Below, one piece after another: positions 1 through 64,000 of a DNA stretch of 64,000 nucleotides. The position numbers and the translations under genes are program-made. The DNA comes from Ascidia mentula (taxonomy: Eukaryota > Chordata > Ascidiacea > Phlebobranchia > Ascidiidae): assembly GCA_947561715.1 (NCBI GenBank), contig OX387198.1, forward strand, positions 11,532,001 to 11,596,000, given 5' to 3'. The notes under the pieces were generated by a model, which saw nothing but the letters and a program-made list of their open reading frames with translations, was not told the DNA's origin and made no database searches. Within the stretch, counting starts at the first letter, position 1; each line of letters starts with the position of its first letter.

Positions 1-737
1 GCACAAGTGGATACATTTATTGCTGTATAGACATTGACCGTTGAGATTAATTAAGTTATAAAATGCTTTTTTAACTGTCTTTTCCGCAACTATTTCGCAC
101 GTGTATTTAATTGACAATGCACGTATTGTTCCCATGAATTTAACTTTTCTTTATTCCATGGCCGCAAAACATAAGTTTGCAGGGATTGTTTTACGTTGGT
201 TAAAATCATCATTGGTCCATCCAAAAACTACGTACTTAAATCAACCAACAGTTACGGCTTTTGGAATTATTTTATCTGATATATAATCCTACACGTACAT
301 TCAAAGTCTTGGTTTTCTGATGAATTCACGTTTTCCATTATAATTTTCCAATCAGACATAATTTAATTCTAAACTTCATGTTAACGTATGATGGAGACAT
401 AAAACTTTTGAAAAAGTGTTTTAACAATTGTGACTTCAAATACCCACTTGCATGTTTTATTTAGCGTCAAAATGTAAATAAAAACAAAAAACAGCCATGC
501 CCATTCAAATAGGAATATGTGTGCATGTTTAAAAACGACGAAGATAATAAACCAATGATCGAAAACGCCAATGGATTATGGGGTAAACAACAGTACGTAG
601 CTATAAAAATGGCGGTCAGTACACGGCTGGTTATAGAAAATGCTATAATGTTCAATAGGGCCAATTGAAAAAATAACGTTTCCATACTAGTTACGAAAAT
701 AGATAAATGTTTTCTTCAACACAACAACAACAATATT
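1..737. other. Intergenic, no gene seen
   Basis: This AT-rich stretch downstream of the minus-strand transporter has only short open frames without recognisable domains or paired splice signals. The first bases could be 3' UTR or belong to a gene outside the window. I see nothing else in it. Confidence 0.5.
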
Positions 738-2093
738 TTACTTTTCTGTCGCATCGATAATCGAACCTATACCGGTTTTCATGTTATAAGTCGAGCGCTT
801 GGACCGATGTAACGCAAAAGGATAGGCAACTGATACAGAAACGGCGGTTCGTTGTAGCAAAACCCTCCCAACGGAAGTATGAGCGAATTTAAATACGCCT
901 TCCATGGCCACAACCAATAACATGACTTGGAGTCCCGGTTTTGGATAAGTTATCTCACGGATTAACTCATAGAAAGCAGGCGCAGCAACGCCTGCAAAAA
1001 AGCCCTGTGTTATCAACCCCACTTCAGTAGCAAGGATTACATTTAACCCCAAACCAACTATCATTGAAATGCGACAGAGGCAACATAGAAGAGAGCTAAG
1101 AACGCAAATAATCTTGTATCGCCCAAACTTTTTCATGATGAATCCTACTGCAAATCCGCCCGCGGTACACGCTACATACGATGCCATCAGGACAATCCCA
1201 GCTGTATTATCCGTGTTTTCGGCTCGCGGGAAACCAAGTAGCAACACGGACGACAGTAGAGCTAGATCGTATACTAACGAACTGGCGACACAAACTTTAG
1301 CAGCTGTTACAATTAGGAACTCGCGATCGACAAACAGTTTCCAGAAGAGTTTTAAGAAACGTATTGAGGCTTCTTTTACTGTTTCGTTTTCGCTGCTGGA
1401 CGTGAAGTTATGGACGTTGTTTTGAGCGTGGCTTGGAGGCAAAGGTGGGGCATCTTTTAAACAGGCCACAACGCTGATAAGATTCACTACTAATAGCCCC
1501 ATGATGGCGCCAAAGTAAATTGACAAGTTCTGTTGGACTTTGCGGGCACTGAGCTCGATGTGCACCAAAAGCGGAGTAGCAAGAACACCCATTGCCTTTC
1601 CAGCTAACTTGGCCACTGAAAGCAAAGCTACTACCAGCGAAACTTCGTCGTCTGGGAACCAAACGGCTGCAGTTTTTATAACTAGTGGAGGAGCGATCAT
1701 GGCAGCAGCGCCGATAGCCAACTGTCCGCATAAAACTGCTGCGTAACCCTGAACGAAATTCAACCCAGCCACGGTAAAACAAAGACCGATGACATAAAGT
1801 CCTTGTTGGAATATCCACGTGTTTCTGTACCGGAGACGATGAGCTAAAACCGATGTAGGAACAAGTAAAACTATGTCTTCCAAATATTTGCCTGTGGTGA
1901 GGACGTCAATTGTCCAGGCGCCTGCGTGAAAGTAACGCACAAGAATGTCGTTAATTGGCCCGAAACTGGTGGCAACAACTCCTATCATTGCACTGAAGAG
2001 GGCATACTGCACCAGGATGACCCATCGTATTTTGTAGGAATGAATTTGTACATTACTGGTTTCTTTCGATGGTGCAATCAATGCTTCGTTCAT
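738..2093 (-). CDS. SLC49/FLVCR-like major facilitator transporter, intronless
   Basis: A single open frame of 451 residues codes for a polytopic membrane protein of the SLC49 (FLVCR/MFSD7) branch of the major facilitator superfamily. About eleven hydrophobic helices are visible, starting at residues 24-45. Family marks are the loop PPLPPS after helix 6 and the FYELIREITYP segment before helix 11, which matches [10 protein letters not shown] in the spliced FLVCR gene at 33.7-42.1 kb. The two proteins also share an EAL-x-PS start. The last roughly 40 residues are polar and helix 12 is short or missing, so the C terminus may be truncated or may lack a final exon. Known SLC49 members move choline, ethanolamine or haem-related cargo; the substrate here cannot be read from sequence. 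Lack of introns suggests a retrocopy, but I see no poly(A) tract. It may be an active retrogene or a separate SLC49 paralogue. Confidence 0.75.
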   Translation of the reverse strand: MNEALIAPSKETSNVQIHSYKIRWVILVQYALFSAMIGVVATSFGPINDILVRYFHAGAWTIDVLTTGKYLEDIVLLVPTSVLAHRLRYRNTWIFQQGLYVIGLCFTVAGLNFVQGYAAVLCGQLAIGAAAMIAPPLVIKTAAVWFPDDEVSLVVALLSVAKLAGKAMGVLATPLLVHIELSARKVQQNLSIYFGAIMGLLVVNLISVVACLKDAPPLPPSHAQNNVHNFTSSSENETVKEASIRFLKLFWKLFVDREFLIVTAAKVCVASSLVYDLALLSSVLLLGFPRAENTDNTAGIVLMASYVACTAGGFAVGFIMKKFGRYKIICVLSSLLCCLCRISMIVGLGLNVILATEVGLITQGFFAGVAAPAFYELIREITYPKPGLQVMLLVVAMEGVFKFAHTSVGRVLLQRTAVSVSVAYPFALHRSKRSTYNMKTGIGSIIDATEK

Positions 2094-2644
2094 TTCGTGC
2101 TACCTCAAATTTCCAACTACAAAGTAAATAAGTTTGAGTAACTTAGTTTTCCTTATCATGGACATTTATGTTACATATATAATGAACTTTGTTTGTAACT
2201 AACACTTTCAAAAGGTTTATTGTAAACCACGTATAATTGAGACCACGTCTACTGACAGCATAGTATAGCACGCTGGAGTTAAATGTGTCACGACCTTTAC
2301 AGCAAAAGAAAAGACATTTATCGACAAGTTCTCAGTCAAAATATGGACATTTATTCGTGTGTGTGTAAACACGATGTCGGATGTGCCCTGGCAACTAATC
2401 AAACTTTATATGTATTTCGCGTTTACTGAGGCTGCGGCTGGAGTTAAGGCAAATTCTTTGCCCTGATTGCAAAATATGTCTTTCTGTTACATTCGTAATT
2501 ATTTAAATTTTTGAGCCTACATGTAATGTTGTTTGCAAAATAACACATTGTTATCACTACTGTATTAGCTTAGATTCTGTGTTTATTTAATGCGATATAA
2601 CACGTATAGTCTACTGAAATTGGTTTTTGATAGGCAAGTCACAT

Positions 2645-2771
2645 GATGAATTACTAAACTGTTCTTTCCTACGGTGAAAAAACAACAAATATACAACTTT
2701 TAAATTTTTTATTTTTCTGAAGTTTCCTGTATACGAACGACAAGGCTTATTCAGAAAATGAAACAAACACA
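2645..2771 (-). mobile_element. Truncated copy of the MITE at 33010-33200
   Basis: Read on the plus strand this matches the reverse complement of the element at 33010-33200: the terminal GATGAAT...ACTAAACTGT, a middle ACAAATATACA block, and the block TCTGAAGTTT...ACGAACGACAAGGCTT. Homology stops near 2771, so one terminal inverted repeat and part of the interior are lost. It lies about 550 bases upstream of the minus-strand transporter. Confidence 0.65.
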
Positions 2772-3489
2772 GGCTGGAGGCTGGAAAAAAAAATTACACA
2801 GCGAAAAAAGTACAAAAGGATGCACTGTTTACACAAACTCAGATGGACGAAATTAAATCAAAGGCATTGATCACTCGGGTCATACGACCAAACTACGGGA
2901 AACAAGAATTATGAATGGTATGGGCAAAATTACTGAACACATGCGGAAGTGCTTTGGTATCATTGATATATTTTTATTATGTGCTAATTTTTCACGACCG
3001 AGCGTTTTGTTAAAATATATGTTTTTTTTTGTTAAATCACTGCTGCACATTCTTATCGATACGGTGGTCGGTGTCAATCTAAGACGCATAGTTTTTTCGT
3101 CAGACTACGTTTCGCGTGGGTATTTGGTAAACCACGTATACGGTAGCCTAGATCATTTGAAACATGGAATTGTGGTCTCGAATGCAATGTAAGAATTCGG
3201 TTAGCGGGAAACTTATTGAGCTTTAAACGCTCCGAATGTGTCTGTGTTCAACTCTCCAGAAGTTCACTTTCTGGCCTACATCCAGTCTAAAATGTTGGGC
3301 TTGATTACAACCCAGTCGTAACAGGCACGAACTTGTTGTGAACCTCTTTACTGTAAGGTTTTACCTACCTCACCAGCAAACCGTTGAATCCGAATAAACA
3401 GTTTATTATCAGGCTGTGGGAATAAATACCAAGCCAGCGAATAGCTTGTAGAGTCTCAGTAATAATAGCAATGTAACAGCTTTACGGTA

Positions 3490-3512
3490 GAATCGAATCG
3501 AATCGAATCGAC
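3490..3512. repeat. GAATC microsatellite
   Basis: Four head-to-tail copies of GAATC followed by a partial unit, at the outer edge of the inverted repeat that starts near 3537. Confidence 0.8.
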
Positions 3513-3536
3513 TAGACTGAATTTACAGGTATACAC

Positions 3537-4173
3537 ACAGGGCTTTTAAAGCTCTCCATACTGATAGCTGATTGGTCAATAAAGTCACGTGATACCATGA
3601 ACCGCTTGAGGTAATATAATACAAGAACATAGGTGTGGTGTGACATAATCATAGGAGAACATTTTATGTGGTAAACAGGATGTTGAATGAATCGAATTAC
3701 TCGAAAACATTCGTCGGAAGTTGCGACATATTCAATGCATCTGCTAACAGGCTTGCAAATGCTTGTGCAATGCTGCAAAAGAAATGAATTATTCAATACT
3801 TGTGCAATGCTGCACATTGTAACATACGTCACAGAAACCAGTGTTTGTATTGCGTAATGTTTTGCGTGTGTAACATACGTCACAGAGGCCAGCGCTTGCA
3901 CAATCCCATACTGCGGCCCATATGATAAATTCATCGAATGTTCTCGAGTAAAATAATACAAAGAGGATCAACTCCACCAGCTAGTGTGCAACAGAATGTG
4001 TGAACAAGCGACTGCTAGTACAGCACGCGTGAATCATCTATATCCGCTCCCACAGATAATCTTGATGTGTACTGTATTTTATGTTCCTGCAATATATTAC
4101 TGCAAGCGCCTCATGATATCACGTGACATTATTGACCAATCAGCTCTCATAATGGAGAGCGTTAAAGAGCCCA
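3537..4173. repeat. Long imperfect inverted repeat (foldback element)
   Basis: The left arm, 3537-3630, is matched in reverse complement by 4081-4173. Both contain AGCTGATTGGTCAATAA, TCACGTGAT and GTAATATA in the same order, at about 85% identity by eye. The 450-base interior holds two direct copies of a block with AACATACGTCACAGA (about 3819 and 3872). An inverted copy of that block lies outside at 4435-4480. The layout resembles a foldback DNA transposon or a large MITE. No coding capacity is visible. Confidence 0.65.
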
Positions 4174-5020
4174 GTTTAGACCGGTAGATTCATTCTATTT
4201 TGCTGCCATTCTATTTGCTGGCATCCTAACAACGTTGTATTGAAAGTTGTAATGTACCGTCGTAATGAAGAAGATAACAGAAATGAATACAATTATTCGG
4301 GAAGAGATCTTGGTTCTGGGTGCTTTATAGAACGGGGCAGAAGCAGGTTTAACAATCGAAGAGACTCAATTCGCGCTCAGGCCATCGAGACACTGTTAAA
4401 TATCTCTGAGACCCTTAGAGTTATTTACAACATGAAACATTGCGTAATACAAGTGCTGGTTTCTGTGACGTATGTTACAAGACCATACTTATGGCAGTTA
4501 AATCTAGTTTTCGAGGTAATCTAGTTTTTACAACCACAGACTGATTTGCTTGTTTGCTAAAAACTATTGCTTGAGCTCGTGACCATGCAGGAACTGCAAG
4601 ATATTAGGCCTAATCAGACTGCCTATCACAAAAAGTCAATTGTAAAGTCTCTAATGTGCGCCTTTTAATTGGGCTCTTTGCATTGGGCTCGATTCTACTC
4701 TATTCGGAATCATCGTTCTAACTCTGGTCTTGGATTCGGACGGTGGGATAGGTCAATAGATCAACAATTATTGAGACTCACGCGTTAGCGCCATCGAAGC
4801 ATGGTTAAGAGTTAGTCTGCTGCAATACAGTAGGCAAAAACCTTACAAAAGCGGGTATAGCCTACTTAGATCCGTGATTAACATTAAAGACTGAAAGGAA
4901 GATTTGTGGTGCCCATAATTGACAACAAACTAGAGGATTAAAATAAAAAAACGATCTGTTTAATTTTGTTTGGAATCCGTAAATTCAGCAAACAATCGTA
5001 GCTGTTCATTCCCACTAAAG

Positions 5021-5258
5021 CAGTCTTTCTTAACCTTTTTTTGATCACGAACCCCTAAAACATTATTTGAAAAGCTATGGACCCCTTTGCAAGAAACACA
5101 TTGCAAATGTCGAAAAATTAAAATTCGTGGACAGCGAAACCTTATGGACAGAGGAAAATACGTGGATTTTCGGAATAATTGTATTTCGTTCTATAGACCC
5201 CTCAATGCGTCTTCTCGGACCCCTTGGGGGTCCATGGACCCCAGGTTAAGAACCCCTG
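5021..5258. mobile_element. hAT-like MITE, copy 1
   Basis: A 238-bp element begins CAG...TTTCTTAACCTTTTT and ends AGGTTAAGAACCCCTG, so its ends are inverted repeats of the hAT type. It is nearly identical to 11909-12146, with only a few differences. The 8-bp flanks are CACTAAAG on the left and CTCTAAAA on the right, matching at six of eight positions. It encodes no transposase and must have been mobilised in trans. Confidence 0.75.
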
Positions 5259-5732
5259 CTCTAAAAGAAAGGTAGGTTGCATCCAGGAAATGAAGGATCG
5301 CAGTTGATTTGCCGGAAGATTTTGAAGGAATTGCATCACCGCGAACCCAACATTAAAACTGTCGAGAAAGTCCCGGTGACACAACATGCTGTCTTATGAC
5401 ACAGCGCCACTAGGGGCGTAGTTCAATTCGCCAGCCTTGTGGAACGTAAAATAAGACGTTTTGTTGAGTACGTTGAACTTCAGGAAGCAAGTCAATGTAA
5501 AGCTTTCCAGCCTGTATTGTGAAACAACAAGCCTTTAATTCACGTCAGCAGATTTGTACTCAGAAAAAATCGATTTCGTTTGTATAGTTTAAGAAAACAC
5601 AACAAAAAACAGTAACTTGCCGTCACAGAGAGAAAAAGACAACGCCCAACCGAGGGCTAGATTCTTGTGGAGTTAAAAAGCAAGTCTGTAAAGCTTTTAC
5701 TTTTATTTGAAGAAAAATCGTTTGAATTAGTG

Positions 5733-8700
5733 ATGAGGAGACCATTGCACTTAGTCTTAATCACACTTTATTTAGCAACCGTTTTCTTTCTTGGATATAT
5801 TTTTCAAAAAACAGCCAAATTGCACCATTTGAAAGGTAGACTAACTGTGTGTGTTTTTATGTTTGAGCTAAGAACATCACTGTTGCTAATTTATTGTTTG
5901 AATCGACTGTACAGTTCCATTTAAAAAAAAATCGACTGATCGCATGTTTTGATTAAAGTAGGGTCACAAAAAATGTACATTTTTGTCTTTAAATTACAGA
6001 TTCTGCTTTGGACACAGGGACAGCCAAAACAATCGCACCGCAACCAATTGAACGCCAAGGTTTGAAAATAAGTATTCTGTAAAATTAATTGTTCACCCTT
6101 TCAGTATATAGACCAAGAAGCATGTACACTTATGTCAGGCAAGGCAGCATCCGCCCATAGTAAATGACACTAGTTTGGCACCTACCAAGCAGGTTACTGA
6201 AACTCCGTAAATTACCATCTGGATATATGCTATTGTCATAGATGGGCATGCTGATGATGGCTCATTTAGAAAACCACGATAGGCTTCTTATTACGCGCTA
6301 ATGTATAATTTTATAAGGCAAGTAAGCATCCCACACACTTTTAAAGTCCATACTTGATGACCTCAGCTGCAATATCAACAAAAGTATTGTGGTCACGGGG
6401 TATATTGTGGTCAAGGTACACTGTTAACTTGTCCGGCGCAACATTCACATAACGTAGTGATCTTAACCTTCATCAGACAGAACAGCAAAATCGCTTGATT
6501 GGCCGGATCGCTTCACTGCGCATCATTGTGTTTACACAGGCTTCTTAGCCCAGGCATTGCAGCCAAGCTGGATCAGCCACTTTTTTGTCCGTGCCAAGCA
6601 AGGACCTGCGTAGTATGGGCGACCCTGCCAATCATTCGGTTGCATGAAACATTGCTGCGTTATTTAATTATCATGGCATAGATCGTATATTTTAAGGTTG
6701 CCTGTCAAAGTGATGCGCACCAGTGTACTTTCGGACACAATATACGCTGTGAAGTCACTGAGCGTATATTTTAAGGTTGCCTGTCAAAGTGATGCGCACC
6801 AGTGTACTTTCGGACACAATATACGCTGTGAAGTCACTCCTGTAGCTCAGTTGGTAGAGCGTTGGGCCTGGTAAGCCCATGGTCTCATGAGTTCGAACCT
6901 CACCGGGAGCTTGTTTTTCAGATCTCCCTCACATTTGTCAGGAAAAAATACCTGATCCAGCAAGGCCAAAATGCTTGGGCTACAGAGCCTGTAAAGCTTA
7001 ATGATTAATGACAACTTGTATATGAAATATCATGCTCCGGGTTAGGTGTAAATCACAGTAATGGGCACACAGGCAACTGCTCTACCGACTTAGCTACGGG
7101 AACTTAAAAGGTAAAATGGGCATACTGTGATCAAGCGAATAAAATGCCATGCCACAAGCAAATTAATATAGGATATCTCCATCGCATGCGAGGGCAGAAT
7201 GACACTACTGCTAATTTGTTTACTTGGCAATATGCTATCGTGTAACCACTTATGCTTAAACAATATCGTTTTCTTCGACCACAAAGAAGGACTGACCTGT
7301 AATACTTTATTTCCGTGACAGTTTGATCAGTGCATTGCAACTGTTTGTTTACAGCTCCACATCCCAAACCCGTTATACTCTTATGGGTTCCACCTTACGC
7401 TGAAATCAAATGGACGTTGCCGGAAACAGCCATATGCGGAGGTGGGTGTGTAATCACCAAAGATAGGAGTTTGCACAATCAGAGCGATGCCGTTGTATTC
7501 TTTATGAAAGCAACCGACACCGCGTCATTGCCAGACCCTGCTACACACTCCAGGTATGATCAACATACATGTAGGCAAAATGGGTCATTTATGACAGAAC
7601 CACACGATTTTATCATGCAGAGATAGGAAGGTGTACGTATGGTGGTGTGAGGAGAATCCTTGGACCGTGCGCAACTGTTACCACAAATCTCTGACGGAAT
7701 TTAACGGTTACTTTAACTGGACGATGCATTACAAAAGTGATTCTGACGTACTTGCTACCCTTATACCACACACGGCTCGTGACTGGCTGCTCCGTCGGAT
7801 GGGAAGGTAATCTTGCAATAAAATTTGTGCACTCACGATTTCGAGCAAATAATCTTTGAGCGCAATGGTTCACTATCTGGCTGAAACAAATGTTTTTTAG
7901 TTTTTTTACGCAATTTAATCACGCACGGGTACTGCAATGTACAACTGGCAGCTTTGATTTCCCAGGCCGTTTAATAGTCATAAGATTATAGTCAATCATT
8001 TTAATGCCCATTTGTTTTTAATAATCAGAGGTGACGAAGTCTTTCACAAAACCGTTGCTCCAGGGTTTAAAGACGAGGAATTCGAAACGGCATTTTCCCT
8101 TTTGCGCGAGGTGAATTCGTCTAACTGACCATGCCATAAACTTAACCCATGGCTATAAAGTTTATACCCTTCTCGTTTGATAAAACAGGAAAAGAAAAAT
8201 ACAGCAGTAATCGTCGTCAGTGACTGTGATTTTACAAAAGGTGCTCGGGAAAGAATGGCTTTCGCCAAGCAAATGGAATCGATGAACAGCTTGGAAATAT
8301 TTGGTTTATGCAATGGAAAAAAGCTTCCAAAGAGCAATAGTGAATTCCACAAAGTACTTCGAAAATACAAGTAAGTTTTTGGAGGTGGTTTAAATTTTCC
8401 TCTTTTTATGGGGGTGGGGGGGAAAAATTTTTTTTTCTTGATGTATCTTTAATATATTTGTTTTTGTGACAATCTCTATTTGCATCTCAGATTCTACATG
8501 GCTTTCGAAAACGTCAAAGGATGCAACGATTACGTCACAGAGAAATTTTGGATCAACTCTTTGTACGTTGGATGCGTGCCGGTAGTTTGGGGCCCGAAAA
8601 AGGCGGACGTGGCCCGTCTGGCTCCACCAAACTCCTTCATACACGCAGCGGATTTCGATTACGATGCAAAACGACTGGTGGAATATTTAAAAGAAGTGGA

Positions 8701-9008
8701 CAGGAATGAAACCAAATACAAAAGTTTCTTCGAGTAAGTTTTTGTGCAACTTCTTTGACTTTTGTTCCTGACATTTGTTGTGTATTATTAGATGGTGGAA
8801 AGAACCGGGATTTTATCCAGTACTGAACTTTCGGGAGCCCACAGATAAACGCGACGTAGTTTCTGACGATGCGCTGGGCTACCAAGTCAGCGCACATTGT
8901 CATCTATGTAGGAAACTTTACGACAAAGAACATTTGGGGAAATCAAATGTGATCGAAAATCTTGCTGAACATTTTTACGGCAAAGAAGTCCCAGCCTGCT
9001 ACGCATGA
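5733..9008 (+). CDS. Alpha-1,3-fucosyltransferase (GT10)
   Basis: Eight exons (5733-5835, 6000-6059, 7355-7553, 7621-7806, 8029-8110, 8189-8370, 8491-8733, 8792-9008) join in frame to 423 residues, a normal size for the family. The protein is a type II Golgi enzyme: a short cytosolic start MRRP, one signal anchor at residues 6-22, a stem, then the catalytic domain. It should transfer fucose from GDP-fucose to N-acetylglucosamine of glycans. Family signatures are FNWTMHYKSDSD in exon 4 and FENVKGCNDYVTEKFW followed by GCVPVVWG in exon 7, the GDP-fucose-binding core. The C-terminal HCHLC is the conserved cysteine motif. The first ATG after the upstream reading frame directly precedes the membrane anchor and was chosen as start. 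The acceptor substrate (Lewis-type or core fucosylation) cannot be assigned. A broken paralogue follows 1.1 kb downstream. Confidence 0.9.
6684..6838. repeat. Perfect tandem duplication, 79-bp unit with internal inverted ends
   Basis: Two units start at 6684 and 6763 and are identical for 76 bases. Each contains CGTATATT near its start and AATATACG about 50 bases later, so each can fold back. The second unit runs directly into the tRNA-like sequence. It lies in intron 2 of the fucosyltransferase gene. Perfect identity implies a recent duplication. Confidence 0.85.
6836..6911 (+). tRNA. tRNA-Thr-like sequence (anticodon GGT), possibly a tRNA-derived SINE head
   Basis: A cloverleaf can be drawn. 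The D arm is GCTCAGTTGGTAGAGC, the anticodon stem TGGGC/GCCCA encloses CTGGTAA with GGT at the anticodon, and the T loop is TTCGAAC. Acceptor strands ACTCCTG and CGGGAGC pair except at the first position, and one T-stem pair is mismatched. Both internal RNA polymerase III boxes are present. GGT is not the usual threonine anticodon in animals, where AGT is used. The mismatches and a diverged inverted copy at 7034-7103 favour a tRNA-derived repeat over a working tRNA gene. Confidence 0.5.
7034..7103 (-). repeat. Diverged tRNA-like element, inverted relative to 6836-6911
   Basis: On the minus strand this reads as a degraded tRNA: GTAGCTAAGTCGGTAGAGC at the D arm, GCCCAT after the anticodon region, and CCCGGAGC at the 3' end. 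The T loop is damaged. It faces the tRNA-like copy at 6836-6911, so the two form a loose inverted pair in the same intron. Confidence 0.45.
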
Positions 9009-10114
9009 CCTAAATCCAGTTGACATAACGTTTCTGCAATCTTACAAACTCATTCATCCGATGATGCAAGAAGCCCACAAGTTCCATTTAACTACCATAG
9101 TTTCAGCACTTACACCATTGTTTTTTGATAAAGTTAATGGATTGGGTTTAAAATATCCAACCGGTTAAAAAATGTTACCACGCGTAAATGCCATATTCAC
9201 TGGAACGTTTGTGGTCCAAAGGTCTTGTTGTACAGATCATCACATTCCTAACTAGAAGTGATTTATGCATGATTCGAAGTGCACTGGATTCATTGTTTAA
9301 CGCATAATTGCGCACATTGGCTGCAGTAAGTTTCGACTTTTCTTCTACCGAAATAAATGTTTCAGCACTGTTTACTCACTTTGTCTTGCATGTGCGCGCA
9401 GTGTCTTATGACTGCGTAGAACAGAAACCAGAGTGGTGAAAAACCACTTAGGCGCAGCGTCTTTTAACCTAACTGTTGATGAAAAACAACCGAATTTGTG
9501 ATGTTTGTAGGAGCTTTTTTTGTCAGCGAAATTTAGACTTGTAAAGCTAGTAATCTATCTCAAACACTTATAAAGCTAGGGCTGTCATGCTTTGTGTATT
9601 AGGTCGGTTGATGATGTCACTTTCGATTTTTATATTTCCAGTAATTTTCCAAAGACATATTTTTTTTTATAATTCTGCCCCCCGTATCAAAATGGTTGCC
9701 CTATCCACAAGCTATACGCTAAAATTTGTGCTGAGGACGTTTTAGTGAAAGGCATGAGTGTTGACTTATTAAGTCTCATGTGCTTGTTTAGTCGGCAATA
9801 GCTAATCAGTGTAGACTATTCCACCGTTTATGTTCACGTTAAGTGTTTGACGTATTGCAGGTTGCTTGTCAAAAGGTTTTCGAGGACGGAAACTTGGAAA
9901 CACTGTTTCAGTGTAATGTTACGAGCTAATCAGTAACCACCTATCGTTACTTCATTCATTTGTTTGCCTTTTTATCGCACCACTTCTATTCCACCTTTCA
10001 CTAAAACAAATGCACGTGTGTCATACCACTCATGGTTGTAAATATTTAACGAACCATAAATCGTTATCTTGATTTGTTTCACTGAATTAAACTGTGACAC
10101 TGTTATTTGCGAAG
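9009..10114. other. Spacer between the fucosyltransferase and its broken copy
   Basis: I find no counterparts of the first five fucosyltransferase exons here, so the second copy lacks its 5' half. The AATAAA at about 9350 could serve polyadenylation of the upstream gene. Nothing else is recognised. Confidence 0.5.
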
Positions 10115-11219
10115 GAGAAAATGAAATCCGCGGTTTTCGTCGTGGGCGATTGTACCTCTACGAAGGGAGCAAAAGATAGAATGAAGTTTGCCCAGAAACT
10201 TGGGAAGAAATACAACTTCGAACAGTTCGGTAAATGCAACCACAAACCACTGCCCGGAAGCAATGTGGAACTTTACAAAGTTATACGAATGTACAAGTAA
10301 GAATCTGGAAACTAAAATCATTTGACTCGCAGAAAACGTCTGTTGTTCTTTTCCACCAAATCGTTTCTCATACAATTATTTTATAAATTTCCAATGTTGT
10401 TTCATTTAGATTCTATTTTGCATTTGAAAACACGAAGGGTTGCAACGATTACGTCACCGAGAAATTTTGGATCAACTCTTTGTACGTTGGATGCGTGCCG
10501 GTAGTTTGGGGCCCAAAATTTTGGGTTGTAATTCCTTAAATGTAACGTTACAACAGTGACAAGCACGCGAACAAACCAGTTTTTACACACAAATAGGACT
10601 TATTGTCTAAAAGACAATTGACCATACATTTGACATTTCCCTTATTTATTTACACTCTGTCGTGATCACATTGTGGCATAAGAAGCATATAATGCAGACT
10701 CAAACCAAAATTTTTACTGCCTTGCTGTGTTAAAAGTGTGAATATAAATTTCCATTTGATGCTTTGATGAAACTGGTGCACGCCTGACAAAACTTCAAAT
10801 ACATATCTTGCCGTGTGACGGGAAAGATTATCAATGGTCATCAAGCTGCTTTGATGAGACTTAGTGGTTCGAAACAGTGATCTTATCTGCAGCTTACCTA
10901 AAACGTATCAATATAAAGTTTAATAATTTAACCAGCACTACACCTACATAGGATCCTGGTCGAATTTAGTTTGAGGTAAATTATACGTTGATATATGTGC
11001 AGATGGTGGAAAGATCCGGGTTTCTATCCAATAATGAAGATAAGGGAACCACTTGATAGCAGGGACAGAGTATCAAACGCCCCCACTGGCTATCACGTTA
11101 GTTCACATTGTCATCTATGCAAGAAACTTAACGACGGGGATCATCTTCAACAAAGGAAAGTCATTAATGATCTTGCAAAACACTTTTACGGTGGGGAATC
11201 ACCTTCCTGCTACCAGTAA
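10115..11219 (+). pseudogene. Broken alpha-1,3-fucosyltransferase copy
   Basis: Three pieces match the last three exons of the gene at 5.7-9.0 kb. The block 10115-10296 has the same 182-bp length and phase as 8189-8370, and about half its residues are identical. The block from 10410 matches the catalytic exon up to VPVVWGPK, then runs into unrelated sequence and stops near 10540, losing about 50 codons and the exon's donor. The block 11003-11219 has the same 217-bp length as the final exon and ends in the conserved HCHLC region. Exons for the membrane anchor and N-terminal catalytic half are absent. Splice sites of the outer two blocks are intact and their frames lack stops, so the loss looks fairly recent or the pieces are still constrained. 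I call it a pseudogene; chimeric transcripts with the upstream gene remain possible. Confidence 0.75.
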
Positions 11220-11440
11220 CAGCGTACATATTAAAGTTAACTTTCACGTTGCCTTTGGAATAGAAAATGCACAGTCAACTTAGGCTATTTGTTGAAATTT
11301 GATCGGCCTGATACAATTTTGCTTTTTTCTTAACAAAAGCGAAATAAAATGCACGTGCTTTCTTACAATGTTATGATTCTGTGCAAGTGTTTTTGCATTT
11401 GTAATGATGGTGTAGTGACTAATGTATGTTTTTCTAATTA

Positions 11441-11540
11441 GGCTGTATTGCCTATGAAATTGACGCCATTATCGTCACTACCTAGGCTGTATTGCCCATG
11501 AAATTGACGCCATTATCGTCACTACCTAGGCTGTATTGTG
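11441..11540. repeat. Tandem repeat, 44-bp unit, about 2.3 copies
   Basis: Units begin GGCTGTATTG at 11441, 11485 and 11529. The first two full units differ by about one base, and the third breaks off after the first dozen bases. Confidence 0.8.
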
Positions 11541-11908
11541 TATTGACAGTGCCGGAATGATTAACTATTAGGCAAACAAGGCACATGGCAAAAACACAGA
11601 CTACGTGAATAACTTTCAGGATTTATTAAGTCATGCCGGCAACAACGTTTTCTTCGCTTCGAAAGTTCGTTGAAAGTCCCCTGGTGCTTGGTTTAATAGA
11701 GTTGAGATGCGAGAGCAGTGACTATACGTCATCCCGTCGCACGACTACGAATGTGTCGTCCACATAACGCCTCCGAAAACTGAGAGGGTTAACAAACGTT
11801 GCCAACGCCCTGTTTTCCTCACATTCCATAACAATGTTTGCGATCACAACGGAAAGTGGGGATCCCATAGCAGTACCGAAAATAAGATTATAATTAATAC
11901 GTCAAAAG

Positions 11909-12146
11909 CAGTGTTTCTTAACCTTTTTTGGATCACGAACCCCTAAAACATTACTTGAAAAGCTATGGACCCCTTTGCAAGAAACACATTGCAAATGTCG
12001 AAAAATTAAAATTCGTGGACAGCGAAACCTTATGGACAGAGGAAAATACGTGGATTTTCGGAATAATTGTATTTCGTTCTATAGACCCCTCAATGCGTCT
12101 TCTAGGACCCCTTGGGGGTCCATGGACCCCAGGTTAAGAACCCCTG
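11909..12146. mobile_element. hAT-like MITE, copy 2
   Basis: This 238-bp element is nearly identical and co-linear with 5021-5258, with the same CAG...CTG ends. Its right 8-bp flank is CACTAAAG, which equals the left flank of copy 1. Its own left flank is GTCAAAAG, so its two flanks do not match each other. It encodes no transposase. Confidence 0.75.
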
Positions 12147-12819
12147 CACTAAAGCATGTGAGTTGATGGGATAAGATGAGAAAGCAAGGAAAACTGGCCA
12201 ACGGGACATATTGCATAATGTATACATTTCAGTTCATGTAAAACTTGCCGGAGGTGCTCAGGGCGGGTCTTGACACAATTATCCGATTATTTTAAAACAT
12301 AATTTTAAGTAGCTTTCAGTTGTTTTTGATAAATTAAACCTTTCGGTGCTGTTATATTCTACCGGTCATCCATTATTTTCAGACATAAGCGTCATCTGGT
12401 TTCATTTCAAAATTGCGCCAGAAATTTCTTCATTGGTTTCGTGGCCGATGTGTTTGATTTTAACTTTTGACATTGTTATTATTTCGAAGATACTTTTTAC
12501 CGCCTTAAGTGGTGTTATTTTGCTAGCCAATGGGCCATAATGATGAAAAGTTGTAAATCACCTGAAGAAGGTGCGACATGCAAAATATTTCTTACAGAAG
12601 CCCAGATTGAAGGTATTTTAATTGACATTGTCTAATACTTGTTGCTTGTTACCGTAATTGCGAAAACTGACCTGATCCGATTTCTTGTTCAACAGTCTCC
12701 CTAAATCGTTTCTTTGCCAACCTGGCTATATTTTTGCTGAGTGGTAATTGTGCAAACTAACAATGGCCACCAAAAAAATAAAATTTAAAAAATAACAAAA
12801 ATTATTCATTTATAAGGAA

Positions 12820-12993
12820 GTGGTGAAATTCAGCCGGTTCGCACCGGTTCTATAGAACCGTCTCACGAAATTGTATGAGATCAGCGTACTGGTTAGCATT
12901 ACTGGGGACTGTCAATGGATTTTCGTAACAGAACCGGCTGAAAAATAGGACTCTTGTGATAGAACCAACTGACAAAAATTTGAATCCCACCAC
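12820..12993. mobile_element. hAT-type MITE remnant
   Basis: The ends are GTGGTGAAATTCA on the left and TGAATCCCACCAC on the right, inverted copies with two mismatches. The interior repeats AACCGG and GGTTC motifs in both orientations. Ends of the CAGTGGTGGGATTCA type are typical of hAT families. No clear 8-bp duplication is left. Confidence 0.5.
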
Positions 12994-13532
12994 CGAGTGA
13001 GCATTATGTACAAGATTACATAAATGTTAACACAGAGCTCATAATCACACAGAAACTCGTTTTTCTTAATTTTACTCTATATGAACACGAGACTGGAAAA
13101 AATGTCACTTTTGCGAAAATTTGCCGATAACCTGCTCAATATTAGTGAGCTAATGCATTAACAAATAAAAAAACGTTGCGATCGTTCACACAATTACTGA
13201 TCGCCGAAACAAAATCCTCCCGACAAAAAAAAAACTTTCCAATCTGGAATGTACACAGTCAGTGAAACATTTATAGGCATGGCTAAAATATTTCCAGGAC
13301 CCATTCAACAATGAAATCTAATCCTGTGTTGAAAGTTATTATCATTGATTTACCTACTGACCATGTATAATCTTTCTGAGACTTGTCAACAGAAAGGTAA
13401 AGAATTATGCCTGGTGAAAAAATGATTCAAGCTGCTTTAGATTGGAATTAACTGGTAACCACAAATTGGGGTTACCACAGTCCCTGCCCATGTCATTTTT
13501 GAAGCCCAAATTTATTAGGACAACTAGATGAT

Positions 13533-13552
13533 TATATATATATATATATATA
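13533..13552. repeat. TA dinucleotide microsatellite
   Basis: A run of about ten TA units lies 220 bases upstream of the Tudor gene start. Confidence 0.85.
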
Positions 13553-13772
13553 CCTTTTTCTTGGTTATGTATTGGTGATGACCTTTTCTGGGGATCCCAG
13601 ATGACACACAATTATGAAACCACACACAGCCTCATGCACAGCAGTTAGTTATTAGGGTGAAAAATGATCCAACATCCAGAGCTACTTGTTGCAGAAATCG
13701 TATGTGTTGCAAAAGTAAAAAATGTGTCAATTTTGTTGGTTTTAACATTATCATCTTCAACAAAGATGCATA

Positions 13773-16700
13773 ATGTACACTGCTAATGTAGCAAAACAAC
13801 AAAACACTTCCCTTCTGCAAATGACATGTTATGTGTTGTTGACACAAAAATATTCTGGTCCAATTACAGATGGCAATCTAGTAGTATATGGTCAAGAGTA
13901 TGGAGAGCTAATTGACCAGTTTACTGCGTTATCCAATGACCTTCAAGTGCATGGACCTCGGCTACGGAAATTACCCCAGCCTAAGCCAGGTAAATACAAC
14001 ATATAAAGAAATATTAACTGATGTTGATGTGATTGTTTTGTTTTTCATAGATGAGCCATGTGTTTGTAAGTTCAAAGCAGACGACCAATGGTACAGAGCT
14101 CTTACCAGTCGTCAATTGGCATCTGGTGCATGGATAGTTAAGTTTGTGGATTATGGAAACTGTGAGGTATTGTTACCGCTGTTTTTTATTTATACAATTT
14201 GTATTTATCATTTTCTCGAACAAATATTTTTAGCAAGTGACTGCTGATGAGTTGCATGTGCTTCCTGAAAAGTTGGCGGTGTTGCCCCAGCAAGTTTTGT
14301 CAATGGTCTTAGATGATTCAATTCGACCTGTGGGAACAGCTGCAGTGTGGACTCCAGTAGTCACCAATCTCATCCTCAACAGTTTAATGTATTCTGATGT
14401 TTTTGTAAAAGTATTAAAGGTGATTTCACCAGGATTTGTGAAAGTAGAATGTGCAGAAATAGAGAAAGTGCTGTGTGAGAGTGGGTACACCGAAAAAGGA
14501 CTCATTTACCCTTACGTGAAATACTTTCCTGGATGGCAGTTTAAAGCATATGCATCCAATATTCTTAATGATGGAACAATCTACCTTCAAGAACTTGAGT
14601 CTGCAACTGAACTTGACCAGTTAATGGATAAAATAAGCCGGCATTTTGCTGCTAGAGAGAACAAAATTCCCCTCACAAAAAAGAATCTGCTTCCTGGCAC
14701 CCTCATGGCTGCCATTTACTCCCAAGATCAGGGTGTATACAGAGCACAAATTCTTGATGTTGATGGTGACTCTGCTACTGTAAAATACATCGATTATGGT
14801 GACAGTGAACAGCAGGAACTTGTCAACATGTTTGTTCTTCCAAAACAATTCTGTGAACTTGAATACCAGGCAATTCCCTGTGCACTGGATGAATTCATTC
14901 TTGCCCCTGGTTGTGGTTCACCAAAAGTAAGAAAAGTTTTGAGTGATTGCACAGTTAACAGCATTCTTGATGTGACTGTAGTTAAACAAATATTCAATGA
15001 AAATGTTCAGCTAGAAGTAAAAGTGTTGCAAGCTGGAACCAACATCTGCATCTTTGCTCTTGCCGCGGGCTTTGTCAGTACAAAACCCTCCACAAAATGC
15101 CAATTAAACAAGGAAGAAGTACAGTTGCAATGTTCAGAAATGGCCATAGGAAAGACCTACAAAATGTTTGTAACGCATGTTGAAGATGATGGCAAGATAT
15201 ACTTAACTGATGTGGAAAAGTGCTCTGAACTTGACTTGCTGATGGAGGGAATTAAGCAGCATTGTGATGATGAAAAAGCAGAAAAGATAATCTCTCTTGC
15301 TGTTGGCACCCCTTGTCTTGCTATGTATGAGGTTGACGAAACGTGGTATCGTGCTAAGGTCATTGAAGTCAGTGCCGATGATGTGGTTGTACGTTATGTT
15401 GATTATGGTAACACATCCAAAATGAAGGCAACTGCATTGAAAGCCATGCAAAATAAATTCACAGAACTAAATTGTCAGGCTGTGCCTTGCTGCATGGTGA
15501 ATGGGACAACAGAAAGCCAAGTGGAAACTCTAAAAAGTTTGCTTGATTTAGAAGTTGAGGTCCAGTTTCTTGGACAACAGTCAGATGGGGATTATACAGT
15601 TCAAATACTGCATAAAGGTAGTATGTTGAATCCAACGGACCCATTACCTAGTGAAAGTTGCACGTCGCCTGAGTTAAGATTTAAAAGTTTTGTGCTTAAG
15701 GTTGGAAATGTGATTGTGATTGAGGTCATCCAGGTGATTTCTGCGGGAAATTTTTGGGCTCACTGTCTTGAAAACGAAGGTGATTACATAACCATGATTG
15801 GAGAATTGAATGCCTGTCAAGCGGAAAACCTAGAACAACCTGAAATTGGACAAGTGTGTGCTGCTTTTGACACAGTCACCAATAAGTGGCAAAGAGGGAA
15901 AATACTCTCTTGCATGGGTGATGGAAAAATATCTGTGTTTCTCGTTGACCATGGGAGAAGTATTGTCTGTGCAAACGACCAGGTAAGAGGTCTTTCGTCA
16001 AAATTTGCTGGATTGCCTTCTCAAGCAATAAAGTGCTCTCTGGATGAAAACATGTCAGCTAAAATGTTACATGGCAAGTACAACTTACTTGTCAAAGGCT
16101 TTAGCCAGGAAACAAGCTCGTACAAGGTGGAAATACATGGTGAGAAGTTGGGAAGAAATGGACTATCTGCAACTGTTATGTCAGCTTCCACACTAACCCT
16201 AACATCAGTTGGAAGCACTGAGAAAAGCTCAAGCCTTGGAAATCTGTATTCAACATGTGTGGCCTTGGGGACTTTTGTAAAAGTCAATGTGTGTTTTGTG
16301 GAAGATGTTGATTGCTTATGGGTTCAACAAGGCTGTAATGAAAAACAACTGTACGATCTTATGAGCAACATGAAGTCTTACTACTCACAGTTGAGCCAGA
16401 ACCAGGAAGTCCTGAAGGATATTAAAACTGACAAGCTATGTTGCACTGGAATGTGTCATGACAACAATGAGATTGACTGGTATAGAGGAAGAATTCTTTG
16501 TAGCTACGGTGATGTAGTGGAAATAAAGCTAATTGATTTTGGAAATGACATCACTGTGGGAAAAAGTGATGTAAAGTCCTTGGCTTCCCAGTTCTTTGAA
16601 TTGAAAGCTCAAGCATTGAAGTGTCAACTGAACAATGTTCAACCACCTAACAGAAAGTGGTCCAAATCTGCTTTGCGTCAATTGAAAGATCTTGTGCTGG

Positions 16701-19700
16701 CAAGTGGTGGCAAGACTTTGGGCCGCTTCGTCAGAAAGCAAAACCTCACATACTTGGTTGACCTTGCTGTAGAAATCAATGCAGAAAAGCAGGATGTGGC
16801 CAGGGCAATGTGTGACAGTGGAAATGCAGTCCTGTTGCAAGAAACCATCAACAATATTTCTCAACAAGTTGTTCAAAAACCACCCAGTGTGGAATCCTCC
16901 AAGACTCAAAAGATGTTTTACAGAAGTAGGGGTCTTGCTATGGTCGGTGCTGAGCTCAAGGTGATACCATGCACAAGCAAATCTCCAGATGAATTTTTTC
17001 TTCAAATTGTTGATTTGGCATACAGGCAAAAGTACATCAAGCTATTCCGAAAATTTCATGAGGCTTTAAAGAAAGATCCACCTGCAGGCGTTACTGGTGA
17101 TTTATATGTAGGCAAGCCTTGCACTGTTTTTAACGAAAAGTCAGCAGACTGGTGCAGAGCAGCTATTCTGCACTACTCTGATCTTGACAGTGTCTCTGTG
17201 TGTCTTGTGGATTTGGGAAGAATTAAAACTGTGAAGTTTCATGACCTTAAAAATATTGATTTAGCTTTCGTAGCAGCTGAACCTCCAGCAGCATTGAGGT
17301 GCACTTTGCATGGGACTGTTATTCCAAACGATGGACAGTGGAGTATTGAAGCTATTAAATTATTTACTGATTTCTTTCACCAAAACACTGGTGATTTGGT
17401 CTGTACCATACATGGGTGCTTGAGTGATACCATTGGAATGGCTTTCATGTGTAGTTTAAGAACACCAAGCACTAACATAGCGATGGAACTAAAAAATGAA
17501 GGTTTCTGCCAGCAGATACCAGTTTTGGGCACACTAATGCCTCCGCTATGGCTCAAGTCATTCATATACTCCAACCTGGATGTTGCTCGTGGAAAAGAAG
17601 ACATATTCTACATCACACATGTTGAAAGCAGTACTTTGTTTTACTGCCAACTAGAGAGGAACTTTGCAGCTTTTGACATGATGATGGACCAACTGCAAGC
17701 GCACTGTGCAAATGACACATCGCCCATGATGACCTTAGAAGAAATTACTCAAGACTGCATGTGCTTTGCAAAATACCGGAGCGAGCAGTGGTGCAGAGCT
17801 CACTTTATCACATTATTACCGGATGGAAACATACAAATACTATTTGTAGATTATGGCAACATCGACAGTGTATGTTGGGGTGAAGTGAAGCGTTATTCTG
17901 GTGACCAGTTCTACCAACTGCCCATAATGGCTTTACCATGCTGTTTGTCAGATTCAACCCTCTTTGAATCAAACAGTGATCTGTCCTTGCAGGTTTGCAG
18001 CAAAATGAAGGAGACAGTTCTTGAAAGGCTCTACACTGGCATGGTGACTGGTTGCACCAACGGAAAACTGCATTTGGACTTGTTTGACAATGGAAAACGC
18101 ATCAATGATGAAATAACCGGCCAATTACCCACAAGCATGGTGGTAAAAAAAGCTTCAGCAAGCTCTAGTTCCGACACTGATGAGGATGTGATCAACTCTA
18201 GACTCCGAGCAGAACTATCAGAGCCTTTTTGTCTGCGAGTTGGTGCCAAAGAGCCTGTTGCACTCCTAAACTGCATAAGTCCACACCACTTTTATGTCCA
18301 GCTAAAGCAGTTGGATAAAGATAAGGTTCAGTGTGAAGAAAAGGTGGATGGGTTCTACACAGCTGTGCGCAATGCTGACTACCCTGTCTATGCATTAAGT
18401 CCCGGGGACACAGTCTGTGCTTGGCAGTCAGGTGTTTCGAAGTGGTCCAGGGCTACTGTTTTAAATGTTGCTCAACCTATCGATGATCAAGTGGAGGTGT
18501 TGTTTGTGGATTCAGGCCAGTATGGAAAAGTAGACAAAAGCAAGCATGTCAAACAGTTGGTTGGAAAAATGCTTAAATGGCCCAAAATGGCAGTAGCAGT
18601 ATCCCTAGCTGGCATTCAGCCAAAAACGTCAAACAGCAATTGGATGCAAGACGCTGTTGTTCAATTGAATGACTTGCTTAAAACTGACACTCTTAACATG
18701 CAGTTTCTACACAAGCAAGACTCTGGTACTTGGATGGTAAAACTCTTGGCTGGTGACGATGACATTGCTCAAATCCTTGTAGAAAGAGACATTGCATGTT
18801 GGAATATGGATGAGTGCAGGGTGTTCAACTTAAATCCACAGGAGGAGGTTATTGTGCCAACATATTTCATAGCAGGTCAAACTTATGAAGTTTATATCAG
18901 CCATGTGGATTGCCATGACACTGTTTTCGTGCAGAAGGTGGAAACATTTAGAAACCTTAAAACAATGATGTCAGAAATTAACAAGGAGGTAGATAGTCTG
19001 GAGCAGTTCTACTCTGTGCCAAATGCTGGAGATTTGTGTCTGGCCAAGTACAGCTTGGATGGGTTGATTTATCGTGCTCGGGTCACTGAAAGAATTTTGT
19101 CCAACTATGCGGATAAAACAACTTTATTTATTCAGTTTATTGATTATGGAAACGGTTGCGGAGTCACGCTGAACAGCACATACCACTGTCCAGCCAAATA
19201 CCTAAAGCAACAAGAGTTTGCTGTGCGCTGCAAAGTACTCAATATCCCTTCTGAGCTTTCCAAAGACGAGGCATTTTTAAAATTAGGTGACTTATCTGTT
19301 TCAGAGGATATCACCCTTCTTTGTTCAACCAACAGCTTTGATTCTTCAGAAAAATGCCATAAAATTAACTTGAAAGTAAAAACGTCACAGGGGCCAACAA
19401 TGTCATTACCTGGATTTTGGTCAACTGACAGCACTAAGTCTCAAGATATGCCCGACAATAATGACCTTCCATGTTACAAGCCAATAGAAAGCCTAGAGGG
19501 GCAGTCCAACAAACAGGTATACATAAGTCATGTGGTTAACCCTGGTGAAGTGTATTGCCAGTTGTCGGAAAACTACGACCAACTTGAAACCCTAACTTCC
19601 AGCATATCCAGTTATTATGCAGAACATATTAATGATCAGAACGATGTGGTGTCAAGAGTTCAAGATCTCGCTGTCGGAGATTCATGCATTGCAAAATTTA

Positions 19701-22700
19701 GCATCGATGAAAACTGGTATCGAGCATTAGTTACTAATGTGATTGATGACAAATCCCTGACAGTTCGGTTTGTTGATTATGGAAATGAGGAAACAGTTAT
19801 GTTGCAAGATATTCGTCATTCGAAAGTTGGATTTTGTTTGTGTCCCATGCAAGGAATCTACTGCCGTCTTGTGTCCGTTCCATGCGACGCAAACACTTGG
19901 AGTGACAAGGAAATCCGTGATTTTGATTCTCGTGTGGCCGCACTTGAACTAAGTGCTACATTTTGCAGCTTTGTAGGTGAATCGAAACACATCTATGATG
20001 TTATGTTACGCTTGCCTGATGGTTCTTTACTAAACAAAGAGTATGCTCATTCTGGGACACAATCACCATGCCCACAGGATGATTTTAAGCCAATTACTTC
20101 TCCTACAGAGCCTTTAGACAAAGACACAGTGAGTATTTCTGTGTCTAACCCTGATGCTTGTACTTCTGTTGAAAAGATTGGGGGTACAGATGAGGTAATA
20201 CTCACAACAAAGAAAGTGAACATTGAGCAAGGTTCAACCATGGCTGCCTTCATGAGTTATGCTGAAAATCCAAACAATTTTTCTGTTCATCTGGCAAATT
20301 GTGAAGAAATCTTGGAAAACATACAGAAGTGTGTTGATGAACTTGCAGAAAAAGACTTTGCAATCGAAGAGTTGGACATCAACTCTCCCTGTGTGGCACA
20401 AAGTCCGGACGATGGAGTATTTTATCGTGGTCAAATCACAGATGCAGACAGTGACCAGGCCACTGTCCTCTTTGTAGATTATGGTAACAAGTGCCAAGTA
20501 AAGTGGGCCAGAATTAGACCGGTCACATCTGATTTGCTTGAGTTGCCTGCTCAGGCCATACCCTGTCACCTAATGAACATACCCAAATACACAAGTGAAA
20601 AATCGATTAAAGCAGCCATCGACGAGTTTTTAAACCTGACCCTTGACCAGGAATTGGTTGTCACGTTTGTGAACTCAACACCAACAGGTTGTTGGGAGGT
20701 GGAAGTTGAAGTCAGAGGTAAAAATTTATCCCAAATGTTAAAAGACATTGAAACTGATGCCAAACAGGAACAATGCAGTTCCAGCAACTCTGAGGATGAT
20801 TCAAGTGATGAAACAGATACTTCCAGCAGTTCTGATGAATGTTCGGATTCAGATGAACCTGAAAGCTCAAGTGGAAGCTCCTCCGTAAGTTCAAGAGACA
20901 GAAAAAACTTTTCATCCCCGCGCCTTTCACCTATTCAACCAACAAGTCGCCATCAACACCAAAATAATCCCTTGGGCAAAAGCGACACAACGAAGTTTGC
21001 AGAACGGAAATTTCTTAATGGAGAAATACACAAAGGGGTGATTATTTCGGGCATGGATACCTCCCAGTTTTTCGTGAGGCTCGAGTCTGATCCATGTATT
21101 TTTCCATTGTTGAAAGATATTATATACCCAAATGAGGACAAAGTAGCAAAAGGGGTTTGTATTGCAAAGCTAAAACCTGAGGATGTGTGGGAACGGGCTG
21201 ATGTCTTCGGAGAATTTGACGGCACCAAAACTGTGTTGTTTGTTGACAACGGCAAGGTGATCAACAGCAAAAGGTTTTTGACTGCAGCGATACCTGACAA
21301 CTTACTGAAATTTCCTGCTCAAGCAGTCTGTTGCAATATTTCTACTGGCAATTCAGAATTTATTAATTTTTGCCACGGTGTGTTAGGCCAACATGTGATA
21401 ATTACATTTCATCAACCAGTTGAGCATCAAGTCTCAAAGTTTCTTATTACGAAATGGACAGTGGACATCTCTTTTCTTGGGATGGGTTTGGAAACTTTTC
21501 TCACAAAGAAGTCCATGCTTAACACACAGGGTGATGGAAGCAAACAAATCGATGTCTTTGAACCAGCTGCCATTTCAACACCATTGCTTCCTGAAATTCT
21601 CATCACAAATGATCAGGGCTCATCACAGACCCATGGTAAAGAAAACACAGCAATGAGGAAGCCGGACACAGGTGCTTTAACTTCTCATGTGCACAGATTA
21701 CAGAACTTAATTAGACAAGGTGCAAGTCAAGAGCAACTTTTGCGACTAACAGACAACCTGATGGTAATGGCTTGCAGCATTTCTAAAGTGAAAGCTCTCC
21801 CCACGGCAGTCGGTGCAGATGGTGACAAAAACACAGGTAATGCAGATAGTCCTGAGGACCACAAACGACCGAGTTCACCCGCTCATAAAACATTGGAGAG
21901 TCCATGTAAGAAGATAAGGTTGGACACTGATGCTGTAACAACACAACCTGAAACACCAGACCTGTCTCCTGCCATAAGCCAACCAGCATACCACATTTAC
22001 AAGGAACTACCAAAACATACTATTAGACTTGGGGATGTCCATGAAGCTTTTGTATCCCACATAACAAGTCCAGACAGTTTTTACATCAAACCTTGCTTTC
22101 TGCTCAGTGAAGAGAATGTCTGTGACATTGGGCAATGTCCTCAGAGGCTGGAAACCATCAAAGAGTCTTGTCTTTGTGCAGTAAAACAACCAAATGAATG
22201 CAGTTACTCCAGGTGTGTTGTTGTATCGCTGTGTGACGACCAAGTCACTGTCCTCAACATTGACACAGGCAAGTCTATTATCACTGATGCAGGACAAATT
22301 TACGTCTTGCCTGAATCATGTAAAGTCTCACCACCTCTAGCAGTTTGCTGTTCCCTTGCTGGCATTCGATCTGTAAACCAAACCTGGACTGTTGAGGCAA
22401 TTAAATGCTTTCAGGAAATTGTATTTAGCGACACAGAAGAAAGTGTCCGTGTTGAGTTTCTGCAAACTCCCAATGAAGCTAATCTGTCTTGGAAAGTAAA
22501 AATCAGATCTGGTTCTTCTGATGTCTCCCAGTCACTCGTGGGTAGAAATCACGCAATAAGAGAGGAACACAAAACAGATGAAAACTTTAACCAAGGCAAT
22601 ATTCAAAAACCCAACAAGGAAAAGAGTGCTCCTTTGTTGGATATTGGTCCATCCTTTCAATGTACAGTACCATTGCCACCCATGTCTGTTGAAGAAGATA

Positions 22701-25700
22701 TAGGTGCTCGCTTAAACCCGGACACATTTACAATCACCCCTAAACTGTTGACGATGTCATCTGAATCCTCACTATCAGTCATATCAGATAGTGTGTTTGC
22801 CTCTGAAAATGATTCAAGTGCAAAGAACGTTTCCCCAGGTAAGTTGATTGTAACAAGGCAAGAGAAACATAACAATCATTGAGATGCAGACAGTAACACA
22901 CACTGTTTACCAGCTAGTTCAGCACCACAGTCACCAGCTTTACTGATGAGATCTCACAGGTTGAAACAGTGTGTACAACTGTCTGCAGCTTAAATTGTTT
23001 ATTTTTGTTTTTTTAACACCTTTACAAATGTGATAAGAAAATATTTACTATCAGAGTTTCCAAAAAAGCTATCCTGGAGCATATATCACAGCTCTGCTGA
23101 ACAAGATTCTGTTGAACAAGAATCTATCAGGTGAGAGCGGGTTGTATCACCTGTTGTTGATGTCATAAATAAACTCTTGTTTGTTTAAAAAGTGGTCATG
23201 TGATGGAAAATCTGTCTGACATTGATACAGAAAAGGGAACTAAAGAACCAGGTGCCAACAACATTTTTTGACAAAACATTTTATTACATCTTGAACGTTT
23301 TTTAATTTTGAATAACAGACAACGAGGATGACAAAGAACTGCAAGAAGAAATTGACAAGCTTGTTGAGCAATTGGTCAATTCTTCATTGTCGTTGAACAA
23401 GGTTTAAACATACACTTTTTATTTACAATATTTTCTGTATGATGCGAAGCTTACTTGTTCTTTCAGAAGTTTTCAGTGTTCAGTGACTCTCAAGACGAAA
23501 GTAAAGTATGCGAAACCTCAGATGCCACAAAAAGGTCTTTTATCATTTTATACGGCATTTTGTTTACACATAAACTTTCACCCACAGTTGATAATGCCCA
23601 ACTCCAGAGATTTGTTTTAAATTTGAATTTTTTAATAGTGTGGTTTCTATAGGCCAATACCAAATTGGTATTCGTATGCATGATGTTACTTACTAAACAT
23701 GTACGTTTTTAAAATCTCCGTATATTTTTTGCCAGTTGGGTACCGGATATGCCCGCTACCCCAGTAGTTATCCCAACTGGTGAGGAAAAAACTGCGCCAA
23801 GTGAAAAGGATGAGAATGAAGATGACCAGTTTGTGAAGATTGCTGAGAAAATTGTTGAGCAAATATGCAACAGGGCTATAGCGACGGTTGTAAATTCACA
23901 AATGCAAGTTCAACAAGTAGAGGAACTTACCAGTTCACCCATAGAAGGGAAGCCAGCTGATCCAGTAACTGAAGTTTATGAAGATCAAACAGATGAACAG
24001 AAAAATGCCAACAACTGTGACATCCCTCTATGCTTGGCAAACAACATTGCCCCCACTAGTGTTATGGTTGAAGTTTCTGTTCCAAAACATGAAGTCACAG
24101 ACAAGTGTGACTTATTGAATGATATGCCACAGCTAGTTAGCTTGTGTGAAGAGAGTGCTGGTGATCCTGTTCTTCATGGAGTCATTAAAGCTGCAGCAAA
24201 CCAACTTGTTTCTGAGGCTGTTGATATAATTCCAGATTCGCAGAATTCCAAGTGTGGTCCAGTTGAGAATGTTCCAATACCATGCTTGTATAAAGAGGAA
24301 AGTGGTGTTCCAGACAAGTGTGACTTATTGAATGATATGCCATCCTTAGTTAGCCTTTGTAAAAAGAATGCTGGTAATCCTGTTTTTCATGGAGATATTG
24401 ATGCTGATGCCAAGCAAGTGGTTTCTGACCTAATTGCTGTGATTCCAGATGTGAAGAATTCCAAGGACATCCCAGGTGAGAATTTTTCTTTTTTATAACT
24501 CCATCTCGAGGTATCTGGTGTGAATGTGTTTCATTTTAAGAGATGTACAATAGAGCACCAGTTCCCAACCAGGGGTAAATTTTGTACGTCATGAAGTTTT
24601 TGAACGGTTATGTATTGGCAAAAGCATTAGTTATTTATGAATTATTTCTTTGCTTCGCTGTTTACTATTTTTAAGTTTAATACAACTGTTTTGCAAAATT
24701 AATATGTCAAAACACGAGGTAAATTTGGTCTTCAATGGCTGTTTAAGGGGGTAAACAGGAGAAAAAAGGTTGCAAACCTGTGCTATAGAGAGCAATCTGT
24801 TTTTGCCTCTGGAGGAAACTCCTCAGCAATACAATGTGACACATTAAACTGTACTTCACAGACCACATGACATGCACAGAACCAATTAAATCAGGAGATG
24901 ATCCAACCCCTAAAGGTACTGCACTTTTTCTTATGTTTCTATATTTGTTGTTTGCTTTATTTTAAACTAAACAGAATTTAAAACTGATCCGGAACCACTG
25001 CTAGATGTCACAGGAGAAGAAGACCTTTCTGACGTGCAGGATCACAAACCACCGTTGATCAATGGTAAAAAAGCCAGAATGTCCATCCTTCTTTCCCATG
25101 CACTAGTTTCCCGTCAAAATTGTTCACATATGCCACGCAAGTTCTACCCCAAAACGTTTTCATAATGCCCAACCTAACAGTCAGCATCCCCAAAGTCTGG
25201 CGAACAATAACCATGCAAGTGTATTGAGTGCGCATATGCGCAACTCCTTTTGGACAAATGTAAACAGGGTTGCAGTGATTATATAGTAGGTACTTCTATT
25301 GCCAAATATGCACCATTCTCCAATTGTCGGTTGCTACTGGTTTGTCAATGCAGTGGTGATATCTTATCATTATTTTCTCGTCAGTGTACGACGAAACAAC
25401 AGCAGCTGAGGATGAGGAAACCAAAGCAATGAACGACAACTTTTCCCTGGAAATTATGAAGAGTAAGCGTTATTTTCTTTTTGTACTGGTTTGCATACGA
25501 TGGTTTAAACACTCATAATCCATCAGATCAGTATCTATCGACCCCGAAACATGAGGAAAACCGGCGAGTATCGGAAGAAATATCTGTATACAGCACCCCA
25601 CTTTCTGTATGTGACAAAGGTAAAGTGCAGTAAACGAAATATGTTATATTCTGTACATGCGTTAATGGTATACGTATGTTAAACGATTAAGTTGGCGGAA

Positions 25701-25810
25701 ATGAGCACTGTGACGTCACACTCACCCATTCATCCGGATCGGAAGCCTCTTGTGACGAAAGTCAGAGAGATGATTTGCTCTTTGTCAGTGCCAGAAATGA
25801 CTCCCAGTAA
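13773..25810 (+). CDS. Multi-Tudor-domain protein, TDRD6/TDRD15 type
   Basis: Eleven exons (13773-13989, 14051-14166, 14234-22838, 23319-23401, 23467-23534, 23736-24475, 24862-24915, 24975-25064, 25385-25462, 25527-25619, 25692-25810) join in one frame to about 3,420 residues. The third exon alone is 8.6 kb. Thirteen Tudor cores (forms of VDYGN) recur every 500-800 bases, with a WYRA-type strand before each. Those near 14.15, 14.79, 15.40, 17.85, 19.14, 19.77 and 20.48 kb keep DYGN or DYGD and should bind symmetric dimethylarginine. Those near 15.95, 16.54, 17.21, 18.51, 21.24 and 22.26 kb are degenerate. An acidic serine-rich linker lies at 20.78-20.92 kb, and an acidic C-terminal tail with a 71-codon tandem repeat follows. 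Vertebrate TDRD6 and TDRD15 and fly Tudor are germ-granule scaffolds that bind methylated Piwi proteins; the same role is inferred. The start codon is uncertain and a 5' exon may be missing. Confidence 0.88.
24556..24782. mobile_element. hAT-like MITE in a Tudor-gene intron
   Basis: A 227-bp element starts CACCAGTTCCCAACC and ends GGTTGCAAACCTGTG, inverted ends that match at 11 of 15 positions. The flanking 8-mers are CAATAGAG and CTATAGAG, identical at seven of eight positions, as expected for an old hAT target-site duplication. It lies between the exons at 23736-24475 and 24862-24915 and does not touch the splice sites. Confidence 0.65.
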
Positions 25811-27451
25811 TTGTATAAATTAAGGTTTCCATAACGCAATACAACTTATTTACTGCCTAAATGTAGCATAATAGTCTGAGCACTTCATTGCAAAAACTTA
25901 CCAAAATCAGTGTACATTCAATAAAGTTCAAAGTTAATGCTGCTTTCTTTTGGTTCAATTCGTCTGTTTTTCGTGAGTGTGCTTCAAAAAACCAGATGGT
26001 GTTTGTTAATTAGGCGTCGATTGTGTTCCCACTGTTTTGTACGCTGCGATTTTGCGACTGGGTTCAATATATTCCATTCTTTCACGATTTCGATTTCGTG
26101 TGGACTTCTGTGTTACGAATAGTTCTGGCAAGGATTGATCGAAGTGTCGTGAAAGGTTGAAGAGAAATTGATTTGGAAATATATCCGGCTGTTCTTAATT
26201 GTCCGAAGTGTAGTTAGTAGGATTTCGCCTACTGGAATTGGCGGTTTGGAGTGAATATGATGTTACAATGTTGTGGACTTATAGAACACAATACAATTAG
26301 GCAAGTAGCTAGAAAGTAAAAAAAGAGCAACTCCGAAATTGGCGAAAATTTAAACTATACAATCCGGAATATTCAAAACGTCAAGGATTTTTCCTCAAAA
26401 AATATAACTGAGTCCACTGTATTAAATTGTAGCAAATACAGAGCGTAACAAACCAAACAGGCGTGTAAAGAAGTAATGTAGGCCTACTGCAGTCACATGG
26501 ATTACCCATTAGAATTCCATAACCATAAAGAATTACCACTGAAGCTTTTCTTTTGCAAAGAAATTAAAATCGTTTCTTGCTAGGCCTAAACTATGGAATA
26601 ACTAATAAAACTATTATATATATCATTTTGTGGGCGAATATTTTTTGCTCTCCGCGGCATTGCAGATTAAGCACTTGCAGTTAGATATAAAGTAATATGT
26701 ACACAGTGTTGTATTCACAACTTGGGCTACGTCACTGTGGCCATTCTCCTGACAAAGCAAGTGGAAAGGCGTAATTAATATGTTCTTGTAATGAAACCCG
26801 CTCGCCTTCAATAATTTAAACTCTTCGATTAAAGGTTTTGTGACATTTGCCGTCGTAAATACGTGATTTTGAAAACAAAACATCCCCTCTGCGCTGGAAA
26901 AGATATATGTCAGTTTACAAAACCAAAGGATGAGTGACAGCGAAACGAGCAAACGGAGCCTTTCAAGCGTGTCGGAAAAGGCATACAGGGAACAAGAACT
27001 AATGGGCGTGGAATTTGTACGCCTCCGCTCACGTGCTTCATCAAAGCGTGACGTAGCGACAATAGAATTGCGTTACTAAGCGTCTTTGGCCAGGCGAAAG
27101 CTTCCTTATCAGTGACTGGCGTTGATAGCGTCAATTTCGTGCTACTTAGTGGTATAGTTTTTATAATCATTAGACAAGTGTGGATTATAAAACTCAGTAG
27201 CAATGAAAGTCTGTGGGACCAGGTTTGTGGTCCAAGTTTGCAAAAACATACATGCATATTTTATTAGTATTGCGTTGATGAACTGATACAGAGCTATAAG
27301 TTTTTGCTGTCTGTCCAAAATAAAATACGTCAAACGCACATAACTTGCAGCTGGGCGTCGGTCTCACATTCTCTTGTTTCTTTACAATTAAAACGGCCGA
27401 GAAGCATCAAAGTGATCTACACGCCAACGGGCGCCTGTATTTATAGTAGTG
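25811..27451. other. Intergenic between Tudor and ASIC-like genes
   Basis: The first 120 bases are probably 3' UTR of the Tudor gene. The rest must hold the promoter and any 5' UTR exon of the channel gene. Two minus-strand frames near 26.6-27.3 kb lack domains and splice support. I see no repeat or RNA gene. Confidence 0.5.
25920..25925 (+). promoter_or_regulatory. Polyadenylation signal AATAAA
   Basis: A canonical AATAAA lies 110 bases after the Tudor-gene stop codon, and T/GT-rich sequence follows within 40 bases. It is the likely 3' end signal of that gene. Confidence 0.6.
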
Positions 27452-30400
27452 ATGAGATGCCAGAACTGTGGCGAAGACGTTATCAGCGTCGAACGCGAGG
27501 AAGATGGAGACAAAAGGAGTTTTGATTTAGAGAAAAGTTTTGCCTCGGAAACCTCGTGTCATGGAATAGCATTTTGGTACAAAAGCACCAATTCGATACA
27601 GAAAGCTTTCTGGGTGGTTCTGGTAATCGGTGAGTCAAAAGGTTCATATTTTACGAATCGGAATTTTGAAACGGTTTGGAATTCTTGGGAAACCTGTTTG
27701 TCCTGACTGTAGTTTCATAAATATACTGCTAATTTTGCTGCCAGGCATACTAATTAATCAAAATCGTTGTGCCAGAAGAACGATTTTGATTATGTAGTTT
27801 CATAAGTTCGCTTTTTTGGCAAAAATTAACTTGTTTATTTAGAACTGGCATTGGTTTAAGTTGAGGACAAAACGCGTTTTCTCAATCTGCATTATTTTTC
27901 AAGGAATGACATGCGGTGTAGTTCATCAAGTCGCTTCTCGCATTCAAAATTACTACGCGTACAGAACTTCCTCCAGTGTGGAGCAAGAGTTCGTCAGCAG
28001 CATCGAATTCCCGTCCGTGACAATATGCAACTTTAACAGGTAACATTGCTCGCCACATATCATAATAATAAGTTTGGGCGCATCTTGTTGTCATTGGATC
28101 GAAAAGCGTTCTTATCCTATGGTGTCTGCAGCACAAATTCGAGGTAGATTTTGTCAAAACATAATTACGGCTGCTTTTCACAATGTATACATGATCGTGG
28201 CCAATGCGTTTAGTGCACGTTTGCTACAATATATAAATGTAAAGCCGTCTGTTACGATCGATTGTATAAACTATGCATAGAAATACTGTATTCAATCACT
28301 ATTTTTCGTTACGTGCCTTCCAAACCACAAGGCATATACCTAAAGCAATGTATTTGTCGCCCCAGATGTTCTGTATATATATGGGCTTCAACAAGTGACA
28401 AAAAATATCCAAGACCGCACAAAGTTGTTTAAAGGAAATGTTCATTAACTTTTAATGGCAAAATAAACATTATGAATAGAAATGAGGGCACAGCACAAAT
28501 CACCATTTTTTGTCTTAACGCAGGCTCTTCTGGCCTGATTCTGAAGATGAGAAGTTGGCCATGCAGGTTTTGAACAAGATCTCAACCCCCTCAGATCTTG
28601 CGTACGCACGCGCTATCAACTTTCCAATCAACACGACCCACCTCAACTTTTATAGAAATATCAGCAACTTTTCTGTGAGCGACTATTACTTCCAAAAAGG
28701 GTTTCAAGTTGAAGATGGTCGAGAGTTATTGCTCTGCGGGTAAGAATTTGACTTTTAAAGTCGTCCCCAGATTAGGTTGGAGTCGCGCCATTTAGAGTTT
28801 AGTCAACCCTCAACGAAGTGTTTATAAATGTTTAATGTTTCCAAGTTTATCACATAGAAATATCACTTGCGAGACTTTAATGATTTTTAAAGTCATCTTC
28901 CGGTAAGTTTGGAGTCCCGCCATTTGGAGTTTAGCCACACTCTCACGCAAATTATTGATAATTGTTTTATGTTTCCAAGTTTATCACATAGAAATATAAC
29001 TTGCGATACGGTGCCTGATCAGCAGTCTGTCAGGATACCTTGGTACAATAGCAGATCCATATTAGTTTCATTATCCTGTAATACAATTATGTGTGGATAT
29101 ACTGTTTCACCTTCTAGTGGGAAACCTCTTTTCACAAAGAGTTCAGCTTTAGTGTCTATTTTGCCCTTACAGACCATGCCGATTTATGTGATAATGACGT
29201 TTGCTGAATTACACCTTATGGCAAAAATTAGAAAACCTTCAAATCAGAATCTAATTGCGTTCCTTATCAGGAAGTCACCCAATTATAAACATGGGTAGTA
29301 AAGGCTGTTTATCGTGAATCCATCAACGATCACCGAACTTATTGCTTCATTTAACTGGTGTTCATATATTTCTCTTTATTAAAGAAAACGTCCTTATCGC
29401 GGTTTTTATCAAATTAAATCAAATGAATCGACCAAATGTTTGTTGCATGATGATTACCTTTACTGCTTCACACATTTTTTTAGGTTTGCCTCGGAATTGT
29501 GCACAGTGGCAAATTTCACAGAAATACTCACAAGTAGGGGAAGATGCTACACGTTCAACGCGGCCAATATGCCCCAATTGAATCAAACTGTAGGGGGATT
29601 AGGCAACGGGTTGACCTTTATGCTCAACGTCCGCCACTGGAATTACACCGAGGAACCAAATTACGGAAGGCAAGAGGCTGGGATCCTTTTTCAGGTAAGT
29701 GTATATTTGTTTTCTCGTCCCCGGGGGAAACACAAAGCAAAACGATAAGTAATTGATAAGGAACGCTCAATCGTTGTCGTCGCGATCGGGCGACTGGAGA
29801 ACATGATATAATCGTGTCGCTTTTGTTGTTTGGCTCCGTATTGTTATATTTCGGACCGACGCATGTTTTCAGCTTCGGTGTGTCGGTAAAAATATCAAAA
29901 GCATTGCCAAGTGGAAACCTTTAAATCTTTAAAATGTTTATAAGTTTTACCGGCCCATAGCTAATTTTTGTTTCGGTTGCTTGCAGTGAATGATATTTCC
30001 TGAAATATACAGTGTTCATAATTCCAGTTCATTTTTATTGCAGAGTTTTTAACGTTTGACTTCAATCCCCGTTCATTTGCCCGACCCGACTGAAAACTCT
30101 AACGGAAATATACTTTTTATATAGATTAGGTTGCCATATTTGTCACAGCGCAATTACAGAAAGCAGGGTTTGTTAGTCAAAGACCTCACTTACAGTTTCT
30201 TGCCATTTTTTCCCATAGGCGCGTTGTTTTTCGATAAATGTTGGACATGTCCAGAAAAATCCTGACTTCTGGTAACCCTAAGCGACGAGACATGAGAAAT
30301 GTTAGTTTACCTTCTTTTTACAAACTATGTGACTGCAATTTGTCGTAGGTTCACCCAAAAGATGTGACCCCTGACCTCGACAGACACGGAGTTGCGGTGC

Positions 30401-32055
30401 CAGTAGGAAGAAAAGGATACGCTCTCCTATCACAAATCAACACTGATGTGATGTACAAGCCGTGGGGAAAATGTGATCCTCCAAACCAAAAGGCACTTCG
30501 CTACTTCTCGCAATACACACTCAACTCCTGTTTACTCGGTTCGTGCTTGAAGTTAAGATTTTCTAACTCTATTTACCCGTCCAAACCAAACAGCGGTGGA
30601 ATAGATTTGACAGTTTTAAGTATTGAACTGTCTGGGATTTGACTTATGAACTATGAAGTAAAATGCGACTAAACTTACAATAGTAGTCAAGTACAATGTA
30701 GGGTTGTGCCAACAGAGTGAAAATTGGATTCGGCCGAAACCGAATAATACCTGCAACCTATATTCGATAAATTTCGCACCGAATCCAAATATTTAATGAC
30801 GTGATAATGTTACGTATTGTGGAAAAAAATAACACGCTCCGTTTGTATTTTCGCTGTATCGACGTAATTCTTTTCTAAAGGTGTTATTTGTGCGCGAAAA
30901 TCGCTGGTATTTGCTTTGTGTAATCCCACTTGCGATTACCTTGGTAACCTTGTGTTCAGATTGCTCACCACTAAACTGCTGCAGTTTACAAAAATACAAA
31001 GAGCCAATAGGTTTTCTTTCTATTCATTTTTATCAAAGTATGCATTTGGTAATGATTTTGGATTTTTAGACTGTTTTACGGATAAAGTGCTGCAAGACTG
31101 TGGATGCTACCACTTTGATCAGCTTTGGGCAAGCGAGTTTGCTCCGCAATGCACAATAGACCAGATATACAACTGCAGTTCTCCACTAATTTCCAAAATA
31201 AAAAAAGAAGTACGTTAAAATGGTTTGTTAATCGTTTTAAACCCAACTCGGTCATTTGTAATACAATAAGTCTTTCCGCACGTTAAGTAGTATTTTTTAT
31301 TGTTTTTTTTTTATAATCTCAAATATTATTCTGTGCAAATTAAATATCACTTTGAATACTATATTTGTGAAAATTGACCTCAAACAAAATAATGGTTCCA
31401 ATTTCATGCGCAATGGGTAGTTTCTTATTTATGTGCTTTCAGTATTCGCCAGACTTTTGCAACTGCACAATACCGTGCTCTTTTACCGAGTATCCTGTAC
31501 GGATGTCGTACTCCTATTTGCCGATACGGGAAACAAGTCTCTTCTACCAGGTACCACAACTCCCATTGGCGAAAATTAGCAGCAAAGCAACGAAATCTAG
31601 GCTATAAGTGATACAAACTTTATGAATGTAATCTCGTGGCCGCTAGACGTCGCCCAAGGTCTTATGTTTTTGCTCAGACGATTGCCAACTTGCCGCCTGA
31701 TTACATCAACGAAAATATCGTAGGGCTTGAAGTGACCTTTGAGACTATTGGTTACACAAAACAAGTTCAGTCGAAGTACGTGGACGAAAGCGGGTTACTT
31801 AGTGACGTCGGTATGTATGGTTTATTGTTTTATGACATTTGCATATCACGTGGACTTGACTTTGTTGTTGAAGGCGGCCAACTCGGTTTGTGGATCGGAA
31901 TGAGCTTCATCACTATAGTTGAGTTCGTCCAGTACTTTATCAGGCGTTTGACGTTGTGGATTAAGAAGCCGTTCTCAAATACTGTGAAAAAGATGAAAGG
32001 AGATGAAAGTACGAAAGATGCTTGGGAAGCGAAAACGAAAGACAGCGATACGTAG
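27452..32055 (+). CDS. ASIC-like DEG/ENaC cation channel
   Basis: Nine exons (27452-27629, 27904-28039, 28524-28739, 29484-29694, 30349-30538, 31070-31209, 31443-31550, 31678-31810, 31874-32055) join to 497 residues, close to the usual ASIC length. Family marks in order are the cytosolic HG gating motif (SCHGIAFW), TM1 at about residues 52-70, FPSVTICNFNR just after it, GRCYTFN, and PWGKC. The cysteine-rich finger and knuckle follow (SCLLDCFTDKVLQDCGC, CNCTIPC). TM2 and the pore are GGQLGLWIGMSFITIVEF, with GMS at the selectivity filter where most ASICs have GAS. It should be a trimeric sodium-selective plasma-membrane channel. The usual histidine pair after TM1 is replaced by Arg-Thr. The short intron before TM2 is stop-free and a multiple of three. 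Assignment to ASIC rather than another DEG/ENaC branch rests on the pore and finger sequence. Confidence 0.85.
28753..29008. repeat. Diverged direct repeat, 132-bp period
   Basis: Two copies start TTTTAAAGTC at 28753 and 28885. Both contain GGAGTC-CGCCATTT-GAGTTTAG and TTTCCAAGTTTATCACATAG in the same order. They lie in the third intron of the channel gene and follow its splice donor closely. Confidence 0.75.
31811..31873 (+). other. 63-nt stop-free intron before the ASIC pore
   Basis: The donor GTATGT and acceptor GAAG bound 63 bases, exactly 21 codons, with no stop. Removing it joins LLSDV to GGQLGLW as in other ASICs. Retaining it would insert 21 residues directly before TM2. Confidence 0.7.
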
Positions 32056-32676
32056 TTGCCACTTCATTAATACTGCAAAAGGTGTGCCACCACAATAATA
32101 CCTCTTCATGCAGTCCCAATAGAGAATGTCTGCAGCAAATATGCAACTGCGGTGTAAAAATATATGGCCACGAAAGTGCCACAAAGATGTTTAACATTTG
32201 AAAGTAAACACTCGACCAAAAATTAGATAAAGAAGCTTTTGTGGACATTCACTTGTACGATAAACGATTTACATGCATGTGTAGTGACCACATATGTGTT
32301 CCAAAAACGACGAAACCCGTGCACCTCTTTTTTCCTCCTTACCTCTCTACAATGCTAATCATTTCTTGGAACTTTCTCCTATTTTACCTTACATTATATA
32401 ATTTTTGAAAACGATCGTAAATTCAAACAAATAAGAAGTTAATTATTAATAAACCGCAGGCTCTAAAATTGCAAAAATAATTGACAGCTAATTATAAACT
32501 GCCAGGAAGGAGCCAAGTCTCCTCCCAAATGTTTGTGGTGGTGATTCGTAACGTTGGGTTTTTCCAACATTATTTCCAATGATTTTTGTTAAACATGATT
32601 TGCCATTAAGTACGTCCATTCGTTTTCTGGTGCGTGAAGTGATGTATTAAACCAAAAACTTGTACTTTAGTTTAGC

Positions 32677-32900
32677 CCTGTGGTTCTCAACCTTTTACAC
32701 TACACTCCCCCCATACAGTAACTGTTGCATTATTGTCTCTATGTTGAGTATTGTTTCTATTGCTACCGTACAAAAGAACGCTTGTGACCTCTAAGGCGCA
32801 TTACAATCAAGTCTGCAAAGCAATGAGTGCTTACGTGTGTCAGAACACTACAGTACCTCTTGAGCTCTGCTGGCCATAGACCACCGTTGAGAAACTCTGG
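32677..32900. mobile_element. Possible hAT-like MITE remnant
   Basis: The left end CTGTGGTTCTCAACCTTTT is mirrored by GGTCTATGG-like interior sequence and the right end CCGTTGAGAAACTCTGG, an imperfect inverted pair of the Charlie type. Flanks GTTTAGCC and GTTTATTAGCC may be a decayed target duplication. The case is weaker than for the other hAT copies. Confidence 0.45.
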
Positions 32901-33009
32901 TTTATTAGCCAATGACATACTTTGGGCCCTATCCAAATTCCCGGCTACGCCAATGGGCCGACCCGACGTGCACGAAAACTGAAAATAGGTTTTGACCACC
33001 AAGTAACAT

Positions 33010-33200
33010 GATGAATACTAAACTGTCCGTTCTTCCTGTGAAACAGAGAACAGGTTTCGGTGATGTGTTTGTTTTATTTTCAGAAGAAGCCTTGTCGTTC
33101 GTGCAGGCGAAACTTCAGAAAAATACAATCTTTTCAAACAAAGGGTGTATATTTGTCGTTTTACAATAGGAAGAACGTACAGTTTAGTACGGTATTCATC
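33010..33200 (+). mobile_element. MITE with about 35-bp terminal inverted repeats
   Basis: The left end GATGAATAC...TAAACTGTCCGTTCTTCCT is matched by the reverse complement of the right end, which has a small insertion of CCGTA-type bases. The 191-bp unit has no coding capacity. A truncated copy in the other orientation lies at 2645-2771. It ends about 500 bases before the FLVCR start codon. Confidence 0.7.
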
Positions 33201-33696
33201 GACATGCATTTTAGCATTGCAGAAACCTTGCTCTGAGCAAAGTCCACTGGGCGAGACAATAGAAAACTGCCGAGGGAAAAAGGCAGTGAAGGGTAGCTCA
33301 TCTCTTGCCGGTAAATATAGTTTTACTACGTCTACAGCAACAGCAATGTTACCATAGCCTATGGCAAGGATTGCACGTGTGCCGATTAAGTTGCTCTTAA
33401 CGATTTGCTTAACTTTTAAAAAATGAGCTATGTTAGTGGGAAGAACAGTTGTCGACAGGAAATGTATTTCAGTGGGTTTATTTGTATTTAAAGCAAGTAG
33501 TCACTAAGATGACTACATTTGTTTCGCTGACTTGATAGGTGCTGCTTTGACGCGGTTTGCGAAACCCCGCCGTAGTTGAACGTTTATTTTATATTTCTGG
33601 ATTTGCGTGAGCTGTATGAATCTTGGATGTGGCATTAGAGCCACTGTACAGCTTGGGGTTTTAAGTCAGTGTGTCCACACTTAGCATTCAAGCAGA

Positions 33697-36600
33697 ATGG
33701 AAGAAACCAATCTCAACACTGATGAAGCACTGTTGCCTTCAGAGGAATCAAGTGTTCAACTGAAACAAAATGGAAGCCAGGTTGAAGTTGTTATTGTTGA
33801 CAAGCGGGACTGCCGCAAGGAAAGTGATGCAGATTTCCTACCAAACCCAACAAGGACTCATTTGTACAAAAAGCGATTTTTGATGATGGGTATTTTTTGT
33901 CTCTACTCCATGTCCAGTGCATTTCAGTGGATCGAGTATGCAATCATCACACATATTGTCATACGGTACTATACAGGCACAAGTGAACTTTTTGTCTTCT
34001 GGACTTCAATGATTTATATGCTCACCTATATTCCTTTGATGTTTGTTGCCACTTGGATGCTTGACAACTGGGGTCTTCGACGTATACTGTTGTTTGGGGC
34101 CACTTTAAATGCTGTCGGTTCGCTCATAAAAATTGCAAGTGTAAATCCAAACTATTTCATCATATCGTTTGTGGGTAAGTTTTGTTTTTTTACCTGTAAG
34201 AAAATGATTTGTTTTATTTTTCATGTATGTAAATGTTGTGGGTAACATATAGCTAACCATTGCTCATTGCAGGACAAACGGTGGCAGCTTGTGCCCAATC
34301 CTTTATATTAGAGATTCCTCCAAAAATTGCATCTCTCTGGTTTGGTGAACGAGAAGTTTCAACTGCAACCTCAGTCGGAGTGTTTGGAAACCAGGTAGAT
34401 AGAATCACTTGGCTGAAATTTGTAAACCTAACTATATAACTTTTATGATAAAGTGGTGAATTAGTCAGATTAGGATATATTAGGTTACAAACTTTGGATT
34501 GTGTGTTGTGCATTCACTAGTATAACAGATTGCACCATGAAACAGAAGCTAATCAGTCATGCTAATGACAAAACTGTCATAAATATCTTTGTCTAGTAAA
34601 TGTGTCACACAAAATTTACTGCTGGGAAGTGGTAGGGGTGATTGAAGCTTAATGACTGGTGATTAGTGAATTTAAAACAAATGCCTATTTTGGGCCTAAT
34701 TGATCACAACAGGCAAATTTAATTGTTTATTTGTATGGCTCTCATCGCAGTTGTGTCTATATATGTACAGTATTTGCTGTTATATTTGTATGGCTCTTAT
34801 CGCAGTTGTGTCTATATATTTACAGTATATGCTGTTATATTTGTATGGCTCTTATCGCAGTTGTGTCTATATATATGTACAGTATTTGCTGTTATATTTG
34901 TATGGCTCTTATCGCAGTTGTGTCTATATATTTACAGCATATGCTGTTATGTTTGTATGGCTCTTATCGCAGTTGTGTCTATATATGTACAGTATTTGCT
35001 GTTATTTGGTTCACCTATGAAAAAACTCTAACAATAGTGGCCCATGACATTCACTTAACTTTAGTATGACTATGGGTAAGCCAAAGCACAACTCGTGGCC
35101 ATCATTTATTGACCCCATTTCCACTTTTCATACAGGAAGCAAGTCAAACTTCCTAGACAATAACTTATCACCCCCAATAGTTGCAACTGCATTAGGGTGT
35201 TTGCCATAACACAAATTAGGGTGCTCAATGCCAGTAAGGAAAACAGCGTGCATTGTATTAGCAGAGGTGACAAGGCGAAATTTTCGAAAAAACGTTGATA
35301 CCTTTTTTGGAATATAATGTGCATAGTGCATTCGTGCACAATATAGCAACTGATAAATGTTGCGTGGCAAAAACGGTCATACTAGGGTTTGTAAATCATA
35401 CCATATGCGTGTCCGTAGTTGCGGTGCCCAAAATAACGGCAAAAAATAATTACAAACAAAACCGTCCCTCAGTAACGGATAAAGGCCTGACCGTTTGTGA
35501 AACCAACAAGGCGCCGATAACCGGTAAAAGGGTCGGAATAAGTTACCCAAGTAATTTTGGAAAGCATTTATGAAGGCAAATAAAAACAGCCACCTTCCTT
35601 CGTGTAGCGCATATGCACACATGTTCTCGTCGACAATATTTTCAGAAACCTATTACGCGTTTCCAGGGAGTTTCGAAATACTCTATCGCCACATCCTTCT
35701 GCTCGGCAAAACATTATTTTCTTTCTCGGTATCGAAATGCATTTTTTTTCTCGGTATTGAAATGCAATAATTTACTGCTTATTCAACGTATGCTTTATGT
35801 TGGCAGCTGGGTGTGGCCATTGGATTTCTTGTTCCACCTTTGATTGTTCCCGATTCGCAAAACATGTCTGAAGTCGCAGCTGGATTTCGGATTCTATTCA
35901 TTTCTTCAGCTATTGTTTGTACCGTCGTTGTCTTCCTTATATTTTTCTGTAAGTACTGGGTTCCACTTTTTTTTCTGTCACTGGATCTGAGAACATCGAA
36001 GCAGTGACTTAGCCAGTCCCAAATTTCGGTGGAATCCAAATAAGATATGGGGTTTTACCGAATAAAACGTTTTGGTATGAATCAGGAAAATAAATTGGCG
36101 CGCTTAACATGACATCATTTTCCTATCAATTTAATCAAATTCAACATTTAATAAACAAAAAACAAATTTGCATCACCTTTAAGTTAGAAATATTTGTTGG
36201 CTATACGGCCCCTTACAGGCTACGTCAATATATCGACGCCTTGTGTTTAACGAAAGTGCGGAAACGCTTGTATTCTAAAAGAGTTGTCGCAAAATCAATC
36301 AAGTGTTGTACTGCTGTGCTCGCATGTCACAATCGTTTAACGACCTTGAACGAAAGATTAACCTAAATTTACGACTTAAAGCTGTCTCGAAATTAAAGTT
36401 TATTACCGTTTTGGTCGCTTCCGCCATCTGCCAATCAGCGCAGCCGAAGTATTGTTTACAGCGATTTAAACCATAACATTTGTTTGCAGTCATTCGGGAC
36501 AAGCCCCCTTTACCGCCCAGCAAAGCAAGCGCAACTGCTCTGCAGACTGAAATCGAGAACAAGGCACAACATACTTCTTCATTGGTAAACTACAAACGTT

Positions 36601-39600
36601 CCATCAGGGAACTGATGAAGAATGTCCCATTCGTACTTCTATTAGTCAGCTACGGTAAGTGTTGTTACTCCATGGTGAATGCCATAAATTAGCATTTAAT
36701 GTCTTACAGAATGCGAAATTTACAACTTTAGTTTTACGGCATGTTTTATATGATTACAAAGCAAGCTATATTACAAATACCTACCGATATGGCAACTAAA
36801 AACGATCTATGTGACTTTACCATTAACATTGCTATTTTATTCATATTTTCAGGCCCTAATAAATGTACGGAATCATTTCCTGTCGTTTAAATGCGGTCAA
36901 AATGATGATGCAATAAGCATTAATTTCTCGAAACCAGTCGCTCCGTGTTATTGCGTCGTGGAAATTTACGCTCTTTCGCACCTTGCCCCTCTGGCTGTTG
37001 TAGAGTTTCAAAACAGACTCTGAACTTCGGCCCTCAGGTAGTCATACGTAGTGTTAGCAGTCGTGGAACTTGGGCCGTCACGCAAATGTCGTTGGTGTGT
37101 TTGTTAGAAATGCGTCGAAGCGATCGACTTGTTTTTGCGGAAGGATAACACAATACAACCCGAGTGCGTCGATTGTTTTTGGAGAAATGCTTGATCAGAT
37201 TTTGAATTATAATGAACGTTGGTCTGGAACGAACCCGGTTGCGAAAACTCTTCCATACCTTGCGTCATCGTGTTTTACTTTTATTTTACTTAACTTTGGT
37301 TGAATAAAAATGTTTCGCGAATATCAGAATCATTTTGCAGGCACCGTTGTTGTTTCGCGGGCAGAAAAATACCTAAATAAATGAAATAGTTCTGTCAAAT
37401 GGCCTCTTTATCAGACAGTTTTTTGATCAATTTGCTAAATACGTTTCGCCAAAACTGTCCTGACATTTTTTATTTGATTTTCAGGAATCAACACAGGAAC
37501 GTATTACGCCATTGGGACGCTTCTCAATCAAATTTTGATTCCTTTCCATCCGGTAACAATTTGCTTATTTTTTTGTTCCCTGTTTTCTATCTCCCGTTGA
37601 ATTTTGATGGTTTATACCTCAGTTGATTTATACCGAGTAAGAATAACACTCAAGACTACTACAAATATCAACGTGTTATTTTTATGTATCGCTATATAAG
37701 CATGGGGGTGATACATGCAGTGGTAATGGTTTTGATGATGGTCCATTGTTAGTGTAAAATAATATAGTGTAAACCAATAAGTATGAATACACGGTCTGTA
37801 CATCCAAATTTATTAGATTTAGATCTACAAAGTAATCTGTTATTATGTTCGATAAATAAGTACGCCACATTAATCATTTATCGTACAAAATTTGGCTTGC
37901 AAATTTACAACAATTGCACATTCTGAACGAATTTTTGAGTCATCCGGCTTGACGTCACGTGTGTGCAAGCAGTACAAAATGTGCAAAAATACGATATGCG
38001 ATGACATTATGTCATTGCGAATTGGGTGAAAAATTCAATCTTTGTTGCAGGATGCTGGACGGGAGATCGGTCAAATCGGTCTGACGATGGTTGTGGCTGG
38101 TTTGGGAGGATCTGTAGTATGCGGATACTTTCTGGACAAAACCAGACTCTACAAGTACGTTTCAAATAATTATTAAACAAATGGCGATTAAACTGTGTGA
38201 AACGTTTGTTTTGAAACGCGTGTTTCAAAAGTATCAGATTTTGAAGACTTTTGTTGGTCTGAAAATCACCTTTAGTCGTGATTTGGTTTGCCACGATTGA
38301 TCCAAACATGCAAGTTATTTTTTTAGGACTACTTCAATGTACTGTGATACCGTCGCTATTAGCTCAAATTCCGCATACTATAGTCGTGTTTGGAATGATA
38401 CGTTTTGCAAGTAAAACTACCTGCCAAAAATACTTTGAATATTATGTGTTTACATAACCTGGCGCATCACCTTCTGCTATACTGCGAACATGTCTCCTCA
38501 GGTTTGGAAATTTGAGACTTTCCCTTAGTGACCCAGTTGAATGTCGCCTTCGCCTCCTGAGACGTATTCGAACTGGGATCGATGAATTTCAATTAGGGCG
38601 AACATTTTTCCTATGTCGTTGTTACGTGAATTGACGAGATAGAAGGTCGCCTAATTTCCAAAGGCGTTTCTTCGCTTTCGGTTAACCGAGATCACAAAAA
38701 AATACGAATTAGCGTGTCGTACGTAACAACTATTTTTGTACCCCAGGGGTACTACGGTTGGAATTTACGTTTTGTCGATGGCTTTTATGTTCGTCTTCAC
38801 CTTCACTCTGGATCTGAAACTACTGTGGCTCGATTTCGTAACAATCGGCTTGCTTGGGTGAGTAAAATGTAACCACATGTTTTCTGTTTTGGCAACCTTT
38901 ATGATCTGGTGTTTCTCAACATTCGGTTCGCGGAAATCCTACATGTTTATCTTTCGGACAGTGCGTGTGTAAAATTCCTTCTCTTTGTCTTATATGAAAT
39001 AATCTTTTATCAACCGGTTATGTTTATAACATTGCGATTCGGATTTTATACAAACACCCGACCGAAAAAAATGTTTTACCGCAAATTGTGAATAAAAATG
39101 TTGACAACCACAGGTTTAAATTTAGCTACAACAAATATTGTCCGATTGTTTTTATCGGTGATACATAAAAACCTACGCGATGCCATAGTAACGATAATTG
39201 CGACTGGACAAAAATGTTGGACATTTTGCAGCGAAATTGCTTCATCAACATTTGTTTTCCAAACTGCCAGTGGAAAACTACCGACTAAATTTACTCAAAA
39301 CATAAAGTACTCTAGCATCCTTCCGCAAACATCGATTTATCAAATCTCACACAGATCGTGGCGCCGAGATTATCTCAAGTACTGTTTACTTACTCAGGTT
39401 CTTCATGACTGGCTACCTCCCTATCGGATTTGAGTTTGCTGCAGAAATCACCTACCCAGAATCCGAAGCTACCTCGGCTGGACTCCTCAATGTTTCGGCG
39501 CAGGTAACGACTGTTTGGCTTGTATTTGATACAGCATGTGCGTTTATGATATACGCGAGCGTTACAATAACGTGTATAATGATATGTAGCATTGCATTCA

Positions 39601-42137
39601 AAAGTTAGTGCGAACACTTATGTAGGTGGACTGAGATATTACGAATGCATTACAGAGTTTTTGGAAATGTTAACGTGTGAACAGTCTTGTCCCGCTAACT
39701 CATAAAATACAGAAAACAAACTTCTTATCCTTGCATAATTGTATCATCCGCATAATTTTATAATCAAGAAGAAGAGATAATGTAGGCAATTTGTGTAGAG
39801 GCAGAAGCATTTTGCAGCCCACTAGGCAATTTGTTTGTACCCCATTATCATCGTCTGTGTGCCCAAAAGGTCAGGTAATTGGTTGAACTTTGTCATATCA
39901 AACTCCTTAAACTCCGTAATCAAGCCTGAAACGGAGCAAGTGATACGATACGCCTGCTAACAATAAGCGGACTTTATCCCTCGCGGTTCACCGCTGAAAA
40001 TTCACAAAGCCCGTGTTTTGTCGCAACATGACCTTTGGCCCTCGTCAAGGATTTGTCGCTTGGTGTTGATGCGAAGTTGTTGCCACAGGTCTTCGGCATC
40101 ACGTTCATCTTGGTTGCCGACGAACTACGCAAGAAGTACAGCGTGAAGGCTGCGAACATCTTCATGTGTGTAGCGTTACTGTTGGGAACCTTGATGACAA
40201 GTAAGCGTTGAGTTTCTCACCTTCGTCTGTCATGCGGCCCGTTTGCTTGTGTTGATCAAGACGAATGTCTGCATTTTAATTGGTGTCGACGTAATACATT
40301 TGTAGAGGCGTCGATCAAACTCGTGTGTTCTATTGCCCAGCATACCGATAAGTCCTTACGTTGTTCTGTTTTTTAAATAAGATCTTTTACACCAGGGTCG
40401 GAGCAGTTTACAAATTATGTGAAAATGTTAATGAATACGCGTGCCAACATTTTTGTGTGTAGAAAAGGTTTGCGCAAACTAACTAAGTTTTAAACGACAA
40501 ACAGTATTGGAATATGACCTAGAATTTTCACCATGCTTGTCAAAAATAGTCACTCCGACGACCCAGGCTGATATCACAATGGTTTAGGGTTTACTCTTAA
40601 CATTTTGAGTGCCATAAGAAGCACTCTGCGTGTTGGTACCTAAATACTAACTGACACACAGCGGTCACCTCTACGTAGTTTTTGTTTCATTCGTCGCAAC
40701 CATGGGGAAGAGCTGATGCGTAAGTCGAACCACGTCAAAAAGTCGATGCTAATCATGTCATCCAACCCCAAAATGGGAGCAAATTCAATTGGTCCCTCCC
40801 TTGAGCGCTCGGGATTGATTTCCGCTGTTGGATCGATGGTATTCGCTGTCAAATTGACGTCTTTGTTACGAATATTTCCAATACGCTGTGGATTTTTTTG
40901 TTTGCGGACATCCTTTCCGTCATGCGAATTAAGCGAAAATTATCATTGAAATTTATTTGCAAGATTGTTTTATTCGAAAACCTTGCTATATTGAAAGTTA
41001 TATAGATGTTACATGAAATATCATGTTGCAAACATTATACCTTGCAGTGACGAAGCAAATAGCGTTTTAGGCAGATATTTGTGTTCCAATCACCTTTGCA
41101 TTACAATGAACCCCCATACGATACCAAACTACACCAAACAAAACCTTTATATTTTTTGACAAAATTTTGTGTCTCTTTTCTTACAGTTCTGATCAAATCC
41201 AATTTGAGAAGACAAGCGGCGAACAACTCGTCCGAAGTGGTGAGTTGTGATCGGTTCTTCTGAATTACTTCAACGGCAATTGACCCACTGACCCATATTT
41301 TAAAACAACCATCAAGCCAACATAAGTATCTCATAAAAATACACTACATTCGCGTCAACCAATTGTCCAAACTGCTGTTGTTTAAATATTTTTCGCATTC
41401 TTAATTGGACATTCCTGACTTTGGGCAGCGTACATTGAGACTTAGTCTTGGTGTCGTTGGATTAGAAATTGTCCTAATAAATTGTTGGTTCAATTTCTGC
41501 TTGGTAACTAATGTAAGTGTGGTATATGTGTGAAATTATGCGTGCATGGACATGACTTCGGATCGCGCAAATAATCACACACTTAAAATACGTGAAATTT
41601 GATGTTCAACATGTCTGGTGGACATCGTAAACACTGTATGTGTGATTTATTTCGAAATGCCTCTCAGGAAACAACAGACATTAAACAATTGGTGTTGATA
41701 GAATACTTCCTTGTGTGCTTGTCATTTTCTCGTGCTATGCTCATATGCTGTAATAGCAGTAATCGCATACATCATCAGGTTTTTTTTTTCTCTTCGAAGA
41801 ACTCCATTTTTTTTAAAGGAAAAGCGAAACGTCAGAAAAATTCATTCTTTTTAACTAACGTGAATGTGTTAGTGTTTTTAACCAAAGTATGTGTATAATT
41901 TATCCTGTATTTCGGCAGTAAAAATCCTGTCTCAGTTCTTAAACACATTCATATCGCACCCAGTCAAACGCTGAAGACTCGAAAGCCACCGAACTCACCC
42001 AGGCTTCCAACAACCGCAACCACAACTCCAACAACAACAGTAACCTCGACACACCGCCCTTGGTCAATTCCAAAGATGAAACGAAGTTGATTCGCTTAAC
42101 ATCGGCGTCCTCTTGCTACAGCGCCGACTTTAGGTAG
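33697..42137 (+). CDS. FLVCR1/2-like SLC49 transporter
   Basis: Eleven exons (33697-34174, 34273-34394, 35807-35948, 36490-36654, 37485-37552, 38051-38154, 38747-38857, 39398-39503, 40089-40200, 41187-41239, 41964-42137) join in frame to 544 residues, the usual FLVCR size. The protein is a twelve-helix major facilitator. Family marks are [11 protein letters not shown] in helix 1, with the tryptophan found in the FLVCR substrate site, and [24 protein letters not shown] spans the exon 2-3 junction, KPPLPPS lies in the central loop, and [13 protein letters not shown] precedes helix 11. FLVCR1 and FLVCR2 carry choline and ethanolamine and were first described as retroviral receptor and haem exporter; choline transport is the most likely role here. 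The C-terminal tail is rich in Asn and Ser. A 55-bp minisatellite fills part of intron 2. The intronless relative at 738-2093 is more diverged. Confidence 0.9.
34731..35006. repeat. Minisatellite, five 55-57-bp units with alternating types
   Basis: Units start TTGTATGGCT at 34731, 34786, 34841, 34898 and 34953. Units 1, 3 and 5 carry ATGTACAGTATTTGCTG, while units 2 and 4 carry ATTTACAGYATATGCTG, a two-unit higher-order pattern. All three plus-strand frames are open across it, giving spurious open frames. It lies in FLVCR intron 2. Confidence 0.9.
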
Positions 42138-44222
42138 TGTGTTCACATGTTCCAAGTTCAATTAATTTTAAGCAATTTTTAGAATCTGATTATTCGCGCC
42201 ATCGGTAATAGGGATAGTCTGTATTTTCTTTTCTCGTTCCGATGCAATTTCTTCGCCAGTTTCAATAGGTCTGTGGCTGTTTGAGCACAATGCAACATGG
42301 GGACCTCACGGAAGAGGTTAAGCATGTGTTTGTGGGTTCCATATTTTTTGTATATAAGATTTGTGCTACTTTTGGTGACGCCTTATTTGAAAACTCTCGA
42401 CTACAAAGTTTCCATAATGCCGCGTTAGAACAAATTTGTTACCGTAGATATCATTACAAAGATTAAATTCGACCGACGGAACGCAATTAAACATACATGT
42501 CTGTACCCCCGTTACAACCTCAGTAAATGTTGTATTTTTGGCCAAACAAACTCCTGCTTCACATAAAAATCATACCTTTATGCAAGAAAGAGAATATGCC
42601 TAAATATTGTGGTATAACTATTATAGTTTAACAAAGACAGGGTAATGGCACAGCGAGGTGTTATCAATGCATTAGAATTTACTACCATCGCCCACATCTC
42701 AAAGCCACGTATATAGGGTAATGATTTTTTTGTTTATGTCCTTCAAATTTTTGGTAGCTTTCCTGCAATATACCGTGTGTGCTCATACTTGTGAAATCAG
42801 GTAAAAATTATACTGTGGTTTAATCGGGTAAGTTGGCGTCTAGCTACTTGAGATTAGCTTTTTGTTTTCCAATCCACGCCGAACTTGAAGCTTCTCGAAT
42901 TCATTAAAATCTGGTGCGAAACCAAACATTAGTCTTTGTATATTATGTTGGTGCATACTTCCATATTAAACTGTATCATTTTATCAAAATTCGTCACAAA
43001 CTGTTGACTACAAGAACGTTTATTCGTTGTGATTTTGTATCGTCAACGTTTTTTGGCCTTTTGATTACGTTTTTTTCAGTGTTATTGCACTATACTAAAA
43101 TATTGTGCTATCCTCGCTGTTGTTTGTCGCTTATGCATCTTCTCCCACCCCAAGTCATCAAATTATTCACCATATAATTGTTCTATGCTTTACGAAACTT
43201 TTTTAAGCGCGTTTAACATTTTGTTATGCTTCGTAAGGTTTGATGCGGGTTGAAATAGTGTCGTTTTCGTTGTTATGTGCGTTTCCCATATTATTATTAT
43301 TATATCCGATTGTTCCTATCGATTGTTTATAAAGAAGTAGGTTTTTGAATGAGGCTCTGTGAGTTGGAACGTGGTAGCCGATTACAAGCGGGCAGATTTT
43401 TTGTTGCAAACAGCAGAAAAGTATTTCAGATAATTTTTTTAGGCAGAAGAAGTTTAACATTCGAAAATATTTTCGGAGGATGGAATAAGTTAACGCTACA
43501 GTTTTGTAATCAGTTAAAATTGTGCTCAATCCTTTTAAATAGAATTCAATTTCTTGTCTATGCCTATAATGTTTGCTGGTGCACTGCTTTTGTAACGACT
43601 TTATTAGCTTTTAAATAGACTTAGTTTTGCGAAACAAAAAATCTTGATCACGATTTGACCCAATGTGGTTCTTTTATGGTTTTTGAGGAAAATCGTGGGG
43701 CCCATTTTAGCCAAATCGGGCAAATGCACCTGAGCCCTGTCCTGCCTCAAATTTGGTCCGTTGTTGTGTCATCTGTATCATATCATCTCCATGCCTCAAG
43801 CTGTCAGTATATCAAAACTTGTTGGTTTACAGTCTTTCAAATAAGAAGCTTGTTGCGGTGAGAAGCAGAAACGAGACAACAAGTGAAGCAGTAACATCAC
43901 AAACTGGCCACAAAACTAAAACACGTGGTTGAAGAACGCAGATCGCTTGCGGGGCGCAACAGTGTCGGTGCGAAGATTGCGCGAAAAATGTTCAAAATTA
44001 TTAATTAAATATTCTATAGTTAGTTGGCGACGTAACAGTGAGTTGGCAAAAAAAATGATGCCGGCGTGTTTTGTTCTCACAAGCGCACACTGAGAAAATT
44101 GTCGACAGAAATCAATGCGAAGGCAAATGCGGGAATTGGCGCTTGCGCTAAGCCTCGCGCGCGACCTGGCGGATCGCGCAAGTGCATATTTTGCGCCACT
44201 GAGTGGCGCCAGCAAGTGGGTG
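42138..44222. other. Convergent 3' region of FLVCR and neurexin
   Basis: The FLVCR gene ends at 42137 on the plus strand and the neurexin stop is at 44223 on the minus strand, so this gap should hold both 3' UTRs. It is AT-rich, with only short frames and no recognisable domain, RNA or transposon. Confidence 0.5.
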
Positions 44223-47200
44223 TCATACGTAGTATTCCTTTTCCTTGTCGTGTTTCTGCGCCTTTGCGTCGCGTTTCATCGAACCGTTCTTTACCGCCGT
44301 CACTGGTTTTCCTTTCTTCGGCATTACGCCGTATTGTCGCTCACGCTCGCCGACATTGTACGTCACTGAATCGCGCTTTTTGAAGCGGTACATGACGTAG
44401 AAAAGTAGCAATACACAGCAGGCCGCCGCCGCCGCGATGCCGGCAATCATGGCTGTGGTGACGGCCGTCGCTTGACCAATGTATATCGGACCAGTGGAGT
44501 TGGACATCACTTTCCCTGTGACATCAACCGGTGATGATGACGTGTTGCTCGTGTTGATCATGTTAGCTCCTGGGGCGTCGACCGGGTTCTTCCTGGTTGT
44601 TGATTTGACCTTTCCGTCGCCTCCGGAACTCGCCACTGTGACATCAGGGTCGGTAACAATAGCGCTTGATACGGGGGCCGTTGGAGGCCTTGAGAGGCTG
44701 ACGGTGTTGTTGGCGGAGAAAGCGGGTGGGGAAGGGAACGCCGACCGCGTTGGCGACATTGGTGGAAAAGGCGGCGGTGGCGAAGTGGTGGCACCTTGGG
44801 TTGCTTTAAACCGGTATAAACCGGTTTGCGCGATCGCCAAAGCCGATGCCGCTGATCCTGTCCAATCTGCCGCGACGGTCGTGGGGTTGGGGTTGGGAAA
44901 GAGGTCAGTGTATTCGCCTGGTGTGGTAGTGGATGGGGAAAATAGCAAAACATGTGGATTACTGCCGTGCGTGGAAGCAACAAGCTCATTAATCGTGTTT
45001 GTGTCAGGGAGTGAAGTCGAGTTGGTTCTGTGTGTGGTGTGCGGTATTGGTGCGTTATCGTGCGTCGTGCTTTGTGCGTTAACAGCTGGTGCGATTACAC
45101 GGGGGTGTACAAGGGCCTGCGATTTGGTGGTTTTAAGCGTTTTTATTAAACTCTGACCGGAAAATGTTGAAGAGGGGGCCGCGGTGCCGGATATTGTGCT
45201 GGAGCTTAGTATAGAGGAGGTCGCAGCGTCCAGAGCGCCTGGCGTCGCAAATACAGTTGCCTTTGCTGTTGGAGATTGTTTGTTTAAGGTAGTTGTTGTT
45301 GAGAGTGGGGGTTCCGGTATTGTGGTGGGTTTCGTCGCTTCGGTTGTCACTCTCGTGATTGTCGTTTTAGGTTTGGGCTTTGGTTTTGTTGCGACGTTTT
45401 CTATTGTCCGTAAAGGTTTTCTTGCTGTTGACGTTGTAGATGTTGTTGTGCTGGTGGAGGACGAAGGGGGCTCCTCAGGAGATGGGAATGGATCATTGTC
45501 CACCTCCTCCCGAGTAAAAATATCCAGAACGTCGAAGAAACCCGCATCGAATGTAGGGGGTTCCCCGTGGTCAGGGTCTCTTGCCTCTTGGTCTTCTACC
45601 GGTTCGGTAAAAATTCTTTTTATTTCGTCCAAACCTTCCATCTCGACATCACGATTCCGTTCTTCAGGCACAGCAACAGTCTTATCGTATGCGACCTCCG
45701 CCTCCTCTTCCACGTACAGCGCTTCTTTGTCGTCGACGTCATCATTACTGACGTCATTAGTTGGTTCGGTGGTGGCGATTGGCGGTTTGTTTGTGGTTGT
45801 GGTCACAGGTTTTTGCGTAGTGAAAAATCCCAAATCGAAAAGAAGTCGTTCGACCCCTGATAGCGACCCCTCGTCTCCCCCAGACTGCGCATGCGCGAGC
45901 GACGATGACGTGGCAGTGGTGAGAGTTGTTGTGATTATTTGCGCTTCGCTAAGTTCGGCGGGGACGTTTGTTTCAACGAATAAACCGGCACCTGAGCCTG
46001 TGAAAATAAAAAGTGGCCGTTAGTAAATCCATGTAGGTTGGTTAGAAGCAAAAATAAATTGAAACGGTGACAAAAAATTGTGTTAAGCACCAAAAAGTCT
46101 CAATCTCTCCAAAATAGAATAAGTTTTAGTAAGTATATAGGCCCAATAATTGCAATGCAAAGTGTGGTGTATATTATGTGTAGCGGCGTATCTGACAAAC
46201 TACCAAAGAGTATGAAATAAAACGGTTACAACACATATACATATTTCAGTACTTACTTTATAGATCTCCCACGAAATTATGTCAGCGTGCAAGCAGGCAA
46301 AAAAGAACGTGGTTAAACCAATTCAAATATGTATCGTTCTATCACCATTAAACATGCCACTATGTGTGTGTGCGGCGCATTTTCATTTCTCGCGAGTTTG
46401 ACAAAAACATACTAAAACGCGCCACAATAGAAACAACCTAATAATGTATTGCATATATGTGGTGTATATGGAAGGAAGACTGTCGCTAGTTCGTTGTTGA
46501 GCCGCTGTTGCGACTCACGAGGCCCAAGGAGCTAGCGTTAACAACACCAAGCAGTTCATAACGTTAACAGTCCATTGATGTGTTGCTCGCGTTGCGCCAT
46601 TGCAACCTTCTCGAGGAAAGGAATACACTGGAACGTAACGAGCATGTTTGGTGGTTGTTTGTGGCAATGTGCGGGTGGTGGAGTGGGGACAGAAAGAGTG
46701 GAGCGCACAGTTAGCTAAATCATATCTCACTAGGAATGAACCCTATCGCATTTGTCTCGGCCACACTTGCGTAAAACTGTGAAGGTTTCAAAGCAGTTGT
46801 GCGCAACGGGTACAAAAAACGGTCCACGGGTACAAAGTGATGTTTAATGCCTTCGACAAATATGCGGGTACAGAGTGCTGTTGGAACAGACGCTTGGCAG
46901 TTCTACGCAAGTGTGGTTGACATTACACCTAGTCGCGTATTTTTCATGTGTAAGCTTACCTGAGGATGTAGGGCACATATCCTCGTCGTCACAGTCGTCT
47001 GGGTCGGAACCCTGTAAGGAATTGATCAGATTTAGTTGGACATATTGGTTTACTGTTGATTATCCGTAGGTGTTTTTATTCTCGAACAGGAAAGTTCGCT
47101 CGAACGTTGCCACGCATTAATACTGCTTTTGTCACCTTGTATGCTGGGTTAGGTATTTGCTTTGGTCGCTAAACAGACATCACTTTACTGGTGTTTACAA

Positions 47201-50200
47201 AACTCTTTTGCCATGAGACAATATCTTTTAACTTTTTTAGCTAGACTCAAAGCAAGTTTTTATTGAATCTACTACTGATTTCCCCCAAAAAATTTAAGCC
47301 ACGTAATTGTGACTATTAAATAACCGTTATTTACGCTTACAGACGCTTTACTCTATACTATTCAATATACATTCAACTTTAAGCACTACCCATGAGAGTA
47401 TACGGATAGGATTTAAATTATACGTATTTTCGCTGCGTGAGCTTACATTGGGTATGGGAGTGGACTTGGTGGTTGAAAAGACGGTCAGTGTCGCCATGGT
47501 GGTAACTGGTTGGGAAATGGTCGGGGTGGTTGGAGATATGTCAGGACCACCTATACGCGTAACGTCACAGAAAAACTGGACGCGCTCGTCGCCTGAAAAA
47601 GTTGTGGAGTTTTGTTATTGGTTTGATGGCTGGCTTACATGCTTTCGGGCTTTCAGTGAAAATGCAGAATCACTGTTGAATGAAAACAATTTCGAATAAA
47701 CCAAAACAGAAAAACATTGGCCGGAAAAGTTGCGAAAAACTAACACGAGTTTAATGTGTAAATATTGCGGTCAAACAAATTTTGAAAAATGCATAAACAA
47801 TGCAGTTGTGCGTACGCAAACAAGTTCACTTACACGATTATTTTACGGTCAGATTCAGCCAAAATGATCTTGCAAAAGTTCAATAGCGCTAAAATTCCAG
47901 CCAAAATGATCACCTTTTGCTGCAAGTTCAAAAACTCGCACATCGTTAAAGAAAAGTCCCATCATTTGACCACGGAAGGGTTTGGTCAATGTCCTTGCAC
48001 AGTTTGGCTGCTCGAGGATGGACATGGCGCTGTCGCTCAACAGTCCGCCGATCTGGATGGTGGACTGTGAGTTGAACACGGACGCCACACGCTCTGTTCG
48101 AATCGGGCAACATGGTTAAGATATTTGCAAGCGCGGAAACATATCTTGGCAGCAAAGTTGGGGTTGGTTTAGAGCAATTTTACACATGACTCTAGCGTCT
48201 GTAGTTTCTTTACTGATGCATGTAAGTCAGTTATATGATGAGCCGACGTTGTGTTAGTCTGTTATTAATGGTTAAGATGAAACAGGCAAAGTTATTCAGG
48301 CACATTCACGTTCACAACGGCCCGCTAAGGACCTGGTTAGGACACACACACACACAAAAACACCCACACTCGCACAGAAACAGGCGGAACACATTTTCGC
48401 TAGCAAAAAAAAACACTTGATCGAAAGTATTGTTAGCGGTATCTACCTTTGCCGCGCAGCCACGAGGCCACCGTGTTACGGGCCGCCGGCGCTATGGTGG
48501 GGCTGATAAGGGCTAAGCGGGTGCGTGCTTTCCCTGAGACAAATAAGAGAAAAGAGAAATGGTAAGAGTTAGCGAGCTGATGCACACGCAGACGAGCAAG
48601 CGGGGCAGGCAATTAGTATCACGATTTTTTTTCCGTAGCCGTCGTTGAACTTGTTGCTGAAACCGGCATTGCTCGTCCGACAGCGCTGCCATTCTGCAAG
48701 CTGTTAGTTGTATGATTTTCGTGCAAATCCAACGGGTTAGGGTTAGAAGACATAGCGGTTGGTTCGGAACACAGCCAAACATGCACGTGTTAATGCGGAG
48801 CTGGTTAGTAGATAACAAAACAAATTTTACACGTTCTTCTAAATTTTGTCTTGTATGCTATGATCTTCTAAAATTCTAAAAATTATTTTTTAAATTAATT
48901 GGCTGAAAAGCACCCTTGCTTCTTTCTACACCACGTGAAAGTTGTCTCGAATTGCAAATTTTATACAAACTCTAACAAAAACAATACAGAAGTTAAATCC
49001 CATATGTGTAAAACCAAAAAAACTACGCTTTGGGAACAATCACAAACACGACGCGATTCCTACTCACCAGATGGCGCCACACTCTTCTCTGGCCAGTGGT
49101 CGACCCGCATGGTGGCGTTCAACCACATTCGTTTGATCTGCACAGTGTGGTAACTTCCATCCGACACGGGCGTGTTCTCGCGTAGTTCCACGGTACGCCC
49201 TCCTCCAACATTGTATCGCAAGGTAAGTTTTCCGCCTTCCTACAAGCGTCACGGAAAGGAGGAACGTGTAAGTTTATTAATTGGGACTAAAAAGCCTTTT
49301 GGTAAAATGCGACGCAAGCTGAACCGCTCTAAAACCTGATGGCATGTGTTAATTTCGAAACGAAAACTAGATTTTTTCCAATTCCTGACGTTGAAAGATT
49401 TGCTTTGCGAAAAGCTCATGTGCAAAAAATATGAATTTATTACAATGTTTAAACCAAAGACGTCAGCCGAAATATGATTTTCGTGTTTACTTCAATGACA
49501 TTCGTTCCAAGCAAACACGCTTTTCGTGTTTTAGGGGATTGCAATTATAACACCCGGCTTCATCAACAGTTGGTGTCGGTTCAGCTTGTGTCGAACCTTT
49601 AAGGTTAAGTTTGCATGCCACGAAAACCACGCCCAGCACATGCGCTCTCCCGCTCTGCCAGGCAGCCGTGACACCGTCTCTGTCCTTTCTTCACCAGCAT
49701 TTTTTACCTTAACCCCAATCAATTAAGAACGTTCGAGTTACCTCAAAGCATAAACAAACCTAACCCAATTTTTAAGCGTACGTTTAGCGCGATTTACCTT
49801 AATTACCGCGCAATAAGACTTTAACAACGCCCGTAGCAGACTGACAGCGAATCACGCATGAGCCGTAAAATGAAAGCATTGTCAACGGACTTGGACGTCG
49901 TTATGACCTTCGAGCTATGGAATATGTGTTAGCGGTCACTCACACACACACACACGCACACACACACGGAGACAGAGATTCGCACGCACACACCGAACAG
50001 AGCATTCGAGATGCAAAAAACCCGACAACGTCGTTAAAACCAAGCCGCCAATCACGGCAACAAGAATAGGAATGCAAAAAAAACTCTTGAAACCAGCGCC
50101 AAACTCCATGCAGCGACCAGAATGGAAAACCGACATTTAATCAAATGACAAAATATGCACATATGGCGATAACGGGTCACGGAAGCCACGCTTACAATGC

Positions 50201-53200
50201 TGAGACGAAGAAAGTCTTTGGGAGGCCTAAGCATGGCCGAGAGCACAGACAAGAGCACGGCGTCTTGCTCGGTTGTAGCGAACTCAATTTTTAGCGCGTC
50301 GTAACGCACACTGCGCAGTGGCAGCTCTGAGACGATTAGGCCGCCGTTGAAGAGGTAAGCGGAAGAGCTCAAGTGTTCTGGTGGCCGCCATAATACAAAA
50401 CAAAAAGTACATTGTAAGGGTAGGGTACAGTAAAGCTAAAACGGCGGTTCTCAGTCCCACGTCCCAAAACTCTGCTATATGTAACCGGTTTAATCAATAT
50501 CATATAGGCACCACATCGAATGAAGTCACGATCTTTGGGCAAAGGGTGTGTTGTTTTTTGGACTTTTTAAAAACTTCCTAATTATCATGTGAATGTTATG
50601 AGGTTAAAAACCCAATCGTTAATTGTTTGGGTTTTTTTGTACCCCGGCCAGACTCCAGGGAAATGCACCCGCGAGCATCACAGCGCGCGCGGGGGCTGTG
50701 GGACTGAGAAGGCGTTCGCCGACACACACTCACGATCGAAAGCTGTAGAAAGTCCTGCTCGGGCGGGTTTGTATAACCGCTCACACGCAGAATTACGCAG
50801 TTTCTCTGCGAGGTGGCAAAACCGAGACCCAGTTTGTCGGTTCTGGTACTGGGATAGTCGTCCCGCCAGTTGTACAGTATTAGCCCAGTATCGACACCGA
50901 AGCGATAGCTATGGTCATCTGCAAAACCACACCACGTACGGTATTACTGTCATGGCCGTGGCAATGGATCTACGTGGACCTTTGGGATAGAATATAATAG
51001 ACAACCCCGACGTCACAACCTTTGGTATAGAGTTAATATATGGAGTTTGGATGCAGCGAGGACTTTGGTTGCTGCGCAATGGTGGTAAAATGTTGTATGA
51101 CATGCACACCATGCAGAAAATCCGGCACACCATGCTTTACTTCACTGATCAACTGATCAACAGGTTTTTTAGGTAAAACTTTGATTTTTCAAACACGAAA
51201 TGAAATGGTGAATTAGCAAACAAGTTGAATATTTTCATCGCCTCGTCTTTCATTTAACCAATGTTATACGAATAATCCAGTTAACCTTTCTAATCAGGTG
51301 GAAAATGATTGAAATTATGTTGTATCGAGAGTTTCTATAATGACAGGTAAGTTGGAATTACTTTTATAAGTTAACGTGGTGGAGTAACATGGTTACATAT
51401 GCAAAATGGCGAAATTGAATAAATACGAATCCCAAAGATTAACAGGAAAAGGGGGGCGATGTTATCATTGCTCTTTAAAAATTCTATACCATTTTTCATA
51501 TACAATATAAGTGTTCCGTATTTAGACAACAAAAGCGTCCAATCGGGTAAGTCGTATTAGTGAGGAATAACGTGTCACAAAACACTAGGACGGGTGACGT
51601 ATTTTGAAAAGTGTTCTTGAGTTCGCTGTAGCGTGCGTTCGCGACCACGTGACCGGGCGGCGTGTCGCACACAGCAGCAAGCGCCCAGTGCATGCGTTCT
51701 GTCGGAATACACAGCGCCCGGGGAAGTCACGGGCACTCGCATGAAAAAGAGAGAAGCGTGAGTGTGGCAAGGAAAAAAGGCGGCACAGCACTCTCTCGTT
51801 TTGATTTGCTTACCGGTTAGTGTACTGACGTCTTAATTGTACCGGAAAAAATAAATATTGGTTATGATATGTGAGTGGCGGACGTGTATTCAAGTTGGCC
51901 TCTTATATACAGACTATCAATAGGTCTGATCTGAAGTTATTAGATAATGGAATGTTAGGTTGATGGCAACATGAAACATCTGTGCGTTTTTTATGTACAA
52001 AAACAGTGAAGAACTACTGGAAATACAATTAAATAAACTGGAAAGTTGAAAATACATGAAACTAATTTAATTATTTCTCCACAGTTTGCATTTTTTATGA
52101 AAAGTATACGAGCCAACTTTGCTAGTTTTGAAACATTGAATTTACCCGGTACTTTAAAGTAAAAGGATCTACTTCTGTCAGGCATTTCATAATACAAGCT
52201 CTTACATATAGACAAAACGTTATGACAAAAGCGAACGCAACTTACGTTGTTGGCATTTTCGGCCCACATACGAGGTAAGACTGCAGTCACATATGTAGCC
52301 GTCCCACTGTTGGATGCAAATCCCCCCGTTACTGCATGGGCTTGGTGAGCATGACGGTGACGGCTCTGAACAACCGGAAAGAAATTTTCGATAAGAGGAA
52401 TATTTTAGGCTCGTCGGAACGAATGATTTGATAGCTCGTAAAATTATAAAGGGATTGAAATTCGATTTGTTATTGCGTAAATTCGACAGTTTGTAGGAAA
52501 TGGATAATACGTAGCCCATTCTATTTAAAAATGTGAATACTATATGATGCAGTTATATATTATGTTGCCAAAAAAGAAATCTGCTTTCGAGGATTTGATG
52601 CAAACAGTTAGTTTGTTGTGTAAATTTCACTTTCCAATCCCTTATCATACAACTTGTTTATGTTGCATCTAAATATAACAACGTCAAATTGCTCAATTTA
52701 TTTCAAATCAATCATTCTTACGCAAGCAGCCGACACCGACGTCACCGACAACTTTCTTGCCACTGGTAACTGTCATATCCTGCAACACGCCGTTGATTTC
52801 AAACGATCCCATGCAGCCCTGGAAACCGATTCTGGAAGCCACGCTGACCAGCAAATCGTCTCTCCGGTAAAAGCTTGATGGCACACCGCCCACGTACAGC
52901 TTTCCTGTAAAAAATCAGTTGTCAGCAAACCGGCAGTAGTTTGGCATGGCAAGACTCGTCCAAGCCACAAACGTAGGATCAAATTTACAGTGACTTGTAT
53001 TTAATCGTATTGTTTGTATAGGATTTTTACCATGATTTTACAATGCATTTACTGCTCAGTCAAAGGCATGAAAGCAATACAGTTCGCATGTTACGTGCAG
53101 GAAAAAATGAAAAACCGTTTATCTGACTCAATATCAAGTACTATGCACATAATGATCGAGAATTTTGAACAATATAAATTTTCCAGCGTTCCTCCTTTAC

Positions 53201-56200
53201 GTAGCAAAAAAATCCTTGAATTACTTACCGCTTAAATCAAGGTTTTTGTTTCCTGAATTAAGGTTTACTGAAATATCCTGAGCAACGCTTTGCTGGTCGA
53301 CAGTGAGATTGTGAATGTTGCCGGTCTGGACGATACGAATGTCGTGCCAACGGTTGTCGTTCACCAAGTTGCCGACCGTCAATAACTGAGAAATAATAAG
53401 GAATTTATGCGGGATAAACACTGCGCTCATCTTGGACAAGTCAATGATTTCAATTCCATTGAATAGAAAAACAAAATTTTGGGTAACAATTTCAATGGTG
53501 ATTATCAAAAAGTTAATGGGATATTTATCATGGGTAGAAATAACAAATAAGAAGCTTTTTGTTTTATTATTGCTCGAGTGCAAATAAATTTTATTGACGG
53601 TAACAATGGCGCTTGATGCCAAATTCAGTGATATTTCGCATCACAAATGTTCTTTTGCACAACAGTTGCCATCAATTTGTTTCAGTCACAAGATTCGATG
53701 CAAGCTTTACTATCACCGTGGGGTTATATCTCACCTGGGCGCCGCTACCCGTATTGTAAATATACATCACTTTGCCTTCAGAGATTTCGAGCGCCACGAA
53801 GTCTCCCGAGCTACCACCATTGTACAGAATCAAGCCTTCGATCACAGTTGTACGAATGCTCATGAAGATCGACATCGGCCTTTAATATAAAGAAACTATA
53901 TGATATCTTGTCAGTTTGCTTTGAAAGTTTTTACGTAAAACGCATATCAGAAATCAAATCGTAGAAACTGCTATGCAAATAACGAATAATTTGGTGAAGA
54001 AAATGTGTATTGACAGCCAACAAAATCCATTTGTGTGTCCGGAGCATGAAGATTAAATCTCATTTTCCCTCCGAGATTCACGTCTGCCGTTGGATCATCG
54101 CAGATTATAAAAATATCTCTCGCAAACTTAATAGGAGAACGGAACGCTTATCTTTGTTTAATGTGTTTGTTCGTCAAGTCAAAGCGACCGAAAAACAACC
54201 ATCAGATGTCTACATGTATTTACTCAGACGATATTCCAGTGAAAAACAGCCTACGGGGTAGTTTTTCTAAATTGGAGCAAACGAAAAACAACGATTCAAA
54301 AATTGCTCTTTTTCCTGCTTACTGGTATGCGTTCAGAGTATTCACGGCCACGTAGCTGTCGGATCCCTTGAAAGTTACCGGTTTAGCGACGACGAAACCC
54401 TCGTCCCAAGAGACATTCTGATCACATTGAATGTCTTCTCTGAAACAGCTGCGAAAATAACATGTAATCATTACAAGTTGATTCGTGTTGTTCTGTTCCG
54501 CTTGGTTTCATCGGCAAAAACCTGAATTAGATTTCGCATATTAAACTGTTCTTTTGGCACATTTAAACGCATACTTATGTTCACCGATATTTAGTCTTCT
54601 AATCAACTATAGGTCTTATCAGGGTAATTAGGGATTCCTAAAATCACTTGATCTTCGGCTCAACAGGCTTAAACCTGTTTTGTTATGCAGAGATATTGTA
54701 CCCTGACACACTGTTACTACTTATCTGTATACCTGTCTATAAGGTAGTTGGAGTTGAAGACGACGTTTTGGATTGTCCCTGCAAAAGGTGTTGTGGTGTT
54801 GGAGTCGCCCATACCACCGACGTATATCGAGTCGAACTGTAGTTTGGTGTACTGACCCGCGAGAGGTTCTACAACGAAATGTGCGTGAATTACTATACTT
54901 TCGGCAATAAATCCGCCGAACAAGCAACTAAAGTGGAAAAGTTTATTTGAACATCAGTGTTTTAAACAAATTTACGCTCAAAAAAATGTTTAAATAATAT
55001 TACTTTAGACGGGGTTTTTATTCTAAGCTATTACCACTACCTTTGCCTATCACAGAAAGTATCTTTGATCTTTTGTACAAAACCATTGTGGTGCCTTATA
55101 CTATACGTGCTACTTTAACGTAAACCCCTTCGGGGTCCCGTGTGAATAGTTGGTTTTACTTGAAATACAAACAGGGAGTCATGTTTTCCGCTTGCAAAGC
55201 AAAGTGTGACAATACGTGAACCACAAAAGACAGCTTTTCACTCAAAGCTGCTGGAATGATTTACGCCGATAACGGGACTACAAGCCTAAAGAGAGGATAG
55301 AAATCTGTAGAAACAGCCAAGAAAAGTACGTGCAATCAAGCTCCAAAACAAACACTGGCTAAATAATTGAAAGACAGCAAGCATGGCACATCACTCCAGT
55401 GTCAAAACTTGCAGTAGCCCTTCATAAAGAACTTCGCACAGAAATTTCAGATACGTCTGAAATATTCATTATCAGTGCGGTGGATGGTAGAACAACCGTA
55501 GGTAGGCCATGTTTCCCGCAAAATTTTGTCAGTGTTTGCTTCGTCCAAGTATATATTTTCATAAGAGGTCTACGGCGTCACGTGCATAATACATGTCCCG
55601 TAACGTGAAAATAAATCGGCACGGAAAATTACAGCTGGCTGAAATATTTATACTGCGTGATAGCACGAGGCGAGGGCACAAATTGATCTTCTCCTTTCCG
55701 CTGCTTTTTTGGGGTGGCAGCATTGGCGCCTTGCTGTTGAATTATTTACGAAGGATAAAAGCTATCAACACTCAACTTTTACAAGGCCCGGGGAGCCAAA
55801 CATTCGACACCTGTGTGGCGTTTTAAACCCTAGCAATGTGGGTCATGCAGGCACAAAGTGCAGGGAATTTAGTAAGGGCTGTAAAGGGATCCTGTTTATG
55901 GCCGTTGCTCTTATGTAATCGCCTTATGCTCTTACCTTTTGACCCTAATTATGCAGGGCCAGATAAACCTGTTTTTTGGGGCAAAACAGCAACCAACCGA
56001 AAAAATGTTTTTCTACCTGTGCGCGACCACCACAACTCACATAATATATAGTAAGACAAAAATATAACAAATGTGATTTTGGAAATTACATGTAGATTTT
56101 GTGCTTGCAAATAAACGCTTAACTTCGTTATTGAGATGTGAGTGGAACTTGGACATGAAACTTTGGTGAAGGAATTTGTTGTTCTAGTTATATTTAGAAG

Positions 56201-59200
56201 GTCAAATATAGTGATCACATATAACCTTGACTTTCACCCATGCTATGTTTATATACTTTTTCCGCTTGGTAGGGGGCCCGGTGATAAGTTGCAGATTAAG
56301 GCAACACCGACAAGAAAACCTGATCATCATTCGTGCCCAGGATAACCCGGGGTGTGGTAAAAAAAGCTAAGCGACATAGTCATGACGCTCAACCCATCAA
56401 CCAGGTCGAAAACCTGTTAGTGTACAGAATATCGTGGGTTCGAATCCCGTTGTGCTAACAAAAATAAACAATAAAAATCGCTTTTCAGTTAGCTTCAGAC
56501 TACGACAAATGCTTGGTATTGAGAATTGCGCAGCAAAACAAAAGCTTTCAGAAAACCACGAGTTTGCTTTCTACATTTCCAAAGTATCAACCCATTAACT
56601 CACTTAAAAAAGTCCCACCACACTACCCCGCACCATTTTCCAATTGATCCATCGTTAAATGCATGGATTTACTGCAGATTGCAAGTCGGTTGCATTGCGA
56701 TTTATTCACCAAACGAGTTCATGCAGGAGCTAATCGATGAGGGAATCAATACCCGCCCCCTGAGTTTGGCCCAATCCCAACTACTAACAAATGTATAGAG
56801 TTTCTGGGATCTTTTTTCGGAAGTGATGACTGGAAAATCGGAGAAAATTTTTAGGAAAACGGTTCCCATTATGTTTTTTGTGTTAATTAGGAAAGATTCT
56901 AATACCGTTGGCTTAACAGTATATTTCAGCGTTTTGCTGCGTAAGGGTGGCACTTTACGCAAGGTGTTCATTCAAATGTCTTTTGGTCTTGAAATTTCTA
57001 AGCAATTTAAATTTTTGGGCTAATTACATTTTCCACGAATCATTTTGGACGCTTTTTAACAAAAAAGCCAAACTAAATAATTTTTTCTGTAAATGAATGT
57101 TACTATGCGCATTTTTTACACTCCCTTTGCTTCACAGCCGCCATGCATCATATTATACTCGCAAACATGCGTTTTTGTCTGAGTGCCGCAAGCACAAATC
57201 TTCCTCATGCAAATATTGCTACACAGAGGTTAAGCAGGAAAAAACACGCCTTCCAATCAAAAAGATAGAGTGTAAGGGGGAAAGCTAGGCGTATATATGC
57301 TTTGCCATTATTTCAGACACAGATAAGCAATATATACGCTGGTCTACTACGATAGAACGAGTCGCCTACGAAACGCACATTCTTAGAGCGCCCACCGAGA
57401 TTTTTTTGCCTGTCCTTTCGCGACGCGAGGTATCTCCATCCGAAGCACCTTGCCAGGAAGGCGGTGTTGGCGCACCTCAGTGCTGTGGATGACATGAAAC
57501 GTCACTCATACATGCCTCCTTATTTGGAAACATTGCTTTTACGTGGAAACGGTAAAAATTGCCGTTATGTTTTTCGTGAGGCAGCGGGCGAACAAGCATT
57601 ATAAGGTCAGGCTTAATTAAATACTGCATTAGGAAAGCGCGACCTTTAGCCAAGGGGAAGCAAAAATATGCTCTATATGAATAAAGAACATGGCGAAGTG
57701 TCGACGACTTGATGTACTTTCCATTAGTGTGACAACCATTGCGGATCAAAGTTTAATTCTGTTCTAAAACCAAACTGTCTACAAAGTCACCGCCAACAAG
57801 GAGATTGCAGAATAGAAGGGGAGTTATCGATGCGAAATTGATTGAGATTTGCAATGCGTACAACTGGTCCCCCGACTCCCGAACAAGAATACGAGCCTTG
57901 TAAACACCCCATCGCGTCGCAACGCCTACATGTCCTGAAAATTGGAAGCGAAAACCATAAAACAATGCGTCGGCATTACAATTAGCCTAATGGGGCAACT
58001 GAGCAAGTCGCATAGCGCCGGGTGCGGCATTTGTGAGCCGTTCGATCCCCTTAAATTATGCAACAACCTGCGCACCCAGCACAACTCGCAGGCCCGGCGA
58101 TCGTCCAGCGATCCGAGTCATACAGTGAAAATATCAAAGCTAATGTGTCGTATTTGGAGAGACGAGACGAATAGTTAGCTGCCGATGTCAATGCTTTATG
58201 TTGTAAGTCACCGAAAACTGCACTATCAAATATACGTATACAGCCCACTAAGCATCTTAGCATAAAAACTCACTAAAATGTATTCACGTTACCTTCACCA
58301 AACGCGCTGCAGTTCAATTAGCTGTTGATTTTATACACACCAAGACATTTTCATGTTTTTAAACAGAATTTTCGAAAAAAACACGTGATACCTATATGTG
58401 CATATTTCAAAGAAAGGTTTTCGATTATTTTTGAGGTTTTTTTTTCATCCCGTGTCTATGGGCGCAAAAAGCGTGAATTGACACTTCCCACCGCACCCCT
58501 AAAATCGCTACTAATCGAATTCCGCAATCGAATTCGGCCAATTAGCGAGTAAACGAGGTGGCGAGGCACCAACTCGCTGCGGAAGATCCAGTAGATTATA
58601 TGATGTGGTTATTATCCGGTTTACTACATTTAATAAATACCGAATATATACACTACATTGTGTTTAACAGGCCTCATTAAAAGAACGTATTAATCAAAAA
58701 AATACTGGAATGTAGTTTGACACGTTGGCGATATATCAGAAGACAACCACCTAAAAAACGTTTCAAGTCAAGGAAACAATTTTTCAATATTTTTACGATC
58801 CTAAATTCTACAAGTTATTCGTTCCGCCAAGTGTTTTAGGAAAACTGCTGACATCCGAATTGAGTTCCTGCATTATTCATTACAAGTAGTCGAACTTGAA
58901 AAACCGCCTGGTTTTCAATATTGAAACCAGCAACTTAACGTTAGAGTCGTGAGCTTCCGGAGCCAAGCGACCCCTTGCCCCCCTCCCCCGCAAGAAAATC
59001 ACTTATAATAGAAATATTTGCCCCCATTCAATTTTTTTCTGCAGAAGCCCACAGTTAATCCGGTTTTAATCAAAACCCGCCATTTTTCAGTTTCTAAAAC
59101 ACAATCTGATATTTTGCCGTAAGTCGCATAACACAACTACCTAATTATTTAACAAATAAAAGCTAATTTTAGCATGTCAATAAAATTGCCACATCGTTTT

Positions 59201-62200
59201 GTCCACCCCAGCATACCTTGTAAGTTTTTATCAATAGAGGCACAAGCAAACAGGCTAAATGCATTGCCAAATGCGACCAACATGTTACCCGATGTTATTA
59301 TGGTTGGTACCACACACATTATACTTTGGAATCTCCCCTGAAGACTGATTTTATCGCGTTGCAAGATGGGATGACGAGTTGGCTGAATGTCAACCGCATC
59401 GCATAGGTCAGTAATCACAGATAATTATCGGGACAATGGTTTTTTTTAGCTTGACAAAACGTGATGAATCACAACGCATAATAACATAGGTTGGTGATTC
59501 AAAAGGTCCAACAACATATTTTGCTCTGTATCAGTGTAAAAACAAGAACAGCGCCATAAAAAAGGCAAAATTTTTAAATAAACAATTTCGCTGCCACGAA
59601 AGCAAACCAAAGCAAATAAAGCTACCGTGATTTGTTTTGGCTTACTATACCGTGTTAAACCACTTATCATTGGAGATCTGGTATAACCCACACTTAATTA
59701 CATTAAAGCCAGCCGAGTTGTTACTTACTTCCTTTGTGCATTCCGTCCACCCCGAAGGTAATGCGGTTTCCACGCCTGGACAACTTCACGCTGTGCCATT
59801 TACGATCGTTGAGACCGAATCCACTTCTCATCGTGTCCGGGCCGCTACCTGTATGAGAGCAACACATGCAAAAACCCGGGCTGTGAATTGATTTAGTTTG
59901 TTGAAGGTGGTTTCGTGAATGTTTTTTATTGTGAAATATCTCAATTGCTTGGGATAATTAATATGAAAGTTCCCAGAATTCGCAACTCTATCATGTACAC
60001 GTTCCTACAGGGACTGGCGGATAACGCTCAACATAAATCGAAAGACTAAAGTTACACGTTTTTGCAGTGCCTGAAATTGGATTAATTTTCTCCATAAGGC
60101 CATTGAGAAAACATTGAAAAAATCCAGTAGGTCCGCGTTATATGGACTTTTTTTATTTATAAGTCCTAAGTTCAAGTTGGCAAAACATGGATGGTACCTT
60201 GTCACCTTTAACAAAAAGCAGTATTCATACAAGTATTACTTTATAAATTAACGATGTGTAATTAGGAATGCCACAATGTCGTTACTACAAATATTAATCT
60301 ATCAGGTGTCTGCACCCCGGCATGGTTCGACGTATGCGAAAGTGTGAAGAAATTTAAAAGTTCGACCCGTCAACGACGGCGGTTCCCAAAGCGCGCGGAT
60401 TAACCTCGTTGCTCGTGAATTATTCAACCTCCAGTGTCAGAGAAGTCGCCAAGCCCACGGGAATAGGAGTTTCAACCAGCTTTGCACAGATGGAAGCCCG
60501 GATGAAACTTTTATACGGTGTGCATGGCTTGGATTTACAATATGTTGGCCAGTTTTGGACTTAGTCATGGCATTTCCCCCCTGAGGTATGTAGCTTGCCA
60601 AAATACGAACGACCTACCGTTGCGTTGATACCGGCAAACTTTTCTTTCTCTGGTTAGAACTCAAACTTACCGCAAAACAAATGAGCGTAAACTTATTTGT
60701 TCGGGAGAACGCGGGCTTTTGTGACGTCCCGACCGGCTAATTGGGCGGAGGCGGTCACGTGACAGAGAGCGGAACACAACATTGAAGGTCAAATGACGTG
60801 ACGCATAACACAAAAAAACAAAGACACGTGATGTGCAAATGGTGCGTGTGTGATGACTTACGAGGTGCGGTGCAGTTGGGCACGGTGCAGTCTGTACAAC
60901 AAAAATATAAGCTTGTCACCCTCATCACTGAAGAAATGAACAAAAAGATCATTGTGCACGTTGTGGTCACAAATATGTTGCTCGCTGCAGTACTTTTGAT
61001 GATATTATTCTTGCCATTAAATACACGACAGCAGTACATTTGTCGATCGTCGTTCGATGGATTAACATTTTCAATATTATAGATTGAACTTATCCGAATC
61101 CAGCACTACAGTGACATTTTAACTCACATACAGGCACTATTTAATTGGAATAAATCCAATAAAAATGTACCTGCTAAACCATAACATACATTAAGTGATA
61201 CAGGGGTCACGGCGGTGCACAAATAATAATAAGGAACGGTGCTGAAATTGTTGATTTATTTGACAACGATCGGACAAAATCAAGTGACTCAAGTAACGTA
61301 CCCAGGTCGACGGTCAGCTTCAGTCGGCCGTTTTCTACTTCTATGCTCATCCGATCCTTCGTTCTGCTGGAAGCGGTTGCGAAAAGCAAACCTGACGAAC
61401 AACGGTTGTGGTTTTTTTATGGAAGCCGATAATTTAAATGAAAATTCTGATAAACAGCAACCTTGATAAATGCATATTTTGTCTATTTTTGATGAATGTC
61501 GAGATAGCCGTTTGTCTACTTTTGGGGTTATGATAGGTCCACTCAATGACATGTTTGTGACAACTTGACATTGTGTTAAAATGTTTATATGTTATCGCTG
61601 AACAGCCGAAGTGAGAATATCCTACATTTAAAGCAAAACAAACCCACAATATGTTACAGCTATTTCAAGACATTGAATGTAAAACTATGTGTGGAAATCT
61701 TCACGTCCTCACACCGATAATTGCAATGACTGTTATTCAGGGAGAGAATAACCCTCGTTGATTAAAACATATGAACAAACCTGAGCTCAATGGCGTCCGA
61801 AACCTGAGGGAGATGTCCTCTCCTTCGGTTTGTACGCTCTGGTCCATACGGAAAGCCATGAATTGTGACGCGTTGAAACTAGCGGACATGACAGCTGTCA
61901 AACAATGAGATTTTCATTATTTTGACGGAGGATCGTTTTTTTATCGATCGCTTCAATTGTGTTTGTTCACATTGCACTTTGGAATGAACGAAAAATTGCA
62001 GAGGGGCACTTTTTCTGTGCAGATAGTATTAAAACAGGCCACATCGCAGGTTGGTAAATTTTCCAATGCCACTTATCTGGATGTTAACACAATGAGATCG
62101 CAATGTAAGAATTCAAACTTTCAAATAAACTTGCCTTTCTTAGGGGACATACTGTATTACAAAAAATAGTTTTTTAGTGTCTTTGGCTTGTGGCCGAAGC

Positions 62201-62400
62201 GTTCAAATCCCACCTTCGGCACAAGTCGTTCCTCTGTACGATGTCCGGCTGCAGTCACAAATAAACCGGTTCATCCCCTCAGTACACGACGCTCCGTTCC
62301 TACACGGATTCGAATTGCACTGTCTTCCTCCGAGTCCCCCACAGAAGGATGTTATTTCCCCTGAACCGAGCGAGGAAGGTCCCATATTCCGACCCGACGA
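44223..62400 (-). CDS. Neurexin, 3' part (EGF2 to C terminus)
   Basis: From the 5' side the exons are 62400-62214 (EGF2), 61894-61781, 61391-61302, 60891-60862, 59848-59729, 54868-54733 (LNS4), 54448-54323, 53879-53735, 53385-53229, 52904-52722 (LNS5), 52365-52246 (EGF3), 50918-50734 or 50377-50196, 49239-49068, 48533-48447, 48093-47914 (LNS6), 47592-47447, 47011-46960 and 45997-44223. With one LNS6 start exon they give 1,334 residues in frame; LNS1-EGF1-LNS2-LNS3 lie beyond the window. EGF3 has CIQQWDGYICDC. The stalk has the acidic cysteine loop CDDEDMC, then a Ser/Thr/Pro-rich segment of about 400 residues. A transmembrane helix near 44.4 kb and a tail ending KEYYV, the CASK/Mint-type PDZ ligand, complete it. 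Neurexins are presynaptic adhesion receptors that bind neuroligins, LRRTMs and cerebellins through LNS6. SS3- and SS4-like cassettes are present. Confidence 0.92.
46960..47011 (-). other. Neurexin stalk exon: acidic cysteine loop
   Basis: This 52-nt exon encodes GSDPDDCDDEDMCPTSSG, the counterpart of the CPSDDEDIDPCEPSSG loop of vertebrate neurexins. It enters in phase 0, leaves in phase 1 and supplies the SG that joins the SGAG of the last exon. Confidence 0.8.
48447..48533 (-). other. Neurexin splice-site-4-like cassette exon, 87 nt
   Basis: Bounded by CAG and GTAGAT on the minus strand, this exon is 29 codons long and symmetric (phase 1 at both ends), so it can be skipped in frame. It follows the exon ending EKSVAPSG, which aligns with ERYPAG, the site of vertebrate SS4. 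The encoded RLALI...WLRGKG resembles the vertebrate SS4 insert RLAIA...WLLDKG. In vertebrates SS4 switches binding between neuroligin/LRRTM and cerebellin partners. Confidence 0.8.
49939..49967. repeat. CA microsatellite
   Basis: A CA run with one CG interruption lies in the neurexin intron after the second alternative LNS6 exon. Intronic CA runs can bind hnRNP L-type splicing regulators, but any effect here is speculation. Confidence 0.8.
50196..50377 (-). other. Alternative LNS6 first exon, version B
   Basis: This 182-nt exon has an acceptor (ACCAG) and a donor (GTAAGC). It enters in phase 1, leaves in phase 0 and encodes 61 residues with YLFNGGLIVSEL, IEFATTEQDAVLL and DFLRLSI. It aligns along its whole length with version A at 50734-50918 and with the start of vertebrate LNS6. 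Read after version A, its first codons are AAC ACT TGA, a stop. Confidence 0.8.
50734..50918 (-). other. Alternative LNS6 first exon, version A
   Basis: This 185-nt exon encodes SYRFGVDTGLILYNW, YPSTRTDKLGLGFATSQ and DFLQLSI. It is the closer match to vertebrate LNS6 ([20 protein letters not shown]). It enters in phase 1 and leaves in phase 0 like version B, so only one of the two fits in a message. Its donor is GTGAGTG. Confidence 0.85.
54869..59728 (-). other. Large neurexin intron in LNS4
   Basis: No LNS-like exon is found between 59729 and 54868, and the flanking exons join in phase, so this is one intron of about 4.9 kb. It holds a tRNA-like sequence near 56.4 kb and otherwise unremarkable AT-rich DNA. 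Confidence 0.6.
56375..56458 (+). repeat. tRNA-like sequence, probably tRNA-derived repeat
   Basis: A perfect B box GGTTCGAATCC with flanking GTGGG/CCCGT stem is preceded by a CAGG/CCTG stem-loop and a weak A-box region. The acceptor stem does not pair well. It looks like a degraded tRNA or the head of a SINE, not a working gene. Confidence 0.3.
60862..60891 (-). other. Neurexin splice-site-3-like microexon, 30 nt
   Basis: This 30-nt exon (acceptor GTACAG, donor GTAAGT) is symmetric in phase 1 and encodes DCTVPNCTAP. It falls in LNS4 directly after LKLTVDLG, where vertebrate neurexins have CIRINCNSSKG at splice site 3. The two cysteines and an N-glycosylation sequon NCT are kept. Skipping it leaves the frame intact. 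Confidence 0.75.
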
Positions 62401-64000
62401 CTGTGCGAGCGACTATGAAAAATACATGGATTGTTGGGGTTTAGTTGCAATATTGAACCAAGCTATAGGGTGGTAAAGTTTTCCAAATAAAAGCGCTTGT
62501 TCGAGGTTGAACGCAATAAGGTCACTGTCCGCGCCATTTTTTACTGTGGCCAGCATCAAACACTGTATAGTATGTGTGTGCATTATAAAACCATCGCGCT
62601 TCTGCTATAGGAGGGCGCATGAAGCCAGAGTATATTCACGCGATAAGAACGTTCGACTGCTCAAGTGCTGCAAGACCACAAAAGCAACGGAGGGATACAG
62701 TTTTATCCAACAACATTGCTACTGGCTTTTGTAGCCACCAAAAAGATTTAACTGAACATCAAGCACATATTCGATATTTTGCAGCAAGAGAAATGTTTCC
62801 AAGCCCATTTGTTCCCATTGGCTTTTCAAAAAATTACAACAAAAACAACATGTAGATTTCCAACGTAAATGTAACTCGAGATCCAGCCCATATATACGCC
62901 AGCATATTCACCTTAAAATATGAGGTGCACATGTTGAGTGGGGGACCGTGCAGATGCATGCACTGCAGACATAACAGGGTGGCCATTTTAACGGTGGAGG
63001 CCGTGACGGTCCCCGTTCCAATTGACGAAGATAAATCCATTAAAATTGAATTGCAAACAGGCAATAGCCGCCTCTACTTAAAGGGTATAATAAGGCCGTC
63101 CTACCGCAGTCTGCACAGAGGGTTGGAATGTAAAGGGTGGAGACAGTTAATGAAAACCCGCCACCATTGCTTTCGTCACTAGGCTTCAATTCGCCTTGAC
63201 AAAAATCGATCAAGAACTTGAGATTCCTGTTCGTGTTTCACCTGACATAATGCTTCAAATATCTTCGATCATTTTTATCTGTGCTAAGGCTGGTGCATTG
63301 AAGACTTACTACAGCTTTGACAGCTTATTTGTACATGTCGAATGTGACTGCACTTAACTGTTAGCCAATCGGCGAGTCACCACTAAATGTGTTGAACCTT
63401 GTCATTACATTTGTGATTATGCTTGTAAAAGGCAGCAAACTTTTCTCTCTCAAATTAAAGCAAATTGTCGATGCTGCAGGGACTCGTTGTTCGGTCGCAT
63501 TGGGTTGCGGAACACAAGCGTTGCAAACAACTTTTGTAGAAGGCTTTAGACGTAAAACCTTTATGAAAGAGTGCTCATGCTGCCAAGAAATAATATAGTA
63601 GGCTACCGAATCGTTGAAATTTTGTGAAAACGATTTTGCCAAAAAAGAATTTATATACCAACAAAATGCCTGCAATCATCGGTAGAGAGTAATCACGTTG
63701 CGACAACTTTTCGGTCCCTTGAGTCTGACGATACCATTTCGGGAACTTACAATTTTAAGAAACCCCTTTTTTGCGATGAGATTTTAACGTGAACGCGAAT
63801 TCGCTCGCTGGCGTTGAAGTAACTAATGCTTGTACATGGCCGATCATCTGTTCTACAGGTCCCAGTGAGCGATTAACTTTAAGGATAAGAAGCAGAAACC
63901 AAGGTTATTCACTAAGTTTTTGCAGACTACTAACACTTGGTTGAGGCGATGACCCAAAAAACGAAACAAGGTGGATCAATATATCCTCGCCATCAGCGTG
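62401..64000. other. Neurexin upstream intron, no exon recognised
   Basis: The EGF2 exon has an acceptor at 62401, so the gene must continue 5' beyond it. I could not find an LNS3 exon on the minus strand up to 64000, so this is probably intron. Short frames here lack LNS or EGF signatures. Confidence 0.5.

Follow-up and report, generated by a model that had tools for sequence, protein, structure and literature searches.

The window, a stretch of 64,000 nucleotides from the genome of Ascidia mentula (contig positions 11,532,001-11,596,000), carries on its minus strand part of a single alpha-neurexin gene. Six LNS domains and three EGF domains make up the whole gene, as traced by tblastn with the Phallusia neurexin from LNS1 to the C terminus. 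The same protein query gives the domain order LNS-EGF-LNS three times over, with the EGF matches at 81332-81234, 62412-62214, and 52365-52246. LNS1 to LNS3 and EGF1 lie past the high end of the window, which contains the remainder from EGF2 up to the C-terminal EYYV. The reading frame of the last exon closes with a hydrophobic segment and then ...KEKEYYV, and the alignment with Phallusia reaches the final residue; both the transmembrane helix and the C-terminal PDZ-binding tail are thus present in this exon. The exons around LNS6 are listed in the table below.

Table. Exons and introns of the Ascidia mentula neurexin gene from EGF3 to the C terminus, in order of transcription (positions in the window).
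Feature	Position	Strand	Description	Basis
EGF3 exon	52246..52365	-	120 nt, donor phase 1, common upstream exon	exon model, tblastn
Microexon	51814..51831	-	18 nt, HVSTLT, entered and left in phase 1, follows EGF3 and precedes the exon pair	candidate score 24, runner-up 8
Exon A	50734..50918	-	185 nt, first part of LNS6 (version A), the form in the Phallusia and Ciona records	
A-B intron	50378..50733	-	356 nt	
Exon B	50196..50377	-	182 nt, first part of LNS6 (version B)	
Common exon after the pair	49068..49239	-	middle of LNS6, phase 0 in, phase 1 out	
SS4-equivalent exon	48447..48533	-	87 nt, phase 1 to phase 1, skippable in frame	
Final LNS6 exon	47914..48093	-	VFNSQ...IGG, has the residue aligned with Ca2+ ligand Asn212	
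Last-exon open frame	44226..46019	-	Ser/Thr-rich stalk, transmembrane helix, cytoplasmic tail ending EYYV	

The first part of LNS6 is encoded twice. The first-pass annotation had described two adjacent exons, A (185 nt) and B (182 nt), as mutually exclusive versions of this part, and their coordinates, AG/GT splice sites, and phases proved to be as described: both are entered in phase 1, left in phase 0, and end in LSI. Inclusion of A followed by B reads ...LSI-N-T-stop, with the stop two codons into B, irrespective of whether the microexon is present. Skipping of both shifts the frame to a stop, which lies in the SS4 exon when this exon and the microexon are present (residue 123 of the test peptide) or at the next junction when SS4 is absent (residue 104). 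A alone or B alone preserves the frame, with the microexon in or out. At the level of the reading frame, as followed in joined-exon translations, the claim that exactly one of the two must be chosen is therefore correct, and neither two nor none can yield a full-length protein. The pair thus consists of adjacent homologous exons with equal phases and intact splice sites; because their lengths are not multiples of three, they do not behave as a cassette of the SS4 type. The choice had been placed at direct junctions from 52246 to 50918 or 50377. The frame logic of these junctions holds, but they are probably not the main ones because the microexon at 51831-51814 probably intervenes; its length of 18 nt and its HV.TL pattern recur in the Phallusia and Ciona proteins.

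The homology of A and B goes beyond chance in genome searches, profile ranking, and shuffles. Each exon was searched against all six frames of the genome (195.8 Mb in 79 contigs), and each search returned two candidates, both of which were scored. Apart from itself, A found B alone (E 0.27, 41% identity over residues 22-62), and the search with B likewise led, beyond B, to A alone (E 0.37, 43% identity over residues 22-61). These E-values are modest alone, yet the match sits in the very next intron, on the right strand and with the right phase and ends; a simple calculation gives odds of about 1 in a million that a match with E 0.27 in 2 x 195.8 Mb would fall by chance, and on the same strand, within the 1,494 nt preceding the next exon. 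The two exons share 23 of 55 aligned residues (42%), their first ~20 residues being only weakly alike, and a comparison at the DNA level gave no useful similarity (words of 7-8 nt, E 0.37-1.5). A profile built from five neurexins (Phallusia, Ciona, two fish, and a sea spider), with A and B left out, ranked A first (E 2e-28) and B second (0.0045) among 2926 open reading frames of an 84-kb region, the third scoring 0.67. The profile score of B, 17.1 bits, was matched by none of 2000 shuffles of B, the top shuffle reaching 5.2. Neither this profile ranking over the 84-kb region nor the pair comparison revealed a third copy of the exon. Joined to the next exon, B matches neurexin-1-alpha in the PDB (whole-chain E 1e-34; best single domain, its LNS6, 1e-11), as does A (E 1.4e-42), these values depending largely on the common exon. 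B alone retrieved eight PDB sequences at E <= 10, weakly (E 0.14-1.6), and all eight are neurexins. No other duplicated exon of the gene appeared among the tblastn matches at cut-offs of E 0.05 (Phallusia) and 0.001 (Ciona), a list that misses B itself and from which equally diverged duplicates of other exons would escape.

B looks like a maintained coding exon. Its 61 codons are open, and both splice sites and both phases are intact. For LNS6, Pfam Laminin_G_2 scores 82.6 bits with A, 81.6 with B, and 61.6 with neither, and Laminin_G_1 scores 45.9, 46.7, and 30.4, respectively. Since the laminin-G signal of B equals that of A, B is read as a selected protein segment. Codon scores also favour B, whose coding frame is its best frame and lies above 350 of 350 intron windows, but this is weak evidence because A, which is certainly coding, is misjudged by the same measure: it scores better in a wrong frame, and its score is reached by 10 of 350 intron windows. 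These observations bear on whether B might be a poison or cassette exon that is added to A, thereby creating a premature stop and lowering the amount of neurexin. The stop that follows when B is spliced after A would serve such a function, and the splice sites of B are weak. A poison exon, however, needs neither an open frame from EGF3 nor a laminin-G sequence, and B has both, the LamG score recovering with B to the same extent as with A; we regard this role as improbable.

In protein records, the closest neurexin matches from EGF3 to LNS6 are those of Phallusia mammillata (74% identity) and Ciona intestinalis (55%). Together with the mitochondrial COX1 on contig C79 of the genome, these matches point to an ascidian that is nearer to Phallusia than to Ciona: the COX1 frame stays open under 7 of 8 mitochondrial or alternative codes, but glycines at conserved places such as GGFGNWLLP and DPGGGGDP are obtained with table 13 alone, in which AGR codes for Gly. 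A full-length query scored over EGF3-LNS6 with A gave 8 of 936 candidates at E <= 0.001, and the Phallusia and Ciona records found both carry an A-type segment. The same query scored over B gave 32 candidates, none at E <= 10, and B with the next exon gave three, none at E <= 0.001. Of the suggestion that the pair be looked for in related species, pursued here at the protein level, the A half was thus borne out in both relatives, and a B-type segment was found in neither. The records searched are representatives of 90% clusters; the Ciona entry stands for 16 sequences, and B-type isoforms may lie behind it. Prokaryotic genome contigs gave five pattern matches and viral contigs 18, none of them confirmed.

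Compared with the Phallusia segment, A shows 85% identity over 60 residues, and compared with the Ciona segment, 54% over 61; B, the more diverged copy, is 41% identical to Phallusia over 39 residues. With 42% identity between A and B and no useful similarity in their DNA, either the duplication predates the divergence from Phallusia or B has changed at a higher rate. The endings of A (...PPEQDFLQLSI) and B (...PPKDFLRLSI) are nearer to that of Phallusia (PPTQDYLQLSI) than to that of fish (GLEDYLMLHI), which suggests, from few residues, that the duplication arose within the ascidian line. The divergence of B from Phallusia, set beside the 85% of A, is also what would be expected if B were a duplicate that has decayed or is decaying and has dropped out of splicing, as is the lack of a B-type protein among the cluster representatives. 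An unused exon of the age implied by 23 of 55 identities to A should, however, have lost its frame, and B has kept all 61 codons open, its splice sites, its phases, and its LamG score; decay of this kind seems unlikely to us. Very improbable is a third arrangement, in which A would be the version of a long alpha form and a separate promoter in the A-B intron would supply B to a short beta-like form, the choice then lying with promoters rather than with exclusive splicing: the first exon of vertebrate beta-neurexins does lie just upstream of LNS6, but neither the A-B nor the microexon-A intron holds an ATG-started exon ending at a plausible phase-1 donor, and the sole ATG-to-donor exon, in the EGF3-microexon intron, encodes 13 residues that are not signal-peptide-like, so that these three introns offered no plausible first exon before B, although a beta-like upstream exon may be located elsewhere.

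We therefore return to A and B as alternatives of which one enters each transcript, and to how the choice could be enforced. On a home-made splice-site scale applied to 13 exons, the lowest donor scores belong to A (1.4) and B (1.8), and a candidate LNS4 donor likewise reached 1.8; among acceptors, that of B is the weakest (-0.9), followed by the microexon (-0.7) and the last LNS6 exon (0.0). Weak donors of both exons and a weak acceptor of B are as expected for regulated exons. Both introns at the pair are of the GT-AG type. With 356 nt, the A-B intron is not too short for splicing, and steric exclusion is unlikely for this reason. Complementary intron sequences, which the first-pass annotation had proposed to look for, did not emerge beyond chance when five intron pairs were scanned for local gapless helices, the best helices being matched by 25-95% of 100 shuffles. 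As whole-intron duplexes, the A-B intron and the intron after B exceeded all 60 shuffles in stability, unlike the other two pairs; the local scan is taken as the better test, and the whole-intron duplexes, judged unrealistic, are not relied upon. Counts of binding motifs gave nothing reliable. Besides the reading frame, neither the local intron scan nor the first-exon search thus revealed a mechanism of exclusivity. The choice would probably fall to trans-acting factors, A being the default form. In the sections of PMC3636136 available, a KHDRBS (Sam68/T-STAR) homolog is reported to be absent in Ciona; hence, the vertebrate regulators of SS4 are probably missing here too.

The pair had further been proposed as a ligand switch independent of SS4, on the grounds that the exchanged segment holds contacts to neuroligin, LRRTM, and cerebellin. 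In human Nrxn1-beta (-S4), Ca2+ is bound by the side chains of Asp141 and Asn212 and the main chain of Val158 and Ile210, bonds to neuroligin are made by Ser111 and Arg113 (Ser107 and Arg109 of rat/mouse), and the other contacts to LRRTM2 are Arg206 and Leu208, according to the relevant passages of PMC6160412. The swapped exon spans Ser111, Arg113, and Asp141, and Ser, Arg, and Asp are aligned there in both A and B. The positions of Arg206 and Leu208 lie in constant exons, outside the pair, and the latter appears to be Ala in Ascidia mentula, in a shared exon. PMC3933685 further reports that no LRRTM gene was found in tunicates, so that the proposal is inapplicable as far as LRRTM is concerned. 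The same paper reports putative cerebellin orthologs, as well as an SS4 exon in the sea squirt Ciona for which no skipping was seen in the few ESTs. Compared with A, B has a shorter turn before the Ser-x-Arg stretch, where Tyr/Trp and Asp residues are lost, and a different segment ahead of the Asp that serves as Ca2+ ligand. The Ca2+ site is thus probably preserved in B, with changes in the surrounding loops. The idea of a ligand switch is weakened by the neuroligin Ser and Arg and the Ca2+ Asp being present in both versions; from the alignment, the swap would be expected to tune or change specificity near a kept Ca2+ site rather than to abolish binding.

Taken together, it is quite probable that A and B are tandem-duplicated LNS6 exons that are now mutually exclusive, one per transcript. 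The tandem duplication, the frame logic, and the nature of B as a coding laminin-G segment speak for this part of the original proposal, the reasoning on ligand switching being its weakened part. An ancestral LNS6 exon of the ascidian neurexin gene would have been duplicated in tandem, and each transcript would join EGF3, with the microexon, to either A or B, followed by the LNS6 exons that both forms have in common. Two LNS6 domains would result that differ over ~60 residues and share the same fold and the same Ca2+ ligand Asp. Double inclusion or double skipping would lead to early stops and presumably to transcript decay, so that exclusivity would be enforced at least through the reading frame. 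Both exons would be expressed, with trans-acting factors acting on the weak splice sites to set the choice, A probably being the default, and LNS6 binding would probably be tuned or changed separately from SS4. More tentatively, and with somewhat less than even confidence, the ascidian neurexin may switch its main ligand domain by this large exchange within LNS6, instead of or besides the SS4 insert, presenting two LNS6 faces around one Ca2+ site as a second route to ligand diversity that evolved independently in tunicates.

In competing intron pairing, as assumed by the docking/selector model of exclusive splicing, the ascidian pair appears to differ from the systems to which that model applies, in that the local scan found no such pairing here. 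Otherwise, the pair resembles mutually exclusive tandem-duplicated exons such as exon 5 of SNAP-25 and those of arthropod Dscam (splicing of this kind is reviewed in PMC9013439 and PMC9741552): the exons are adjacent, homologous, of near-equal length, and of the same phases, and a length that is not a multiple of three lets two or none break the frame. As a kind, mutually exclusive exons are hence well known; their location in LNS6 appears new. No such exons in LNS6 of a neurexin were found in the portions of the open-licence literature consulted, and, for the human neurexin genes, the excerpted text of PMC1397879 reports mutually exclusive splicing with at most three variants, leaving the exons unspecified. 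The neurexins of Phallusia mammillata and Ciona intestinalis match that of Ascidia mentula in the order of their domains and in having the microexon and the SS4 segment, whereas both records are A-type only. Neuroligins are bound by LNS6, as are LRRTMs in vertebrates, where the known splice switch of the domain is SS4. The ascidian pair is like SS4 in being an alternative of the same domain, and the ascidian gene has an SS4 exon (48533-48447) as well; however, SS4 is an insert, either included or left out, whereas the pair would swap a 60-residue part of the fold. If true, a second LNS6 switch of ~60 residues in an invertebrate closely related to the vertebrates would mean that LNS6 diversity evolved more than once, and a simple chordate nervous system would allow the partner choice of two LNS6 faces to be compared directly.

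The microexon between EGF3 and LNS6 has a counterpart of equal place and length in both ascidian neurexins used for protein comparison, which reads HVSTLPE in Phallusia mammillata and HVRTLPE in Ciona intestinalis. Because the segment is absent from the fish neurexins compared, the microexon may be a feature of ascidians. The Phallusia protein can be aligned with the last exon of the gene only from 45026 on, and the ~330 codons preceding this position have no counterpart in it. This Ser/Thr/Pro-rich stretch possibly forms a longer or optional stalk.

Features of the neurexin gene and of its neighborhood
Feature	Position	Strand	Description
Microexon, 18 nt	51831–51814	minus	between EGF3 and LNS6; encodes HVSTLT; AG and GTAAGC at its borders
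SS4 (splice site 4)-equivalent exon, 87 nt	48533–48447	minus	clear; phase 1 to 1; skipping would keep the frame
Ser/Thr/Pro-rich start of the last exon's open frame, ~330 codons	46019–45027	minus	no counterpart in the Phallusia protein
Open frame, 453 residues	2099–741	minus	Pfam MFS_1 match, E 1.2e-17

Downstream of neurexin, the open frame matching MFS_1 is predicted to be a transporter-like gene. An identical 56-residue translation, PGVHGPPRGPRRR..., is encoded at 12133–11966 and at 5245–5078, both on the minus strand, and this part of the window therefore contains a repeated element.

The last LNS6 exon (48093–47914, minus strand) encodes Ala at the position aligned with Leu208 of human Nrxn1-beta, a residue that contacts LRRTM2; Ala is found there in Phallusia as well. 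This substitution is in line with LRRTM, a family of LNS6 ligands in vertebrates, being reported as missing from tunicates.
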